Source: Bacillus bingmayongensis
GTDB taxonomy: Bacteria > Bacillota > Bacilli > Bacillales > Bacillaceae_G
Length of the DNA stretch: 64,000 nt
Direction: 5' to 3'
Assembly: GCF_000299035.1 (NCBI RefSeq)
Contig: NZ_JH921518.1
Span: forward strand, 346,439 to 410,438
A program made the position numbers and the translations under genes. This document shows positions 1 to 64,000 of this stretch, piece after piece. The notes beneath the pieces are model-generated. The model was not told the origin of the DNA, did no database searches, and was given only the letters and a program-made list of their open reading frames with translations. Position 1 is the stretch's first letter, and each line of letters starts with the position of its first letter.

Positions 1-3000
1 ACTTCTCTTGTCCTGACTCAATGATTTCTGCAATTAAATCCTTCTTTTTTTCCTGAAGCTCATGCATTTTTTCTTCAATTGTGCCATGTGCTACTAATTT
101 AATGACTTGCACAGTATTTTTTTGTCCCATTCGATATGCACGGTCTGCCGCTTGCTGTTCAACAGCAGGATTCCACCATAAATCGTACAGTATAACCGTA
201 TCAGCACCCGTTAAATTAAGTCCGGTTCCACCAGCCTTTAAAGAGATAAGGAATAAATCGCCTTCTCCCTTATTAAATCGATTGCATAGTTCTACACGAT
301 CAGCTGATGGTGTATTCCCATCTAAATAAAAATACGGGACAGCTTGACGATTTAACTCACGTCCAATAATGGAAAGCATCTTCGTAAATTGTGAAAAAAT
401 AAGAATTCGCTTCCCTGTACTTCTGCACTCCTCAACAATTTCGAGTAGCTGTTCAAATTTGGCTGAGCTCCCCTTATAATCATCAACAAACAACGCCGGG
501 TGGCAACAAACTTGCCGAAGCCTCGTTAAACCAGCCAAAATTCTAATTTTATTTTTACGCAATGTATCTTTGTCTAAATGTTTTAACGTTTCTTCTCTTA
601 GCTTTGCTAAATAAGCTGCATAAAGTTTTTTTTGATCTGGTAGTAGTTCAGACGATTGTAAGTGCTCTATTTTCTCCGGTAATTCTTGCAAGACATCTTC
701 TTTTAAACGACGTAATACAAACGGCTTCACTCGTTTTGCAATGTTTTCACGCCTCAAGTCTCCAAACTCTTTTCTTCCTGGAAGCAATTCCGGGAATACT
801 ACATGAAAAATGGACCAAAGTTCCTCTAATGAATTCTCTACAGGAGTTCCGGTCAGTGCAAAACGATACTCTGCTTGAATCGTTTTCACTGCCTTTGCAG
901 TTTGCGTCGTATGATTTTTAAACGCTTGCGCCTCATCCAAAAATAACGTATGAAATGGCTGTGCATATAGCCTTACATCTCTTCGCAATAAAGGATATGA
1001 CGTAATAATAACGTCAAACTTTGTAACATCTTTTAAAATATTTCGGCGCTCTGTTTGATTTCCATCGACGATAACAGCTCGTATATCAGGAGCAAATTTC
1101 TTTAGTTCACTCAGCCAGTTATAAACTAAAGAAGACGGCGATACGACTAAAACAGGTAGTTTCTTCTCTCGAATTTCAGGCAAAATGGAAGCGATAAAAG
1201 TAATGCTTTGCAGCGTTTTACCAAGTCCCATATCATCTGCTAATATGCCACCAAAACGATAATATGCGAGTGTCTTCATCCATTCAAACCCATATTTTTG
1301 ATACTCTCTAAGTACCGTAGTTAAGCTGTCCGGTACAGTAAACTTTAGATTTCTAGGGTTTTGAATGTTTTCCACCAATTTTTGAACAGATTGATCTACA
1401 CTCAAAACATTTCCTTCCTGAAGCGAACTCATCCATTTCACACTGCGAATTAGTGGTACATCCACTTCCTCGCCTTGTAATATGTCTTTTCGAATACCCG
1501 ATTCCTTTATAAACTGATTGATTTCATTAAACTCCTTACTCTCTAATGATAATAATGAACCGTTTGCTAATCGATAATACTTACGTTTCTCTTCAAGTGC
1601 AGCCAATACATTTTTAATATCAGACTCAGGAATCCCCTTTATATCAAAACGGAATGATAACCAATCTATTCGGTCTTTCCGCCTTACCCTTATCATAGGC
1701 CCGCTATTCCCTCGATGAATTCGTAACTTAATAGCAGTTGTCGCATAAATCTCCAGTAAACTCTTTAACTTCGGAACGACGTGATATAAGAAATTATATT
1801 CTGCTTCCTCATTATGCATAAAATAACCACCTTCTGTCTTCGCGAAGGCACTATTATTCATAATTTCTAAAATTTCTTGTTCTTTTTTCTCATCTCGATT
1901 GAAAACTGATGGTTGTCCATCCCCTTCTAACGGATTGATAACAACATTTCCATATTGGAATTCTAGTCCGGCAAGTAATCGATTCTTGACTCGATCTAAA
2001 AACAACTTGGCTTTAAGAGGTGTTTTTTCAATACGTTCCGATACAACCTCATCAATTCGGACGTTTCCAAGCTTCATTAAACCTGGCACTACTTTCGCTA
2101 TAAAATGCTCCATTTTCCCAGCTGGAATATGACATTGATTACTTCGAGACCGATCCATCATTCTCTTTAATTCAATAAGCCGATTACAATCTTCCGCATT
2201 TAGACGATATAATCTTCCTCCAAAAAGAGCATAACTATATGTATCCATTACTTGAACTTGTTGTAACCCATCAATCTGAAGTGTATATCCTCCGTTACTG
2301 CTTTTTTTGAACTCAAACTCTAGAGGTAATAGCTCTTTTGAAATATATATTCCATGGAATGAATGTTCATCATATTCAAACGTTACAAGTGGAGTAGCAG
2401 AAAGCAATGTAAGAATATGTTCCCATGAAGCAGGTGGAATAAAAATCATCCTTTCATCTTGCTCGGAATTCATTTGCAACGATTCTACATACATTTTTTC
2501 ATTCCGATACATTTGAATCAACTGTTGAATAACAGCATCTGTTTCCGGACGCAAGCTATAAGCATCTGGCGTGTAGGTAAAATCATTTGAACATATGAAA
2601 GGCTCTCTTTGTTCCACTTTATTAAGAAACTCTCTAATCTTATATACAGGATATAGCTTCTCAAGCTTCACCTGGATCCCAAACAAAGTTCCCCCGTTTT
2701 TTGAAACAACTGGAATACAAATAAATTCCACATCAAGTATCTTTCGCGTATCAAATCGATGCTGCTTACTTTTCGGACGCAGTGGCTTATCATCAAATAA
2801 ATCCAACATTCCATTCGCTATTTGAACATCTTGAGACATACTATTTATGGAACCGCTAGACTCCAATGTTTTTCCTGTTCGATTAAAATTATTGATATAT
2901 AGTAATACAGCTGCGATATGTTGGCAGTATGAAGCAAGAGAAGCTAACGAGGGACAACTGCATTTTCCAACAATATCACCATTGTCAGCAGTTTCTATCG

Positions 3001-3166
3001 TAACATAAAAATCTTCATTCCCTTTCACCGTCGCTCCGCAAATATTTCTCTCAGCATCATAATCCGTAATATTCACTTTGCTTGTCCTATAATACGCCTC
3101 ACCTTTTTTATATGAGGTTTTTCCGCACAATTGGGTAATTATTGTTTTATTCAATGTAAAGCTCAT
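1..3166 (-). CDS. SNF2-family DEAD/H helicase with SWIM zinc finger (3' end outside window)
   Basis: The frame is open from the ATG at 3166 to the left edge, about 1055 codons, so the C-terminus (probably only a few tens of residues) is missing. A SWIM zinc-binding motif (CSC near residue 70, then CQH) lies at the N-terminus. A SNF2 ATPase core follows: motif I DDMGLGKT near residue 642, motif II DEAQ near 745, LTGTP near 769 and the helicase C-terminal motif QAADRAYRMGQ near 1010. The family uses ATP to translocate on double-stranded DNA and remodel nucleoprotein. The SWIM plus SNF2 layout is the usual one for the large single-copy Firmicute protein; its cellular role is not defined by the sequence. 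The gene appears monocistronic. Confidence 0.93.
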   Translation of the reverse strand, partial: MSFTLNKTIITQLCGKTSYKKGEAYYRTSKVNITDYDAERNICGATVKGNEDFYVTIETADNGDIVGKCSCPSLASLASYCQHIAAVLLYINNFNRTGKTLESSGSINSMSQDVQIANGMLDLFDDKPLRPKSKQHRFDTRKILDVEFICIPVVSKNGGTLFGIQVKLEKLYPVYKIREFLNKVEQREPFICSNDFTYTPDAYSLRPETDAVIQQLIQMYRNEKMYVESLQMNSEQDERMIFIPPASWEHILTLLSATPLVTFEYDEHSFHGIYISKELLPLEFEFKKSSNGGYTLQIDGLQQVQVMDTYSYALFGGRLYRLNAEDCNRLIELKRMMDRSRSNQCHIPAGKMEHFIAKVVPGLMKLGNVRIDEVVSERIEKTPLKAKLFLDRVKNRLLAGLEFQYGNVVINPLEGDGQPSVFNRDEKKEQEILEIMNNSAFAKTEGGYFMHNEEAEYNFLYHVVPKLKSLLEIYATTAIKLRIHRGNSGPMIRVRRKDRIDWLSFRFDIKGIPESDIKNVLAALEEKRKYYRLANGSLLSLESKEFNEINQFIKESGIRKDILQGEEVDVPLIRSVKWMSSLQEGNVLSVDQSVQKLVENIQNPRNLKFTVPDSLTTVLREYQKYGFEWMKTLAYYRFGGILADDMGLGKTLQSITFIASILPEIREKKLPVLVVSPSSLVYNWLSELKKFAPDIRAVIVDGNQTERRNILKDVTKFDVIITSYPLLRRDVRLYAQPFHTLFLDEAQAFKNHTTQTAKAVKTIQAEYRFALTGTPVENSLEELWSIFHVVFPELLPGRKEFGDLRRENIAKRVKPFVLRRLKEDVLQELPEKIEHLQSSELLPDQKKLYAAYLAKLREETLKHLDKDTLRKNKIRILAGLTRLRQVCCHPALFVDDYKGSSAKFEQLLEIVEECRSTGKRILIFSQFTKMLSIIGRELNRQAVPYFYLDGNTPSADRVELCNRFNKGEGDLFLISLKAGGTGLNLTGADTVILYDLWWNPAVEQQAADRAYRMGQKNTVQVIKLVAHGTIEEKMHELQEKKKDLIAEIIESGQEK

Positions 3167-3312
3167 TATTTTGACCCTTCCCTAAAAATAATCATTCTCC
3201 ACTCTATATGCTATATAAAAAAAACATTAAAATACAAACATTTCTAATATCCCTATCTACTCTCATACAACATTTTACATGTATACACATCAATATAAAA
3301 TAACAATTACTT

Positions 3313-3352
3313 AAAAAAACAAAAAGGATTGCGTCCTAATAACGCAATCCTT
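3313..3352 (-). terminator. rho-independent terminator of the LysE-family gene
   Basis: A 10-bp perfect stem (aaggattgcg / cgcaatcctt) with a 9-nt loop. On the minus strand it is followed by a T-rich tract. It sits just past the stop codon of the exporter gene. Confidence 0.8.
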
Positions 3353-3355
3353 CTC

Positions 3356-3994
3356 TTATATGATTTCTCTTAACCCTTTAATTGCTTCATATCCAAAATA
3401 CATCCCAAATCCAACTAAAACAATTCCCGCAAAAATAGAAATCCATTTCATCATACGGTTATTTATAAATCTTCTTCCAAAATGAATAGAAGTCGCCATA
3501 AATAAATCCCAAATCATAATCCCAACAAATATTGTAATACTGTACAATAGCGCCTGTTCTTTTCCTACAGTACCAATTGCACTTGTCAAAACTGCCCCAT
3601 AAATACCAATCCAAAATACAATATTAAGTGGGTTAGAGATTGCAATTAAGAATCCTGAAGCAAATGATTTCATCGGATGTTCTCTTTCTCCATCCTCTTT
3701 GCTTTCCACTTGCTTAGAAGCATCCTTTATGCTTTCATACCCAAGATACAGTAGTGTAAAAAAACCGAATATCCAAATGATCAATTTCGCAACAGGTGTT
3801 GTTAAATAGACGGAAACCCCAAAATAAATTAAGAGCATCATAATGACATCTGCTGACATCGCTCCTACTCCAACAAGCCATGCACTTAAAAAACCATTTT
3901 TGATTCCTTTATTAATTTGAGCAACATTGATAGGTCCAACAGGTGCTGAGAGAGAAATTCCAAGTAGTAAGTAACTAAAAATTGTGCTTATCAT
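3356..3994 (-). CDS. LysE/RhtB-family amino acid exporter
   Basis: 212-residue polytopic membrane protein. The N-terminus has the family signature SAPVGPINVAQINKG, residues 17-31, followed by five or six hydrophobic segments and a charged loop near residues 95-105. LysE/RhtB proteins export amino acids or derivatives; the substrate cannot be read from the sequence. Its own terminator lies immediately downstream, and 136 bp separate its start from the glnL-like gene, so it is probably transcribed alone. Confidence 0.85.
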   Translation of the reverse strand: MISTIFSYLLLGISLSAPVGPINVAQINKGIKNGFLSAWLVGVGAMSADVIMMLLIYFGVSVYLTTPVAKLIIWIFGFFTLLYLGYESIKDASKQVESKEDGEREHPMKSFASGFLIAISNPLNIVFWIGIYGAVLTSAIGTVGKEQALLYSITIFVGIMIWDLFMATSIHFGRRFINNRMMKWISIFAGIVLVGFGMYFGYEAIKGLREII

Positions 3995-4089
3995 TTTTAA
4001 TTCACATCCTTACTTATGTACTCCACAGTATTTTTTACAATTAATTATAATCTTTTATTACCATTAAATGAAATAAAATCCAGAATTTA

Positions 4090-4125
4090 AAAACAAAAAA
4101 AAAGACGCCCATTTCTAAGCATCTT
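4090..4125 (-). terminator. terminator after the glnK-glnL pair
   Basis: Stem aagacgc / gcatctt (one G-U pair on the RNA) with a run of A on the plus strand, hence a U-run on the minus-strand transcript. It directly follows the response regulator stop. Confidence 0.65.
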
Positions 4126-4130
4126 CTTTC

Positions 4131-5063
4131 TTATTCCATCTCCATCAACCGCTTTGCCTCAAAATACAATACTTGAATAAACTTCTTCGTGTTAATTCTC
4201 GTATGCCCAGATGTTGTTAGTTCTTCTTTTGTCATTTCTGTCATACGCTTACGAACAATTGTAAAGTCAAAAAATTTCGGAGCATAGCTTTCAAATTTCG
4301 GATTTGAAAAATCAGTTAAACCAAGGGAAGCTAGATGATTTAAAGATTGATAAATCGCTCGGCGCACCCTTTGTTCTGAAGCTTTTCTTTCTTTATCAAT
4401 TTCTGCTTCAAAGGCACTTTCTCCTAATTTTTTAACCGTAATATGGTGAAAAATATCTTTTAAAGCCGGAAATCCATATGCAAAGGTTTTCTCTTTTTCT
4501 TGTCCACATAAATATTCCAGCATACTAAGTAAATCTTTACTTCCATTTTCTCCTGCAATCCCGAGTTCTGATAATAAAAAGCGTCCTGAGTCCGTTATTT
4601 TTTTCTCTTCTACTACCGATTCATTTCGCACTTGCGGTTGTTCCCATTGAAAAACGTTATTCAATGATTTTTGAATATCTTGTATGGATCGTTCCAATCG
4701 AATGCGTTCCATCACTTTTCGCACAACAGATACAACTTCAATCTTATTCAATGGTTTTGTAATATAATATTCAACCCCAAGTAAATAGGCCTCTCCAATC
4801 AGTTGCTTTGATTCTACTTGAGAAATCATAATTATTTTCCCTGTAAACGACGGTGCAATGTGCCGAACTGTTTCAATTCCATCACGAATCGGCATTAGCA
4901 AATCAATAAATAATATGTCTACCTTTTTAAAATTCAATTGATCTACTTCAACGAAAGTGCCATCTTCAACTTCTCCTACTACTTCTCCAAGATCTTCATC
5001 TTCAATGATTTGTGATAACATGGAGCGAAATACTTCATCATCATCTACAATATAATAAAACAC
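4131..5063 (-). CDS. glnL: GlnL (YcbB)-type response regulator
   Basis: 310 residues. The N-terminal receiver domain (about 1-120) has the acidic pocket DDD at 7-9, the phospho-acceptor Asp in LFIDLLMP and the Lys of TKPLNK. The C-terminal domain (about 160-300) matches the YcbB/GlnL type (SELGIAGENGSKDLLSMLEY) rather than the HTH output domain of CitT/DctR regulators. GlnL of Bacillus subtilis acts with GlnK on glutamine utilisation genes. Here it sits next to dicarboxylate and aspartate catabolism genes, so the signal and targets may differ (inference). One base separates it from the kinase gene. Confidence 0.85.
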   Translation of the reverse strand: MFYYIVDDDEVFRSMLSQIIEDEDLGEVVGEVEDGTFVEVDQLNFKKVDILFIDLLMPIRDGIETVRHIAPSFTGKIIMISQVESKQLIGEAYLLGVEYYITKPLNKIEVVSVVRKVMERIRLERSIQDIQKSLNNVFQWEQPQVRNESVVEEKKITDSGRFLLSELGIAGENGSKDLLSMLEYLCGQEKEKTFAYGFPALKDIFHHITVKKLGESAFEAEIDKERKASEQRVRRAIYQSLNHLASLGLTDFSNPKFESYAPKFFDFTIVRKRMTEMTKEELTTSGHTRINTKKFIQVLYFEAKRLMEME

Positions 5064-5064
5064 C

Positions 5065-6378
5065 TTATGCCTCCTCCCTCATTAAACTACACTTTGGTAG
5101 CCTTACAATAAACTTACAGCCTCTTTCATAATCTCCGCTCTGAAGCGTTACTTCTCCTCCCAGTTCCGTCACCATTTCCTTTATATAGGAAAGGCCAATT
5201 CCTGTCGACGGTGTTCCTGTTTGATCATATTTTGAAGTAAACCCTGGTTTAAATACTAGCTCCTTATACTTTGGTGTAATACCAGAACCATTATCTATCA
5301 CTTCAAATATCACAGTTTCATCTCGTTGATTAGCCGTTATCGTAATTGTACCTACATTTTCAATTGCTTCAACAGCATTTGCAACTAAATTATTTAAAAT
5401 CGACAATACAGTATAAACATGGTATTGCCCATGTTCACCTTCTATCTTTTTAAAAAATGTTATTCCTTTCCCTAATAGCTGAGCGTACTTCTCATTTATC
5501 CTGACAATCATTTCAGTAAGCTCATGACCTTCTATGTATTCAGAAAGATTTTTATCTAATAAAAGTTTTGATAATCCCGCAAAAATCCTTTGATTATCTT
5601 TTTTTATTTCGTGTACTTCTCCAGCAATTTTCAACACTTTTTTACTATGCATTTCTATGCTACTTGTATCATTACTAGCTTGCAAATTCCGATATAATTG
5701 ATATGCTTCTTGTGTAATTAATTCTGCATTTTGAAGTGTCTTTTTTAAATGAACAGATTCCACATATAAATTAGAAAGATGCATCAACATTTTTTCATTT
5801 TCTTTCCGAACCTGCGCTTCTTTTAATCTGGTTTCATATAAACTCATCATATTTAAGAACCCAAGGGCAAAAAAACTTCGAAAAACAGCGATAATAATCA
5901 GTTTATTTACTTCCGAAACTGTGATCGTTGTACCAAGTACCAAAAAGTGATTAAAAGCAAGTTCTGACATACTTGATATAATTTCAATTGAAATACCAAA
6001 ACATCCTATGATGAACGGTTTTTGATGAAATCTATTTACTCTACATAAAGAAAACAGACTTCCATAAATAAAATAATAAAAGAAGACTGGATAACGCAAA
6101 TAAAAAGACTCTGCTAAATCAAAGGTTCCTTGCAACATCCAATCAAGGCTAATTCGAAATATGGCAACGGATAGCCCAACGAGTAAACCTGCTACAATAG
6201 CTGGTATTTTCCGTAAAAACAATAGTAAAAAGAAAAAAATCGGTGTTCCAAAACTAACACGGAATGTATCATTAAACGGATGAAAATTCAGTTCTCCAGC
6301 TATTGGAACAATTAACACTAAAATGATTAAAAGGGACATATCTTTCTTCCACAATTGATTCCAATTCAAAGATGCCAC
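5065..6378 (-). CDS. glnK: GlnK-type membrane sensor histidine kinase
   Basis: 437 residues. Several membrane segments fill about residues 1-185, with no recognisable extracellular PAS/Cache sensor, so sensing is probably in the membrane or by partner proteins. A helical region follows, with a candidate phospho-His in the sequence GEVHEIKKD. The C-terminal HATPase domain shows the N box (NNLVANAVEAI), DNGSGI and TGIGLSY. Length and layout fit GlnK rather than the roughly 540-residue CitS/DctS/MalK kinases. It lies downstream of the malic enzyme gene but a terminator-like hairpin stands between them. Confidence 0.82.
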   Translation of the reverse strand: MASLNWNQLWKKDMSLLIILVLIVPIAGELNFHPFNDTFRVSFGTPIFFFLLLFLRKIPAIVAGLLVGLSVAIFRISLDWMLQGTFDLAESFYLRYPVFFYYFIYGSLFSLCRVNRFHQKPFIIGCFGISIEIISSMSELAFNHFLVLGTTITVSEVNKLIIIAVFRSFFALGFLNMMSLYETRLKEAQVRKENEKMLMHLSNLYVESVHLKKTLQNAELITQEAYQLYRNLQASNDTSSIEMHSKKVLKIAGEVHEIKKDNQRIFAGLSKLLLDKNLSEYIEGHELTEMIVRINEKYAQLLGKGITFFKKIEGEHGQYHVYTVLSILNNLVANAVEAIENVGTITITANQRDETVIFEVIDNGSGITPKYKELVFKPGFTSKYDQTGTPSTGIGLSYIKEMVTELGGEVTLQSGDYERGCKFIVRLPKCSLMREEA

Positions 6379-6405
6379 TTCCTATTTATGAATTATATTT
6401 ACAAA

Positions 6406-6434
6406 GAAAGCCCGCTTATCATATAAACGGGCTT
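6406..6434 (-). terminator. terminator between malic enzyme and glnK
   Basis: Perfect stem aagcccg / cgggctt with a 13-nt loop, located between the malic enzyme stop and the kinase start. On the minus strand the tail is ctttgta, only moderately U-rich, so read-through into glnK-glnL is plausible. Confidence 0.6.
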
Positions 6435-6439
6435 CATTT

Positions 6440-8152
6440 CTATAGCGTTACCTGTTTTGCTGCTTTTACTTGTCGATATACAGGATGCCACATTGCTTCT
6501 TTAACAGCTTTTCTGATATCGTTATCACTGAGTTCCTCGCGAGCAACACCTTCAGCAACTGCTGCTTTGGCTACTTCAATTGCTACTATCTCTGAGATGT
6601 TACGGAGTTCTTCTACTTCTGGAAGAATAGGTGCTCCTGGCTGACTCGTATCTACCATGCTTGCTACTGCTTCTGCCGCTGCTGCAAACATACCATCTGT
6701 CATTACACTCGCACGAACAACAATTGTTCCAAGGCCAAGCCCTGGGAAGATTAGCGCATTATTTGATTGTCCAATTATATACGTAACACCATCATATGTA
6801 ACTGGCTCAAATGGACTTCCAGTTGCCACTAACGCTCGTCCTTCTGTCCAATGGATTAAATCTATTGGTTTTGCTTCTGCAAGTGGTGTTGGATTAGACA
6901 TTGGTAAAATAATTGGTCTGTCTACATGAGAAGCCATTTCTTTAATTATTTCTTCTGTAAAGGCTCCAGCTACCGTTGATGTACCAATTAAAATTGTTGG
7001 CCTTACATGCTTTACAACTTCTGCAAGTCCAATTGTTTCATTTTGTTTCCACTCTCGCACTTCTGATTCTTTACGAGCGTATGGATTTTGGAAATCCAGA
7101 AGATCCTTCATGTTATCTGTAAGTAAACCATTTCGATCAATGCACCAGAAACGTTCATTTGCTTCTTCTTCTGATAAACCTTCGCGAACCATTGCATCTC
7201 GCACTTGATCAGCAATCCCGATTCCAGCTGTTCCAGCACCAAATACTACAACACGATGTTCGCATAAAGGAACACTAGAAGCTTTCACTGCTGATAATAC
7301 AGCTGCTAGTGAAACTGCACCAGTTCCTTGAATATCATCATTAAATGTACATACATGATCACGATATTTATCTAAAATTTTACGTGCATTACGTGAACTA
7401 AAGTCTTCCCAATGTAGTAATGCTTTTGGGAACTTGTTACATACAGCTTTTACAAATGTATCGATAAATGTATCATAGGTCTCTCCAGTTATACGAGGAT
7501 GACGGTTTCCAATATAAAACGGATTATTTAAAAGATCCTCTCGGTTCGTTCCTACATCTAAAATGACAGGTAATACACGACTAGGATCGATTCCAACCGC
7601 CGCCGTATAAACAGCTAGCTTTCCGATAGCGATATTAATACCTCCAACGCCCCAGTCACCAATTCCTAATATTCCTTCTCCATCTGTTACAACGACCAGA
7701 TCAATATTTTCAGCCGTTGCACCAATATTAGCAAACGCTTCTTCAATACCAGAAGGATCATTAATGGATAAATAAATTCCACGCGGTTTGCGATACTCAT
7801 GACTATATCTTTGAATGGCTACACCAACAGTTGGCGTATATACAATTGGGAGCATTTCTCGTAAATGATCTGTCAGTAGACGATAAAATAATACTTCATT
7901 TCGATCATGGAGTGCTGTTAAGTATACATTCTTTAATAAGTCATCCGGCTGTGAACTAAATTGTTCATATGCGCGGCGCGCTTGCTCATCTAATGTTAAT
8001 ACCGCTGGCGGTAATAGCCCTTTTAATCCTAGTTCTTCCCTTTCTTCTTTTGTGAAAGCGACACCTTTATTTAAAAGTGGTGTTGCTAATACTTCTACTC
8101 CTCTTAATGTTGTTTCTAATGCGCCATTAGAGGAAACCGTAAATTTACTCAT
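6440..8152 (-). CDS. NAD-dependent malic enzyme (malate to pyruvate and CO2)
   Basis: 570 residues from the ATG at 8152, chosen because a purine-rich GTAGGGATGG precedes it; upstream in-frame ATGs at 8173 and 8182 have poorer context. Family marks are YTPTVG in the malic N-domain, the [12 protein letters not shown] segment, FNDDIQGTG and a Rossmann motif [13 protein letters not shown]. The size is that of the large NAD-type enzymes (MaeA/MalS), not the short decarboxylating YtsJ type. With the neighbouring aspartase and symporter it would complete aspartate or C4-dicarboxylate conversion to pyruvate, apart from fumarase, which is encoded at 31135. Confidence 0.92.
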
Positions 8153-8201
8153 ACCATCCCTACCTTTATTCATATATACCACTTCTATATTGTAAACAAA
8201 A

Positions 8202-8222
8202 AAGAGGGGAATGTCCCCTCTT
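8202..8222 (-). terminator. terminator between aspartase and malic enzyme genes
   Basis: Perfect 9-bp stem (aagagggga / tcccctctt) with a 3-nt loop, next to an A-rich stretch (U-rich on the minus-strand RNA). It lies between the aspartase stop and the malic enzyme start. Confidence 0.6.
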
Positions 8223-8225
8223 CTT

Positions 8226-9668
8226 TTAATTTTTCTTTAGAAGAGCTGCTCCCGCAATCCCCGGATGTGTCATTTCATATGGATCTAAAATTAAATCTAA
8301 TTCTTCTTGTGATAAAACACCATTTTTCACACAAAGCTCCCTGACAGACTGTCCTGTCGCAATTGCTTCTTTCGCAACGCGAGCTGCTGCTTCGTATCCA
8401 ATATGCGGATTCACAGCCGTGATAATACCAACGCTTTTCTCAACATATTCTTTCAATCGTCCCTCATTCGCTTCAATTCCTTTTAGGCAATTATCTGTAA
8501 AGGCACGGAAACCATTATTCATAATGCTAATCGATTGAAGTAAATTAAAGACAAGTACTGGTTCCATAACGTTTAGCTCTAATTGGCCTGCTTCTGAAGC
8601 AAGGCAAATCGTATGATCATTACCGATTACTTGGAACGCGATTTGATTAATTACTTCCGGCATAACAGGGTTTACTTTCCCTGGCATAATAGATGAACCC
8701 GGTTGACGAGCTGGCAACATAATTTCTGCTAATCCAACACGTGGGCCTGACGCCATTAAGCGAAGATCATTTGCAATTTTAGACATATTCATCATACATA
8801 CTTTCAGCGCAGCTGATACTTCCGTATATGCATCTGTATTTTGCGTTGCATCTACTAAATCTTCCGCTCCAACAAGAGGTAGCTCACTAATTGAAGCTAA
8901 ATGTTTCACTACCGCTTCAATGTACTCTGGATCTGCATTTAATCCTGTACCTACTGCTGTTGCTCCCATATTTACTTCATATAAATGTTGACGAGATTGC
9001 TGAATTCGTTTTATATCGCGTTCAATTACACGAGCATATGCTTTAAATTCTTGTCCAAGACGAATTGGTACAGCATCTTGTAAATGTGTGCGTCCCATTT
9101 TAATCACATGATCAAATTGCTCAGCTTTTAATTCAAACACATCATGCATATAACCCATCGTTTGTAGTAATACTTCTAATGCATTTAATGTTGCAATATG
9201 AATTGCTGTTGGAAATGCATCATTTGTTGACTGTGCCATATTCACATGACTATTTGGGCTAATATAATGATAGTCTCCCTTTTCCATCTCTAATAATTCA
9301 AGGGCACGATTAGCAATTACCTCATTTGCATTCATATTCATTGAAGTTCCTGCTCCGCCCTGAATTGGATCGACGATGAAATGATCATGCCATTTCCCGT
9401 CAAGAATTTCTTGTGCAGCTTCGGCAATAGCACCGCCTTTTTTCAATTCCAATCTTCCCACATCTATATTAGCAAGTGCAGCTGCCTTTTTAACAATCGC
9501 AAATGCTTTAATTAAACCATCATGAATTTTATAGCCTGTGATCGGAAAGTTTTCTACAGCACGCATTGTTTGCACTCCGTAATAAGCATGCATTGGTACT
9601 TCTTTTTCACCTAAAAAATCTTTTTCAATTCTTACATTTTTTGTAGTTTCAGTTACTGTTGCCACCAT
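8226..9668 (-). CDS. aspA: aspartate ammonia-lyase (aspartase)
   Basis: 480 residues from ATG 9668, which stands 5 nt after a GAGGAG ribosome binding site; a GTG two codons earlier would overlap that site. The fumarase/aspartase signature [12 protein letters not shown] is followed by MPEVINQ, the aspartase form, in contrast to the TQSEALT form of the fumarase at 31135. The reaction is L-aspartate to fumarate plus ammonia in the cytoplasm. The gene is 20 bp downstream of the dicarboxylate/amino acid symporter, so the two are very likely cotranscribed and handle imported aspartate. Confidence 0.92.
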
Positions 9669-9688
9669 TACCACTCCTCATTTATTTC

Positions 9689-10960
9689 TTATGCTGCTTC
9701 TGTTTGCTTGACAGTTTCTACATATTGTTTTGCTTTCTCATGATCAAATTCGTCTTCCCATTTTGACATAACAATAGCTGCTAGTGCGTTTCCTAACACG
9801 TTGACAGATGAGCGAATCATATCTAAAATGCGGTCAATACCAGCAATTAATGCAATACCTTCTAATGGTAATCCCATTGAACCTAATGTTGCTAACACAA
9901 CAACAAATGAAGCACCTGGAACCCCAGCCATACCTTTTGACGTTAACATTAAAACGAATAATAATGTAACTTGCTCCGTTAATGACATGTGTACACCGTA
10001 CATTTGGGCGACAAACAATGCTGCTAATGCTTGGTAAATGGCCGAACCAGTTAAATTAAATGTATACCCTGTTGGAATAACAAAAGAAGCAACCGCCTTC
10101 GGACAACCGAACTCTTCCATTTTTCTCATAATATTAGGTAAAACAGCTTCTGAACTTGCTGTTGTAAACGAAAGGATAAGTTCTTCTTTTAAAATTTTCA
10201 TTAATGTAAAAATGTTTACTCCTACCATACGTGCATTAATACCTAATACAACAATAACAAATAGTATAACAGTTACATACACAGCTAGCACTAATTTTCC
10301 TAAAGGAAGTAGTGTTGCCACACCAAACTTCGCAACTGTAACAGCAATCAGTGCAAATACGCCAAACGGAGCAAATTTCATAACTTGGTTTGTGACCCAA
10401 AACATCGCTTCGAGCACACCTTCAAAGAAATTAAAAACTGGCTTTCCTTTCTCACCAATTGCTGCAACTCCTAAACCAAATAGCACTGAGAAGAAAATAA
10501 TCGGTAATAAATCACCTTGTGCCAGTGATTCAAATACATTTGTCGGTACAATGTGAACAATCGTTTCTGCAAAGCCTTTTTTCTGCGTTGCATCAGCAGT
10601 TTCTTTGTATGATGAAATATCACTTTGTTGTAGGCTATTCATATCAACGCCCGTTCCCGGATGGAACACGTTCGCTGCGATTAATCCCATTAAAATTGCG
10701 ATTGTTGTAATAATTTCAAAATAAAGAATTGTCTTACCGCCCAGCTTTCCAAGCTTTTTCATATCCCCTACACCAGCTACCGCAACAACCAGTGCTGAAA
10801 TAACAATTGGTACCACAATCATCTTAATTAAATGAATAAATATATCCCCAATTGGTGTGATATAAGAAATCGCTGTTTTATTGCCATAAAAGATTGCCCC
10901 TACTACAATCCCTAAAACAAGTGCAACAAATATTTGTGTTGCCAATCCGAATTTTTTCAT
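9689..10960 (-). CDS. dicarboxylate/amino acid:cation symporter (DAACS family)
   Basis: 423-residue membrane protein with the glutamate-transporter fold. It has hydrophobic segments throughout, a re-entrant loop motif TASSEAVLP near residue 267, and the substrate/Na region GYTFNLTGSAIYQALAALF. The family moves glutamate, aspartate, succinate, fumarate or malate with protons or sodium. It is the first gene of a block with aspartase, which points to aspartate or C4-dicarboxylate uptake (inference). A cre-like element lies 20 bp upstream of its start. The ribosome binding site is AAGGGGATG. Confidence 0.9.
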   Translation of the reverse strand: MKKFGLATQIFVALVLGIVVGAIFYGNKTAISYITPIGDIFIHLIKMIVVPIVISALVVAVAGVGDMKKLGKLGGKTILYFEIITTIAILMGLIAANVFHPGTGVDMNSLQQSDISSYKETADATQKKGFAETIVHIVPTNVFESLAQGDLLPIIFFSVLFGLGVAAIGEKGKPVFNFFEGVLEAMFWVTNQVMKFAPFGVFALIAVTVAKFGVATLLPLGKLVLAVYVTVILFVIVVLGINARMVGVNIFTLMKILKEELILSFTTASSEAVLPNIMRKMEEFGCPKAVASFVIPTGYTFNLTGSAIYQALAALFVAQMYGVHMSLTEQVTLLFVLMLTSKGMAGVPGASFVVVLATLGSMGLPLEGIALIAGIDRILDMIRSSVNVLGNALAAIVMSKWEDEFDHEKAKQYVETVKQTEAA

Positions 10961-10979
10961 ATTATTTTCATCCCCTTCA

Positions 10980-10993
10980 TGCGAACGCTTTCA
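10980..10993 (-). promoter_or_regulatory. candidate catabolite-responsive element (cre) before the symporter gene
   Basis: Minus-strand TGAAAGCGTTCGCA differs at one position from the CcpA consensus TGWAANCGNTNWCA. Position just upstream of the start would fit repression by CcpA. Binding is inferred. Confidence 0.45.
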
Positions 10994-11136
10994 ATTTATA
11001 ATGATAAAAGCTTACTCACATGATATAGGCGAACCTACAAAATCAGACAAAAACCTACAAGTTTGTCACAAAAGATTTGAATTTTTTTCTCTAAATATTC
11101 ATTGACACATTCTGACGATAAAGAAATAAAATAGTA

Positions 11137-11166
11137 TTGGTAAAACATCAGATTATTTTGTATAAT
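11137..11166 (+). promoter_or_regulatory. sigma-A promoter of the UMP kinase transcript
   Basis: TTGGTA (-35) and a perfect TATAAT (-10, 11161-11166) with 18-bp spacing. It gives a leader RNA of roughly 170 nt before the kinase gene. Confidence 0.6.
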
Positions 11167-11217
11167 CTAAAAGATACATTTATTCAAAAATAATTGAAAT
11201 AAAAAGGAGTGGATGTT

Positions 11218-11343
11218 ATGAAGAATCATACAAAAGATTTCATTATAGCTCTTCCTTTTCTATTTCATTTTCTCGTAAAGGAGCAAAGGCATTCGCCTCT
11301 GCTCCTTTTTTATTGTCATATGTATAGGAGGATAAATTCATGA
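11218..11343 (+). CDS. 41-codon leader peptide upstream of the UMP kinase
   Basis: ATG at 11218 is preceded by a good AAAGGAG site. The frame runs 41 codons through a U-rich tract (11251-11275, coding ALPFLFHFL) and through a terminator hairpin, and stops at 11341-11343. Its stop overlaps the UMP kinase start as ATGA. This is the geometry of the pyrBI/pyrE leaders of enteric bacteria, where UTP-dependent pausing in a U-tract couples translation to anti-termination. No homologue is known to me. The function is inferred from layout only. Confidence 0.5.
   Translation: MKNHTKDFIIALPFLFHFLVKEQRHSPLLLFYCHMYRRINS
11277..11312 (+). terminator. attenuator-like terminator inside the leader ORF
   Basis: A 14-bp stem with one mismatch (aaaggagcaaaggc / gcctctgctccttt), a 4-nt loop and a T6 tail. 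It lies between promoter and kinase gene and inside the translated leader, so it must be conditional if the kinase is expressed from this promoter. Confidence 0.8.
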
Positions 11344-12083
11344 AGTCATACAAACGTGTTCTAATTAAATTAAGCGGTGGCGCTCTAGCTGATCAAGATG
11401 GAAATAGTTTCGGTTCCAAACGTTTAGAACATATCGCAACTGAGATTTTATCAATTGTCGATTTAGGTATTGAAGTTTCTCTTGTCGTTGGCGGGGGTAA
11501 CATTTTCAGGGGCAATTTAGCTGAGGAATGGGGGATCGACCGCGTGGAAGCGGATAATATAGGGACATTAGGTACAATTATGAATAGTTTAATGCTACGA
11601 GGCGTACTCACAAGCAAGACAGATAAAGAAGTGCGCGTTATGACATCTATCCCGTTTACAGCGGTGGCAGAGCCCTATATTCGTTTACGGGCCGTTCACC
11701 ATTTAGAAAAAGGATATATCGTCATCTTTGGCGGTGGGAATGGGCAACCGTTCGTTACAACAGATTACCCAAGTGTCCAGCGAGCAATCGAAATGAATAG
11801 CGATGCGATTTTAGTCGCAAAACAAGGTGTAGATGGCGTCTTCACAAGTGATCCGAAACGAAATAAGTCAGCAAAAATGTATCGTCATTTAAACTATAAT
11901 GATGTTGTTCGGAACAATATAAAAGTGATGGATCAATCAGCCTTATTACTTGCTCGTGACTATCAATTACCCGCACATGTCTTTAATTTTGATGAACCAG
12001 GGGTTATGAAAAAAATATGTTTAGGTGAGCATGTTGGCACATTAATTAATCATGGGTTAACAGAACTCGCAGAAGAAAAATGA
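11340..12083 (+). CDS. pyrH: UMP kinase (PyrH family), apparently a second copy
   Basis: 247 residues of the amino acid kinase fold. It has KLSGGAL at the N-terminus, VVGGGNIFRG (the PyrH glycine loop), GTLGTIMNSL and the C-terminal TSDPKRNKSAK segment. The enzyme phosphorylates UMP to UDP. The usual chromosomal pyrH lies between tsf and frr; here neither is present, so this is probably a paralog (inference). The start overlaps the leader peptide stop (ATGA), and AGGAGG lies 8 nt upstream. Confidence 0.9.
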   Translation: MKSYKRVLIKLSGGALADQDGNSFGSKRLEHIATEILSIVDLGIEVSLVVGGGNIFRGNLAEEWGIDRVEADNIGTLGTIMNSLMLRGVLTSKTDKEVRVMTSIPFTAVAEPYIRLRAVHHLEKGYIVIFGGGNGQPFVTTDYPSVQRAIEMNSDAILVAKQGVDGVFTSDPKRNKSAKMYRHLNYNDVVRNNIKVMDQSALLLARDYQLPAHVFNFDEPGVMKKICLGEHVGTLINHGLTELAEEK

Positions 12084-12124
12084 CTTTTCAAAAACAAAGC
12101 AACTGCAATTATGGTTTTTAAAAT

Positions 12125-12147
12125 AGGTGCGGTATTTTTCCGCACCT
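12125..12147 (+). terminator. hairpin after the UMP kinase gene
   Basis: Perfect 8-bp stem aggtgcgg / ccgcacct with a 7-nt loop. The tail has only a short T-run, so termination strength is uncertain. Confidence 0.55.
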
Positions 12148-12259
12148 CACACTTTCTAAAAAAGTAATATCCAAATGACATTGAAAAGAAAACAACGCCC
12201 TATTATCCACAATTCATGAACCCTACTTCTAATAACCGCTCTCTACACTACTGCTAAAA

Positions 12260-12928
12260 TCAAAAATTCTTAAATACAACCCTCGGTGCTTCAATATCAT
12301 TATTCATTAATACTACATCTGCACATTGCTTTGGCGCGTGCTCTTTTATATACATATGACAAGCCGCATGATACCTATTTGAAAACATTTCCTCTGCCTT
12401 CTCTTTATTCCCAAATACTTTCGCTTCCCGACTTGAACCACGTTCTTTTGCAATTTCAAAATCCGTTTCTACAAATATTTTATAATCAAATAAATGTTGC
12501 AATTCTTTCTTAAATAAAAAAGTACCATCTACTATGAATACCATATCTTTTGACGCTGGTATAAGATCCGATTCAATATACATATCTGTTTCTAAATCAT
12601 GTGATTTCATCATATATCGCATATCTCCACCAGCTCCTAAGGGAATCAATAATCGCTCAGCAAATGCCTTATAATCATGAGCATCTTCATAATATCCTTT
12701 AGCTGATTCCTTACCTTGTGAATATCTAACTATCCTTGGATTGTGGAAATTATCTATACTCGTCCGGATTACTTTTCTTCCTCGCAAATGAATTTCTTGC
12801 TGCAACTCATTTGCAAATATTGTTTTCCCTGAGGCTGTTATACCACTAACACCCACTCTTATAGGATGATTTAATTGAAGTATAAACATACGCTCTACAA
12901 TCTCACGAATAGCAGTTTGACGATTCAC
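12260..12928 (-). CDS. uridine kinase-like P-loop NTPase
   Basis: 222 residues. The Walker A motif GVSGITASGKT is at residues 26-36. IRTSIDNFHNPR is the phosphoribulokinase/uridine kinase substrate loop, and a hydrophobic strand VFIVDGTFLF carries the second acidic residue. These features place it with the Udk-like kinases that salvage uridine or cytidine to the monophosphate. It is not the canonical Udk, so the nucleoside is uncertain. It converges with the UMP kinase gene, which would use its product UMP, suggesting a pyrimidine salvage theme. Confidence 0.75.
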   Translation of the reverse strand: MNRQTAIREIVERMFILQLNHPIRVGVSGITASGKTIFANELQQEIHLRGRKVIRTSIDNFHNPRIVRYSQGKESAKGYYEDAHDYKAFAERLLIPLGAGGDMRYMMKSHDLETDMYIESDLIPASKDMVFIVDGTFLFKKELQHLFDYKIFVETDFEIAKERGSSREAKVFGNKEKAEEMFSNRYHAACHMYIKEHAPKQCADVVLMNNDIEAPRVVFKNF

Positions 12929-13241
12929 TCCAATTCCTCCTCAACCAACTTTATTTATCCCTCAAAGGATATTTTAATTGAAAAACACGTTTCTGAGTGT
13001 GAAATTTCATACAGTTTATACTCGCTTTTTAAATGTTATATGGTTTGAACAATTAAAATAATGCTCTAAATGGTATTACTTTCAACACATTAACAATAGA
13101 TGTTGAATACCTAAATCGAAGGATAGTTTCAGTGGCCATTTTGGATATAAAAAAAACAGAATATTAGGAAACTCGTGTTAGAATAAGTATATTGAGATGA
13201 TGACGATACTTATTCAAGAAAAGTTGTAGGAGGAGAAATGA
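12929..13241. other. 313-bp intergenic region
   Basis: It separates the uridine kinase-like gene and the acetyltransferase, which diverge. It should hold both promoters, but I see no convincing -35/-10 pair, operator or RNA element. Confidence 0.5.
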
Positions 13242-13664
13242 ATGGATTTACATATTACAAAAGAATTAAGTGGAACGGATAAAAATTACATTAACAACCA
13301 GCTTTATGAATATAACTTAAAGCATTTCCCAGTAGATTTAAGAGGCAGATACCAAGAGATTCATTTATTTCTTAAGGATGAAAACAGTAAGATTCGCGGA
13401 GGCATATTAGGTGAAATTTGCTGGAATTGGTTAGAGATTCATACTTTTATGATTGATGAAGACATACGTCAACTAGGATATGGAACTAAACTCTTATTAG
13501 AAATCGAACAAATAGCTTTAGAAAAGAATTGCGACTTCATAAAAGTAGATACTTTAAGTTTTCAAGCATTAGATTTTTATAAAAAGCACGGTTATCAAGT
13601 GTTTGGTGTCCTTGATAATGTCGGCAGAGACTTTAAGCATTACTATTTAAAAAAAGACTTATAG
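13242..13664 (+). CDS. GNAT-family N-acetyltransferase
   Basis: 140 residues. The GNAT core is visible: strand EIHTFMIDEDIRQLGYGTKLL carries the acetyl-CoA loop (QLGYGT, the R/Q-x-x-G-x-G/A motif), and the C-terminal ALDFYKKHGYQVFG is the typical family helix-strand end. It transfers an acetyl group from acetyl-CoA to an unknown amine. The gene has a good AGGAGG site and its own terminator, and appears monocistronic. Confidence 0.85.
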   Translation: MDLHITKELSGTDKNYINNQLYEYNLKHFPVDLRGRYQEIHLFLKDENSKIRGGILGEICWNWLEIHTFMIDEDIRQLGYGTKLLLEIEQIALEKNCDFIKVDTLSFQALDFYKKHGYQVFGVLDNVGRDFKHYYLKKDL

Positions 13665-13709
13665 ATGATTTAGGCTTGGACTGAAAAAATCCTACAATAA
13701 AAATTAAAG

Positions 13710-13738
13710 CGCTCCGAGTTTATTCTCCGAGCGTTTTT
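13710..13738 (+). terminator. terminator of the GNAT gene
   Basis: Stem cgctccgag / ctccgagcg with one mismatch and a 6-nt loop, followed by T5. Confidence 0.75.
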
Positions 13739-13852
13739 GAATGCTAATTCCTTTGTTATTTCTACTAAGAATTACAATGTTATTTCATTTACTATTTAAA
13801 ATTCCTTCTACAACAATGGAATTCTTTCACATTAATCTCCCATCCATTTTCA

Positions 13853-15064
13853 TTATAAATAGTAATTAAACAAACATGCTATTTTTTCTTTGTACTTCTC
13901 TAAAAATGATAAATGATCAAAAAATGATGAAGTAATCTCTTTTGAATCTTGAAAATCTTGTGCTAACGCTTGATTCATTTGTTGAATCATCGGGCCACCA
14001 TATACATAGAAGTCCATCTCATCATTAATATGAAAACTACGCGAAGTAAAATTTGTTGTACCAATCACAGTTATTTCGTTGTCGAGTACCATTACTTTCC
14101 CATGAAACATTCCCTTTTTATACCCATATACAGTGATTCCATTTTCAATCGACTGACGAATATACGGATAGGCTGCTTCTTTTATAAGTGGAATATCCGG
14201 TTTGTAAGACCAAAGTACCTTTACCGAGACACCGCGTTTTCTTGCCTGAATTAAAGCATTCATGAGTTCTTTATCTCTCGGTATAAAATAAGATGTAGCA
14301 ATTATGATAGAATTCTTTGCTTGTTTTATTAATTCCATATACTTCGTAACAACTTTATGACCATTATAACTAGACATCGTATGTAGCGTTTTTCCTTTGA
14401 CATTAGGTCGAGCTGTTCTCGTAATTTCTTCTGAAGTATCTCGTTTCCAATCTAACACAAATTGTTCTTCTAAATCATTCACTCCTTCTCCTTGCAAGCG
14501 CACATGATAATCTCGCCAATATCCAAAGCGCTTGTCCTTCCCTAAGTATTCATTACCGATATTAAATCCACCACTATATCCTATTTTCCCATCTATCGTT
14601 GTAATGCGGCGGTGATTGCGATGATGAAGTGAATAGAAAAAGAATGGAAATTCAAGTTTTCTACTATATGTAAAATGAACACCACTTGCTTTCAATTCCT
14701 TCGTAAGCTTTCTTTGGAATGATAAATCATTAATCCAGTCTATCGATAAATATACTTGAACTCCTTCCTCTGCTTTTTCTTTCAACAAGTTTAAAAATGA
14801 ATGACTGCTTTCATCATCAGAAATAATATAGAAAAATGTAAAAATAGAATATTTCGCTTCTTTAATATCAGAAAACAGCTGCTTATATAATGATTTTCCA
14901 TCTACATATAATTGGAAGTCACTATAACGAGGTGCATACTCTCTCGGTTGATTTTTCTCAGCCTCTATTTTTCTCCCCAGAGTTACATCAATATGCATCC
15001 AAATAAAAAGAAAAATTACTATGCTAATGATAATAAAACTAATACGTAATATCTTTTTCACCAT
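13853..15064 (-). CDS. phospholipase D-type cardiolipin synthase
   Basis: 403 residues with one N-terminal membrane anchor (about 7-27) and two PLD half-sites. The second half-site has a canonical HxKxxxxD (HGKVMVLD). The first reads HRRITTID, with Arg at the Lys position. Cardiolipin synthases join two phosphatidylglycerols; the topology with a single anchor suggests a short Cls paralog rather than the two-anchor ClsA type. It overlaps the end of a decayed ABC permease gene upstream. A role as another PLD-family phosphodiesterase is possible. Confidence 0.8.
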   Translation of the reverse strand: MVKKILRISFIIISIVIFLFIWMHIDVTLGRKIEAEKNQPREYAPRYSDFQLYVDGKSLYKQLFSDIKEAKYSIFTFFYIISDDESSHSFLNLLKEKAEEGVQVYLSIDWINDLSFQRKLTKELKASGVHFTYSRKLEFPFFFYSLHHRNHRRITTIDGKIGYSGGFNIGNEYLGKDKRFGYWRDYHVRLQGEGVNDLEEQFVLDWKRDTSEEITRTARPNVKGKTLHTMSSYNGHKVVTKYMELIKQAKNSIIIATSYFIPRDKELMNALIQARKRGVSVKVLWSYKPDIPLIKEAAYPYIRQSIENGITVYGYKKGMFHGKVMVLDNEITVIGTTNFTSRSFHINDEMDFYVYGGPMIQQMNQALAQDFQDSKEITSSFFDHLSFLEKYKEKIACLFNYYL

Positions 15065-15129
15065 TTTATTTTCCTTCCGTACAAAATAATTGTCTTCGGA
15101 TAGTATTTCAATAGAGATTTTATTTTATG

Positions 15130-15170
15130 AACAATTACAAAAAAAGATGCAGCATTATACCGCATCCTCT
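15130..15170 (-). terminator. terminator belonging to the decayed ABC permease gene
   Basis: Imperfect stem around gatgcagca / ccgcatc with an A-tract (U-run on the minus strand). It still sits in the place expected behind the remnant reading frame. Confidence 0.5.
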
Positions 15171-15175
15171 TTCTA

Positions 15176-15460
15176 TTAAATAAATTCCTCGCATCATTAT
15201 TTCTGTCAAACTTATAGATGGCAATTAAAAAGAAAGCAATCGCAAAAACGAATAAAATTAAAATGTTTAAATATAAATCTGTAAACTGCATACCTTGCTG
15301 TAACTTTGCCACTGTGTCTAGTAACCAGCGCTGCGGCAGAAAACCAACGATTTTTTGTACAGAGGCTGCCAGAAGTTGAACTTTTAGCAAAAGATACCAT
15401 CGCTAACGATAAGCCAATTGCGATTAAACCAAACAGCAGGAATACTCCAACTAGGACCAT
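15176..15460 (-). pseudogene. ABC-2 type permease, 3' remnant with frameshift
   Basis: Two overlapping frames together give a recognisable ABC-2 permease C-terminus. The upstream frame (from 15460) reads VLVGVFLLFGLIAIGLSLAM then SFAKSS. The downstream frame reads VQKIVGFLPQRWLLDTVAKL and a last membrane helix ending in FDRNNDAR. The switch lies near 15360-15390, and the segment usually present between the two parts is also missing. The remainder of the gene is absent. Hence a decayed exporter gene. Confidence 0.7.
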
Positions 15461-15556
15461 TCACATTGACATGGAGTACTTGGATCATAAATATAAAATA
15501 AAAAACACCTTCATAATAAAGCGAAGATGTTCTCTTTTCCAATGCTACATATATAA

Positions 15557-16804
15557 CTATATAATCGCCTTCAATCCTTCTAACACCAACCCAATCATAA
15601 AACCACAAACAGCACCATTCACTCGAATCCACTGCAGATCTTTACCCACGTTATTTTCAATCATTTCAATTAGCGTTTTATCATCTAACTTATCAAGATT
15701 TTCTTGCACAAGTTTTCCAATCTTAGAATGATTGTTTTCAACAAGGTTTACAATTTGCTTTTGCAGCCAGTCTTCCATTTTTCGAACTGTTACTGGATCT
15801 TCTTTCACTTTGTTCATTTGTTTCGTTACAAATGGAAGAAGATATTGATCTACAAATTCTTCTTTTTTAATAAAAGCAACTGCTTTTTCTTGTGCTTGTC
15901 CTAACAATTCCTTTATCTTCTCAGCAGCATTCCAATTTTTGATCCAGTTTTCTTTCCACTTCTCTAGTTCTCGTAATACTGCTTCATTTTCCTTAACATG
16001 AATAAGTTCTTGACGAATTTTCATTAATATAAGCTGTCTTGTACTATTATCAGGATTTTGTAAGCTACTAATATTACTAATTACAAATTTCTGTAAAATC
16101 CCTCCAATTTTATCTTCATCCACAATATTCATGAACGATTTAAGAGTAAACTGCAAAAATCCATCTACCTTTATATTTTCCATCGCTTTCATTCCTAAGC
16201 TTCCAAGCTGATAACGAGCCTCTTCTTGGGCTGTCCACTCTTTCGCTTTGACTAACATATAATCAAGTGTTTTTTCATCGTATTCTTGCACAACCAATTG
16301 ATCAATAAGGACTTGCAGTATGTTTCCTGTATTAACCGTATGTATATATGTTTTTAATTCTTTTTCAATCACAATAGCTAACTTTTCGGTATCAATTTGA
16401 AAAATCGCTTTTTCAGCAATTGTAACAATCCCTTTTTTCACAGCATCGGATTGTAGCTCTCTTTCTGCAATCTGCAACACCATTTGTGATAACTGCATTT
16501 CTTTTACTTTACTCGTTATACTTTCCTTCGTTAGCCACTCATTTTCTAGTGTAGAAATGAGCCCTTTTGTAACCCGTTTCCGATTTTTAGGGAGCAGCGC
16601 TGTATGCGGAATTGGAATCCCCATCGGATGGCGGAATAACGCTGTAACTGCAAACCAATCAGCCAGTCCACCTACTAATCCCGCTTCAAATCCACCTTGT
16701 ATAATCTCTCCTGCTAGCGTTCCTTGAAACGGGATTGTTGCAGCAAAACCAACTCCCATCACTCCAAGTGAAATACCTGCTAAATATTTTGACTGTATTG
16801 ACAT
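15557..16804 (-). CDS. DUF445 family membrane protein
   Basis: 415 residues. The N-terminus has a hydrophobic segment and the family pattern FEAGLVGGLADWFAVTALFR followed by HPMGIPIPHTALLP. A long, charged, helical middle is followed by a C-terminal hydrophobic segment (VNGAVCGFMIGLVLEGLKAII) that returns to the membrane. DUF445 proteins are widespread in bacteria without an assigned biochemical activity. The gene stands alone between a decayed gene and D-serine dehydratase. Confidence 0.85.
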   Translation of the reverse strand: MSIQSKYLAGISLGVMGVGFAATIPFQGTLAGEIIQGGFEAGLVGGLADWFAVTALFRHPMGIPIPHTALLPKNRKRVTKGLISTLENEWLTKESITSKVKEMQLSQMVLQIAERELQSDAVKKGIVTIAEKAIFQIDTEKLAIVIEKELKTYIHTVNTGNILQVLIDQLVVQEYDEKTLDYMLVKAKEWTAQEEARYQLGSLGMKAMENIKVDGFLQFTLKSFMNIVDEDKIGGILQKFVISNISSLQNPDNSTRQLILMKIRQELIHVKENEAVLRELEKWKENWIKNWNAAEKIKELLGQAQEKAVAFIKKEEFVDQYLLPFVTKQMNKVKEDPVTVRKMEDWLQKQIVNLVENNHSKIGKLVQENLDKLDDKTLIEMIENNVGKDLQWIRVNGAVCGFMIGLVLEGLKAII

Positions 16805-17020
16805 TGTATATACACATCCTCTTATTATGTAAAATGAAGCTTCTTAATTGTATTCGATTCATATTAGTAACCCTTTATATTTATAAAAGCTTATACCTAT
16901 ACTATAATGAACCACGTTAAAAATAACAAAGAATTTTAGCATTTATTAGAATGACTAATTAAATATACAGTAAATTGAACTGCTTTTCATCCAATCTTAA
17001 AGGTAATCTTATTTAAATAA

Positions 17021-17052
17021 AAAAGATGAGGCCATCCAAGCCTCATCTTTTA
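17021..17052 (-). terminator. terminator of dsdA
   Basis: Perfect 11-bp stem aaagatgaggc / gcctcatcttt with a 7-nt loop and A-rich flank (U-run on the minus strand). Confidence 0.8.
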
Positions 17053-18399
17053 TTACTTTCGTTCCTCTAACGCTAAATTCAAACCCTTTTGATAATATTG
17101 CATCATCACTTCTTCAGGAACCATACTACCACCAGTTCCCCAAACGATGTGTGTACCTTTATTCACTTTTTCTGTTAAATTATGCTTTTGCAAATACTCT
17201 TTGCCCTCTATATATAATTTCATTGGACCTATCATACCTGCTAGCGCAGAAGGCTCTAAGTAGATTTTTTCTGTATCAGCAAGTTCCGTTAACAATTTAT
17301 ACAACTGCGAATCGCTAACTGTATAATTACCACTTAGAAACGGTTCCATCGTTTTACCGACAAATCCAGACGGTCTCCCTACCGCAAGACCATCCGCATC
17401 TGTTATATTATCAACACCAATATCTTGAACTGCAACTTTATCATGAAGTCCAGTCATTAAACCGAGTAACATACATGGGGAGTGAGTAGGCTCTGCAAAG
17501 AAGCAATGGACATTGTCTTTATACAATAACTTTAAGCCAAATGCTACTCCTCCAGGTCCACCACCTACCCCGCACGGAAGGTAAACGAATAAAGGATGTT
17601 CTTCATCTACTATAATTTCTAACTCTTCTAACTGTTTTTGCAATCGAGATGCTGCCACCGCGTACCCTAAAAATAAATCATGAGAATTTTCATCATCAAC
17701 AAAATAGCAGGTAGGATCTGCATTTGCTTGCAGACGCCCCTCTTCTACCGCTTTACTATAATCCGCTTCATATTCAATAACCGTTACATTTTTACTTCTT
17801 AGTAAATCTTTTTTCCATTGTTTTGCATCAGCTGACATGTGAACAGTTACATTAAAGCCTAACTTAGCACTCATAATGCCGATACTAAGTCCTAAATTAC
17901 CCGTTGATCCTACCGCAATGGAATACTCCGAGAAGAAGTCTCGAAATCTATCACTATCTAAAATGGAATAATCATCTTGCTTCGTTAACATTCCGTGCTG
18001 AAAAGCTAATTCTTCTGCGTGTTTCAACACTTCATAAATGCCACCTCTAGCCTTGATTGAGCCTGATATTGGAAGGTGACTATCGCATTTTAGTAATAAT
18101 TCCCCTAATATAGATTGCTCATAATTTTGCTCTAAAGAACGTTTCATAGATGGTATTCTCACTAAAGGCGATTCTATAATCCCATTCGTTCCTTTCGTTT
18201 CTGGGAAAACTTTTGCAATATATGGTGCGAAACGCTTTAATCTCTCTTCAGCACCTTTTACATCGACCTCCGTAAGCGGAGAAGCTTGAATCGCTGTTTG
18301 GAAATTTTCAATGTTCGGATTCGTCCAAAATATTTCTTCCAATGAAATTAGATTGTTTAATAGTGGATATTGTTCTTTCAATTCCTCTATCCCCTTCAT
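17053..18399 (-). CDS. dsdA: D-serine ammonia-lyase (D-serine dehydratase)
   Basis: 448 residues, the usual length of DsdA. The PLP lysine lies in [13 protein letters not shown], the phosphate-binding loop is [11 protein letters not shown], and a glycine-rich cofactor loop [17 protein letters not shown] is present. The enzyme converts D-serine to pyruvate and ammonia. A divergent XRE-cupin regulator gene starts 149 bp away and probably controls it. The ribosome binding site is AGGAGGAAGAG before ATG. Confidence 0.94.
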
Positions 18400-18547
18400 T
18401 TCTCTTCCTCCTCATGTCCTTGTAGCCAGTTGTATAATAAATTATAATTAAATTAATTTTAATACAGTTTAACACAAAATTAGCTTTATGTTAATTTAAA
18501 TTTAATTTTTTTAAATATAATTAAATTATTGTTAAGGAGAATAAATC
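18400..18547. promoter_or_regulatory. divergent promoter region of dsdA and the XRE-cupin regulator
   Basis: Very AT-rich, with repeated AATTAAA / TTTAATT half-sites forming overlapping dyads (around 18430-18465 and 18490-18530). This is the likely operator zone for the cupin regulator. The exact sites are inferred. Confidence 0.45.
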
Positions 18548-19093
18548 ATGGAAAATATAGATATCGGTAAAAAGATCGAAAAACAAAGAAAAGCCAAAGG
18601 TTTAAGTAGTAAAGAACTAGCAAAGATGGCTGAAATTACGCCGTCTATGCTAAGTCAAATTGAACGTGGTTCTGCTAATCCTTCCATCCAAACATTAAAA
18701 GTATTAGCTAAAGCTCTTGATGTTCCAACATTTAGTTTTTTACTAGAAGAAACAAATACAGACGATCTAATCGTACGTTCCAATAAACGAAAAAAAATGA
18801 TTATTGATAATTTATCCTATGAATTGTTATCACCAGATTTCACAGGAAATTTAGCAACAACAATTATGACTGTGCCTCCGAACACTTCTTCCTCGGAAAA
18901 TCTTCTAGAGCATAGAGGAGAAGAAGTAGCATTTGTTTTAGAAGGAAAGATTACAGTGTATTTAGATGAAGAAGAGTATATATTAGAAACTGGTGATAGT
19001 GTAAAAATACCAGCGTATTTAAAACATAAGTGGATAAATAATTTTAATCAAAATGCAGTTGTCTTATTTTCAGTTACCCCACCTATTTTCTAA
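18548..19093 (+). CDS. XRE-family HTH regulator with C-terminal cupin domain
   Basis: 181 residues. An XRE helix-turn-helix occupies about 8-62 (LSSKELAKMAEITPSMLSQI then ERGSANPS). A cupin barrel occupies about 110-178, with HRGEEVAFVLEG and the LETGDSVKIPAYLKHKW stretch. Such regulators bind a small ligand in the cupin and control adjacent metabolic genes. The divergent orientation to dsdA suggests control of D-serine catabolism (inference). The start follows AAGGAGAATAA. Confidence 0.88.
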   Translation: MENIDIGKKIEKQRKAKGLSSKELAKMAEITPSMLSQIERGSANPSIQTLKVLAKALDVPTFSFLLEETNTDDLIVRSNKRKKMIIDNLSYELLSPDFTGNLATTIMTVPPNTSSSENLLEHRGEEVAFVLEGKITVYLDEEEYILETGDSVKIPAYLKHKWINNFNQNAVVLFSVTPPIF

Positions 19094-19117
19094 TACATTC
19101 AGCTCAAAACACAGTAA

Positions 19118-19157
19118 AAGGGCAATACATAAGTAATATGTATTGCCCTTCTTTTTT
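19118..19157 (+). terminator. terminator of the XRE-cupin gene
   Basis: Perfect 13-bp stem aagggcaatacat / atgtattgccctt, loop of 7, then cttttttg. Confidence 0.85.
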
Positions 19158-19169
19158 GCAGCAACGTAA

Positions 19170-19286
19170 TTATGATATGGTCAGAGATTCGGCAATTGGT
19201 CCAAGCACGAGCACAGGCAAAAATGTTAGTGCACCGATTATAAATATAGTACCTAGTAAAATCCCACCAAATAACCAATCGTCAGT
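19170..19286 (-). pseudogene. kdpA C-terminal remnant (potassium-transporting ATPase subunit A)
   Basis: An open stretch of 38 codons ending at 19170 encodes a final membrane helix, [18 protein letters not shown], which closely resembles the extreme C-terminus of KdpA (GALTFFPALALGPIVEHL type). An in-frame stop (19287-19289) lies immediately upstream and no start codon or other Kdp gene is present. It is interpreted as the leftover of a deleted kdp operon. Confidence 0.6.
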
Positions 19287-19430
19287 TTAAAAAGTTCCTA
19301 AAGTGGATTAAGCGATTTATTATTTGGCTTTAAAATCTACATTGAGCTATTCTGATTGTTAATGTATTCCTCTAAATGATGGTTGTAAAGAGAGATAAAA
19401 TAAGAAGATACCGGTTTATACAATCTATAA

Positions 19431-19473
19431 AAACAGCAACACACTCACATCAGTTTGTGTATGTTGCTGTTTT
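19431..19473 (-). terminator. terminator of the ccdA-resA-lgt-like operon
   Basis: Stem aaacagcaac / gttgctgttt overlapping the stop codon of the last gene; A-rich on the plus-strand side upstream. Confidence 0.6.
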
Positions 19474-20154
19474 TTTCGGAAGTAACAAAATACCTGTACT
19501 AATCACAGCAAAAATAAGTATCTGCTGCATAGATAGACCGAATAATACCGGAACCTGCTCACTTATAAGTGAAATAAAAATATGAGCAATTCCTTCTATA
19601 ATTAGAAAATAACTTATGTATTTTCTAGTTCCTAGTCTCTCGTTTTCTTTCCATAACCATCCCAATATGCAGATTGCTATTATAATTTCATACATATATA
19701 TAGGATGATAGGAAAATTTCGAATCATACAGTTTCATTCCCCACGGCATTGTTGTGTTCACACCAACGTGCTGATGAAATAGAAAATAAAAAATAATTAT
19801 ACTGCCAATCCCAAAAGGAAGTGCATCTAGTAAAACCAAAAGTGAAAAGTTAACCTTTTTACTTCTCCATATAACATATCCACTAGCAATCAAGCAACCC
19901 ATTATAATGTGTTGGGCACTTCCTACAGCGAGTAACGCTTGCCATGGTGATTGAAATGCCCACCCTGGATTCAAAATTGTCGGCACAAATTTCCATGTTA
20001 GTACGATGATAAAAAGTCCATTTGTTACTGCATCCATTATTCTCTCATATGGGATACCTTGACTTTTCATTTTTAATTTCATGAGCATAAGTCCAAATAA
20101 ACTTCCCACTATAAGAGAAATCGGCTGTACTTTCACCATCCAGTCCATCATCAT
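19450..20154 (-). CDS. Lgt-like (prolipoprotein diacylglyceryl transferase family) membrane protein
   Basis: 234 residues with about seven hydrophobic segments. HPIYMYEIIIA near residue 150 matches the HP-x-x-x-YE motif of Lgt. However, the segment that normally carries the essential GRIGNFING loop reads FGIGSIIIFYFLFHQHVG, without the Arg and Asn. It is therefore probably not a functional diacylglyceryl transferase. It is the last gene of an operon with CcdA and ResA-like proteins, so a role linked to extracytoplasmic thiol chemistry is possible but unproven. Confidence 0.7.
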   Translation of the reverse strand: MMMDWMVKVQPISLIVGSLFGLMLMKLKMKSQGIPYERIMDAVTNGLFIIVLTWKFVPTILNPGWAFQSPWQALLAVGSAQHIIMGCLIASGYVIWRSKKVNFSLLVLLDALPFGIGSIIIFYFLFHQHVGVNTTMPWGMKLYDSKFSYHPIYMYEIIIAICILGWLWKENERLGTRKYISYFLIIEGIAHIFISLISEQVPVLFGLSMQQILIFAVISTGILLLPKKTATYTN

Positions 20155-20168
20155 TAGGATGTCCCCTT

Positions 20169-20723
20169 TTACTTCTCAATTAATTGTTTAAATTTCTTTT
20201 CTAGTTGATCTGGAGGTAATACTCCTCGTGCTTGATCTACAATCATCCCATCTTTATCAACAAAAAATGTTGTTGGTAATGAAACAATTTTATAATCAAG
20301 TCCAGCCACTCCATCCATATCTAATAAAACTGGGAACTTAAATCCGAAACGATCTGCAAACGCCTTTGCTTCTTGTACCGGATCCCCAATTGTTGCATTT
20401 ACCGCAAAAATTTCAACGTCTTCTTTATACTTATCATAAAGACGAACTAAGTCTGGCGCTTCCATTTCACACGGTCCACACCATGATGCCCAGAAATTAA
20501 TAATATACGGTTTTCCTTTTGCATCATTTAATGAATACAGTTTCCCATCTAGTCCTTTAAGTGTAATTTTCGGTGCTTTAAATCCTACTTGAGGTAATAC
20601 TTCTTTCTCTTGTAGTGCTGCTTGTTTTGCTTTCCTTTCTTTTTCTTCTTGCTTAGAATTATAAAAGTTAACTCCAGCCCAAATAAGTGCTCCAGCCAGT
20701 ATAATTGCAATTAGTTTTTTCAC
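20169..20723 (-). CDS. ResA/TlpA-type membrane-anchored thioredoxin-like protein
   Basis: 184 residues. An N-terminal signal anchor (about 3-19) leads to a thioredoxin fold with the redox motif WASWCGPCEMEAP near residue 79 and a cis-proline region SLPTTFFVDKDG. Such proteins reduce disulfides on the outer face of the membrane, receiving electrons from CcdA, which is encoded 17 bp upstream. It could serve cytochrome c maturation or another exported thiol protein; no cytochrome genes are nearby. Confidence 0.88.
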   Translation of the reverse strand: MKKLIAIILAGALIWAGVNFYNSKQEEKERKAKQAALQEKEVLPQVGFKAPKITLKGLDGKLYSLNDAKGKPYIINFWASWCGPCEMEAPDLVRLYDKYKEDVEIFAVNATIGDPVQEAKAFADRFGFKFPVLLDMDGVAGLDYKIVSLPTTFFVDKDGMIVDQARGVLPPDQLEKKFKQLIEK

Positions 20724-20740
20724 TTTCTGTCCCCCTATTT

Positions 20741-21454
20741 TTAAAATCCTGTAAATCCATCAAATAATCGAATAAAAAATGCTGTTATTTTCGTCATTTG
20801 ATTCGTATAAAGTAAAATACCTGTCAAAATCATCATGCTACCGCCGATTTTCATCATGACACCAGCATATGTAACAATCCATTTTACCTTACCTATAAAA
20901 AATGCCATAACAAAGAATGGAACCGCAAAACCAAGTGTATAAGCTGTAATATAAAGAAGTGCCTCATCTGGGTTAGTCGCACCTAGCATTAACACTGCGG
21001 AGAATATCGGATCTACACATGGTGTCCATCCAGCTGCATATGTCATACCAACAAAAATAGATCGAATATATCCAGTCGATTTACTTTTATAATGAAATTT
21101 CTTTTCGGACATAAGCCACTTCGGTTGAATCAGCCCTGTCATAAATAAACCCATGATGATGATAAAGATTCCACCAATTTGTTGAATGAGCCTTTGATTG
21201 GAGGCAAAGGTTACACCAATCCAACTTACAGATAAACCTAGTGCATAAAATATAATGGAAAAACCAATTATGAAAAACAATGTGTGCATCAGTGCTGATT
21301 TTTGCATCATACCGCGGTTTTCTTTTAAATCTTGAATGGAAACACCTGTAATATACGATAAATAAGATGGATATAGCGGCAGCGAACATGGTGATACAAA
21401 TGAAAGTATCCCTGCTCCTACTACAAGCCATATCGTTAAATCTGCTGCGTTCAT
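20741..21454 (-). CDS. ccdA: CcdA thiol-disulfide electron carrier
   Basis: 237 residues from ATG 21454, chosen because GGGAGGAG lies 4 nt upstream; an in-frame ATG at 21475 has no such site and falls inside a palindromic operator. Membrane protein of the DsbD beta-domain family: the two redox cysteines lie in SFVSPCSLPLYPSYLS and AGWTPCVDPIF. It passes electrons from cytoplasmic thioredoxin to extracytoplasmic acceptors such as the adjacent ResA-like protein. A BlaI-type palindrome overlaps the promoter side of the gene. Confidence 0.92.
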   Translation of the reverse strand: MNAADLTIWLVVGAGILSFVSPCSLPLYPSYLSYITGVSIQDLKENRGMMQKSALMHTLFFIIGFSIIFYALGLSVSWIGVTFASNQRLIQQIGGIFIIIMGLFMTGLIQPKWLMSEKKFHYKSKSTGYIRSIFVGMTYAAGWTPCVDPIFSAVLMLGATNPDEALLYITAYTLGFAVPFFVMAFFIGKVKWIVTYAGVMMKIGGSMMILTGILLYTNQMTKITAFFIRLFDGFTGF

Positions 21455-21471
21455 TTTACTCCTCCCGCAAA

Positions 21472-21490
21472 ACACTACACATAGTAGTGT
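21472..21490. promoter_or_regulatory. BlaI/MecI-type operator upstream of ccdA
   Basis: Perfect palindrome ACACTAC-N5-GTAGTGT, 18 bp before the ccdA start. It contains the TACnnnnnGTA core typical of BlaI/MecI/CopY sites. The same sequence with one mismatch lies before the BlaI-like gene at 22756. Confidence 0.75.
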
Positions 21491-21509
21491 TAAATATTAA
21501 AAAAAGAGG

Positions 21510-22325
21510 CTATATGCACTCTCCAATAATGAGTACAAAGGAAATAAGAAATAGCTCCATAGTTACGTAAACTGAATTTGTATGTAACGGCATACCAAGC
21601 TTTACAGATGACGGACTAACAATTTGCTCAATACGTAAGTTGATTGCCGTCTTCGCAAACGACGCTGTTACAAATGGATTAGATGCTGTTTTTATTTTAA
21701 TTAATTTTAATAATGCACTACCTAACTCAAACGATGATTTCATTTGATCCATCGCATATTTGTCAGCCAATAGTTCCTGATACGTATGGTAACGCTGTAA
21801 CATCCCTTTCAATACCGGAATATACATCATCCCTTCTACTAACACCGTAAAGAGAAACAATTTTAAAGGATCACGATTTTTTTGATGATATTCTTCATGC
21901 AATACAATCGCATCAATTTCTTCTTCTGTAAACGATTGAAACGCACCTTCTGAAAGAACAATCTTCGGGTGAATCAATCCAATTGTAAATGCCGTAACTT
22001 CTAATGACGGTAACAAGTACAGTTGTTTTTCTTTACGAGTAATCCTAACTAGGTTTCGCTTTAATTTTTGGCTATAGAAAAACTGCTTCCACACTCTTTT
22101 ACATACAACAAATAAAGTAAATAACAACAATCCTCCCATTACAATGCGAATGATTGATAATTCTCTCATATGCTTTTGCAACTCAAATAGGCAAAACCGT
22201 GATAGAAAAAATGCCTTATTTCCAAAGAGCAGTGGGTATGTAACGTAGTACACTAACATACAAAAAAAAAGAATACTAATGATGCTTGCTAACAATACTA
22301 TCTTTCGTATTTGTCACTTCATCAT
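21510..22325 (-). pseudogene. BlaR1-like M56 metallopeptidase lacking a penicillin sensor, with in-frame TGA at codon 4
   Basis: The body (from the TTG at 22295) encodes 261 residues: N-terminal membrane segments, the zinc protease motif HEEYHQ near residue 117 followed by NRDP, and a C-terminal membrane segment. The PBP-like sensor domain of true BlaR1 is absent. The well-placed start ATGATGAAG (22325, AGAGGA upstream, next to the blaI stop) is followed by TGA at 22314-22316, and the frame then continues QIRKIVLLAS without a break. So the natural start seems interrupted by a nonsense codon. Translation from TTG 22295 may still give a shortened protein. Genuine read-through or a sequencing error are alternatives. 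Confidence 0.6.
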
Positions 22326-22326
22326 A

Positions 22327-22740
22327 CTAGTCCTCTTTTTTCAATTGATTTAGTTTTGCTTCTAACTTCTTTATTAAAGCTGGATCAGCTTGGTCTAGTT
22401 CATCTAACATGTGATTCACAACGAGATTACCAAACTCCCCCATTAATTCCTGTGTCATTTTCTTTGTTTGATTTGATAAAAAGGACTCTTTCGTTTGTAC
22501 AGCACGATATACACCGCTTCTTTTTACCGTTTGTTTTTGTAAGTGTCCTTTTTCTACCAACCGATTCATCACAGTCATTACTGTATTAAAATTCACTGGA
22601 GATTCTTCACTGAGCTTTTGCTGAACTTCTTTAATCGTAATATCCGGGGTATTCCAGATAATCTCCATAATCTTCGCTTCGAGCGGTCCAAAGAAATGGT
22701 TTAAGCCTTGTTCATTTAACTTATAGTTCTGTGTGAACAT
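22327..22740 (-). CDS. BlaI/MecI/CopY-family repressor
   Basis: 137 residues. Winged helix about 10-80 with IMEIIWNTPDITIKEVQQKL and FNTVMTVMNRLVEKG, the hallmark recognition helix of BlaI/MecI. The C-terminal half is the helical dimerisation part. BlaI-type proteins repress until cut by a partner M56 protease, encoded immediately downstream. No beta-lactamase gene is nearby; the only other matching operator is in front of ccdA, so the regulon probably is the thiol-redox operon. Confidence 0.9.
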   Translation of the reverse strand: MFTQNYKLNEQGLNHFFGPLEAKIMEIIWNTPDITIKEVQQKLSEESPVNFNTVMTVMNRLVEKGHLQKQTVKRSGVYRAVQTKESFLSNQTKKMTQELMGEFGNLVVNHMLDELDQADPALIKKLEAKLNQLKKED

Positions 22741-22755
22741 ATACTACCTCCTATC

Positions 22756-22774
22756 ACACTACGAATTGTAGTAT
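22756..22774. promoter_or_regulatory. BlaI-type operator upstream of the blaI-like gene (autoregulation)
   Basis: ACACTAC-N5-GTAGTAT, one mismatch from the perfect palindrome at 21472. It is 16 bp upstream of the repressor start. Confidence 0.7.
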
Positions 22775-22888
22775 AAAATGAATAAAAGGTCAAATATGGA
22801 ATTATGATTAGTGCTACATGATTTCTTTCACTTATACAAAATTCTCCTCCATAATTTCAATTCTTTTAGGATCAAGAATACACTCCAA

Positions 22889-23091
22889 TCACTTCCAAAG
22901 CTTTTCTAATTCTTTTTCATGATTAACAAGCTCGATACTTTTCTTAAATGTTTCCTCATCTTCATTACTCTTCAAATATGCAGAACGAAAGAACATATAT
23001 TTCTGATATAACTGTTTTGCTTTTTCTTGACTCTCGAAGTATTCTCTCTTTTTTCAATTTGTATATGATATTGATACACTTTTACAAACAT
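22889..23091 (-). pseudogene. frameshifted small conserved protein
   Basis: From ATG 23091 the frame reads FVKVYQYHIQIEK, then a one-base shift in an A-run (near 23047-23054) is needed to continue EYFESQEKAKQLYQKYMFF and on to the stop at 22889. The joined product would be about 66 residues with a helical, charged C-terminus ending EKELEKLWK. I do not recognise a function with certainty. The remainder of the 22775-23261 region shows no other gene. Confidence 0.5.
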
Positions 23092-23261
23092 ACTGATTCC
23101 CCCTAACATTATCTCATTATTTTCTACTAAATTCTATACAGTACATCCCTTCCCTTTATTTAAGAACACTTTCCTATTTTCATCTTTTGTTACAGAAGGA
23201 AAGAAACTCCCCTGTAGCGAAATTCTACAGATAACAAAAATCTATTAGGTGGTGCTTCATT

Positions 23262-23960
23262 ATGAAGTTAGCTGTAATTGGCGGAGGTTATCTCGAACAG
23301 ACAGATCATTTCCATATAAATCAACGACTTGTAGAGTTAACTGGCAAACAATCTCCAAGGGTATTGTTTATCCCAACGGCAAGCAATGATGATGAAAGTT
23401 ATATAAAAGAATTTAGAGAAACATTTGAAAAGCAGTTACAGTGTGATGTTCACACCCTATGTTGTATAAAAGAAAGCTATAGCGAAGATAAAATAAGTGA
23501 AATGATTCATTTTGCTGATTTTATCTATCTAGGTGGAGGAAATTATATTCATATGCTTGAAAAGTGGAAAGAAAACAAAATTGATGAAAAGTTAATAGCA
23601 GCCTTGCATAATGGAACATTCATTGCAGGATATAGCGCTGGTGCTATGTGTTGGTTTACAACTGGACTTCGTTCAAATTACAAAGGAGAAGGCTATATAG
23701 AAAGCCCCGGCTGGAATATGGTCAACAAACACTTCTGTCCCCATTACAATCAGCCGGATAGAGCGACTGCTTTCCATCTATTCTTACAAAACCATGCATG
23801 TGATGTAGAAGGCATTGCTTTAGAGGATAATTGCGCTCTTTATATAACAGAAAATTCCTTTGAAATTATCGGGGATCCAGAGAAAGCCTGGGAATTCTAT
23901 ATGAATAATGGAAAACTCATGAGACACCATTTTGATGTGACTTTGAAAAGTTATTTATGA
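23262..23960 (+). CDS. peptidase S51 (peptidase E / cyanophycinase-like) family protein
   Basis: 232 residues with a class I glutaminase-like fold. VLFIPTAS, a glycine loop FIYLGGGNYIHMLE and the nucleophile elbow GYSAGAMCW (Ser near residue 128) match peptidase E. A downstream His (MVNKHFCPHYNQP) is a candidate catalytic partner. Peptidase E hydrolyses Asp-X dipeptides; the exact substrate of this homologue is not known. It stands alone, with a shared terminator toward the convergent MATE gene. Confidence 0.85.
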   Translation: MKLAVIGGGYLEQTDHFHINQRLVELTGKQSPRVLFIPTASNDDESYIKEFRETFEKQLQCDVHTLCCIKESYSEDKISEMIHFADFIYLGGGNYIHMLEKWKENKIDEKLIAALHNGTFIAGYSAGAMCWFTTGLRSNYKGEGYIESPGWNMVNKHFCPHYNQPDRATAFHLFLQNHACDVEGIALEDNCALYITENSFEIIGDPEKAWEFYMNNGKLMRHHFDVTLKSYL

Positions 23961-23983
23961 GTTCGTTGTACTCATACAAATGA

Positions 23984-24020
23984 AAATGTCCCTAAGCCTT
24001 CATCTTAGGGACACTTTCAT
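23984..24020. terminator. bidirectional terminator between peptidase S51 and MATE genes
   Basis: Stem aaatgtccctaag / cttagggacacttt (one interruption) with T-runs on both strands; it lies between two convergent genes. Confidence 0.8.
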
Positions 24021-24027
24021 TTACTTT

Positions 24028-25437
24028 CTAACTAACAAGACGAGTAATTCGCTTCTTCTGCCACGAAAGCTTATAATACCCGTATTGTAAAATCAAACTC
24101 ACAATAAATGCTGCTGGATAGCCAATCCATATACCTTCTATACCAAGATCCGTATGGTATGATAAGAAATAAGCAACTGGTACTTCTACAAGCCAAATCG
24201 ATACAACACCGATAACGGTTGGCCATAGTACGGTTCCGCTTGCTCTCATTGTTGCACCAATAATTTGTGCATGACCGAAAATTAAATAACTCCATAGTGT
24301 AATCATAACTAAACTATGCGCGATTTCAATTGTATCGGGACTTGTTAGGAACAGTGATAGAATTTCTCTTGAGAACATGTAAATAAGAGCAATTAATACA
24401 CCGCCGATGATATAGTTCATCACAATTCCTGCTCGAACAACTTTCTGTAATCGATCAAATTGATTCGCACCAATGGATTGTGCAGCAAAGATCGATACCG
24501 TAATTCCAAGACTGACTGCTGGCATTTGTACATAACTTGCTACTTGGTTCACGACTCCATAGGCTGCGGTCGCATCAGAACCGAAGCGATTTACAAATGC
24601 GATAACTGCAATCTCAGATAATGAGACTAATATCATATTAATACTTGCCGGAATGCCAAGGCGTAGTAATAACTTTAATAATTCCCAATCCATACGAAGA
24701 TATTTTCGTACCGTTTCATCCAATTGCAATGGATGATTTTTCTTCTTTAAATAAATAAGCATAACAACAAACGTTATAATCGTTGATATTACAGAGGCAT
24801 AAGCTGCTCCATAAACATCAAGTTTCGGCATCCCTAACCACCCAAAAATAAGAACAGGTAATAATAGCATGTTCAATACTGTACTAACTATTAAAAAATA
24901 AAATGGCGTTTTAGAATCTCCTGTCCCTCGCATAAATGTTGTATATGCAAAATATAAGAATAAGACTGGCATTGAAATAAATAAAATGCGTGCATAGTGT
25001 ACACTCATATCAATAATATTTTCTGGTGTCCCCATTAGACGCATAATATCCATGGCGAATATACTTCCTACTACTGCTAAAACGGCTCCAATAATAAATG
25101 TAAACGTGAGTGTTGTACCAACGACCGCTTTCACACGATCTTCATTACGAGCACCAAATGCCTGCCCGATTAAAATAGAACTACCCGAACCAATTCCAAT
25201 TACAAATGAAACAAGTAAAAAGAACAATGGGAAAAACGCAGAAATGGCAGCTAAATCATTTACACCAAGCCATCGCCCTACTACTACCATCCCAAACAAC
25301 TGTCCAACTGATTGTAATACATTACTTAAAAGTAAGGGAACTAAAAACATGGACATTGATTTCCATATCGGCTTCCCTTCCTTTTGTTGATCTTGTGATT
25401 CTACACCTTCTTGAATGTTATCTGCCGGTGATTTCAA
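24028..25437 (-). CDS. MATE-family multidrug/cation antiporter
   Basis: 469 residues with twelve hydrophobic segments in two repeated halves and the family patterns VVVGRWLGVNDLAAIS and GSGSSILIGQAFGARNEDRV near the first third. MATE proteins export cationic drugs or metabolites using a sodium or proton gradient. The start is TTG at 25437, nine nt after AAGGAG; an ATG nearby is out of frame. The substrate is not readable. Confidence 0.9.
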   Translation of the reverse strand: MKSPADNIQEGVESQDQQKEGKPIWKSMSMFLVPLLLSNVLQSVGQLFGMVVVGRWLGVNDLAAISAFFPLFFLLVSFVIGIGSGSSILIGQAFGARNEDRVKAVVGTTLTFTFIIGAVLAVVGSIFAMDIMRLMGTPENIIDMSVHYARILFISMPVLFLYFAYTTFMRGTGDSKTPFYFLIVSTVLNMLLLPVLIFGWLGMPKLDVYGAAYASVISTIITFVVMLIYLKKKNHPLQLDETVRKYLRMDWELLKLLLRLGIPASINMILVSLSEIAVIAFVNRFGSDATAAYGVVNQVASYVQMPAVSLGITVSIFAAQSIGANQFDRLQKVVRAGIVMNYIIGGVLIALIYMFSREILSLFLTSPDTIEIAHSLVMITLWSYLIFGHAQIIGATMRASGTVLWPTVIGVVSIWLVEVPVAYFLSYHTDLGIEGIWIGYPAAFIVSLILQYGYYKLSWQKKRITRLVS

Positions 25438-25455
25438 CTTTCATTTCTCCTTTTA

Positions 25456-25809
25456 TTAAGAGACTGCTCGGTTGTACCCGCGCTCTCCATATGGCTGCAA
25501 TTCCTTCAGCCACTTCTCTTCTAATTTTTTCAATTCTTCCCTAGCATTAAAATACCCAGTCTCTTTCTTTTTCAAGACTTCTAACACTTCAAATTCAAAT
25601 GCATCTGCACCGTACTGCTTCCAGTCATCTTGTAAGGCTCTATTTGTATGAGAACCTACATTGAGTTCAAAACGTCTTCCACTCATTGTCTTTAAATTCA
25701 TTGTACGCTCGACATACATTTTCTTATTTTTTGTATTTGTAATACGATAAACACCAGCTTCAATCTCTGTTTCTTTGTATAATTGTTTTAATTCTGCTCT
25801 TCTATTCAT
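25456..25809 (-). CDS. GIY-YIG domain protein
   Basis: 117 residues. The GIY-YIG fold is recognisable by GVYRITNTKNKKMYV near residue 19, FELNVGSHTNRALQDDWKQY and a Phe/Glu pattern FEFEVLEVL. The second glycine of the YIG-type strand is replaced (YVER), so catalysis is uncertain. It follows the DUF2087 gene by 27 bp on the same strand, suggesting cotranscription. The family includes nucleases and DNA-binding accessory proteins. Confidence 0.75.
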   Translation of the reverse strand: MNRRAELKQLYKETEIEAGVYRITNTKNKKMYVERTMNLKTMSGRRFELNVGSHTNRALQDDWKQYGADAFEFEVLEVLKKKETGYFNAREELKKLEEKWLKELQPYGERGYNRAVS

Positions 25810-25836
25810 TTTCCTTTCTCCTTTCTTTATTTTCCC

Positions 25837-26598
25837 TTATAACTTAACCCAATATTTACTTCCATCAGGTGTTCGATCTAGAAAACCATATTCAATTAAG
25901 TATCTTCTCAAAGTTACAAAGTCTGGATACACTTGTTCTAAAATTTGATTCACTTCTTTTTCTGTATACTTCTCACTACTATCAAACTTTTTCACTAAAT
26001 GTCTCAATATAATAAGTTTGCGTTTTTGTTTCTTCGGAAATTTAACAAGTGGCCCATCTAATCCTTCTGTAAAATGCAATTTCAGCACTTCATCATTCTC
26101 TTCTTCTGTAATGTTATATCTGTCATCCACCATTGTAGCTGTTCGATGAATTGGTAAAAATTTAGACTGCACTTCTGATAATTCCATTAGCGCTAAAAAC
26201 ACCTTAGCCTGTTTCATCTTCTCTCGTAATGTAAAGCGATGATTTCGAATTGTTGATGTGCTTCCACCATCCAGTTCTTTCACAATTTCTTTATCATTTA
26301 AACCCATATAAAAAAACTGTACCATCTTCTTTTGTAAGTCAGTTAAACCTGTAAACTTCTTATCAAGACTTAATAAATAGTCGAACATAGATGTATGTTC
26401 CTTTTCAATATGCAACTGTGCGAATTTCTCTGCTTCATACAAAACATTGTAGTCTTGATAAATAACACCTTTAATAAATTTTTCTCCACAAGCTAAACAA
26501 ATGTATTCTTCTGTTTCCTTTTCAAATACATATCCATTTTTCAGTTCCTCAACTGTGGCTTCCCAAAAGCGCTCTGAAATATCACTCATACTAAACAA
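25837..26598 (-). CDS. DUF2087 domain transcriptional regulator with LuxR-like HTH
   Basis: 253 residues. The N-terminal zinc-ribbon-like part has a CLAC motif and EKEHTS. LQKKMVQFFYMGLNDKEIVK plus STSTIRNHRFTLREKMKQAK (about 90-130) is a LuxR-type helix-turn-helix. The C-terminal domain matches DUF2087 (FPKKQKRKLIILRHLVKKF then YPDFVTLRRYLIEYGFLDRT). Targets are unknown; cotranscription with the GIY-YIG gene is likely. Confidence 0.82.
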   Translation of the reverse strand: MFSMSDISERFWEATVEELKNGYVFEKETEEYICLACGEKFIKGVIYQDYNVLYEAEKFAQLHIEKEHTSMFDYLLSLDKKFTGLTDLQKKMVQFFYMGLNDKEIVKELDGGSTSTIRNHRFTLREKMKQAKVFLALMELSEVQSKFLPIHRTATMVDDRYNITEEENDEVLKLHFTEGLDGPLVKFPKKQKRKLIILRHLVKKFDSSEKYTEKEVNQILEQVYPDFVTLRRYLIEYGFLDRTPDGSKYWVKL

Positions 26599-26879
26599 TC
26601 CTCCAAATAGTTTGTTATTAATGCAAACAAATTACGATATCGTTTATCGACTTCATCATATTACCATAAACAATATAAACTTTTCAACATTATGTTTACT
26701 TATTTTATAAACAAATACAAAAATGTTTGTATTTGTTTAAAGAGAGGTGTTTACTTATGATACAAAATGAAAGAATCTTATCTTTTTACAGGTACTCCAC
26801 TCCATTAATGAGAATTATCTTTTGATAAAAAATTTCTAAGGGTATGTTTAAAACGCTATAGTAATCATTCAAGAGCCTT

Positions 26880-26989
26880 TGTTTACTATAAAATCATTGG
26901 AAGATATAAAATGAACAGTGCCATATCTACGTGAAAATGATTTTGTTAAACATGGGACTCGTATTCATTTTTTTGAAGGAATTTTATAG
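26880..26989 (+). pseudogene. remnant of an unidentified gene
   Basis: A frame ending at 26989 reads KSLEDIK, an in-frame TGA, then a plausible folded-protein tail ending GTRIHFFEGIL. It is followed 12 bp later by a strong terminator, as a real gene end would be. The parent family is not recognised. Confidence 0.35.
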
Positions 26990-27000
26990 TTAATTAAAAA

Positions 27001-27033
27001 AACAAAAATCTATTAAAAGATTTTTGTTTTTAT
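27001..27033 (+). terminator. terminator after the 26880-26989 remnant
   Basis: Perfect stem aacaaaaatct / agatttttgtt, 6-nt loop, T-rich tail. Confidence 0.65.
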
Positions 27034-27173
27034 TACACCCGATTATGTCACTTTATTTACTCTCCATTTCTATTGTCATATCATCATAAAAAAACAACGG
27101 CTTATTGTTTCGTCACAACGTGGATCAAAGTCTTACTTATTTTTATGATTTCTTTTTTATTCGTTAGTGGGTT

Positions 27174-27251
27174 CTAATCCCCTTGAAATCCATTCGAATA
27201 TTCACAACCATTCAAAGTGAAAAGACATACAAATAGTACACCTATCATCAT
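27174..27251 (-). pseudogene. truncated lipoprotein leader ORF
   Basis: 25 codons encoding a signal peptide with a lipobox (VCLFTLNGC) followed by EYSNGFQGD and a stop. The ATG pair has no spaced ribosome binding site; a better site upstream aligns with ATAAAAAAAGGT, which looks like a lost start codon. It is either a very small lipoprotein or, more likely, a remnant. Confidence 0.3.
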
Positions 27252-27427
27252 ACCTTTTTTATACCGTACTCTAAACCACCCTGAATATTAAAAACTAAAC
27301 AGCATACACATTCCCTATCAAATCCCAAATAGAGATATCATAATTCACATTTTAAAATTTCACATGAATTCCCTGAGAACAAAATATGCAATTGTTTAAT
27401 AAAGCAAAATTTCAGAGGTGATTAGAA

Positions 27428-27827
27428 ATGAAGTTCAAAGTTTAAAAAATCCTGTACACGTATTTATCTTTATATTAGTAAGCATTATTGGGTGTGCACA
27501 AATTTTCATTCAAGGTGATGATCATATTTATTTTAGTTGTATTATGCTATTGAATCTATTCAACCTTTTCTCTCTGTATAGATCTACTTATGAAATAACT
27601 AATGGTTCACTAGTCGTTAAGTACTTTTTTACAACTACTGAAATCCCCTTTAAAAATGTACGTCACATAAAATATTATGGAAAACAATTAGGTTCAAAAT
27701 AATGGACAAGACAACGATTAGAAATTATGTATGGACTATTTGATACTTTAACAGTTTGTGTGCCACAAGAAGAGAAAAAATTTATCAGTTTATAAAAAAA
27801 CAAATGTCCCAACCTAAAAGTAATTGA
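27428..27827 (+). pseudogene. small PH-domain-like membrane protein gene with several lesions
   Basis: The ATG at 27428 with AGAGGTGATT upstream reads MKFKV then stops; shifting frame gives KNPVHVFIFILVSIIGCAQI, two membrane helices and the bPH-type strand pattern YEITNGSLVVKYFFTTTEIP then FKNVRHI. The frame meets an in-frame TAA at 27700-27702, continues WTRQRLEIMYG to a second stop, and needs another shift to reach KKQMSQPKSN. Three separate defects make a functional product unlikely. Confidence 0.65.
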
Positions 27828-28009
27828 CAAACCTACCAATTAATCATATTAGCAAGTTTGTCTATCCTATGAATTGTCAAACTTACTAACTCTCTTCTTT
27901 ACCTCTAATCTTTCATGACATTCTATACATTACGATTCCATCATTAATAACATTTTCTTTAAAAAACAACTATGCGATTTCACAGTACGTAAGGGTATCA
28001 GATGTACCT

Positions 28010-28411
28010 TTATTCTTTAATAAGAAAATAATCTTTGTGGTTAGTACTAATTAAATAACCTTTTCTCCCATTAATCTTCATGATTTTTCTATATAGTGAA
28101 TTAATCGTCTTTGCTTCAATATATTTACCAGTCACAACATTATCTTTATTTAAATAGGACAAAATTAGCGCCCCATCTTCTCTTTTATCACATTCTACAC
28201 AAAACGAAAAAACACGCGTTTCATTTTCTACTTGGAGTTTCCCGTTTTCAGTATCGTAATGCCCTTCCTGTAATACAATACTTAAATCCCTCATATCATA
28301 TTTTCCTAAATCCATATATATTTTCCCATGGCTATATTTATCAATATTCCAATCAAGCACTCTTACTACTTGACCTAAAACTGTGTTTATTGCAAGTTCT
28401 AAAGGATTCAT
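28010..28411 (-). CDS. hypothetical protein, tandem paralog A
   Basis: 133 residues, soluble, with no signal peptide. The C-terminal half (NVVTGKYIEAKTINSLYRKI and KINGRKGYLIS) shares a clear pattern with the neighbouring gene at 28441: VTG-x-YIE-x-K-x-I, then K-x-NG, then DY-x-x-IK. I do not recognise a known family. It starts 30 bp after the upstream paralog stop, so both are probably in one transcript. Confidence 0.6.
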   Translation of the reverse strand: MNPLELAINTVLGQVVRVLDWNIDKYSHGKIYMDLGKYDMRDLSIVLQEGHYDTENGKLQVENETRVFSFCVECDKREDGALILSYLNKDNVVTGKYIEAKTINSLYRKIMKINGRKGYLISTNHKDYFLIKE

Positions 28412-28440
28412 TTAACTCACCTACCAACTATTATAATTAA

Positions 28441-28815
28441 TCAATTTTGTTTAATAATACGATAATCACTTCTTCTCGTATTAATAATATAAGTGTCTTT
28501 TCCATTGACTTTAATCGATTTTGTTAATATCCTATCAATTTCCTTCGTTTCAATATAAATTCCTGTTACTTCTTGTCTATCTGTCACCCAAGATAGTATT
28601 ACTCCTTGCTCTCCATTAATTCGAGCATTAAAATGATTTCCTACCATTTCTTGATCTATTGAAAATTCTTTTGTATAAAAAGAAAGCATTCCCTTTTGAA
28701 TAACCACCTTTTTTTTACAAAAACCTTTCTCCCCTAAATGATTTGCAATAACTGCTTGTTTCCTATCTCCTACATCATCAAACATACCCTCTAATAACTC
28801 TTCAAGCATATGCAA
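28441..28815 (-). CDS. hypothetical protein, tandem paralog B
   Basis: 124 residues with the same C-terminal pattern as the gene at 28010 (EVTGIYIETKEIDRILTKSI, KVNGKDTYII, DYRIIKQN). The N-terminus differs and is acidic (MHMLEELLEGMFDDVGDRK). It is the upstream member of the pair, read leftwards. Repeated small genes of this kind can be immunity or sensor proteins, but nothing here proves that. Confidence 0.6.
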   Translation of the reverse strand: MHMLEELLEGMFDDVGDRKQAVIANHLGEKGFCKKKVVIQKGMLSFYTKEFSIDQEMVGNHFNARINGEQGVILSWVTDRQEVTGIYIETKEIDRILTKSIKVNGKDTYIINTRRSDYRIIKQN

Positions 28816-29481
28816 TCCCCTTTTTCTTCAGTTAATTATTTAATTCTCATTCATAATACACTTAAATTTTACCATATTAGGTTAACGCTTCTGTTATTGT
28901 TTTTTAACTCTATCTAAACTGAATGTATAGTAGATATAAAGTGAAACGTTAATGCGGGATAAAAAACAAAGATTAATATTGATGGAATTTCCCTTTACGA
29001 CATAGAATCGCTTTTTACCTACCTTAAATTTATAGAAATATCTAAATAGAAGCGGGATTGTAAAAGCTAATTTTTTGTCTAATAAAACAAATGTGCGCAC
29101 TAATAGGCATACTAACAAAAAGAAGTCTCATGGGGATTGTCTATTTCAACTCCATATGAATACAACATATAATTCCCCCGCACAAAAACAGAATCGACTG
29201 CACCGTTAAAACATTTTTATAGACTATAACCAAAAACGTTTGTTATAATTCAAACAGAAAATAAATACGTTTGTTTTTTAAGATTCATTTAAAGATGAAA
29301 TACACATCCAAAAAAATGAAAATAGAGATCTTATTACACAATATTTCTCAGCATAATAATCTACTTTATGATTATAACCATCATATTCTGTAATTCGCAC
29401 TGCTACAGGAATCATTACTGATAAAACTTATATTCTCTTCGCTTAGACTTGTATCAAACTATATTTACTGGAGGGATAAAT
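28816..29481. other. 666-bp intergenic region
   Basis: It lies between divergent genes. It holds a 15-bp sequence (28949-28963) found again inverted at 48280, and no gene I can support. Two imperfect copies of AAACGTTTGTT/AATACGTTTGTT lie near 29234 and 29266, close to where a promoter for the glycosyltransferase might be. Confidence 0.4.
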
Positions 29482-30702
29482 ATGAAAAAAGCACTTTACA
29501 TCAACATAGGTGGGGAAGGACATGTAAATCCAACATTAGAATTAGTAAATGATTTAGTAAAACGCAGAGAACATATTGTCTATTATTCATCAAATCATTT
29601 TGAAGAAAAAATCAAAAAAGTAGGTGCTCAGTTCCGTCCCGTTGATCAAAAGGCACAAAGAAATCTTGCAGAAAGTATGGGGCTTATGGCTTCCCAACCT
29701 AAAGAATATTTATTACAATTTCTAAATGCAATGGAAATGATCACCGACTCCATTCTAGAGGAAATTTCCAAAGAAACGTATGATTACATCATATACGATG
29801 CACAGTCTTTACCTGGAAAATGGATTGCTCACCAAAGCAAGTTATTATCTATTGCAACTTGGGCCACTTTCGCATATTCACAAGATCCAAAAGTAAATAT
29901 GTCTCTGACAGGAATAGATGATATGGAACAAAAACAAAAGCGTTTGGCCATGTTAAAAGCATTTTTACAATTAGAAGAAATCACCAACCGCAAATTATAT
30001 TTAGAAAATAAATATGATATTCCATTACCTGATAACTTTTTACTTTGCCCTGGTTCAGGAGATTTGAATATCGTCTTTACTTCCTCCTATTTCCAAAGAA
30101 ATAGCAATGCTTTTCAAAATGACTATATTTTTGTCGGTCCTTCCATTGCTGAAAATGGAACTTCAAACGATTTTCCAATTGACCTATTAAAAAGAACACG
30201 TGTAATTTACATTTCTATGGGGACGATTATGAACAACCAGCCTGAATTTTATCAAAAATGCTTCGTCGCTTTAAAAGATTTAAATGTTAAAGTAGTGCTT
30301 AGTATAGGCAAACAATTAACAGCGGAACAGCTAGGAGATATACCAGATAATTTTATTGTTCGTAACTATGTTCCTCAATTAGATATACTTCGCCAAACTG
30401 ATGTCTTTATTAGCCATTGTGGAATGAATAGCACCAGTGAATCACTTTATTTTGAAGTACCCTTAGTCATGCTTCCTATCATAAATGATCAACATACGAT
30501 TGCTGAACGAGTAAGAGAACTTGGTGCAGGAATGATGTTAAATATTCAACAATTATCGGTGGAGGATATCAAAGAAGCCGTTAGTACAATGTTAATAAAT
30601 CCCATTTATAAAAAGAATACAAAAAAAATTAGTCAATCATTTCGTAACGCGGGTGGTTATGCTAGAGCCGCTAATGAAATTTTTAAATTTACTCGTTCAT
30701 GA
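29482..30702 (+). CDS. macrolide-type (MGT family) UDP-glycosyltransferase
   Basis: 406 residues from ATG 29482, which follows GGAGGG; the longer frame upstream lacks such a site. GT-B fold: the N-terminus has GGEGHVNPTLEL, the acceptor-side loop, and the C-terminal nucleotide-sugar motif is NYVPQLDILRQTDVFISHCG then MNSTSESL. The family glycosylates macrolides, flavonoids and other small molecules, often for detoxification. The substrate is unknown. It is monocistronic with its own terminator. Confidence 0.88.
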   Translation: MKKALYINIGGEGHVNPTLELVNDLVKRREHIVYYSSNHFEEKIKKVGAQFRPVDQKAQRNLAESMGLMASQPKEYLLQFLNAMEMITDSILEEISKETYDYIIYDAQSLPGKWIAHQSKLLSIATWATFAYSQDPKVNMSLTGIDDMEQKQKRLAMLKAFLQLEEITNRKLYLENKYDIPLPDNFLLCPGSGDLNIVFTSSYFQRNSNAFQNDYIFVGPSIAENGTSNDFPIDLLKRTRVIYISMGTIMNNQPEFYQKCFVALKDLNVKVVLSIGKQLTAEQLGDIPDNFIVRNYVPQLDILRQTDVFISHCGMNSTSESLYFEVPLVMLPIINDQHTIAERVRELGAGMMLNIQQLSVEDIKEAVSTMLINPIYKKNTKKISQSFRNAGGYARAANEIFKFTRS

Positions 30703-30710
30703 AAATTATG

Positions 30711-30745
30711 AAAGCTCCATGTTTTCTCTAATATGGAGCTTTTTA
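30711..30745 (+). terminator. terminator of the glycosyltransferase gene
   Basis: Stem aaagctccat / atggagcttt with a 12-nt loop and T-rich tail. Confidence 0.8.
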
Positions 30746-30771
30746 TAGCACATAAGCGTTATCATGTGAAA

Positions 30772-31041
30772 CTAATTACTAGATTTACTTTGTCTTGCTC
30801 CCCTTTCTCTTCTTTCAATAAGTTTAAGAGTTGCAAATCCTACGATGGAAGATAAAAAAACAAAGAGTAATTGTATGTATTCAATCTCAAAGAAGTGATT
30901 CGTAGATACTGCTGGGGTTAGCATTGCGACGCTCGTCCACTCCGGTGAATCCTGCATATAAAAGTATATGATAGTACTTGATGACAATTGTAATACGATA
31001 TATGTGATAAGCACTGATAATGTAGAAATGGCATATTTCAT
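30772..31041 (-). CDS. small two-helix membrane protein of unknown function
   Basis: 89 residues from ATG 31041, preceded by GGTGAGGAG; a GTG at 31050 is possible but sits inside that site. Two hydrophobic segments (about 4-28 and 57-77) flank a polar loop, and the C-terminus is strongly basic (ERRERGARQSKSS), probably cytoplasmic. No family recognised. It stands between the glycosyltransferase and fumC. Confidence 0.6.
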   Translation of the reverse strand: MKYAISTLSVLITYIVLQLSSSTIIYFYMQDSPEWTSVAMLTPAVSTNHFFEIEYIQLLFVFLSSIVGFATLKLIERRERGARQSKSSN

Positions 31042-31083
31042 TCTCCTCACCTCCCTTTCATTTCAAATATTTTACCATGAAAA

Positions 31084-31119
31084 AAGAGCCAAGATTTTAA
31101 AATTAAAACCTTGGCTCTT
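31084..31119 (-). terminator. terminator of fumC
   Basis: Stem aagagccaag / cttggctctt with A-rich flank, placed 16 bp after the fumC stop on the minus strand. Confidence 0.75.
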
Positions 31120-31134
31120 CATTATTCATTAAGA

Positions 31135-32523
31135 TTATTCTTTCGGCGCAATCATTTTCTTCGGATCTACAATTTCATCAAACTGTTCTTCCGTTAATAA
31201 CCCTGATTGTAATGCTGCTTCTTTTAATGTTAATCCCTCTTTATGAGCATGTTTCGCAATTTTCGCTGCATTTTCATATCCGATATGTGGATTTAATGCT
31301 GTAACAAGCATTAAAGAACGATTTACATTTTGGTTAATCACCTCTTCATTTGCTTCGATACCAACTGCACATTTATCATTGAACGAAACTGTTGCATCTG
31401 CTAATAAACGAGCAGATTGTAAGAAGTTATATGCAATTACTGGCTTAAATACGTTTAACTCAAAGTTACCTTGGCTCGCTGCAAATCCAATTGTTGCGTC
31501 ATTCCCCATAACTTGCGCCGCAACCATTGTTAATGCTTCACTTTGCGTTGGATTTACTTTCCCCGGCATAATAGAGCTTCCCGGTTCATTCGCAGGAATA
31601 ATAATTTCACCAAGACCACTACGTGGACCACTTGCAAGCCAACGTACATCGTTTGCAATCTTCATTAAATCCGCTGCCAATGCTTTTAACGCACCATGTG
31701 CAAAAACAACTTCATCATGACTTGTTAATGCATGAAACTTATTTGGAGCTGATACAAATTGTTTTCCTGTAAACTGACTAATTTCCTCTGCCACCATCGC
31801 ACCAAATTTTGGATGCGCATTAATGCCCGTGCCAACTGCAGTACCACCAATGGCAAGCTCTTTCATATATGTATTGCTATCTGCAATCATACGCTCCGTT
31901 TTTTCAAGCATACGGTGCCAACCACTAATTTCTTGACCTAATGTTAGAGGCGTTGCATCTTGCAAATGCGTACGACCGATTTTAATAATATTTTGAAACT
32001 CATTTACTTTTTTCTTTAACGTTTCTTTTAATTTTATAATCGCTGGTAATACTTGATTTTCTACCGCAATCACGCAAGCAACGTGAAGTGCTGTTGGGAA
32101 TGTGTCATTTGAGCTTTGAGACATGTTCACATCATCATTTGGGTGAATATGTACATCAAGCTCTTTTTCTTTTAAAATTTGATTCCCGCGGTTTGCGATT
32201 ACTTCATTCACATTCATATTCGATTGTGTACCGCTACCTGTTTGCCATACAACAAGTGGGAAATGTTCATCCCATTTTCCTGCCAAGATCTCATCGACTG
32301 CTTCTACAATCGCCTGAGCTTTTTCTTCTGATAACTTCCCTAATTTCTGATTACTAATCGCTGCACTTTTCTTTAAAATCGCAAATGCTTGCACAATTTC
32401 AAGCGGCATATGCTCCGTTCCAATCGGAAAGTTTTCTTTACTGCGCTGTGTTTGCGCTGCCCATAATTTATCAGCCGGAACTTTCATTTCTCCTAATGTA
32501 TCTCTCTCAATTCTGTACTCCAT
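31135..32523 (-). CDS. fumC: fumarate hydratase class II
   Basis: 462 residues. The superfamily signature [13 protein letters not shown] is followed by [14 protein letters not shown], the fumarase form. [18 protein letters not shown] and SSNDTFPTA are the other active-site blocks. The reaction is fumarate plus water to L-malate in the TCA cycle; it also links the aspartase and malic enzyme products encoded in 6440-9668. A single gene with its own terminator. Confidence 0.95.
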
Positions 32524-32632
32524 GTTTTCATCCCCTTGAAAATATAATAGCTACATTTTTTATTGTAACAGACTTCCCCTCAAATGATAAGGATTCTCAC
32601 TCTTATTTATTCATAATTCTATATTTGAAAAA

Positions 32633-33418
32633 TTATGTTTCAAATGGATCAGGAGATAAAAACCAACCACAAACGCCAATCGCAAGTAATATAATATAAA
32701 AAATAGCTTTCCACGTAACTGATTGGGGGAAATCTGTATCAATGATTCCAACCATAGGATGTGCTAGTGTTGAAACAATAAGTTTCACACCTACCCATCC
32801 AACAATCATAAAAGCTGCCGTTTCAAGACCAGGTCTTTCACGCAATAACTTTACGAAGTAAGTAGCTGCGAATCGCATAATAATTAAACCAGCCATTCCA
32901 CCCGTTAAAATAACAAAAAATCTCCCTGCGTCAAGGCCACCTATCATCCCTTTATTTAGTGGTGTAATTGTTAATGTAAGAGCCACTGCAGCTAAAATTG
33001 AATCAATCGCAAATGCAGTATCTGTAATCTCTACTTTCAAAACCGTTAGCCAAAAACCACTTTTCTTTTTCGGGGTATTTTCTTCAATCTTGTTTTCCTG
33101 CTCTCCATGCTTTACTCTTTGCCATTTCTTTTTTCGATATATTTTAACCAAACTTCTAGCAGAAAGAAACAATAAATAAACCGCACCAATCGCTTGCATC
33201 TGCCATACATTCACAAGAAATGAAATTAAAAATAATGATCCAAATCGAAATATCAACGCTCCAAACAATCCATAAAACAACGCTTTTTTACGATCATCTT
33301 CAGGTAAATGTCTAACCATAATCGCAAGTACAAGAGCATTATCTGCAGATAATACTCCTTCTAGTGCGATAAGAATTAATATAACTCCCCCATACTCCAG
33401 CAGTAGCGATTCAGTCAT
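32633..33418 (-). CDS. TerC-family integral membrane protein (metal ion export type)
   Basis: 261 residues, about seven hydrophobic segments. Two acidic membrane motifs, ALEGVLSADNALVLAIMV and VEITDTAFAIDSILAAVAL, are typical of TerC. In Bacillus the TerC-type proteins YceF/YkoY are linked to manganese export. No yybP-ykoY manganese riboswitch is visible upstream (33419-33590). The charged loop near residue 105-115 is unusually Lys-rich. Confidence 0.85.
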   Translation of the reverse strand: MTESLLLEYGGVILILIALEGVLSADNALVLAIMVRHLPEDDRKKALFYGLFGALIFRFGSLFLISFLVNVWQMQAIGAVYLLFLSARSLVKIYRKKKWQRVKHGEQENKIEENTPKKKSGFWLTVLKVEITDTAFAIDSILAAVALTLTITPLNKGMIGGLDAGRFFVILTGGMAGLIIMRFAATYFVKLLRERPGLETAAFMIVGWVGVKLIVSTLAHPMVGIIDTDFPQSVTWKAIFYIILLAIGVCGWFLSPDPFET

Positions 33419-33494
33419 ATCTCTCCTCCTGTTTTTGATACTATATATTTTGCTTTTTGGTATGGGAAATATACTAATATCATCGGAAACTGAA

Positions 33495-33527
33495 CAACCC
33501 GTAAGTTCGAATCGAACTTACGGGTTG
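33495..33527. repeat. perfect 16-bp inverted repeat
   Basis: caacccgtaagttcga and its reverse complement separated by one base, between the nhaC stop and the TerC start. It could terminate nhaC transcription, although the minus-strand tail is not strongly U-rich. It may equally be an operator. Confidence 0.7.
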
Positions 33528-33590
33528 ACTTAGTACTATAACATGAAAAACTCTATAACAAATCAACGAAAGGGATGATTTTTCCTTATA

Positions 33591-34994
33591 TTATGACGCT
33601 TGTTTTCCTTTTTCAGCATCATCAACATACCAAATGAATTTCCCTGTATATCCGTATATAACTGCTAGCGCTAATGATACGAAGCTCATCCACATGAATG
33701 GAATGTATGATAATGTTGCAACGCCTAATATACCAGCCATGAAAATCCCGTTATCAGACCATGGAACCATCCCTGAAGTTAGCGTTCCACCTACTTCTGA
33801 ATTACGCGCTAATATACGGCGATCTAGTTTTAATTTGTCATAGCTGTCTTGCATAATTTTTGGAGTTAAAATAAGTGATACGTACATTGCACAACCGAAT
33901 ACGTTTGCCAGAAAAGCAACGATTAATGTGGACAGCGTTACATTTCCTGCAGAGTTTAGTTTCTTCTCAAATTTCGATACGATTACTTTTAAAACACCTA
34001 GTTTTTCAAGTAATCCTCCGAAACCTAATCCAAAAATAATAACAGCTACTGAACCGAGCATACCGTCAATTCCACCACGATTTAACAGCTTATCAATGAA
34101 TTCAACACCCGATTCAATTGAGAAGCCATTATATGCTGTTCCAATTGCATCACCGAAGTTCATGCCTTGGAAAAGAGTTGCCCAAATTGCACCAAGAAGC
34201 GCTCCCATTGCAATTGTTGGCATCGATGGTTTTTTCAATGCTAATAGTGCAATGACAATAACCGCTGGAACAAGCATCCATATTTTAATATCAAATTGCT
34301 TTAATAAAGCTTCTTTTAAAAATTCCACTTTGTTTAAATCAACATTATCTCCGCCATACATCCATCCGGCAACTGTAAACATAATTCCGGTAATAATATA
34401 TGCTGGTACATCTAATACAAGCATCGCTCGAACGTGTGCAATAACATCTACTTTTGCCATTGAAGCAGCAAGTACTGTACTATCAGAAAGTGGAGATAAC
34501 TTATCTCCAAAGTATGCCCCTGAAAGTACTGCTCCAGCAACTAGTGGAAGCGGTAAGCCAAGACCTTCACCGATTGCCATCATGGCAATACCAGCTGTAC
34601 CAACTGTTCCCCAAGATGTACCTGTTGCAATGGAAGTAATAGAGCAAATAATTAAGGTTGCTAATAAGAATATACTTGGATGAATAAATTCTAATCCGTA
34701 GTAGATCAATGTCGGCACAACACCGCCAGCAATCCATGTTCCAATTAGTGCCCCAACAGCAACTAAGATGAGAACAGCTTCTAGTCCATTGGAAATTCCT
34801 TTCGTAATTGCATCTTGCAATTCTTGATAACGAAACCCTAACCTTAGTCCAAGCGCAATTACTAAAAACCATGAAATAAATAGCGCTAATTGAATAGGCA
34901 AATTAAAGATCGTTTGAAAGGAAAAGACAACAGCAAGAAACAGTAATAAAAGAATAATGATTTCTGGAATCGATGGTAATCTTACACTTTTCAT
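33591..34994 (-). CDS. nhaC: Na+/H+ antiporter NhaC
   Basis: 467 residues, eleven to twelve hydrophobic segments. TSIATGTSWGTVGTAGIAMM, GDKLSPLSDSTVLAASM and VPWSDNGIFMAGILGV are conserved NhaC family blocks. The protein exports sodium in exchange for protons; some homologues exchange malate/lactate (MleN), so the substrate could differ. Single gene with ribosome binding site AAGGAGAGAAG. Confidence 0.88.
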   Translation of the reverse strand: MKSVRLPSIPEIIILLLLFLAVVFSFQTIFNLPIQLALFISWFLVIALGLRLGFRYQELQDAITKGISNGLEAVLILVAVGALIGTWIAGGVVPTLIYYGLEFIHPSIFLLATLIICSITSIATGTSWGTVGTAGIAMMAIGEGLGLPLPLVAGAVLSGAYFGDKLSPLSDSTVLAASMAKVDVIAHVRAMLVLDVPAYIITGIMFTVAGWMYGGDNVDLNKVEFLKEALLKQFDIKIWMLVPAVIVIALLALKKPSMPTIAMGALLGAIWATLFQGMNFGDAIGTAYNGFSIESGVEFIDKLLNRGGIDGMLGSVAVIIFGLGFGGLLEKLGVLKVIVSKFEKKLNSAGNVTLSTLIVAFLANVFGCAMYVSLILTPKIMQDSYDKLKLDRRILARNSEVGGTLTSGMVPWSDNGIFMAGILGVATLSYIPFMWMSFVSLALAVIYGYTGKFIWYVDDAEKGKQAS

Positions 34995-35230
34995 TTGCTT
35001 CTCTCCTTACAAGTCGATAACATGATATACGTCGTCTAACATGTAATTTTGTGTACAATGCACAAAGACAAACTATAATTTTCATATTATTCCGATTTGT
35101 TTTTTTAGTATAAATAAATATACACCTTTTCTATTGTAAAAGTAGCGCAGACATTTCGCAATGAAAATTATAAAAAATATTGCATTTTTATTTATTAATT
35201 AACAAAACAAGTAAAAAGCCCTAAAAAAAA

Positions 35231-35262
35231 GAAACAGTTGAGCAAAATTGTTCAACTGTTTC
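35231..35262 (-). terminator. terminator downstream of the sfa-side remnant
   Basis: Perfect 11-bp stem gaaacagttga / tcaactgtttc, with A-run on the plus strand (U-run on the minus-strand RNA). Confidence 0.75.
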
Positions 35263-35285
35263 TCTTTTTATCATTTCACGACCTA

Positions 35286-35378
35286 CTTATTGATTATGCA
35301 CTTCTTTTTCTTCTTCAATTAAAACATTTAGTATATACGTATATTGTTTTACAAACTCAATATATGTAACAAGCGATC
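35286..35378 (-). pseudogene. C-terminal remnant of an unidentified gene downstream of sfaC
   Basis: The minus-strand frame reads NRSLVTYIEFVKQYTYILNV then LIEEEKEVHNQ and stops, with no start codon and stops just upstream. The helical, charged end followed by a terminator suggests the tail of a lost gene. The family is not recognised. Confidence 0.35.
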
Positions 35379-35427
35379 GATTGATGAGAGTTCACAATTA
35401 TTTGGGGTCACGAATCAAAATTTCACT

Positions 35428-36525
35428 TTATAGAACAAGCACTTTTTGTAACACATCATCTAATACATATTGTTTGTGTACAAGTGAAGAAACCATACCG
35501 CTTTGCATCCCGCTATATGCTGGAAGAAACGTAATTATATCGCCTACTCGATATGTCTCACTATCTGTTATATCAATGATTAAATGATCACTACTTCCGC
35601 CAAGAATCTCGATATGCCCATCAAGTGGATATAGCCCACTAATATCAAGATCTTGTCGGCCAATCGCAACAATAGCTCGCAATCGTTCTCCTTTTTCTTC
35701 AAAACATGGAACTTGACCGAAAGCGTTTTTTCCAATCACACCTCTAGGCATCGAGGGCTTTCTTTTAACCTCAATAATCTCAGCTTCTACTGAAAATATA
35801 TCTTGGTACATAAAAGGAATGTTCTTCCCATATGCTGTTTCTTTTCCAAGAAAAATAGCTTCACCAATACGAAGAGAATTGACACGCCCTATTTCTTTCC
35901 TTTGTAAGATAAGCGGTAGGGAACTGGAGTTTCCACCCGAAATAATGGAAAGTGGCTGCGCGATTTTTTCTTCCACTAGCTCAGTCAATCGTGTTAACTC
36001 TAGCAAAGAAGATTCAGTTGGAATCACACCGCTAAAACAAGTAAAATTAGCTCCAATACCAACAAGCTCTATTCCCTGTATCCCCACTACTCTTTGGGCA
36101 ATCTCCACCATTTGCACAGGCAACATACCTTCGCGAAGGTCTCCTAAATCTACCATTAAAATGACCCGATGTATTTTCCCATATTTCGTCGCAGCCCTTC
36201 CCAATGCCTCAATCACGCAGAGTTCAGAATTCAAACTTATATCAGCAGTTATAACCGTCTCCTCTACTTCTGATAAAGCTGGTGTTCTAATTAAAAGAAG
36301 TTCCGCACTGTTTCCCACCATTTCACGGATTTTATGAAGATGCTGTAATCTTGAATCTGCAAATTTTGTAAATCCAGCTTCTTTCAAAATTTCGATTACT
36401 TCTGTTGCAGCACTTACTCCTTTTGTAACTGGAAAACATGAAACATTTGCATGCTCACATAATCGTTTTATCATAATGGCATTATGCTTTAATTTTGAAA
36501 GGTTTATTTTCATGATGGGCCGCAT
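35428..36525 (-). CDS. sfaC: PLP-dependent amino acid racemase, SfaC-like (probable ornithine racemase)
   Basis: 365 residues from ATG 36525, which follows GTAGGAGGAATA; an upstream ATG at 36546 lacks a site. Alanine-racemase fold III: the PLP lysine is in CFPVTKGVSA near residue 34, LMVDLGDLREGM and GIGANFTCFSG follow, and ISGGNSSSLP carries the phosphate contacts. It resembles the ornithine racemase/SfaC group. SfaC of Staphylococcus is thought to supply D-ornithine for staphyloferrin A. It is the third gene of the leftward sfaABC-type operon. Confidence 0.8.
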   Translation of the reverse strand: MRPIMKINLSKLKHNAIMIKRLCEHANVSCFPVTKGVSAATEVIEILKEAGFTKFADSRLQHLHKIREMVGNSAELLLIRTPALSEVEETVITADISLNSELCVIEALGRAATKYGKIHRVILMVDLGDLREGMLPVQMVEIAQRVVGIQGIELVGIGANFTCFSGVIPTESSLLELTRLTELVEEKIAQPLSIISGGNSSSLPLILQRKEIGRVNSLRIGEAIFLGKETAYGKNIPFMYQDIFSVEAEIIEVKRKPSMPRGVIGKNAFGQVPCFEEKGERLRAIVAIGRQDLDISGLYPLDGHIEILGGSSDHLIIDITDSETYRVGDIITFLPAYSGMQSGMVSSLVHKQYVLDDVLQKVLVL

Positions 36526-36536
36526 TTTTATTCCTC

Positions 36537-38336
36537 CTACATACAAAGCGGATTAGCAAAATTTGTATATAAATACAATTTTGCTTGATCATGTATTCTC
36601 ATCGAAAATAATGCCTTAGTCTCAATAAAAGGTGCAAATATTGCTGCTCGTTGCTCTTCTGTTACATCTACCATAAACTCTTCCACCACAGCTGCAACAA
36701 TTCTCCATAACTCTTTTTCCTGTATATCATCAACTGCTCGAGCCAATGTAAATAGCAAATCCCCAAAATGATTTTGCAATACAGAATGAATAAACTTGTT
36801 ATATACTTCAGTCATATTCTCTGTAAATAATGCTGCTTCTTTCATAACCGAGAGGTCTATCAATTCCGCCAATTTCTCTTTATAAATTCTTACTCCACCA
36901 AGATCACGAATGAGAATACGTTGTACTTCACCATTTTTTGTCACAATAATAGAATTTTGCATATGTCCTTCTAGAGCAATCCCATATCGTAAAACAAGTT
37001 CTAATAATGGCAACATCACTTTCTCAGTGTAATGAGTAATATAATAGAATATCTCTTTTTTACCGATATCCTCTTTGTCAAAATATGTACGCATTATATC
37101 TAAAATGACAGGTTCATTTTCTTTTAATGGATTATTGGCTGTTAAACTTGCACCAACCCATAATAATTCTCCTTCTCTTCTATACTGATTGGGATCTTCC
37201 CGTAAAATAAATGCTAAATTACGTCCTAAATCCCTAGTATTCGGTTTAGAAAAATAGGCTCCTACTCGTTCCCTTACAACAACAATAGACTGCTCTAAAT
37301 TTTGTTCCTTTGTATAGATGCCATCTAATACTGTTGATAATAGTGGGCCATTTACTGTAATTTCTGGTGACACGGTACGAACTGCACTCGTTGCTTGCGC
37401 TCGCACTGGAAGTTTCACGTGATATGGTAATTTTAATACATTCATTGTTCGAAATGATAATGTTGCACGTGAAGATAGTTGATATGGCACTGGAATAATC
37501 CATCCCTCTTCTAACTCTGAACCATATTCTTCTTGTAATACATGTTCATACTGCCATGGGTGAATGAGAAATGGATAATAATCTTCCATTCTTTTTTCTT
37601 TATTTACAAGTAATGTGTGTACTGCTTCGTATAACTCTGGTGAATTTTCATATATAAGTGATTTCTGCATATGATCTCCCGTTACTTCAGCTACTTCTTT
37701 ATGAACGAGAAGAACATGTAACGGAACAACATGTTCAAATTCTGGTGCATACAACTTCACTTCTTCTCTTGATAAACCGAGTTTCGTTTTCGTAGATGGG
37801 TGAAGCGGATGTCCCTCAATAACAAGTGATTCCGTATAAGTAAGCTCATCAAATGGTATACATGTTTGTAAGACTTTTAACAATTGATATAAATTATTAG
37901 GCTTTGTTTTTGTTATAAACAAAACGTTTGTCTCTAATTGTTGTTTCACCCATTCTTGTTTCCGATCCCATGCTTCATATGCTAGCGCTAAATTGGTTAC
38001 ACTGTTTTCCAGTTCTTCTTGTAAAGACTGTGAAATATGGATACGAAAGAACGGAGCAACTTCTTCCCAAAACATTGACAATGAATCAATCCACCGTATA
38101 TGTCCACGAACTTTAAAACGAATTGGGAATATAAACTCGTATCGTTCAAACGCTCCCTCTTGTTTTACTTCTAACAATAATTCCACATCGTTCATACTAT
38201 CTACAATCTCTATGCCATGCTCATGTTTCAATATCGCACAGTTCTCTTGTAGCACTTTCTCCCGAATCAATGCATTGCAAAAACGATTTAAAATACTACG
38301 TTCTGCTTTTACTCTATTAACTTGTTTTCTTTGCAT
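36537..38336 (-). CDS. sfaB: NRPS-independent siderophore synthetase (IucA/IucC), SfaB-like
   Basis: 599 residues from ATG 38336 (GAAGGAA upstream), overlapping the exporter gene by 20 bp. IucA/IucC marks are VIEGHPLHPSTKTKLG, the ATP-binding SSRATLSFRTMNV and HPWQYEHVL near residue 265, and the C-terminal FhuF-like part with EGHMQNSIIV and LIRDLGGVRI. The family adenylates citrate and condenses it with an amine. By order and size it corresponds to SfaB, which adds the second citrate in staphyloferrin A. Product identity is inferred from synteny. Confidence 0.85.
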   Translation of the reverse strand: MQRKQVNRVKAERSILNRFCNALIREKVLQENCAILKHEHGIEIVDSMNDVELLLEVKQEGAFERYEFIFPIRFKVRGHIRWIDSLSMFWEEVAPFFRIHISQSLQEELENSVTNLALAYEAWDRKQEWVKQQLETNVLFITKTKPNNLYQLLKVLQTCIPFDELTYTESLVIEGHPLHPSTKTKLGLSREEVKLYAPEFEHVVPLHVLLVHKEVAEVTGDHMQKSLIYENSPELYEAVHTLLVNKEKRMEDYYPFLIHPWQYEHVLQEEYGSELEEGWIIPVPYQLSSRATLSFRTMNVLKLPYHVKLPVRAQATSAVRTVSPEITVNGPLLSTVLDGIYTKEQNLEQSIVVVRERVGAYFSKPNTRDLGRNLAFILREDPNQYRREGELLWVGASLTANNPLKENEPVILDIMRTYFDKEDIGKKEIFYYITHYTEKVMLPLLELVLRYGIALEGHMQNSIIVTKNGEVQRILIRDLGGVRIYKEKLAELIDLSVMKEAALFTENMTEVYNKFIHSVLQNHFGDLLFTLARAVDDIQEKELWRIVAAVVEEFMVDVTEEQRAAIFAPFIETKALFSMRIHDQAKLYLYTNFANPLCM

Positions 38337-39519
38337 GGACAAATTCCTTCACCTTTCCTTTTTGCTGTTTCAGTTTTATAAATTGAAATAATAACGGGAC
38401 CATACATACAACTCCCATTAAAATAAATGTTTGAGCAATACCAACATATTCAATGGAATAACTAACTAAAATAGAACCAAGTGGTATCATCCCTCGATCC
38501 ATCAGTACTACACTAAGCATAAGTCCCCTCTCTTCTTCACGGACATGATGCTGAAAATAGACACGGTTACTTGATCGTAATAACTGACCAAATAGACCAA
38601 TAGAAAATAAAAGAATAAAAAATACATATGTATTACTAACAATCAGTAGTGCTAAAGAAATTGAAAATGCAATTAAGCTAACATAATACAGACGTACTTC
38701 TGAAATATATGTCAATGCTTTTGGAAGAATCACAGTAGCTATAATCGCACCAATTGCAGCTGATGACATAGCGATTCCAAAAACTTCTGCTTTTCCCGTA
38801 AATTGCTTTGAAACAAGCGCTGGTAAAACCGATGTATAGGAAAAACCAAAAGCCATTGTAATAAGTGACATCACAAAGATATTTCTTCCCATTTTGTCAT
38901 AAGAAAAATAAGCAGCAATTTGTTCCCAACTCGCTTTTTTCTTTTCTTTTCGTTTTTTCATTGGTTGATCTTTCATTGGTATCACAAGAATCCAAGCAAT
39001 AAGTGAACAAACAGCCTGCATCATAAATGTTAATTCGATATGCCCTGCTGCAATAAGAAATCCTGCTAATGCCGGGCCAGTTGATCGACAAACATTCATG
39101 AAAAATGAATGCATGGAAATCAGTTTGCTAATTTGATTATTTGTATCAATATCTGAAAGAAGTGTATTTCGGTTTGGTGTTTCTAATGCACTAATGATCC
39201 CACGAATAAATGAAAAAAGTAAAAAAATAAAATATGAAGGAGTAACTAAAGCAACATAAACCGCAAGTAAAGTTGTCAATACAAATCCCCATAAGGAATA
39301 TGATTTCATTAATTTGACACGTGGATACAAATCACAAAGCTTTCCTGCATACACACTAAATAATACGATTGGAATGAGTCGTACAAAGTTTAACCATCCT
39401 AAATATGTCGCGCTATGGTACAAATCATAGACATACCAATTAATAGCAGTCATTCCGAGCCAATTCCCCATAAACAAAAAAAATGAACTACCAAAAAACA
39501 GTTTTCGAATAAGAATCAC
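38317..39519 (-). CDS. sfaA: MFS exporter, SfaA-like (probable siderophore efflux)
   Basis: About 400 residues with twelve hydrophobic segments and the MFS loop YAGKLCDLYPRVKLMKSYSL. Start is unsettled: the open frame reaches ATG 39582, but that codon has no ribosome binding site and would place the Fur-box-like sequence inside the gene. I use GTG 39519. An AGGTGATT site there would actually be best spaced for a rare ATT start at 39510. In the staphyloferrin A locus the first gene is the MFS exporter SfaA, followed by sfaB and sfaC, as here. Confidence 0.8.
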   Translation of the reverse strand: MILIRKLFFGSSFFLFMGNWLGMTAINWYVYDLYHSATYLGWLNFVRLIPIVLFSVYAGKLCDLYPRVKLMKSYSLWGFVLTTLLAVYVALVTPSYFIFLLFSFIRGIISALETPNRNTLLSDIDTNNQISKLISMHSFFMNVCRSTGPALAGFLIAAGHIELTFMMQAVCSLIAWILVIPMKDQPMKKRKEKKKASWEQIAAYFSYDKMGRNIFVMSLITMAFGFSYTSVLPALVSKQFTGKAEVFGIAMSSAAIGAIIATVILPKALTYISEVRLYYVSLIAFSISLALLIVSNTYVFFILLFSIGLFGQLLRSSNRVYFQHHVREEERGLMLSVVLMDRGMIPLGSILVSYSIEYVGIAQTFILMGVVCMVPLLFQFIKLKQQKGKVKEFVHAKKTS

Positions 39520-39560
39520 CTCGAATTTTTTGTTGCATTTTTTAATCCAATCTTTATAAT

Positions 39561-39575
39561 TGAAATTGATTATCA
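39561..39575. promoter_or_regulatory. Fur-box-like operator between sfaA and sfaD
   Basis: TGAAATTGATTATCA, two mismatches from the 7-1-7 consensus TGATAATNATTATCA, in the short divergent region of the two siderophore arms. It implies iron repression; binding is not demonstrated. Confidence 0.6.
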
Positions 39576-39647
39576 TCATCATTGTAAGGACAATATAAAA
39601 TATTCTCTCTTTTTTGTAAAGAGCTAAAATTGAGAAAGGTGGTTTCT

Positions 39648-41627
39648 ATGAACTTACACAGCATTCATTCATTTGAGGTAGAAGAACAAACATTATTTTC
39701 TTTTTTACAGCAAAACCATCCACCGCTACATGAAATATATAAACAAAATTTATATAAAGGTCGGAACGGTATATTAGAACGACTACTATCTTCTGTCATC
39801 CGAGAAAATATAAGCAATCTAATGGATACTGTGGTGACATTTCAAAGGTCAACTAAAACGTTTGTTTCTATTTCAGCGTACCGTTGTCCAGATTATTTAC
39901 TAGATTATATACATATACACCAGAAGAGTTTTGAAAAATCTTCCATAATACACGCTTTATATTTTAAGAATCAAGACTGCTACTTACTCGTACCAGTTCA
40001 ACAAGTGTATGCTTTCGAGCGTCCAATTGTAAACGGGCCATACATGCTCATATCACCATCTGAGCAAAAAGAAATTACACATCCAAACGAAGTATTAGCT
40101 TTAATTTTCCAAGAAGGTTGGGAAGGACTATCTTCTTATTTTCATATGTTCGAAGAGGATTTAGCTAATAGTGCTGCTAATTTATCGCTTGCCTATACAT
40201 TTCATGAACAGTCTACTGAGGTATCAACATTAGAAGCAGCTGCGCAAACAGATGATCATTATGCTTTTTTTGAACAGCTTGTTATTGAAGGACACCCTTG
40301 TCATCCTGGAGCAAAAATGCGAAAAGGTTTAAACCCTGAAGAAACAATTGCGTATTCAGCAGAGTTTAAAAATACGATTCCACTTCGATTTGTAGCCGTT
40401 CATAACAAAGAAGTAAGTACTGCGTTTATGAAATCACAAGATTGGAATCCTATCATCTTTTCGTTCGAGCCTGTACTGAAAGCCGAGGCTAAGGTTAGGC
40501 TAGATGATAGAATAGATGATTATCTTCTATTACCTATCCATCCTTGGCAAACGATTCATACATTGCAAGAGTTATACAAAACAGAAATTGAACAGAAAAA
40601 AATCATTATTTTTGATTATGAGGCGCCTTATGTAGCTGGTATGTCATTTCGTACCATTTTCCCAGCACAGTATGATACAAGAAGACCTCATTATAAGTTA
40701 ACAACGAATGTTCATTTAACAGGTGAAGTGCGAACCTTATCAGAACAAACGATTCATAACGGCCCACTGATGAGCAATATATTACAAAAAATTATGAAAG
40801 CAGATACAAGTATCGATGAAAGAAGATTTATTCCGATTATGGAACGTGCTGGCGCACATTTTCTCAGCACAAATGACTCTAATATAGATATGCAAACTTT
40901 GAGAAGTGAAAATCTTGCATGTGTCATTCGTGATAATGTGTACTCCTATATTAATAAAGACGAATGGGCTATTGTCGGTTCTGCTCTCGTTGCATCTGCA
41001 CACGGAGCGAATCAACCACTTATTGTTGAACTTATCGAACTATATAAAGTAAAGCATTGTCTACCATTACATGATGCAATCGTTTCATTTATTGAAAAAT
41101 ATGTAGCCAACGCTTTAACTGGATTTATTCCACTTATGGTGAAGTACGGAATTGGCTTAGAGGGCCACTTGCAAAATACAGTACCTGTCTTTAAAAAAGA
41201 TGGCACACCAGACCGACTTCTTGTTCGTGATTGGGAAGGCATTCGTGTTCACCGTGGTCGTTTACAACAGGCAGGGATTGACATTACAAACTTCCATCAC
41301 AAATCACGCATTTTAGTTGATGATGAAAAGAGTGTACGAAACAAGGTATTTTACTCCGTTATGCAAAATCACTTTGGAGAGTTATTTATTCATGTAAGCC
41401 GTTTCTATAACATAGACGAACAATTGCTTTGGAATATTGTAAAACGAGTCACAAAAAATATCTTTTTAGATTTACAACAAGACTCACACTATACAAAAAA
41501 CGCAACAACTGATTATGATATCTTCTTTGCAGAAAAGGTAGACTATAAAGCCCTGACGCTAATGCGAATGATGGGAGAAGCTCACTCCTATTTTTATGTA
41601 AAAGTCGATAATCCATTGTATAAATAA
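39648..41627 (+). CDS. sfaD: NRPS-independent siderophore synthetase (IucA/IucC), SfaD-like
   Basis: 659 residues from ATG 39648 (AAAGGTGG upstream; the frame opens at 39630). Family blocks: VIEGHPCHPGAKMRKGL near residue 215, HPWQTIHTLQEL, GMSFRTIFPAQ, and in the C-terminal part EGHLQNTVPV and LVRDWEGIRVHRGR. In Staphylococcus SfaD makes the first amide between D-ornithine and citrate, and its gene diverges from sfaABC exactly as here. The two synthetases are clearly paralogs. No siderophore ABC importer (HtsABC type) is in the window. Confidence 0.87.
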   Translation: MNLHSIHSFEVEEQTLFSFLQQNHPPLHEIYKQNLYKGRNGILERLLSSVIRENISNLMDTVVTFQRSTKTFVSISAYRCPDYLLDYIHIHQKSFEKSSIIHALYFKNQDCYLLVPVQQVYAFERPIVNGPYMLISPSEQKEITHPNEVLALIFQEGWEGLSSYFHMFEEDLANSAANLSLAYTFHEQSTEVSTLEAAAQTDDHYAFFEQLVIEGHPCHPGAKMRKGLNPEETIAYSAEFKNTIPLRFVAVHNKEVSTAFMKSQDWNPIIFSFEPVLKAEAKVRLDDRIDDYLLLPIHPWQTIHTLQELYKTEIEQKKIIIFDYEAPYVAGMSFRTIFPAQYDTRRPHYKLTTNVHLTGEVRTLSEQTIHNGPLMSNILQKIMKADTSIDERRFIPIMERAGAHFLSTNDSNIDMQTLRSENLACVIRDNVYSYINKDEWAIVGSALVASAHGANQPLIVELIELYKVKHCLPLHDAIVSFIEKYVANALTGFIPLMVKYGIGLEGHLQNTVPVFKKDGTPDRLLVRDWEGIRVHRGRLQQAGIDITNFHHKSRILVDDEKSVRNKVFYSVMQNHFGELFIHVSRFYNIDEQLLWNIVKRVTKNIFLDLQQDSHYTKNATTDYDIFFAEKVDYKALTLMRMMGEAHSYFYVKVDNPLYK

Positions 41628-41632
41628 CAAAA

Positions 41633-41672
41633 AACCCTTCTTTTCTCATTAGAGTGAAGAAGGATTTTCTTT
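41633..41672 (+). terminator. terminator of sfaD
   Basis: Imperfect stem aacccttcttttctc / gagtgaagaaggatt with a short loop and T-rich tail. Confidence 0.7.
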
Positions 41673-41674
41673 GC

Positions 41675-41785
41675 TTAATGTACGAGATCTTTCTTTTTAA
41701 AATCATACAGGCTTAATATGAGAAAAGGTATAAAATATATCAATAATATACCAACTCCTAAAAGGACACTGTCATGATTTAATAT
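41675..41785 (-). other. possible small membrane ORF without a canonical start
   Basis: A frame ending at 41675 encodes one long hydrophobic helix, VLLGVGILLIYFIPFLILSL, then YDFKKKDLVH. AGGAG lies just upstream, but the nearest codons are ATA and TTA, so the start codon may have been lost. It resembles a small membrane protein or a transporter tail. Confidence 0.35.
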
Positions 41786-41875
41786 ATTTCTCCTATTTCA
41801 AATTCAACTTATAACTTTCAAAAGTATCTTCCAAAAACATCGTCCTAAAATAATATGATTAGCTGCTTCACTTCA

Positions 41876-42766
41876 TCATTGCTGCAAAGCATCATACACA
41901 TATGGATCTTTTGGCTTTTCCGTTTTTTCTACTTTACTAACTTTTACAAGTGGAAACAGTACCCCTTTATACGTCGTTTCATCTAATGTCCCTGTAACTT
42001 TCACCCACGTCTCTTCTGGAAAAGTGTTTATTTCATTTCCAGAAACAATCATCCCCCAAACAGAAGCATCGGCAACACAACATGTAATGCCGTACCGAGC
42101 AACTACTATTTTATCCCCTTTCACTTCTTTATCATTATAGGTAAACCCTGTAAACGTAATTTGTTTTCCTTTAAACCCGAGAACGTCTTGACCAATTATA
42201 TTCATCGTTTGAATGTAATTTTTATCATCCACCTGTATGGTCTTTTGTTTTATTATGTTTCTTTCTAATTCTTCTGGTGACTGCTCTGATGCGGGAAGAT
42301 TTTGAATCGGTTCTTCTTCTTTGTCAACTAATAACTCCCTCCAATCGGGATTGACCTGTTTCGTTTGTGGTACTTTCTGCTCTACACTCTTTGCCTGTGC
42401 ACTCTGATTCATTCCTCTGTTTGATGCGAGACTACCATCAATCGTTACGTTCGAGAATAAAAATGCACTAACAATAGGAATAAGAAATAGGGAGTATAAC
42501 AGAAAAACACCCATTTTTGATTTCGGCGCTGTATGATGCTCACAACAATGACAGGCATTTTGTTTCTCTTTACCATTTTTCCATACTTGTAAACATCCAA
42601 GAAGAAGTGACACTGCAAATGCTACATATGTAAACTTTATCATTTTAGGTGCAATGAAGTGATCAATATTCCCTGTTACAAGAAGTTTAAATAAAAGCAT
42701 TGCAAAACCAATTAAAATGATGCCGCGAATGTAACTATGGAATTTTCTTTGTTCATGATTACGCAT
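41876..42766 (-). CDS. YcgQ/TIGR03943-type permease accessory protein
   Basis: 296 residues with about four N-terminal membrane segments. A cysteine/histidine cluster CHCCEHHTAP near residue 73 may bind metal, and a soluble C-terminal domain has GFTYNDKEVKGDKIVVARYG then ITCCVAD. The family occurs beside YcgR-type permeases. It is 16 bp downstream of that gene and shares the Zur-box region with the YciC gene, pointing to zinc metabolism. Confidence 0.8.
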   Translation of the reverse strand: MRNHEQRKFHSYIRGIILIGFAMLLFKLLVTGNIDHFIAPKMIKFTYVAFAVSLLLGCLQVWKNGKEKQNACHCCEHHTAPKSKMGVFLLYSLFLIPIVSAFLFSNVTIDGSLASNRGMNQSAQAKSVEQKVPQTKQVNPDWRELLVDKEEEPIQNLPASEQSPEELERNIIKQKTIQVDDKNYIQTMNIIGQDVLGFKGKQITFTGFTYNDKEVKGDKIVVARYGITCCVADASVWGMIVSGNEINTFPEETWVKVTGTLDETTYKGVLFPLVKVSKVEKTEKPKDPYVYDALQQ

Positions 42767-42782
42767 TTTTCTCCCTCCTTAA

Positions 42783-43781
42783 TCACATTGTCAGCTGAAC
42801 AACAATATACACAGTCATGATTACAATCCCAATAAACGCGAATACAAATTTCTTTTGGAAATAAGCAAATAACATAAATGTATTTTTAAAATCAAGCATT
42901 GGACCAAATACAAGGAATGAAAGAAGAGCTTTACTAGAAAATATATGACCAAACGATGCCGCAATAAAAGCATCTGCAGCTGAGCATAGAGATAAGACGT
43001 AACCAAATCCCATCATTACAAATGGTGAAAATACTTCACTATGTGCTACTGCGTCAAGAACATTTCGATCTAAAAATGTTTGAAATAAACTTGCCAAGCA
43101 TGCACCGATTAATAAATATTTTCCTGTATCAAAAAACTCATCAACTGTATGATTTACAACATCTTTCCAACTCTTTTTTTTCTTTTCATGTGCTGGAACT
43201 GTTGTATCCTTTAATACATTTTTTCCACGGTAACAGGAGTACACAATAAATCCAATGAGCAGCGCAACTAGAAAAGTGATACCAAAACGAGCATATACAA
43301 TCGATGGATTTGTTTGAAACGCATAAAAAGTAGACAAAAAAACAATTGGATTCATAATGGGGGCACTCACTAAAATGACAATCCCAACATGCAGTGGTAA
43401 TCCCTTTTGAATGAGCCTTCTTACAATAGGGATGATGACACATTCACACATTGGAAATATGATACCTACAAATGCTGCTGGTAGCATCATAACGATAGGT
43501 GACTTTGGTAATACCTTTTGAATCATATCTTCCGTCACAAATACTTGAATAATGGAAGAAACGATAACTCCTAATAAAATAAACGGTACTGCCTCAAAGA
43601 AAATACTTAAAAAAATTGTGTTTACGTTCAACCATTCTTTTGGAATACTTTTTTGTAAAACTGCTAGATTTGTAAAATCTACAAAAAATAATAAAAATAA
43701 AAATAGTACAATAAGAAGCGTACCGATTAACTCTTTTGAAATTCTAGTAAATACCAACTTTCTCGCCTCCATTTTATTCAT
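42783..43781 (-). CDS. YcgR-type (DUF318) permease
   Basis: 332 residues with eight to ten hydrophobic segments. Family patterns include FFEAVPFILLGVIVSSIIQVF, FPMCECVIIPIVRRL (Cys-x-Cys in the membrane) and CSAADAFIAASFG. Members are membrane permeases of unsettled substrate. Position next to two Zur boxes and opposite YciC suggests zinc or a related metal, or a low-zinc function. Confidence 0.8.
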   Translation of the reverse strand: MNKMEARKLVFTRISKELIGTLLIVLFLFLLFFVDFTNLAVLQKSIPKEWLNVNTIFLSIFFEAVPFILLGVIVSSIIQVFVTEDMIQKVLPKSPIVMMLPAAFVGIIFPMCECVIIPIVRRLIQKGLPLHVGIVILVSAPIMNPIVFLSTFYAFQTNPSIVYARFGITFLVALLIGFIVYSCYRGKNVLKDTTVPAHEKKKKSWKDVVNHTVDEFFDTGKYLLIGACLASLFQTFLDRNVLDAVAHSEVFSPFVMMGFGYVLSLCSAADAFIAASFGHIFSSKALLSFLVFGPMLDFKNTFMLFAYFQKKFVFAFIGIVIMTVYIVVQLTM

Positions 43782-43852
43782 ATTTAAGCGTATGCTTGTC
43801 CTCTTCTTCTATGACAATTTCCAAACATTTTTTATACTCTATTTCTATTCAC

Positions 43853-43873
43853 AAATCGTAATGATTATGATTT
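43853..43873. promoter_or_regulatory. Zur box 1
   Basis: AAATCGTAATGATTATGATTT, one mismatch from the Bacillus Zur consensus AAATCGTAATNATTACGATTT. It is nearer to the permease gene. Confidence 0.8.
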
Positions 43874-43906
43874 ATTGTTGATTTTCTTTTCAATGTCATT
43901 TATTAT

Positions 43907-43927
43907 AAAACGTAATGATTACGATTT
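43907..43927. promoter_or_regulatory. Zur box 2
   Basis: AAAACGTAATGATTACGATTT, one mismatch from the same consensus, 18 bp before the yciC start. Confidence 0.85.
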
Positions 43928-43944
43928 AACAGGAGGAATATACA

Positions 43945-45132
43945 ATGAAAAAAGTACCCATTACCGTTTTAAGTGGTTTTTTAGGTTCTGGAAAAACAAC
44001 ATTATTGAATCATATTTTGACAAATAGAGAGGGCTTAAAAGTAGCTGTCATTGTAAATGATATGAGCGAAGTAAATATTGATGCTGCTCTTGTGAAACAA
44101 GGAGGATTTTCCCGCACAGAAGAAAAGCTAGTAGAAATTCAAAACGGATGTATATGTTGTACACTTCGAGAAGATTTAATGATAGAAGTAAATCGTCTTG
44201 TAGATGCAGGTGATATTGACTACATTGTTATCGAATCTTCCGGCATTAGTGAGCCTATTCCTGTTGCACAAACATTTACGTATATAGATGAGGCACTAGG
44301 AATTGATTTAACGAGCAAATGTCGTCTCGATACGATGGTTACTGTAGTCGACGCAAATCGATTTTGGGATGACTTTGCCGCTGGGGAAAGTTTACTAGAT
44401 CGAAAGCAAGCAATTGATGAAACAGATACACGAGAAGTTATCGATCTACTAATTGATCAGATCGAATTTGCAAATGTTATTCTTTTGAACAAAGTGGATT
44501 TACTAGAGAAAGAAGATATTATGGAACTCCATCGTCTCTTACAAAAATTAAATCCTGGAGCAAAAATCATTGAATCTTCATTTAGTGTGGTTCCACTAAA
44601 TGAAATTTTAAATACAAATTTATTTAACTATGATGAAGCAAGTCAATCAGCTGGCTGGATTCAGGAATTAAATAGCGAACACCATACGCCAGAAACGGAA
44701 GAATACGGAATTGGTTCCTTTGTTTATCGTCGCAGACGTCCATATCATCCTATTCGTCTTATGAACTGGTTACAAAACTGGCCAGTAGATGTAGTAAGAG
44801 CGAAAGGGTTTTTCTGGCTCGCATCTCGTAACCACATGATGGGACTTCTGTCTCAAGCTGGTTCTTCTATTACCATTCAAGGAGCTGGTGAATGGATTGC
44901 TGCATTACCTGAAGCTGAGCAGCAGCAAATAATTGCAGAAGAACCAGAAGTTCTAAAAAATTGGGATAAGCAGTATGGAGATCGAATAACAGAACTAGTC
45001 TTTATTGGAGTTGAAATGGATCAATATGAAATTGAACGCTCTTTAGATACATGCTTATTAACCGATGACGAAATGAGGCAGGAGTGGGATGGTTTTGTTG
45101 ACCCAATTCCCCCTTTTACTGTTGTCTCATAA
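43945..45132 (+). CDS. yciC: YciC-type COG0523 GTPase, zinc metallochaperone
   Basis: 395 residues. P-loop [13 protein letters not shown] at 11-23, the metal-binding CxCC motif in [11 protein letters not shown] near residue 71, NKVDLL as the GTP-specificity motif, and a C-terminal CobW domain with [11 protein letters not shown]. YciC delivers zinc under zinc limitation in B. subtilis and is strongly repressed by Zur. The two Zur boxes upstream fit this. The ribosome binding site is AGGAGGAAT. Confidence 0.92.
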
Positions 45133-45170
45133 TGCAAAGTTTTCAAGATTACTAACTATAAAATGATTTC

Positions 45171-45213
45171 AAAAACAAGATGGTCTCCTCAAAAGGTTAC
45201 CATCTTGTTTTTT
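45171..45213. terminator. bidirectional terminator after yciC
   Basis: Stem aaaaacaagatggt / accatcttgttttt between two convergent genes. Confidence 0.8.
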
Positions 45214-45216
45214 AGT

Positions 45217-45537
45217 TTATGATTTGGATTTATTAGACTTATTTATTACATTCCCCCATATAACCAGTACAATTGTACTTATAACAACAAAAATTCCATA
45301 ACCAATCCCTGCAGCATCACCAATTGCTTTTAATCCGAATGGAAGCAGTGCCGAAGTAATTCCTATTACATAACAAAAAACCCCCGATATTTTTGCAAGT
45401 TTTTCTTTATCCCCTACAAACGTCTCTTCTTGATATCCTGCAAGGAGAAATAACCGCTTTTTTATATGGATTTGGTACCCCAGAATAAGAATTAACATAC
45501 CTACAAGAAAACAGATTATAAATCCGCCGATCATCAA
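45217..45537 (-). CDS. DUF3784-type small membrane protein
   Basis: 106 residues with three hydrophobic segments (about 4-20, 48-68, 73-96) separated by the polar stretch LLAGYQEETFVGDKEKLAK, which is characteristic of DUF3784 proteins. Function unknown. Monocistronic, sharing a terminator with yciC. Confidence 0.75.
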   Translation of the reverse strand: MMIGGFIICFLVGMLILILGYQIHIKKRLFLLAGYQEETFVGDKEKLAKISGVFCYVIGITSALLPFGLKAIGDAAGIGYGIFVVISTIVLVIWGNVINKSNKSKS

Positions 45538-45692
45538 ACTCCTCCTTTACAATATTTTACCATAATCCATACCTATCACTTGTTTGTATTTAATATCAAA
45601 AAATTCTGTTTATTTTTAATATTACTCGTGATATATTACATATTGTATTCAATATTTTAATTAGATTTTCTTTTTGAAAGGAGGCCCCCGCT

Positions 45693-46658
45693 ATGGATTC
45701 AGGAAGATTGAAAGGCATTATTATGGTCATTACAGGTGCTAGTTTATGGGGATTGTCTGGAACCGCTGCACAACAACTTTTTCAGCAAGAAAATGTTTCT
45801 ACAGAATGGTTAGTTACAATTCGATTGCTTATATCCGGAAGTATTCTGCTCTTCTTCTCCTCATTTGGCAGTAAAAAATCAGAAGTACTCGGCATTTGGA
45901 AACAAAAAGGCGAGGCAAACAAAATGATTCTGTTTGGATTGTTAGGCATGCTTGCAGTCCAATATACTTATTTTGCTTCTATTAAAGAAGGAAATGCTGC
46001 AGTCGCAACATTGTTACAATATTTAGCACCAATATTTATAACTGTTTATCTCATCTTTAAATGGAATATTCGTCCTACTAATATCGATTTTATTTCTATT
46101 GCACTATCTTTAATCGGAACCTTTTTCTTACTAACGAATGGCTCCATTGATAATTTGGCTGTTTCAACACCGGCTATCATTTGGGGTATTTTATCTGGTC
46201 TATCACTAGCATTTTATAGCCTTTATTCAAAGAAATTATTAGAGAAATGGTCTTCATCTGTTATTGTTGGATGGGGGATGATTATTGGAGGAGTTGGTGT
46301 AACCATCTTACATTTTCTCTCCACGAACGAGTTTATCTTATTATCAGGCATGAAATATTTACAGCCTAACAATCTTTTTCTCATTACATTCGTTGTTATT
46401 TTCGGAACACTCATCGCATTTTATTTATATTTAGACAGCATACGATATCTTACACCGAAAGAAACTACATTATTTGGTTGTACAGAACCGCTTGCAGCTA
46501 TCATTTCTTCTATTTTCATTTTGCATGTTCCGTTTCAATCATTTCAATTATTAGGCGCTCTTTGTGTTATTGTAATGGTACTTGTACTAAGCCAAAAGCC
46601 CGATGAAGGAAAACCGAAACTACGACTTGTAGATACGAAAAAACAAAACATAAAATGA
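45693..46658 (+). CDS. EamA/DMT-family transporter
   Basis: 321 residues, ten hydrophobic segments made of two EamA repeats, with GASLWGLSGTAAQQLF at the start and LTPKETTLFGCTEPLAAIIS near the end. The family exports or imports amino acids and metabolites. It is 16 bp upstream of a GntR regulator gene, so cotranscribed; the regulator may act on this operon. Confidence 0.88.
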   Translation: MDSGRLKGIIMVITGASLWGLSGTAAQQLFQQENVSTEWLVTIRLLISGSILLFFSSFGSKKSEVLGIWKQKGEANKMILFGLLGMLAVQYTYFASIKEGNAAVATLLQYLAPIFITVYLIFKWNIRPTNIDFISIALSLIGTFFLLTNGSIDNLAVSTPAIIWGILSGLSLAFYSLYSKKLLEKWSSSVIVGWGMIIGGVGVTILHFLSTNEFILLSGMKYLQPNNLFLITFVVIFGTLIAFYLYLDSIRYLTPKETTLFGCTEPLAAIISSIFILHVPFQSFQLLGALCVIVMVLVLSQKPDEGKPKLRLVDTKKQNIK

Positions 46659-46674
46659 AAGGAACTGTTCGATC

Positions 46675-47346
46675 ATGCCTATTCCTCAAAACTACCGAAA
46701 GCAAGAAAGAGTATCCGCTAAGTCACTCGTGTTAAATCAATTACAAGATTGGATTATTGAAGGTGTTTTAAAGCCTGATGAAAAAATTAATGATGGGGAG
46801 CTAGCTGAAGCTTTAGGTGTGAGCAGAACACCCGTTAGAGAAGCGCTTCAAGTGTTAGAACTTTCAGGACTAGTCGAGATGATTCCAGGACAAAAAACAA
46901 AAATTGCTCCTATAAAATTAGAAGATGTATCTGTCATTTATGAAACAATTGCTGGTCTTCATACCATTATTGGAAAACAAGCGATTCATCAAATAAACAA
47001 AACTGACTTGATAAGACTTTCTGAGATAAACGAAGCATTTCAAAATGCCATAGATGAAAAAAATTCAAAACAAGCATTACACTTAGATATACAATTTCAT
47101 AATACAATCGTAGCAATCGCTAAAAATACATATATCGAACCTTTCTTAGCAAACATTCAGCTTCATGTATTACGTCTCGAATACCTTTTTTTCCAAAACT
47201 TTATTCCTGCACGTCAATCTATTGAAGAGCACAATTTAATCATTGAGGCATTAAAAAACCAGGATGCAGCGCAAATAGAACAAATCATGTCTCAAAACTG
47301 GTTACGACCAATGAAAGAAATACAAAAAATAATCTCTATGAAATAA
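46675..47346 (+). CDS. GntR/FadR-family transcriptional regulator
   Basis: 223 residues. The N-terminal winged helix (about 12-75) has ELAEALGVSRTPVREALQVLE, the GntR hallmark. A helical FCD ligand domain follows, with the metal-binding pattern DIQFHNTIVAIAKN and a His near residue 183 (EHNLIIEAL). It is the second gene of the EamA operon. The effector is unknown. Confidence 0.88.
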   Translation: MPIPQNYRKQERVSAKSLVLNQLQDWIIEGVLKPDEKINDGELAEALGVSRTPVREALQVLELSGLVEMIPGQKTKIAPIKLEDVSVIYETIAGLHTIIGKQAIHQINKTDLIRLSEINEAFQNAIDEKNSKQALHLDIQFHNTIVAIAKNTYIEPFLANIQLHVLRLEYLFFQNFIPARQSIEEHNLIIEALKNQDAAQIEQIMSQNWLRPMKEIQKIISMK

Positions 47347-47349
47347 TGA

Positions 47350-47389
47350 AAAGAGCTGTTTACGTTTTCTACAACGTAAACAGCTCTTT
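47350..47389. terminator. terminator after the GntR gene (and before fbpA end)
   Basis: Perfect 17-bp stem aaagagctgtttacgtt / aacgtaaacagctcttt with a 6-nt loop. Confidence 0.85.
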
Positions 47390-47407
47390 ACTTACAATTC
47401 TATATGA

Positions 47408-47578
47408 CTATGCACGAATATCGGCATATTTCTCAATGTCCCTATACTCTTTTTCTAGTTCCTCTAAGGAAAGCTCGTATAATTGTCGGTCGAGAACTTT
47501 AAACACACCTGCCCCAATTAACTGATCAATTAACTGCCTCTTACGATTTTCAACAGCAAAACGGAGTTGACTACTCAT
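47408..47578 (-). CDS. fbpA: FbpA-type small Fur-regulated basic protein
   Basis: 56 residues; start ATG 47578. The pattern QLRFAVENRKRQLIDQLIG then GVFKVLDRQLYELSLEELE matches the FbpA family. In B. subtilis Fbp proteins help the sRNA FsrA in the iron-sparing response. A Fur-box-like sequence lies 35 bp upstream, in agreement with iron control. Confidence 0.82.
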   Translation of the reverse strand: MSSQLRFAVENRKRQLIDQLIGAGVFKVLDRQLYELSLEELEKEYRDIEKYADIRA

Positions 47579-47612
47579 CTTTAAAAAAACTCCTTTCTAC
47601 AATAATTGAAAA

Positions 47613-47627
47613 TGATAATCTCTATCA
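47613..47627. promoter_or_regulatory. Fur-box-like operator of fbpA
   Basis: TGATAATCTCTATCA, two mismatches from TGATAATNATTATCA; the flanking ttgaaaatgataat extends the similarity to a longer overlapping box. Confidence 0.65.
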
Positions 47628-47770
47628 ATTACCACTTTGATTGTAAAAGATGATGTTTTAGAAGTAAAGTAATGTGATGAAATATTTACCTTACAAACTG
47701 TTTGTGGCCACATTATATATATGTATGTTTCATAAGATTGTTTATGACACTTTTTATCATCTTTTTTCTT

Positions 47771-48224
47771 TCATACTTTGCAAAGTAGTTCTTTATGGAT
47801 AGATTCTACTTCTACTTGGATCGTAACATGATCTGCATGAAACCTTTCCTTCAACAAACACGTCGCTTCTGCTAATACACCTTGTGTCTCCTCACCTTTT
47901 TCTATCACAAGATGACACATTAAAACTTGAAAATCCGATGTAATCGACCATATGTGTAAGTCATGTACCTCTTTTACAATTGCAATGTTTAATAATGTAT
48001 CTTTCACTTGTTCTACATCAATACGTTGTGTTGTACCTTCCATCAATACATGAACGGTATCACGCGTTACACGCCAGCCACTTATAATGACTAATATAGA
48101 AACGAGTATACTTGCAATTGGATCGGCAGCCGTCCAGCCAAAACATTTAATAAATAACGCAGCAATAATTACCCCCAATAACCTCAGCAATCATTAACTC
48201 TTTTTTATTTTGTGAATGTCCCAT
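47771..48224 (-). pseudogene. cation diffusion facilitator (CzcD-like) gene, internally deleted and frameshifted
   Basis: The original start (ATG 48224, GGGGATCT upstream) reads GHSQNKKELMIAEVIGG in one frame, then stops. A second frame supplies the end of the protein from 48190: the last membrane helices (LGVIIAALFIKCFGW, DPIASILVSILVIISGW) and the cytoplasmic CDF domain (VHDLHIWSITSDFQVLMCHL). About half of a normal 300-residue CDF exporter is missing between them. The complete C-terminal domain could still fold if made, but no proper start serves it. Confidence 0.8.
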
Positions 48225-48445
48225 ATAGATCCCCTTCAAAAGTAATTACTGCATTCTATTATGTTACAAACCTTACCAATTTATCCCGCATTAACGGGCA
48301 GCTCTATCCCACGATCCATCCCTTCACTCATACACCTTTCGTTATACCTAGCACCAGTTCCTTTTTTCTCAACAAAAAACAAGACTACTTCTTTTTCTTT
48401 CTCATATTGTTTAATACTGTAAAAAATTAAAAGGAGGCTATAAAA

Positions 48446-49519
48446 TTGAAGCGATTATTCCTTTGTATGGAACGTGAACTTATTGTTGCGGAAGAGAGAA
48501 ATAAAGAGTTTCAAGTTCAATATCACTTACAGAATATGCAGCCTACTTGTATTGCGGTTGATTCATTCCAACCCAATCGCATATATTGCGGTACCTTTGG
48601 ACGAGGTCTATGGGTAAGCGACGATAGAGGTGATTCTTGGAGACCAATTGGAGATTCTTACCGCTATTTTGACTTTCCTAAAGACGATGGTATTTTACAT
48701 TCTTCCATTACTTCTATCGCTATAAGTCCCATTAAACAAGTTAATGGCTATGGTGTTGTTTATGTAGGAACAGAACCTAGTGCTTTGTTTTATTCTGAAA
48801 ATGGTGGAGAAACATGGAGCGAATGTAAAAATATGAAATCATTACTTTCGTCATATACATGGGCATTTCCACCACGCCCATTTACACATCATGTTCGTTG
48901 GATTACCGTTGATCCAAATAAACAAGATACTCTGCATGTATCAATTGAAGCAGGAGCTGTTATCCAAAGTAAAGATAATGGACAAACTTGGGAGGATAAA
49001 AAATTCGGTGCTCCTATCGATGCTCACCAATTACTTATGCACCCACAGGCCCCTAATCGCCTGTATGCATCATGTGGCGACGGGTTTATGAGCGGACCTG
49101 AACGTGCATATCTTGAAAGTTATAATAACGGAAACAGTTGGACTTCTTGTAGCGAGGGCTTAGAACATCACTATTTATACAGTATGGCTATCGATCCTGC
49201 TGATTGTGATACAATACTCGTTTCTGCTGCCCCAAGCGCTGATCTAGCTCACCACCGTATTCCTTATGAATCTTATATTTATCGAAAAACGAAAGATACT
49301 CCTTTCGAACAAGTACAACAAGGACTACCCTCTGCAATTGGTACAGTCATTTCGATGTTTGCTACCAATCCAGCAGAACCACATACGTTTTACACTTTAA
49401 ATAACAATGGCATCTTTCAATCTGTAGATAGCGGAGAAACGTGGGAACAATTAAACATTCCGTGGAAAGAAGAATATAAAACACAACATCCACATGCTTT
49501 ATTGGTTACTAGTTCTTAA
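48446..49519 (+). CDS. Asp-box (BNR) repeat protein, VPS10/sialidase-like propeller
   Basis: 357 residues, TTG start at 48446 after AAAGGAGG. Five Asp-box repeats SxDxGxTW are visible: SDDRGDSW, SENGGETW, SKDNGQTW, SYNNGNSW and SVDSGETW, evenly spread as in a beta-propeller. No signal peptide is seen, so it is probably cytoplasmic. Similar proteins are annotated as glycosyl hydrolases, but the catalytic residues of sialidases are not evident. Monocistronic. Confidence 0.8.
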   Translation: MKRLFLCMERELIVAEERNKEFQVQYHLQNMQPTCIAVDSFQPNRIYCGTFGRGLWVSDDRGDSWRPIGDSYRYFDFPKDDGILHSSITSIAISPIKQVNGYGVVYVGTEPSALFYSENGGETWSECKNMKSLLSSYTWAFPPRPFTHHVRWITVDPNKQDTLHVSIEAGAVIQSKDNGQTWEDKKFGAPIDAHQLLMHPQAPNRLYASCGDGFMSGPERAYLESYNNGNSWTSCSEGLEHHYLYSMAIDPADCDTILVSAAPSADLAHHRIPYESYIYRKTKDTPFEQVQQGLPSAIGTVISMFATNPAEPHTFYTLNNNGIFQSVDSGETWEQLNIPWKEEYKTQHPHALLVTSS

Positions 49520-49521
49520 CA

Positions 49522-49566
49522 AAAAGAGACTGCCTATTTATTCATTTAAGGCAGTCTCCTTTTGTT
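49522..49566. terminator. bidirectional terminator between BNR protein and anti-sigma genes
   Basis: Stem gagactgcct / aggcagtctc with A-rich and T-rich flanks; it overlaps the stop of the convergent gene. Confidence 0.8.
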
Positions 49567-50671
49567 ATTTCTTTAAATCAATCACAATATCATCTAATAC
49601 AATATCTTTCTTTTTCGCCTCTTTTTTCGGCACTTCGATTTTCTTCTCTTTCCCATCAACAAACTCCACTCCACCAAAATTTTCTGGTGTATGCACTCTC
49701 AAGTTCACATGAGGTGTAATAATGAGTTTCGTTGCATTTTCGTTCAGTTTTTGGAACGTAGCACTCCAACTACTTTTATGTGGTTCTGCTACTGTACTAG
49801 TTCCACCGTTCCCTTCACCTACGTATCGATTTCCTAAATCATCTTTTATTTCCAATTCAACATCTGCACTATCCCATATGCTTCTTAATTCCTTAGATTC
49901 TTCCTGATTATAAAAAACGATAAAGGACATTGGAGTGACTTCCATTTTGTCTACATTTACTTTTATTCCTTCTTTTTCGGAAATTCCTTGAAGCTTAATT
50001 TCTTTACTATCCATTGCTTTTACAGTAAGAGCGAAATTCCAATTCCCTTTTATTGATTTGTCTTCTTCATGCATCTCAATTGCTTCCATATCCCATCTAA
50101 CATTTGCAACGTCCAGCCTTTTACTACTATGACCACTTATTGTAGTCATACCTACATACTTTTTCTCTCCTACTTTCGTAACTTTAGAACCTCCTCCCCC
50201 GCCATTAAAACCCATCACCTGCGGGAAACCAAATATGTTCGGGTTCTCTCCTAAATCTTTATCACTTTCGATAGAATACGTTATTGTTACAGTTCTACCA
50301 TCGAAAACAGCATCATTAATTGTAACCTTAACCCCATTACTTTCCCTCGTCATATTTAACTCAGTCGAAAACTCTTTATAATTTTCATATAGCCCGGTTC
50401 TACCATTATCTAAAAATCGGAATATATCACCTACTATAGGAAGCCCTCCAGCGTATGTAGGAAATCCAATACCAAGCGTTGCAACTGACAACCCTACTAA
50501 AACAGAGGCGGCAGCGATACCTTTTTTCCAAGTTTTCATCTTTTTCTTCGTACGTATAGCTTGTTTTAAGTTATGCTTCACCTTTTCTTTTTCGATTTCA
50601 GAAGCCTCAATTTCCTCAAGTTCTTTTTCATCTATTTCAATATCATTCAATAACTCATAAATGTCTTTCAT
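49565..50671 (-). CDS. DUF4179 anti-sigma factor, membrane anchored
   Basis: 368 residues. A cytoplasmic acidic/basic segment (1-48) probably binds the sigma factor. One membrane helix (about 50-70, IAAASVLVGLSVATLGIGF) and an extracellular DUF4179 domain (GLPIVGDIFRFLDNGRTGLY) follow. The start overlaps the stop of the sigma factor gene by 4 bp, so the two are coupled. The external domain is Lys-rich at the C-terminus (EAKKKD). Confidence 0.85.
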   Translation of the reverse strand: MKDIYELLNDIEIDEKELEEIEASEIEKEKVKHNLKQAIRTKKKMKTWKKGIAAASVLVGLSVATLGIGFPTYAGGLPIVGDIFRFLDNGRTGLYENYKEFSTELNMTRESNGVKVTINDAVFDGRTVTITYSIESDKDLGENPNIFGFPQVMGFNGGGGGSKVTKVGEKKYVGMTTISGHSSKRLDVANVRWDMEAIEMHEEDKSIKGNWNFALTVKAMDSKEIKLQGISEKEGIKVNVDKMEVTPMSFIVFYNQEESKELRSIWDSADVELEIKDDLGNRYVGEGNGGTSTVAEPHKSSWSATFQKLNENATKLIITPHVNLRVHTPENFGGVEFVDGKEKKIEVPKKEAKKKDIVLDDIVIDLKK

Positions 50672-51234
50672 ATTACACTACCTCCAAAACTAATATTTGT
50701 AGCATTTTGTTGTAGTTTCTTTTTCCCTCGATAAATACGGTTATCTATCGCCGATCGAGTTAACCCTAACTTTTCTCCTATCTCCTCTGTCTTTAAACCG
50801 AGCAAATATTTCATAATAAAGACTTTTTGATCTATAGGCTCTAATTGATTAATGAGTTTTATTAATTCTTCCCTATCTTCCATGACGATTACTTCGTCTT
50901 CTACCGATTTTTCCGTACTTATATGAAATTCATCTGAAATGATTTCTACTTTTTTATTCGCTTTTCGGTAATAATCAATTGCCTTAAACTTTGCAATCGC
51001 CGTAATCCACTTTTTAAAATCATTTGGTTCTCCATGAAATTTATTTGCGTTATTCCAAACAGATAGGAAAATATCATTTATACATTCCTCTACCATTCCA
51101 TCATTTTGAATTGGAAGGAGAACTTTATGCGTTATCCCCTTTATCAGTGGTAAATATGTATCGACAACAAATTCTAGCGCATCTTCTTTTTGCCGCTGTA
51201 ATCTTTTTATAAAATTTTTCTCATTTGATTTCAT
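50668..51234 (-). CDS. ECF RNA polymerase sigma factor
   Basis: 188 residues. Region 2 (about 30-90: VEECINDIFLSVWNNANKF, FKKWITAIAKFKAIDYYRK) and region 4 (about 125-180: LEPIDQKVFIMKYLLGLKTE, LGLTRSAIDNRIYRGKKKL) are present, without region 3, as in ECF factors. It is partnered with the downstream membrane anti-sigma. The signal is unknown. A perfect 16-bp palindrome lies just upstream. Confidence 0.92.
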   Translation of the reverse strand: MKSNEKNFIKRLQRQKEDALEFVVDTYLPLIKGITHKVLLPIQNDGMVEECINDIFLSVWNNANKFHGEPNDFKKWITAIAKFKAIDYYRKANKKVEIISDEFHISTEKSVEDEVIVMEDREELIKLINQLEPIDQKVFIMKYLLGLKTEEIGEKLGLTRSAIDNRIYRGKKKLQQNATNISFGGSVI

Positions 51235-51256
51235 GTAGCGATTCCCCTTATTTTTT

Positions 51257-51272
51257 TGTAAAAGCTTTTACA
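51257..51272. promoter_or_regulatory. palindrome upstream of the sigma factor gene
   Basis: TGTAAAAGCTTTTACA, a perfect 16-bp palindrome 23 bp before the start codon. It could be an operator or overlap the autoregulated promoter; it is two bases longer than a cre site. Confidence 0.35.
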
Positions 51273-51368
51273 CCCTATATAACGTCCATAAAAAAGTTTT
51301 CTCCCATCTTTTTATTATTTTTTGTATGTAATGGAATACTTTCCCTTAGCCATTGTCTCATATAAATG

Positions 51369-51445
51369 TAAGTTTAAAGAAATTTTTCTCAAGTCTACAA
51401 ATTATTTAATGTAATACAATATTTATGTAGTTATCTTTAAACTTA
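51369..51445. repeat. 12-bp inverted repeat in the asnB leader
   Basis: taagtttaaaga (51369-51380) and tctttaaactta (51434-51445) are perfect reverse complements 53 bp apart, upstream of asparagine synthetase. Confidence 0.5.
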
Positions 51446-51509
51446 ATGTACATTTTATTTGATTAATTTATTTCTATTTTACAATTTTAATGCAGGAGAT
51501 GAGATGTAT

Positions 51510-53333
51510 ATGTGTGGAATTACAGGTTGGGTAGATTGGAAAGAGGACCTTTCAAATGAACATGTTATTTTAGAAAAGATGGCGAACAGTATTCAGCATC
51601 GTGGTCCTGATGCTGAAGGATTTTGGTTTTCACCTCACGCAGCATTTGCACACCGTCGATTAATCGTAATTGATCCTAAAGGCGGAGCGCAACCAAAAAC
51701 ATTTCGTTCCGGAGATTATACGTATGCTCTTACTTATAATGGGGAAATTTATAATTTCCGTGAACTTAGAGAATTACTTCAAAAACAAGGTCATGCATTT
51801 GAAACAAACTCAGACACAGAAGTGTTACTACATGCTTATTTAGAATGGAAAGAAGATTGCGTACAACATTTAAATGGAATTTTCGCTTTTGCAATATGGG
51901 ATGATCAGAAGCAACAATTGTTTTTAGCACGAGATCATTTAGGGGTAAAACCACTCTTTTATACAGAAAGAAATAAAAGTATTATTTTTGGCTCTGAAAT
52001 AAAGACACTATTAGCTCACCCATCTGTTCCTGCTGAAATTGATACAGATGGGATAAATGAAATATTTGGATTAGGGCTATTTCGAACTCCAGGATGCGGT
52101 GTATTTAAACATATAAAAGAAGTACGTGCTGGACATTATATAACATTCACTCAGGATAAAAAAGAAATAAAAAAATATTGGAATTTGGACAGTAAACATC
52201 ATACAGACACTCCAGAGCAGACAGCTTCACATATTCTGTCCATCTTGCAAGATACAGTAAAAAGACAATTAATTGCCGATGTTCCCCTCGTTTGTATGTT
52301 GTCAGGAGGATTAGACTCCAGTGGCATTACTGCTCTAGCAGGTAAAGAATTTGAGCAAGGCAACAAAACTTTACACACATATTCAATTGATTTTGTAAAC
52401 AGCGCCAAAGATTTTGAACTAACATTTGCACGTACTGGTTTGGATGCTCCTTGGGTAAAACGCGTATCCAAGCATGTGAGGACAGCTCATCACGATATTA
52501 TTGTAAATGCAGAAGAATTAGCAAATCATTTATTCGTTCCGCTTCATGCAAAAGATTTGCCAAGTGCTGGTGAAATGGAAACTTCACTATATTTACTATT
52601 TCGCGAAATGAAAAAGGACGCAACCGTTGCTCTATCTGGTGAATCTGCTGATGAAGTATTTGGCGGATATCCTTGGTTCCATCAAGAAGAACTTTTATAT
52701 GTAAATCAATTCCCATGGTTAACAAATTGGAAAAATACATCCTCCATATTATTGGATGAGGTTAAACAACAGTGCAATCCTGAGCATTACATAAATGAGC
52801 GATTCCAAGAGGCCATTCTTGAAGTTCCAATCCTTCAAAGAGAAAGTAAAAAAGAAGAAAAACAACGCCAAATGTTTTATTTATTTTTAACAAGATTTCT
52901 TCCTTTCTTACTCGATCGAAAAGATCGCATGAGTATGGCCGTTGGTTTTGAAGTCCGCGTCCCATTTTGTGATTACCGACTTGTAGAATATTTATGGAAC
53001 GTTCCTTTTGATATTAAAAGTATTGATAATATTGAAAAAGGCATTTTACGTAGAGCATTGCAAAGTGTATTACCTGATGATGTCCGAAACAGAAGAAAAA
53101 GCGCCTATCCAACTTCACAAGACCCACACTATTTACAATCCATTCGCAATTTGACACTTGATATGTGTAGCAATAAAAACAATCCAATATTCTCACTCAT
53201 CAACCATTCCGCATTGCTTGCAATCGCTAATAAAACAAACAAAGAAATTGATGATTTTGGGGCGAGAAGTGCAATGGAATATATGTTACAAACTAATGAA
53301 TGGTTAAAAAACTATCACATTCATGTTAGCTAA
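51510..53333 (+). CDS. asnB: glutamine-hydrolysing asparagine synthetase
   Basis: 607 residues from ATG 51510. This start is chosen because class II amidotransferases need Cys as residue 2 (MCGITGW); the ATGs at 51504 and earlier would hide it. The glutaminase domain (about 2-190) includes SIQHRGPDAEG and YNGEIYN. The synthetase domain has the PP-loop SGGLDSSG near residue 263 and SGESADEVFGGY. The reaction makes L-asparagine from aspartate, glutamine and ATP. The closest Bacillus types are AsnB/AsnO. AGGAG lies 12 nt upstream. Confidence 0.92.
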   Translation: MCGITGWVDWKEDLSNEHVILEKMANSIQHRGPDAEGFWFSPHAAFAHRRLIVIDPKGGAQPKTFRSGDYTYALTYNGEIYNFRELRELLQKQGHAFETNSDTEVLLHAYLEWKEDCVQHLNGIFAFAIWDDQKQQLFLARDHLGVKPLFYTERNKSIIFGSEIKTLLAHPSVPAEIDTDGINEIFGLGLFRTPGCGVFKHIKEVRAGHYITFTQDKKEIKKYWNLDSKHHTDTPEQTASHILSILQDTVKRQLIADVPLVCMLSGGLDSSGITALAGKEFEQGNKTLHTYSIDFVNSAKDFELTFARTGLDAPWVKRVSKHVRTAHHDIIVNAEELANHLFVPLHAKDLPSAGEMETSLYLLFREMKKDATVALSGESADEVFGGYPWFHQEELLYVNQFPWLTNWKNTSSILLDEVKQQCNPEHYINERFQEAILEVPILQRESKKEEKQRQMFYLFLTRFLPFLLDRKDRMSMAVGFEVRVPFCDYRLVEYLWNVPFDIKSIDNIEKGILRRALQSVLPDDVRNRRKSAYPTSQDPHYLQSIRNLTLDMCSNKNNPIFSLINHSALLAIANKTNKEIDDFGARSAMEYMLQTNEWLKNYHIHVS

Positions 53334-53375
53334 AAAGAAAGGGAGTTCAGAACATATATTTAAATAGACTAAACT

Positions 53376-53422
53376 AAGAAGAGGATATTATGTTCAATAT
53401 ATGAGCATATATCCTCTTTTCT
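53376..53422 (+). terminator. terminator after asnB
   Basis: Stem aagaggatat / atatcctctt with a long loop and following tttctta; also the last clearly chromosomal element before the mobile island. Confidence 0.6.
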
Positions 53423-53504
53423 TATACATATTAGATTAGTTATACAGATATTGAAAATACAGTTCAATACGTATATAATATTCAGAAAATAGCGCATACT
53501 TAGG

Positions 53505-53551
53505 CGGAGGACGTAGCCCATAGCGGGAGGCGTAGTAAGGTCTTTAGACCG
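53505..53551 (+). repeat. direct repeats and small dyad at the left end of the island
   Basis: gcggaggacgtag (53505) and gcgggaggcgtag (53524) repeat at 19-bp spacing, followed by the dyad GGTCTTTAGACC (53540-53551). This GC-richer patch precedes tnpA and may be recombinase-binding DNA or its promoter leader. Confidence 0.5.
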
Positions 53552-53581
53552 AGCGTTAATATTTTTTAGGGGTGAAGTGCT

Positions 53582-54703
53582 ATGAGGGTACAAGAGGTTC
53601 TCATAGGGAATAACAACAAAAGATACATATTACTGGATCAAGAAGGATTCCCTGTAATGCCAGTTATGAAATATATAAAGTATTTAGATAAGACAGGAAA
53701 AAGACCTAATACTCAAAAAACATATTGTTATTCCTTAAAACATTTTTATACCTACTTAGAAGAAACAAACAAAGATTACAAGTTTATTAGATTAGAAGAT
53801 TTAGTTGACTTTGTGGGGTGGTTAAGAAGCCCCTATCAGAGTTCAAATGTCACTCCTCTTCAAAAAAAGAAAGCAAAGCGAACGGAAAAAACAATTAACC
53901 ATACAATTACCGTTATAGCAAACTTCTATGACTACCTCTACCGAAATGAAGAAGTACAAAATGACATGATGGAAAAGTTAATGAAGCAAGTATTTACAGG
54001 AGGATACTCACGTTACAAAAGTTTTTTACACCATGTTAATAGGGACAAGCCATCAAACAGAAACATATTGAAGTTAAAAGAACCACGCAAAAGAGTAGAA
54101 ACCCTCACAAAAGAACAAGTACAACAAGTATTACAAGCAACTACTAATATACGAGATAAATTCTTAATTCAGCTGTTATTTGAAACGGGATTGCGTATTG
54201 GAGAAGCTCTCTCTCTTTTCATGGAGGATTTTGTTTATGACCATAAAAAAGGGCATCGGATTCGTTTGGTGGAACGAGGGGAATTAGAAAACGGTGCGAT
54301 GTTAAAAACAGGAGAACGTGAAATTTATGTATCACCATCCTTAATGGATTTATATGATGATTACTTGTATGAAGTGCTTGATGAATTAGAATTGGATTCA
54401 AACTTTGTTTTTGTAAAACTGAGAGGAAAAGATGTGGGAAAACCAATGGAATATTGGAACGTTGAGTCTCTATTTAAGCGTTTAAAAAAGAAAACAGAGA
54501 TAAGCCTACATCCTCACCTATTTCGTCATACACACGCTACAATTTTCTACCAGAAAACAAAGGATATTAAGCAAGTACAAGAACGATTAGGACATTCTCA
54601 AATTCAAACAACAATGAACCTATACCTACATCCTTCGGATGAAGATATTAGAGAAGATTGGAATAAAGCACAGTCCGAATTTAGCATAAATAAAAATAAT
54701 TGA
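53582..54703 (+). CDS. tnpA: Tn554-type transposase A (tyrosine recombinase)
   Basis: 373 residues, close to the 361 of Tn554 TnpA. N-terminal SAM-like core-binding domain (about 20-130), catalytic domain about 165-365 with Arg in ETGLRIGEALSLF, HPHLFRHTHA (His-x-x-Arg), LGHSQIQTTMNLYLH holding the His and the nucleophilic Tyr. The protein is a site-specific recombinase acting with TnpB. It starts the three-gene transposition operon; 13 bp separate it from tnpB. Confidence 0.9.
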   Translation: MRVQEVLIGNNNKRYILLDQEGFPVMPVMKYIKYLDKTGKRPNTQKTYCYSLKHFYTYLEETNKDYKFIRLEDLVDFVGWLRSPYQSSNVTPLQKKKAKRTEKTINHTITVIANFYDYLYRNEEVQNDMMEKLMKQVFTGGYSRYKSFLHHVNRDKPSNRNILKLKEPRKRVETLTKEQVQQVLQATTNIRDKFLIQLLFETGLRIGEALSLFMEDFVYDHKKGHRIRLVERGELENGAMLKTGEREIYVSPSLMDLYDDYLYEVLDELELDSNFVFVKLRGKDVGKPMEYWNVESLFKRLKKKTEISLHPHLFRHTHATIFYQKTKDIKQVQERLGHSQIQTTMNLYLHPSDEDIREDWNKAQSEFSINKNN

Positions 54704-54716
54704 GAGGAATTATTGC

Positions 54717-56828
54717 ATGAAACAAATCAAAAATGTTCAGGTAGAAGAAATAGGCTTTCATGAAGGCTTACAAAGAGAACTTTCAACATATCCTGAAAAA
54801 ACAGTACATGAAGATGGTTCTGTTTCAATTGAACAAGTAACCAATCCCTATTTCTTAGTTAATGACAAATGGAATATCAACGTTGTAGGTGAAATCAAGC
54901 AGTTCGAAGAAGTGGTAGCACACTATAATTATTCCAGTAAAAATATTTACTTTCGACTTAATAATCCTTCTCTCAATTTAGAAGTGAAATATGTTTATTA
55001 TCAGCAATTGTTTAATGATTTATGGACAATCAAGTATATATTTAGCGCTCAAAGTCCATTAAAAAGAATGACAGAGTTCATAAACGCAAAATACCCCAAA
55101 ATATCATCCTTTTTGAATTTGGATATTGAAAAAGCAGAACGAGAATATGTCTTTTGGTTGAATAAAAAGGGAGTCAAAACTTATTACACTAAAAAACATA
55201 AAGATTGTAAAGATAGTTATATGAAAACCACAATAGCAAGCTTTTTAAGAATCGTTTATACTACATTAATCCAATTCACTGATAAGAGAGATGAATGGGA
55301 AAAAGACAAATGGGATGTTCGTATTTTACACGATAAATATAGTATTGAATACAATAAAAGTACGAATGCCTTTCATATTGATTTCTCAAAGATTGATAAA
55401 ATGGTTCGTGGACAAGTAAAAAAATATATTAAACAACGATTGGTCAGTAAGAATAAGTTTTCAGTGGGGACAGCACAAAGCTATCTAAAATACATACCAA
55501 AGTTTTTTACCTTTATATTTTCATTGGAACCAACATGGAAGGATTTAAGAACTCTAAAAAGAACACATATTGAAAAGTACATCGAACATTTACATGAATA
55601 CGCTAATAATAATTTGAAAAAACGTAACGCCCACCCTGCAAGTTATGTTATGCAATCGCTGTCTTGTATACAAAAATTCCTTGCAGATATTCAACGGTAT
55701 AAGTACGATATGGCTCCCGAAGCTAATGTACGATTATTAATTTTTCCTGAAGATAAACCAAAGTTAAGAAAAAAGTCAATTGAACAAATTGACTATATTC
55801 CCGACTATGTATTAGAGCAACTCTTTACTCATATTGATGACTTGCATAAAGAAGTTGTCCCTCTCGTTTGGATTGCGTTTAAAACAGGGCTTAGAATTTC
55901 TGATGCATTAGGTTTAACCTCTGATTGTTTAGTAAAACTAAATGGTCAATACTCTATTGAAACCGATATTGAGAAAACATATGTAAAAGGACATCGAATT
56001 CCGATTGACAATGAATTAGCAGATATTCTTGCGGTTCTTATCGAGAAATCAAAAAAACTTAGCAATCAAGACAACAACCCCAAAGGGTATATTTTCGTTC
56101 GTTATCGTGGCCGACGGAAAGGAAAACCTTTTGGTCAACACTTTATAGGAAGACAATTAAATATATTAGCAAATCAAAAAAACATCACTAATGAAAATGG
56201 GGATCTTTTCCGTTTTAAAGCCCACCAGTTCCGACATACTTATGCAGTAAAGATGTTGAACGGTGGTGCGGATATTCTTACGGTACAAGAGTTATTAGCA
56301 CACTCATCCCCTGAAATGACATTAAGGTATGCCAAACTATTAGATAATACGAAAAGAAAAGCCTTTGAATCGGTCATAAAGCAAGGTGTTTTTATCTTTG
56401 ACTTAAATGGTGAAGTACAAGAAATTAAATCAGGAGAAGATATTCCAACAGACATATTGGATGCCTTATGGCAAGACCACAAGCTCAATGCGATGGACAA
56501 CCCTTATGGAACGTGTCACGCTCGTCTGAACGGAAATTGCCCTCATATGGAAGCACCACCCTGCCTAACTTGTGGTGACAATCAAACGCCATGTAAAGAC
56601 CTAGCAGTAGGTTTTTCGGAATTAGATAAGGAAAAATATGAACTTCACATTAAAACAACCATAAAAGCTATTGAAATAGCAAAACAAAGGGGTCGAGAAG
56701 ATATAGCCGAGAAAAACGAAAAGAATTTACAACGTTATCAAAACATTTTCAATACCCTACAGGAAGGAAATATTATCTTTGGTAGGCAAGAGCGGATGAA
56801 AAGAAAGTTAGGTGTTAAAAATGGCTGA
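54717..56828 (+). CDS. tnpB: Tn554-type transposase B (tyrosine recombinase)
   Basis: 703 residues, somewhat longer than the 630 of Tn554 TnpB. A long N-terminal region precedes a tyrosine recombinase domain (about 360-560) with TGLRISDALGL, HQFRHTYAVKML and LLAHSSPEMTLRYAKL. A C-terminal cysteine-rich patch (CHARLNGNCPHMEAPPCLTC followed by GDNQTPC, about 601-627) looks zinc binding. Overlaps tnpC by 8 bp. Confidence 0.9.
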   Translation: MKQIKNVQVEEIGFHEGLQRELSTYPEKTVHEDGSVSIEQVTNPYFLVNDKWNINVVGEIKQFEEVVAHYNYSSKNIYFRLNNPSLNLEVKYVYYQQLFNDLWTIKYIFSAQSPLKRMTEFINAKYPKISSFLNLDIEKAEREYVFWLNKKGVKTYYTKKHKDCKDSYMKTTIASFLRIVYTTLIQFTDKRDEWEKDKWDVRILHDKYSIEYNKSTNAFHIDFSKIDKMVRGQVKKYIKQRLVSKNKFSVGTAQSYLKYIPKFFTFIFSLEPTWKDLRTLKRTHIEKYIEHLHEYANNNLKKRNAHPASYVMQSLSCIQKFLADIQRYKYDMAPEANVRLLIFPEDKPKLRKKSIEQIDYIPDYVLEQLFTHIDDLHKEVVPLVWIAFKTGLRISDALGLTSDCLVKLNGQYSIETDIEKTYVKGHRIPIDNELADILAVLIEKSKKLSNQDNNPKGYIFVRYRGRRKGKPFGQHFIGRQLNILANQKNITNENGDLFRFKAHQFRHTYAVKMLNGGADILTVQELLAHSSPEMTLRYAKLLDNTKRKAFESVIKQGVFIFDLNGEVQEIKSGEDIPTDILDALWQDHKLNAMDNPYGTCHARLNGNCPHMEAPPCLTCGDNQTPCKDLAVGFSELDKEKYELHIKTTIKAIEIAKQRGREDIAEKNEKNLQRYQNIFNTLQEGNIIFGRQERMKRKLGVKNG

Positions 56829-57201
56829 ATATGACCGTTCTGCACATTTGAAAGCGATTCATGCCAAACGAAAAGCAAATACCCTTCAGCGAGTAGATGA
56901 AGCTATTAAAAGGCTTTTAAAAGCGAATGAAAAAATTAATTTTAACAGTGTATCCAATGAAGCTGATGTATCAAAAGCAACGCTTTATAACAACAAGGGC
57001 TTTCGTTCGAGAATTGAAACATTACGAAATCAACAGTCACAAGTGCCTACACCGAAACAAGTAAAGCGAGAAATGAATGAAAGTAACAAGGATACCCTGA
57101 TCGCTTCCCTAAAAAGGAAAAATAAGAAATTGGAAGATGAAAACAAGCAATTAAAAGAGCAACTGAAAGTAGCTTACGCAGACGTATATAAGAAGTTATA
57201 G
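56821..57201 (+). CDS. tnpC: Tn554-type TnpC accessory protein (DUF6262-like)
   Basis: 126 residues from ATG 56821, preferred over GTG 56812 because TTAGGTG precedes it. Basic N-terminus with a helix-turn-helix-like stretch FNSVSNEADVSKATLYNNKG, then a C-terminal coiled coil (KRKNKKLEDENKQLKEQL). In Tn554, TnpC is not essential but affects orientation and frequency of insertion. It overlaps the end of tnpB, so translation is coupled. Confidence 0.85.
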   Translation: MAEYDRSAHLKAIHAKRKANTLQRVDEAIKRLLKANEKINFNSVSNEADVSKATLYNNKGFRSRIETLRNQQSQVPTPKQVKREMNESNKDTLIASLKRKNKKLEDENKQLKEQLKVAYADVYKKL

Positions 57202-57334
57202 TCGATAGGAGAACGTTGTTCTCCTTCTTCAACAATCGGGCCATTTAATGGAATACGACATTTATTGGTAACTTAAAAATTTGGAGGCGGAACTATGGTT
57301 TATTTATATAATGTGAGAAAGGCTGTGAAGTTAT

Positions 57335-58012
57335 TTGACTGATTCTAATGCAATGCTATTTGATTTGGATGATACCTTACTTAATAGGGATAACGCAGTA
57401 GATAAATTGTTTTTAATTATTTTAGGGAAGTGTTATGGGGATATTAAACGTTCAGTCAAAAACGAAATGTTGCAGAAGTTTAGGGAATATGACAAAAGAA
57501 GCTATGGCGATAGTGACAAAGTAAAAGTTTTGGAATCATTTTTTGATGAATTTCCACCAAAATATAGATTGCCAAGCAATGACATTCAGGATTTTTGGAA
57601 TAATAATTTTCCACATTGTTTTTCTATAGACCAAAATACTATTAATATCGTAAACACTATAAAGAAGCATGTTAAAGTTGCAATTATTACAAACGGTTCA
57701 ACTCAGAGACAAAAAGCTAAAATAATGAACACTAATTTAAATAGTTGTTTTGATATAATAATTATTTCTGAAGAAGTGGGATTTAGTAAACCTGACAAAC
57801 GCATATTTGAATTAGCATTAAATAAGCTTAATGTGCAACCGGAAACGGTATTATTCGTTGGAGACGATCTAGAAAGGGATATTGGTGGTTGTCAAAATGC
57901 AAATATAAAGGGCATATGGTTCAATCCTTATATGATCAAGAATGATACTGAAATAAAACCATATGCCGAGATCAATTCTTTTGATAAATTACTAAGTTAT
58001 TTTACATATTAA
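57335..58012 (+). CDS. HAD-superfamily hydrolase
   Basis: 225 residues, TTG start at 57335 (weak site). Motifs: FDLDDTLLNRD (DxDx[TV]), TNGS, a Lys in SKPDKRIFE, and VGDDLERDIGG. This is the full catalytic set of an active phosphatase-type HAD of the YjjG/phosphoglycolate phosphatase kind. The cargo position behind tnpC suggests it moves with the island. The substrate is unknown. Confidence 0.85.
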   Translation: MTDSNAMLFDLDDTLLNRDNAVDKLFLIILGKCYGDIKRSVKNEMLQKFREYDKRSYGDSDKVKVLESFFDEFPPKYRLPSNDIQDFWNNNFPHCFSIDQNTINIVNTIKKHVKVAIITNGSTQRQKAKIMNTNLNSCFDIIIISEEVGFSKPDKRIFELALNKLNVQPETVLFVGDDLERDIGGCQNANIKGIWFNPYMIKNDTEIKPYAEINSFDKLLSYFTY

Positions 58013-58020
58013 GCATTTTC

Positions 58021-58100
58021 GTTATTCCGCTAACTGTGGATTTGAAATAAAGTTTAATCGTTTATAATAAAGTTTAACCATTTTGAAAAAAGATTGACTG
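58021..58100 (+). repeat. left inverted-repeat block of the cargo module
   Basis: Block A (aaataaagtttaat, 58045-58058) and block B (ccattttgaaaaaagatt, 58078-58095) recur in inverted order and orientation at 60236-60249 and 60173-60190. Tandem echoes of AAAGTTTAA are also present inside it (58049, 58069). Confidence 0.6.
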
Positions 58101-58170
58101 TTTATAAAAAAGATGCGATGTCTTATCTGTTCAATCAAAATATATTTTAAAATATAAAACGAATAGAAAT

Positions 58171-58231
58171 TAGTAATTAATCAATAACAAATTTGAAGAG
58201 GCTGACATATAATGAATTAGGGAAGAAAAAA
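58171..58231 (+). repeat. decayed upstream copy of the TetR operator/start region
   Basis: 58171-58231 resembles 58270-58330: both have the operator half pair (taatcaataac), then GCTGACATATAATGAAT. The first copy carries an ATG followed by AAT TAG, so it has no useful frame. A tandem duplication of about 99 bp spacing. Confidence 0.6.
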
Positions 58232-58269
58232 TGTTGCACCTTAAATAAGAATGAGTTATTATCTATGTA

Positions 58270-58287
58270 AGTAATCAATCAATAACT
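58270..58287. promoter_or_regulatory. operator-like palindrome before the TetR gene
   Basis: AGTAATCAATCAATAACT, a member of the AGTTATTGATT-N-AATAACT family also found at 58171, 58862 and 59937. It lies 22 bp before the TetR start. Confidence 0.6.
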
Positions 58288-58309
58288 ATTTTTAAGGAGC
58301 TGACATATA

Positions 58310-58816
58310 ATGAATCAGAGAAAGGAAAATCGAAAGGAAGAAATCCTTGAAGCTGGATTAGAGGTGTTTGCAGAAAAAGGTTATTATAATACTACTACAG
58401 CATTAATTGCAGAAAAAGTTGGTATTTCTCAACCTTATATATTTAGATTTTTTAGAACTAAGGAAGAATTATTTGTTGCAGCTCTGGAAAGAGCATTCGA
58501 AAGAATACTTCAAACATTTAAAAATGTAGAATCAAATCCTGAGAATATTGTTATTAAAATGGTTGAAGCATATGAAAAACTGTCTATATCATATCCTAAT
58601 GAAATTGCCTTACAAGTAATAGGACTTTCAGTTACAGAAGATACAATAAGAAACTGTACAAAAACTGGATTGTCTCGTATTAGAAGCTATATTTTGGAGA
58701 GATTCCAATCAGCGAATGTTCCAAATGCAGAGAAGGAAGTAACAACTTTCTTAGCTAGAGGAATACTTTGTAATATTTCTTATTACTTAGATTTACCAGA
58801 GCTCATTTATAATTAA
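58310..58816 (+). CDS. TetR/AcrR-family repressor
   Basis: 168 residues. N-terminal HTH (about 8-55): EEILEAGLEVFAEKGYYNTT, IAEKVGISQPYIFRFFRTKE is the TetR pattern. The helical C-terminal ligand domain is short, ending LPELIYN. It probably represses itself and the following SDR gene through the repeated palindromes. The ribosome binding site is AAGGAGC. Confidence 0.9.
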   Translation: MNQRKENRKEEILEAGLEVFAEKGYYNTTTALIAEKVGISQPYIFRFFRTKEELFVAALERAFERILQTFKNVESNPENIVIKMVEAYEKLSISYPNEIALQVIGLSVTEDTIRNCTKTGLSRIRSYILERFQSANVPNAEKEVTTFLARGILCNISYYLDLPELIYN

Positions 58817-58861
58817 AGAAAATAAGCTAACCGATTCTTTTCGGTTTTTTATTTCAAAATA

Positions 58862-58883
58862 AGTTATTGATTGATAAATAACT
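58862..58883. promoter_or_regulatory. TetR-type operator before the SDR gene
   Basis: AGTTATT-GATTGATA-AATAACT, the most symmetrical of the four copies, 34 bp upstream of the SDR start. Confidence 0.7.
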
Positions 58884-58917
58884 AACTGAATTAAAAATTA
58901 AAGGGGGATTTATAATA

Positions 58918-59883
58918 TGGAAAAGGCAATTGTTTTAGGGGCAACAGGTGGATCTGGTCAAGCGGTTGTATCAGAACTATTATCTAGAGAAATAGAAGTT
59001 ATTGCATTTGGACGTTCAGAAAGCAAATTAAAAAAATTAATGAAAGAGCATGGTTCTACACCTTTGTTAACGTATAAGTTAGGCGATATTTTTGATTATA
59101 GAACTATCGTAGAGGCTGCAAAAGATGTAGATGTTATATTTCAATGTTCGAATGTTCAATATCATGAAATGGCAGATAAGCTCCTTTTACTTGGAGAAAA
59201 TGTAATGAAGGCAGCAGATATTTTAGATAAGAAAATAGTTATTGTTGATGGAATATATGTTTACGGTCACCAAGTAGCTAAAGGAGATGAAAATCATCCT
59301 AAACAACCTCATACAAAAAAAGGGAAAATTAGGGTTGAATTTGAAAAATTAATATTTGATAAGAAATGGAAAAATGCAAAAGCATTAATTGTTAGATTAC
59401 CGGACTATTATGGTATAACTTCGCAGAATTCTTACTTACATCCTACATTGACTGGACTTGCAGGAAATAAAATTTCTATTTTTATTGGTAATCTAAAAAC
59501 ACCAAGAGAATATGTCTATTTACCAGATGCCGCAAAAATGATTGTAGAAATAGCAAACAAAGATGATTCTTATGGAGAAAATTGGAACATTCCTGGTTCT
59601 GGATTGATTTCAGGAAAAGAAATAATAAAATTTGCACGTGAAATTACTGGGAATAAAAAAATGGTTATTCCATTAAATAAAAATGCAATCCGTATAAGTG
59701 GATTGTTTAACCCAGTTATGAAAGAAGTAGTAGAAATTATGTATCTTACAGAAGAAGGATTTACTCTAAGCGGAGAAAAATATGAAAATAGAATAGGTAA
59801 AATAATAGCTACACCTTATAAAGATGGGCTAAAAGAAACGTTAAACTTCTTAATGGGGAAAACTAAAAGAATAGAGGATTAAA
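58918..59883 (+). CDS. NAD(P)-dependent epimerase/NmrA-like SDR protein
   Basis: 321 residues (frame starts at ATG 58918 after AAAGGGGG). Rossmann motif GATGGSGQAVVSELL at 8-22; the extended-SDR region has YVYGHQVAKGDENHP, and RLPDYYGI follows. It resembles atypical SDRs without an obvious YxxxK pair, so it may act as an NAD(P)-binding sensor or reductase. It is paired with the TetR gene, a common layout for small-molecule detoxification. Confidence 0.85.
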
Positions 59884-59936
59884 ATCTAGAACAAAATTAT
59901 GAGTAGAAAATAATAATTTATTTAAGATTGATTATA

Positions 59937-59957
59937 AGTTATTGATTAATTAATAAC
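59937..59957. promoter_or_regulatory. TetR-type operator copy downstream of the SDR gene
   Basis: AGTTATTGATTAATTAATAAC, near-symmetrical, with no gene immediately after it; perhaps a remnant of a lost promoter. Confidence 0.55.
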
Positions 59958-60172
59958 AATAAAAACATTGGAAAAATATACCCCTTATAAGGAATATTTA
60001 TATATTCAATAGGACAGCTAATGGATGCTTGTTTAGTTACATTTTCGTCTCAATTATAACGGTTTAAATACTCAATTAAAGGGCATAATTGTTGAGCGTA
60101 GAAAGTAGAAGATAGTCAAACTTTTTTATAAAAATTTTATGATTAGCTAATAAGAGGCCATCCATTTTGATT

Positions 60173-60249
60173 AATCTTTTTTCAAAATGGATTCTTGTTA
60201 TTTACCGTAGAATATGGGTTAACACGCCATTTTTAATTAAACTTTATTT
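60173..60249 (-). repeat. right inverted-repeat block of the cargo module
   Basis: Reverse complements of blocks B (18 bp exact, 60173-60190) and A (14 bp exact, 60236-60249), with 45 bp between them versus 19 bp in the left copy. Outside A, similarity extends toward the ttattcc sequence. Confidence 0.6.
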
Positions 60250-60284
60250 TAAAGCTACACTAACGGGCGCGATTGTGGAATAAG

Positions 60285-60328
60285 AAAGGAGATTACATAT
60301 TAGTCATATAAAATATGTAATCTCCTTT
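60285..60328. terminator. hairpin at the island/chromosome junction
   Basis: Perfect 16-bp stem aaaggagattacatat / atatgtaatctccttt, 12-nt loop, followed on the plus strand by aatttattta. Confidence 0.6.
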
Positions 60329-60394
60329 AATTTATTTATCTTTTTTAATTTAGGTCTTGATAAATGTCTGTTCTGAGCTCCCTTTCTTTTTGTA

Positions 60395-61189
60395 TTAATT
60401 TGCACGCTTTTTATCTTCTGTATCAATAGACCACCCAATAATAGTAGCGCAGTCTCTTCCTTTCCATTCAAGCACATTGGCTAATACAGGCTCAATTTTC
60501 AGGAAATCTCCATCATGTAATGCCTCAAATAAAGACTGATCATCCTCAAACATTCGCTTATCACACTCTAAAATTCCGTCTGTGGCCATAACAATATGAT
60601 TCATTCCACGTTCTAACCCGCGAACACCTGAAGTAAAGCAGGGGGTATTCGCCGCAAAAACATTTTTTCTCCCAATACATTCATAGTATTTCTGCTGATT
60701 TAGTCTCCCTTTTCCACTCTTTCCTCGTTCAGGATGAAATAAATAAGCAAAACAATCACCAACTGATAACCAATATAAAAACTCACCTTTTCGTAAACAA
60801 ATTAAACATGCAAGTTCTTCATTCTCTTGTTCACATTTCTCAATAAACAACTCATCTGTAAACAATGCTAATAAATACATATGTGTATGATGAAACGCTA
60901 GATGAATGGGATATGAGAATAATCCTTGTAATTTCTCTTTTCTTTCAGAAATTGCTTCTATTATATAATGTATATTTTTCGTTTTATGATGAGCATCAAA
61001 GATCATAACAAATTCGAATTCTAATTGTGGGTCCCACCAAGCTAGTACTGCGTCTCCTCTTTCATATGCATCACTCTCTTGATTCCCACCATATACGCCA
61101 ACTGAAAGAGGACCACATTTTTCAACATGTATTTGGTCTAAATACATCTTTTCATGACTAATCCATTTAAATGTATGCACTTCAATCAT
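60395..61189 (-). CDS. PP2C-like protein phosphatase domain protein
   Basis: 264 residues. The order of motifs follows PP2C: GDAVLAWW, FVMIFDAHHK (in place of DGHGG), YWLSVGDCFAYLF, IVMATDGILEC and GRDCATIIGW. The metal-binding Asp residues are mostly kept, though the second motif is unusual, so activity is not certain. No regulatory domain is attached. Monocistronic, next to the right side of the mobile island. Confidence 0.75.
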   Translation of the reverse strand: MIEVHTFKWISHEKMYLDQIHVEKCGPLSVGVYGGNQESDAYERGDAVLAWWDPQLEFEFVMIFDAHHKTKNIHYIIEAISERKEKLQGLFSYPIHLAFHHTHMYLLALFTDELFIEKCEQENEELACLICLRKGEFLYWLSVGDCFAYLFHPERGKSGKGRLNQQKYYECIGRKNVFAANTPCFTSGVRGLERGMNHIVMATDGILECDKRMFEDDQSLFEALHDGDFLKIEPVLANVLEWKGRDCATIIGWSIDTEDKKRAN

Positions 61190-61348
61190 CCTCTCTCTTG
61201 CTATTTGTATGCCTTTACACTAAGAGTACCTTATATTTTAAGAAAAATAAACTTTTTCAATATTTTTATACGAAATAGAAGGGATTTCAATCTAACTAAA
61301 CGAATATATCGTATTATAAGATATAAATATGAATGGAGGAACTTAACT

Positions 61349-61759
61349 ATGAAGAACATCAATACAAATTGGGAAACAATTTATTATCATTTAAGGTATG
61401 AATACGATGACAATCTTTCCCACCAAGCAGTTCGGATTCTACAAATCATTTCCCGAGAAGAGGAAACTACAATTGGAATGCTTGCTTCTGAATTAACCCT
61501 ATCTCATAATACAGCATCCGAACATATAAAACGCCTTATTCAAAAAGGGTTCGTTATGAAGGAGCGAAATAAACAAGATGAACGAGTCGTTAATCTAACA
61601 TTAACTACAGAAGGTAAGAAAGCTTTAGCAAAACATACATTATTAGACGAAGAAAAATTAAAGATATTAGAAGCTCAGCTTTCAGAAGAAGAACAACAAT
61701 TCATTCAAAAAGCATTTTCCTTATTAGCAAAGGAGGCAAAATATGCATTTCCTCGTTAA
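61349..61759 (+). CDS. MarR-family transcriptional regulator
   Basis: 136 residues from ATG 61349, after GGAGG; the open frame upstream (from 61154) has no start signal and crosses the divergent gene. Winged helix: IGMLASELTLSHNTASEHIK then RLIQKGFVMKERNKQDERVV, typical MarR. It overlaps the next gene by 17 bp and is first of a three-gene operon. The ligand is unknown. Confidence 0.88.
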   Translation: MKNINTNWETIYYHLRYEYDDNLSHQAVRILQIISREEETTIGMLASELTLSHNTASEHIKRLIQKGFVMKERNKQDERVVNLTLTTEGKKALAKHTLLDEEKLKILEAQLSEEEQQFIQKAFSLLAKEAKYAFPR

Positions 61760-62072
61760 GGTTATCGTCTCCGCCCTCATCATCGGCGGTGTAACTGAGT
61801 TTGCTAAACATTATAGTACAGTTGGTGGATTTATCGCTGCTCTTCCACTTATCAGTTTGCTTAGCTTGTTTTGGATTTCCGTTGAAGGTGGGAGTAAACA
61901 AGACTTAAGTCAATTTGCTTTAGGAGTATTGTATGGATTTCCTGCATCAGCACTGCTATTATTTATCGTCTATATTGGATTAAAAAATTCCTTTTCGCTA
62001 AGTACATCTGTACTATTCGGTATAGGCATTTGGTGTATCGCATTCGCTTGTCAAAAAACATTTCAGTTCTAG
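61743..62072 (+). CDS. DUF3147-type small membrane protein
   Basis: 109 residues with three or four hydrophobic segments (VIVSALIIGGVTEFAKHYST, FIAALPLISLLSLFWISVEG). This matches the DUF3147 family of unknown function. It starts inside the MarR gene, whose internal AAAGGAGG (61731-61737) serves as its ribosome binding site. Confidence 0.8.
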   Translation: MHFLVKVIVSALIIGGVTEFAKHYSTVGGFIAALPLISLLSLFWISVEGGSKQDLSQFALGVLYGFPASALLLFIVYIGLKNSFSLSTSVLFGIGIWCIAFACQKTFQF

Positions 62073-62084
62073 AAGAGGATTACT

Positions 62085-63020
62085 ATGAGCAATTTTATAG
62101 AAATACTGGGCAGGAAAATGGAAGTTTACATAAAGGGCACTGGTTCTCAGACAATAGTCATTCAAACAGGAATGGGCTGTTCTTTTTATGATTGGATGCC
62201 AATTGCAGAAAAGCTTGCTTCGAATTATAAAGTTGTTCTATTTCATCGTCCCGGTTATGGACAAAGTGAGCTCGGCGATGAGGCACGTACAACACTACAA
62301 GTGACTAAAGAGCTACACGAATTATTACATGTGTTAGATATTAGACAACCGATTATTTTAGTTGGTCATTCTTATGGAGGATTATGTGCGCAGCAGTTTG
62401 CTATGTTGCATTCTAATCAGTTAAAAGCTGTTGTTCTTGTCGATTCTACTTCTATGAACTTACATCGATTAGATAATCTTGATTTACCTATCTCTGATAA
62501 AACAGATTCAGATGATATGTGGCTCCAAAAATATAGGAGTTATTCCACTATGGATTCAGACTCACTTCATGCAGAACTACAATCTATATTAATAAATCAA
62601 TATGGTCACTTATCATCACGTAAACAAAAACAATATGTGGATTTCTCTACCTCACCATTATTATATAAAGCTACTGCTTCTGAACTTTCAGAGTGGAAAA
62701 CTTGTGCAAAAAGAATGAAACAACTTGAAGTAACATTAAAAACTCCATTTATTATTATCGGGAGGGATCCAAATTACTCCATCAAGCAAATGATTCAAGG
62801 TGAAATGCCTTATGAAGAGGCTACAAAGCTTGAAGAAGTTTGGCAAGAGCTTATTCAAGAGCAACTTATGCTCTCCCAAAATAGCAGATATATCCTCGCT
62901 CAAAATGCTAGCCATGGAATCGAAAGTGATCGTCCTGATATCATAACTGATGCAATTCATTCCTTACAAGATGGTGACGTACATGACGTTAGAAACAATG
63001 AAAATTCCAGAGCTAAATAA
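62085..63020 (+). CDS. alpha/beta hydrolase
   Basis: 311 residues. The nucleophile elbow is VGHSYGGLCA (Ser near 103), an oxyanion region is QTGMGCSFYDWMPIA, and the catalytic His lies in NASHGIESDRPD near residue 285. Esterase, lipase or other hydrolase activity is likely; the substrate is not readable. It is the last gene of the MarR operon, so it may be induced by the MarR ligand. Confidence 0.88.
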   Translation: MSNFIEILGRKMEVYIKGTGSQTIVIQTGMGCSFYDWMPIAEKLASNYKVVLFHRPGYGQSELGDEARTTLQVTKELHELLHVLDIRQPIILVGHSYGGLCAQQFAMLHSNQLKAVVLVDSTSMNLHRLDNLDLPISDKTDSDDMWLQKYRSYSTMDSDSLHAELQSILINQYGHLSSRKQKQYVDFSTSPLLYKATASELSEWKTCAKRMKQLEVTLKTPFIIIGRDPNYSIKQMIQGEMPYEEATKLEEVWQELIQEQLMLSQNSRYILAQNASHGIESDRPDIITDAIHSLQDGDVHDVRNNENSRAK

Positions 63021-63025
63021 ACATA

Positions 63026-63063
63026 CAAAAAAAGAAAGCAGCCTTCACTGCTTTCCCTTTTCA
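63026..63063. terminator. bidirectional terminator after the hydrolase gene
   Basis: Stem gaaagcag / ctgctttc with A-rich and T-rich flanks, between two convergent genes. Confidence 0.75.
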
Positions 63064-63064
63064 T

Positions 63065-63454
63065 CTATTCATAATTTTCCTCGGCTTCATCACCATCATA
63101 ATACGAGTTTCCATTATTCACATATATAGGTCCGTTGGCAACATCAACACGAAGCACCCATGCCCAAGGTACAGCTAAGCGTTTATGTAACGCACGCCAA
63201 AATCTCATTGACTTTCTTTCATACTCCTGGAACTCCTGAAGTATATCTTTGTAGGAGGAACCGTCTAACTGAACATTTGCTTCTAGTAAACGAGAATAGG
63301 CATAGTGTTGTAATTCTAGTTCGGCAGCAACTTCCATCTCTTCTGGTGTTGCCATACCAATAATTGTTCCATCAGGTGGTACAATTTCATATACGTTTTG
63401 AACTTCAATGAGCCCTTCTGGATGATCTACTAACCCCTTCTCTTTCTCAAACAT
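63065..63454 (-). CDS. conserved hypothetical protein
   Basis: 129 residues, soluble, acidic, with no signal or membrane segment. An aromatic-rich stretch (KSMRFWRALHKRLAVPWAWV) and an acidic, Tyr/Asn-rich end (YVNNGNSYYDGDEAEENYE) are its only features. No family recognised. It has a proper AGGAGG site and its own terminator, so it looks like a real gene. Confidence 0.65.
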   Translation of the reverse strand: MFEKEKGLVDHPEGLIEVQNVYEIVPPDGTIIGMATPEEMEVAAELELQHYAYSRLLEANVQLDGSSYKDILQEFQEYERKSMRFWRALHKRLAVPWAWVLRVDVANGPIYVNNGNSYYDGDEAEENYE

Positions 63455-63541
63455 GTAAACAGCCTCCTTTATTACATTTTTTATGGTACAAAAACATACT
63501 TCTCTAACGAATCTGTTCTTTCCTGCTTTCTCGATAAAATT

Positions 63542-64000
63542 TTACAAATTATTCACAGGATGACTTGTTTCTATCCTTACAGTAGAAATGAGCTTTTCTT
63601 CATTAACAGTTACTTTATATATATCAGGCATTTCGAGTGCTTTCCAAAAATGAAAATCATATTTGGAATCAAAATAATTCATAATGAGCACCATAATATT
63701 CCCATGAGTTCCTATTACAATATTTTTTCCTTCATGCTGTTTTAATATACTTTGGATACATGTAACACCACGCTTTTGTGCTACATCATTCGATTCCCCG
63801 CCCTCAAAAGAGAATACTGGATTCCCCCACACTTTCATAATTACTTCCTCAAAATCTTCTACTGGTTCTTTACTTAGTAGTCTCTCACGCAAATCTTCTT
63901 CAATTTGCACTGGTAATTCAAATTGATCTGCAACTCCTTGAATCGTTTGGGTCGCCCGCTTATTTGGACTAGAAATTACAACATCAATTTTTTCTCCCTT
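63542..64000 (-). CDS. histidine phosphatase (phosphoglycerate mutase-like) family protein, N-terminus outside window
   Basis: The frame is open to the right edge. The visible part has VVISSPNKRATQTIQ, the second-Arg region of the family, and VIGTHGNIMVLIMNYF with the second catalytic His. The RHG motif with the phospho-His lies beyond the window. Such proteins remove phosphate from sugars, nucleotides or cofactors; the substrate is unknown. Confidence 0.85.
   Translation of the reverse strand, partial: KGEKIDVVISSPNKRATQTIQGVADQFELPVQIEEDLRERLLSKEPVEDFEEVIMKVWGNPVFSFEGGESNDVAQKRGVTCIQSILKQHEGKNIVIGTHGNIMVLIMNYFDSKYDFHFWKALEMPDIYKVTVNEEKLISTVRIETSHPVNNL

What the first reader, a model, noticed from the sequence alone, without database searches (positions are those of the whole stretch)
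35428..41627. Staphyloferrin A-like siderophore locus in a Bacillus cereus group genome
Seen: two IucA/IucC synthetases, an MFS exporter and an alanine/ornithine racemase-type PLP enzyme, ordered sfaD | sfaA-sfaB-sfaC with the same divergent geometry, overlaps and relative sizes as the staphylococcal locus. Known: SfaD and SfaB join two citrates to D-ornithine, SfaC supplies D-ornithine and SfaA exports. The group is known for petrobactin and bacillibactin, not staphyloferrin A. Inference: this strain may make a citrate-ornithine or related carboxylate siderophore. No cognate HtsABC importer is present here, so uptake would use another system.
Basis: partly seen in the sequence, partly recalled or inferred. 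Interest (0 to 1): 0.85.

Follow-up and report, generated by a model that had tools for sequence, protein, structure and literature searches.

The report
Staphyloferrin A-type locus outside Staphylococcus
The stretch holds the four genes that staphylococci use to make and export the iron-scavenging molecule staphyloferrin A, in what looks like a Bacillus-type genome, with an iron-control switch but without the usual uptake genes next door; it is a genuine but fairly ordinary relative of a known system that shows the system is not confined to staphylococci.

Summary
Window 35428-41627 carries sfaD | sfaA-sfaB-sfaC: two IucA/IucC synthetases, an MFS exporter and an ornithine-racemase-like enzyme, all open. 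The 16 named Staphylococcus loci fetched have the same order, each followed by three Hts-like genes, which the window lacks. Both synthetases group with staphylococcal SfaD and SfaB, not with Sbn paralogues; nine residues are shared by the 16 SfaD rows aligned and absent from 47 other synthetases. The divergent promoter region holds the window's only strong double Fur box, absent from 60 shuffles. Three unnamed Bacilli genomes carry the locus with Hts-like genes, and Fictibacillus aquaticus a shorter form; these are closer to the window than Staphylococcus is, so a recent transfer from Staphylococcus is unlikely. Most likely it makes, exports and Fur-controls staphyloferrin A or a close citrate-ornithine relative, with the receptor elsewhere or absent. 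Not settled: the organism. 'Bacillus cereus group' is unverified: no near-identical genome turned up among the Bacilli sampled, and no B. cereus-group locus among the 17 from the named collection. Product chemistry is inferred, not shown. New member of a known kind.

The parts
35428..36525 (-). sfaC-like PLP enzyme (ornithine racemase-like), 365 aa from ATG 36525
   Evidence: Ala_racemase_N; NCBIfam Orr 393 bits, below its 480 cut-off; 53% to Fictibacillus, 47% to G092, 32-34% to five Staphylococcus SfaC; K35 invariant in the eight rows
36537..38336 (-). sfaB-like NIS synthetase (listed ORF starts at TTG 38342)
   Evidence: IucA_IucC and FhuF domains; clade with Staphylococcus SfaB; 21 of 40 B-type versus 6 D-type residues
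38317..39510 (-). sfaA-like MFS exporter, 397 aa if it starts at ATT 39510 (listed ORF starts at 39582)
   Evidence: MFS_1/MFS_3; 40-47% to five Staphylococcus SfaA, 26-29% to two tandem-cluster MFS; ATT aligns with the first Met of two of those five ORFs and follows GAGGTGAT
39561..39581 (.). double overlapping 7-1-7 Fur box in the sfaA-sfaD intergenic region
   Evidence: two motifs, 2 mismatches each, offset 6; only such pair in the window, 0 in 60 dinucleotide shuffles; double arrangement also in L062, L013, L103 and L104
39592..39620 (-). promoter-like TTTACA-17-TATATT for sfaABC
   Evidence: one of two sites with 10 of 12 matches in 35100-41900; the number of promoter-like sites there is at chance level (29 against 28.8), so this rests on position
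39648..41627 (+). sfaD-like NIS synthetase, 659 aa
   Evidence: IucA_IucC and FhuF domains; clade with Staphylococcus SfaD, SH-aLRT 99 and 100; 27 of 40 D-type versus 5 B-type residues
35230..35263 (+). terminator-like hairpin downstream of sfaC, with A/T runs on both sides
   Evidence: 15-pair stem; number of terminator-like sites not above shuffles (2 against 3.0)

Best explanation
A Fur-controlled staphyloferrin A-type locus. Under iron starvation Fur leaves the shared sfaA-sfaD promoter region. SfaC turns L-ornithine into D-ornithine; SfaD joins a first citrate to the delta-amine; SfaB joins a second citrate to the alpha-amine; SfaA exports the product. Uptake of the ferric complex uses an Hts-like or other receptor elsewhere in the genome. 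Shown: intact genes, grouping of the two synthetases with SfaD and SfaB, conserved order, Fur motif, no Hts-like genes in the window. Inferred: substrates, product, export, iron control, uptake.
For: Same four-gene order in 16 of 16 named Staphylococcus loci. Window SfaD lies in a clade made only of racemase-linked SfaD rows (21 rows at 99; 16 rows at 100), apart from tandem-cluster and Sbn synthetases (SbnC and SbnF labels confirmed over cut-off for L077 and L078). Window SfaB lies in the SfaB clade (99). In 40 columns that separate staphylococcal SfaD from SfaB, window SfaD is 27 D-type/5 B-type and window SfaB 21 B-type/6 D-type. E360, E366, G331, K226, P81, F106, H550, K552, Y633 are in every SfaD row with a letter there (16 rows, one partial) and in 0 of 47 other rows. 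The racemase matches the ornithine-racemase model at 393 bits, two Staphylococcus SfaC at 256 and 264. Double Fur box at the conserved place. Functions of SfaA-D and Hts in S. aureus: passages of PMC3996567 and PMC9598555.
Against: No Hts-like importer in the window, though three such genes follow sfaC in 16 of 16 named Staphylococcus loci. The Orr score is below the curated cut-off. SfaB is less diagnostic: three tandem-cluster proteins, two beside a decarboxylase gene, share its clade. The MFS of a decarboxylase cluster (L107) is closer to window SfaA (51%) than the sfa-locus SfaA proteins compared (40-47%). SfaD is only 33-39% identical to the named Staphylococcus SfaD, so a change of substrate is possible. 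P81 falls in a column mostly of gaps outside SfaD. The trees are quick ones with several long branches.
Confidence: 0.77

Rival explanations
1. A sister carboxylate siderophore: same logic, but another diamine or diamino acid (L-ornithine, lysine, diaminobutyrate) or another hydroxy acid.
For: SfaD is only 33-39% identical to named Staphylococcus SfaD; in related Bacilli clusters a decarboxylase gene stands where no racemase is found, in 7 of 12 tandem loci opened (decarboxylase domain confirmed by Pfam in L063, L064 and L068), so the amine source varies in this family; the racemase is below the Orr cut-off.
Against: The SfaD-only residues are kept in the window and in all racemase-linked SfaD rows aligned; no decarboxylase domain in the four locus proteins or the four neighbours scanned.
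Confidence: 0.18
2. A decaying or orphan locus: the product is not used by the cell because the importer is lost, or the genes are no longer expressed.
For: No Hts-like genes in the window; Fictibacillus, the nearest SfaD row, also has no Hts-like genes at the locus and no SfaA homologue at E<=1e-20 in its genome.
Against: All four frames are open, the 15 residues invariant across the 75 aligned synthetases are in both window proteins, and a double Fur box persists. The Fictibacillus genome holds one HtsA-like protein (35%) elsewhere, so a distant receptor is possible.
Confidence: 0.05

Closest known systems
Staphylococcal sfaABCD-htsABC (staphyloferrin A)
   Same: sfaD | sfaA-sfaB-sfaC order, synthetases in the same clades, racemase, exporter, Fur motif near the sfaD start in 15 of 16 named loci
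   Different: Hts-like genes missing from the window; SfaD 33-39% identical
Fictibacillus aquaticus locus (L005)
   Same: nearest named relative: SfaD 51%, SfaC 53%; also no Hts-like genes at the locus
   Different: no sfaA between sfaD and sfaB, no SfaA homologue at E<=1e-20 in that genome, no Fur motif at <=2 mismatches in the locus
Loci of unnamed Bacilli genomes: L103, L104, and L105/L106 (one genome, split over two contigs)
   Same: sfaD | sfaA-sfaB-sfaC with Fur motifs; in L105/L106 the order is read across two contigs
   Different: followed by three Hts-like genes
Tandem synthetase clusters, seven of 12 with an Orn/DAP-type decarboxylase (e.g. L063, L064, L107)
   Same: two related NIS synthetases, mostly with an MFS gene
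   Different: no racemase at E<=1e-15 in the stretches fetched, co-directional synthetases, most synthetases outside the Sfa clades
Petrobactin AsbB, staphyloferrin B SbnC/SbnF, FslA
   Same: IucA/IucC superfamily
   Different: SfaD 114 bits and SfaB 89 bits to AsbB; NCBIfam FslA 220-225 bits against a cut-off of 1000, SbnC/SbnF 100-128 against 700 and 900; Sbn rows outside the Sfa clades

Membership tests
staphyloferrin A biosynthetic locus (sfaABCD) | two NIS synthetases orthologous to SfaB and SfaD | tested here: met
staphyloferrin A biosynthetic locus (sfaABCD) | SfaC-type amino-acid racemase in the operon | tested here: met
   specificity for ornithine not tested, Orr score below cut-off
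staphyloferrin A biosynthetic locus (sfaABCD) | SfaA-type MFS exporter | tested here: met
   40-47% to five Staphylococcus SfaA; caveat: MFS of L107 51%
staphyloferrin A biosynthetic locus (sfaABCD) | divergent sfaD / sfaABC with a Fur site between | tested here: met
   a sequence motif, binding not tested
staphyloferrin A biosynthetic locus (sfaABCD) | product is dicitryl-D-ornithine | not testable with these tools
   needs LC-MS
sfa-hts biosynthesis and uptake locus | htsABC adjacent | tested here: not met
   six Hts-like queries against all window frames of 60 aa or more, E<=10, no hit
staphyloferrin B (sbn) | SbnC/SbnF-type synthetases | tested here: not met
   far below NCBIfam cut-offs, while L077/L078 controls pass them; outside those branches in the trees
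petrobactin (asb) | AsbA/AsbB-type synthetases | tested here: inconclusive
   AsbB is a distant match (114 and 89 bits); AsbA and AsbB were not rows in the trees
decarboxylase-linked tandem NIS cluster | Orn/DAP decarboxylase beside two co-directional synthetases | tested here: not met
   no PF02784 in the eight proteins scanned; synthetases are divergent
host in Bacillus cereus group | near-identity to a B. cereus-group genome | tested here: inconclusive
   no such genome could be identified among the unnamed ones; best listed match 76% over fumC

The most novel reading that the evidence does not exclude
Staphyloferrin A is an older siderophore of Bacilli rather than a staphylococcal invention: loci outside Staphylococcus are the more diverse stock and the staphylococcal locus one branch of it, with some lineages (window, Fictibacillus) keeping biosynthesis detached from the Hts-like importer, and sister clusters using a decarboxylase instead of a racemase to change the product.
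Probability: 0.35. Interest if true: 0.5.

Novelty: new member of a known kind. Interest (0 to 1): 0.4.

Why it matters
In the passages seen, staphyloferrin A is spoken of as a staphylococcal siderophore; orthologous, Fur-boxed loci in other Bacilli widen its likely producers, and the contrast between racemase-linked and other synthetases gives testable residues for amine choice in NIS enzymes. A locus without its importer also raises the question of which receptor takes the product up.

Tried and rejected
Host identity: no own genome. DNA searches of 398, 261, 249, 250 and 2 sampled genomes (samples overlap) gave 76% over fumC as the best listed match; the list was cut, searches listed only E<=1e-290, and searches had no hit and no positive control. 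Plasmid searches gave only distant or short matches, mostly Priestia, phages none. Solved-structure searches of fumC, a recombinase, a glycosyltransferase, a cupin regulator and a TetR regulator did not settle the species. G+C of 34.4% fits the B. cereus group but many others too.

Rejected: petrobactin AsbB, SbnC/SbnF, aerobactin or FslA synthetases as closest kin. Rejected as unlikely: recent transfer from Staphylococcus, because Fictibacillus and other non-staphylococcal rows are closer. Dead ends: three viral-contig scans without a relative; control genomes rang only in E. coli and Haloferax. No structure prediction was run.

Literature: searches (25 of 28 listed; 25 of 30; 8 of 9) showed no title or abstract start reporting a staphyloferrin A locus in the B. 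cereus group; two searches listed only 5 of 679 and 3 of 543 and show nothing. Passages only were seen of PMC10740426, PMC13293324, PMC9352062, PMC3996567, PMC9598555 and PMC11865118; the rest were listings.

Left out of counts: L015 from both trees and the residue tables (its locus is); in the second tree also L009, L011, L017-L021, L074, L003, L004 and L079. L081-L102 were fetched by searches but not studied, apart from four genomes among them (behind L086-L088 and L090) that were re-fetched with wider flanks.

Full report
What is there. The window carries four intact genes: a racemase-like PLP gene, an IucA/IucC synthetase and an MFS gene on the minus strand, and a second synthetase on the plus strand. 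Shine-Dalgarno sites read by eye move the starts to sfaC 36525, sfaB about 38336, sfaA 39510 (ATT) and sfaD 39648. The ATT aligns with the first Met of two of the five staphylococcal SfaA ORFs aligned and follows GAGGTGAT; the listed MFS start ATGATGATG overlaps the Fur box. An ATT start is inference.

More than chance. The one genome-contig scan, with an alignment of the two window synthetases, returned 17 loci: one Fictibacillus aquaticus (51% to SfaD) and 16 Staphylococcus (33-39%). In 16 of 16 Staphylococcus loci the order is sfaD | sfaA-sfaB-sfaC followed by three genes like those of L007, which Pfam calls a periplasmic-binding protein and two FecCD permeases and which by place match htsABC. 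The intergenic region of the window holds two overlapping 7-1-7 Fur motifs, 2 mismatches each; no other pair of that quality occurs in the 64 kb and none in 60 dinucleotide shuffles. Single motifs with up to 3 mismatches are at chance level (17 against 16.1), so only the pair and its place count. A motif with at most 2 mismatches lies near the sfaD start in 15 of 16 named Staphylococcus loci (not L010), in 1 of 3 unnamed loci of the staphylococcal clade, and in G092 (L062), but not in Fictibacillus.

Which synthetases. In a tree of 75 proteins window SfaD sits in a 21-row clade with 18 staphylococcal SfaD (15 named, 3 unnamed; L015 left out), Fictibacillus and G092 (SH-aLRT 99), nearest Fictibacillus (98); window SfaB sits in a 24-row clade with 18 staphylococcal SfaB, Fictibacillus, G092 and three tandem-cluster proteins (99); Sbn paralogues are outside (SbnC and SbnF labels confirmed). 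A second tree of 63 rows, with staphylococcal rows thinned, L003, L004 and L079 left out for their long branches and eight rows of four further genomes added, gives 100 and 99. Both are quick trees without bootstraps, with long branches flagged. In 40 columns that separate staphylococcal SfaD from SfaB, window SfaD matches D 27 and B 5 times, window SfaB matches B 21 and D 6 times; Sbn rows and most tandem rows are mixed. Nine residues, E360 and E366 among them, occur in every SfaD row with a letter there (16 rows, one partial) and in 0 of 47 other rows; E530 occurs in 16 of 16 SfaD and 0 of 24 tandem rows, but the seven Sbn-type rows have D or E there. E360 lies two residues before an arginine (R362) invariant in all 63 rows; that this loop binds citrate in AcsD is recalled.

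Racemase, exporter, importer. SfaC matches the ornithine racemase model at 393 bits (cut-off 480), more than two staphylococcal SfaC (256 and 264 bits). SfaA is 40-47% identical to five staphylococcal SfaA and 26-29% to two tandem-cluster MFS proteins, though the MFS of the decarboxylase cluster L107 reaches 51%. None of six Hts-like proteins from L007 and L062 finds anything in the window at E<=10.

Distribution. 42 of 398 sampled Bacilli genomes have an SfaD-like match at E<=1e-60 (three of them, G001, G004 and G005, were already known to), as have 26 of 211 and 3 of 212 in two order-level samples. These counts mix the kinds of cluster. Among loci opened, G679, G646 and G663 (4.5, 4.4 and 3.8 Mb, unnamed, outside the staphylococcal clade) carry sfaD | sfaA-sfaB-sfaC plus three Hts-like genes (G663 over two contigs); G092 and Fictibacillus lack sfaA at that place, and so does L076 of the staphylococcal clade. 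Of 12 tandem clusters opened, 0 have an SfaC match at E<=1e-15, 7 have a match to the decarboxylase of L064 and 5 have neither.

Mechanism. In S. aureus SfaD joins citrate to the delta-amine and SfaB to the alpha-amine of D-ornithine, SfaC is predicted to make D-ornithine, SfaA is the putative efflux pump and HtsABC the importer (passages of PMC3996567). A review gives mass 480 and Fur control (passages of PMC9598555; it names the delta-amine twice, against PMC3996567). The window should work alike; uptake must be elsewhere.

Host. The B. cereus group claim remains open. In one study the B. cereus isolates listed carried petrobactin and bacillibactin as their siderophore clusters (passages of PMC10740426). 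A single scan with two exact peptide patterns from the window returned no B. cereus-group locus, which may mean rarity, absence from the collection, or another host. Gene matches at 74-75% to Priestia plasmids suggest a Bacillus-type host, no more.

Change made on checking.

Verdict. A real, well-supported member of the staphyloferrin A locus family outside Staphylococcus; modestly interesting for its spread, the missing importer and the racemase/decarboxylase contrast.

Noticed in passing
L063, L064, L065, L066, L068, L073, L107: Tandem NIS synthetases with an Orn/DAP-type decarboxylase gene close by (six of the seven also with an MFS gene; none at threshold in L068), probably a different citrate-diamine siderophore (rhizoferrin-like by inference).
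   Followed up: partly
window 47607-47627: A second overlapping Fur-like pair (3 and 2 mismatches; such pairs average 0.13 per shuffle) just upstream of a small minus-strand ORF 47408-47578 that resembles Spo0E-like phosphatases (resemblance recalled).
   Followed up: partly
window 53582-57201: Two tyrosine recombinases and a small third ORF; related trios with a DUF6262 protein lie on Cytobacillus, Peribacillus and Priestia plasmids, Tn554-like by recall.
   Followed up: partly
window 47771-48190: Short ORF resembling the end of a cation-diffusion transporter, possibly a gene fragment (by eye).
   Followed up: no
window about 55719-56029: A 311-base stretch 84% identical to a plasmid record labelled Klebsiella grimontii (CP079755), within the recombinase region.
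   Followed up: no
L076 (G348): A staphylococcal-clade sfa locus with Hts-like genes but no sfaA between sfaD and sfaB.
   Followed up: no
L001 (Sodalis plasmid pSG1): Two IucA/IucC genes with an aldolase/citrate-lyase gene between; relatives of SbnF and SbnC below cut-off.
   Followed up: partly
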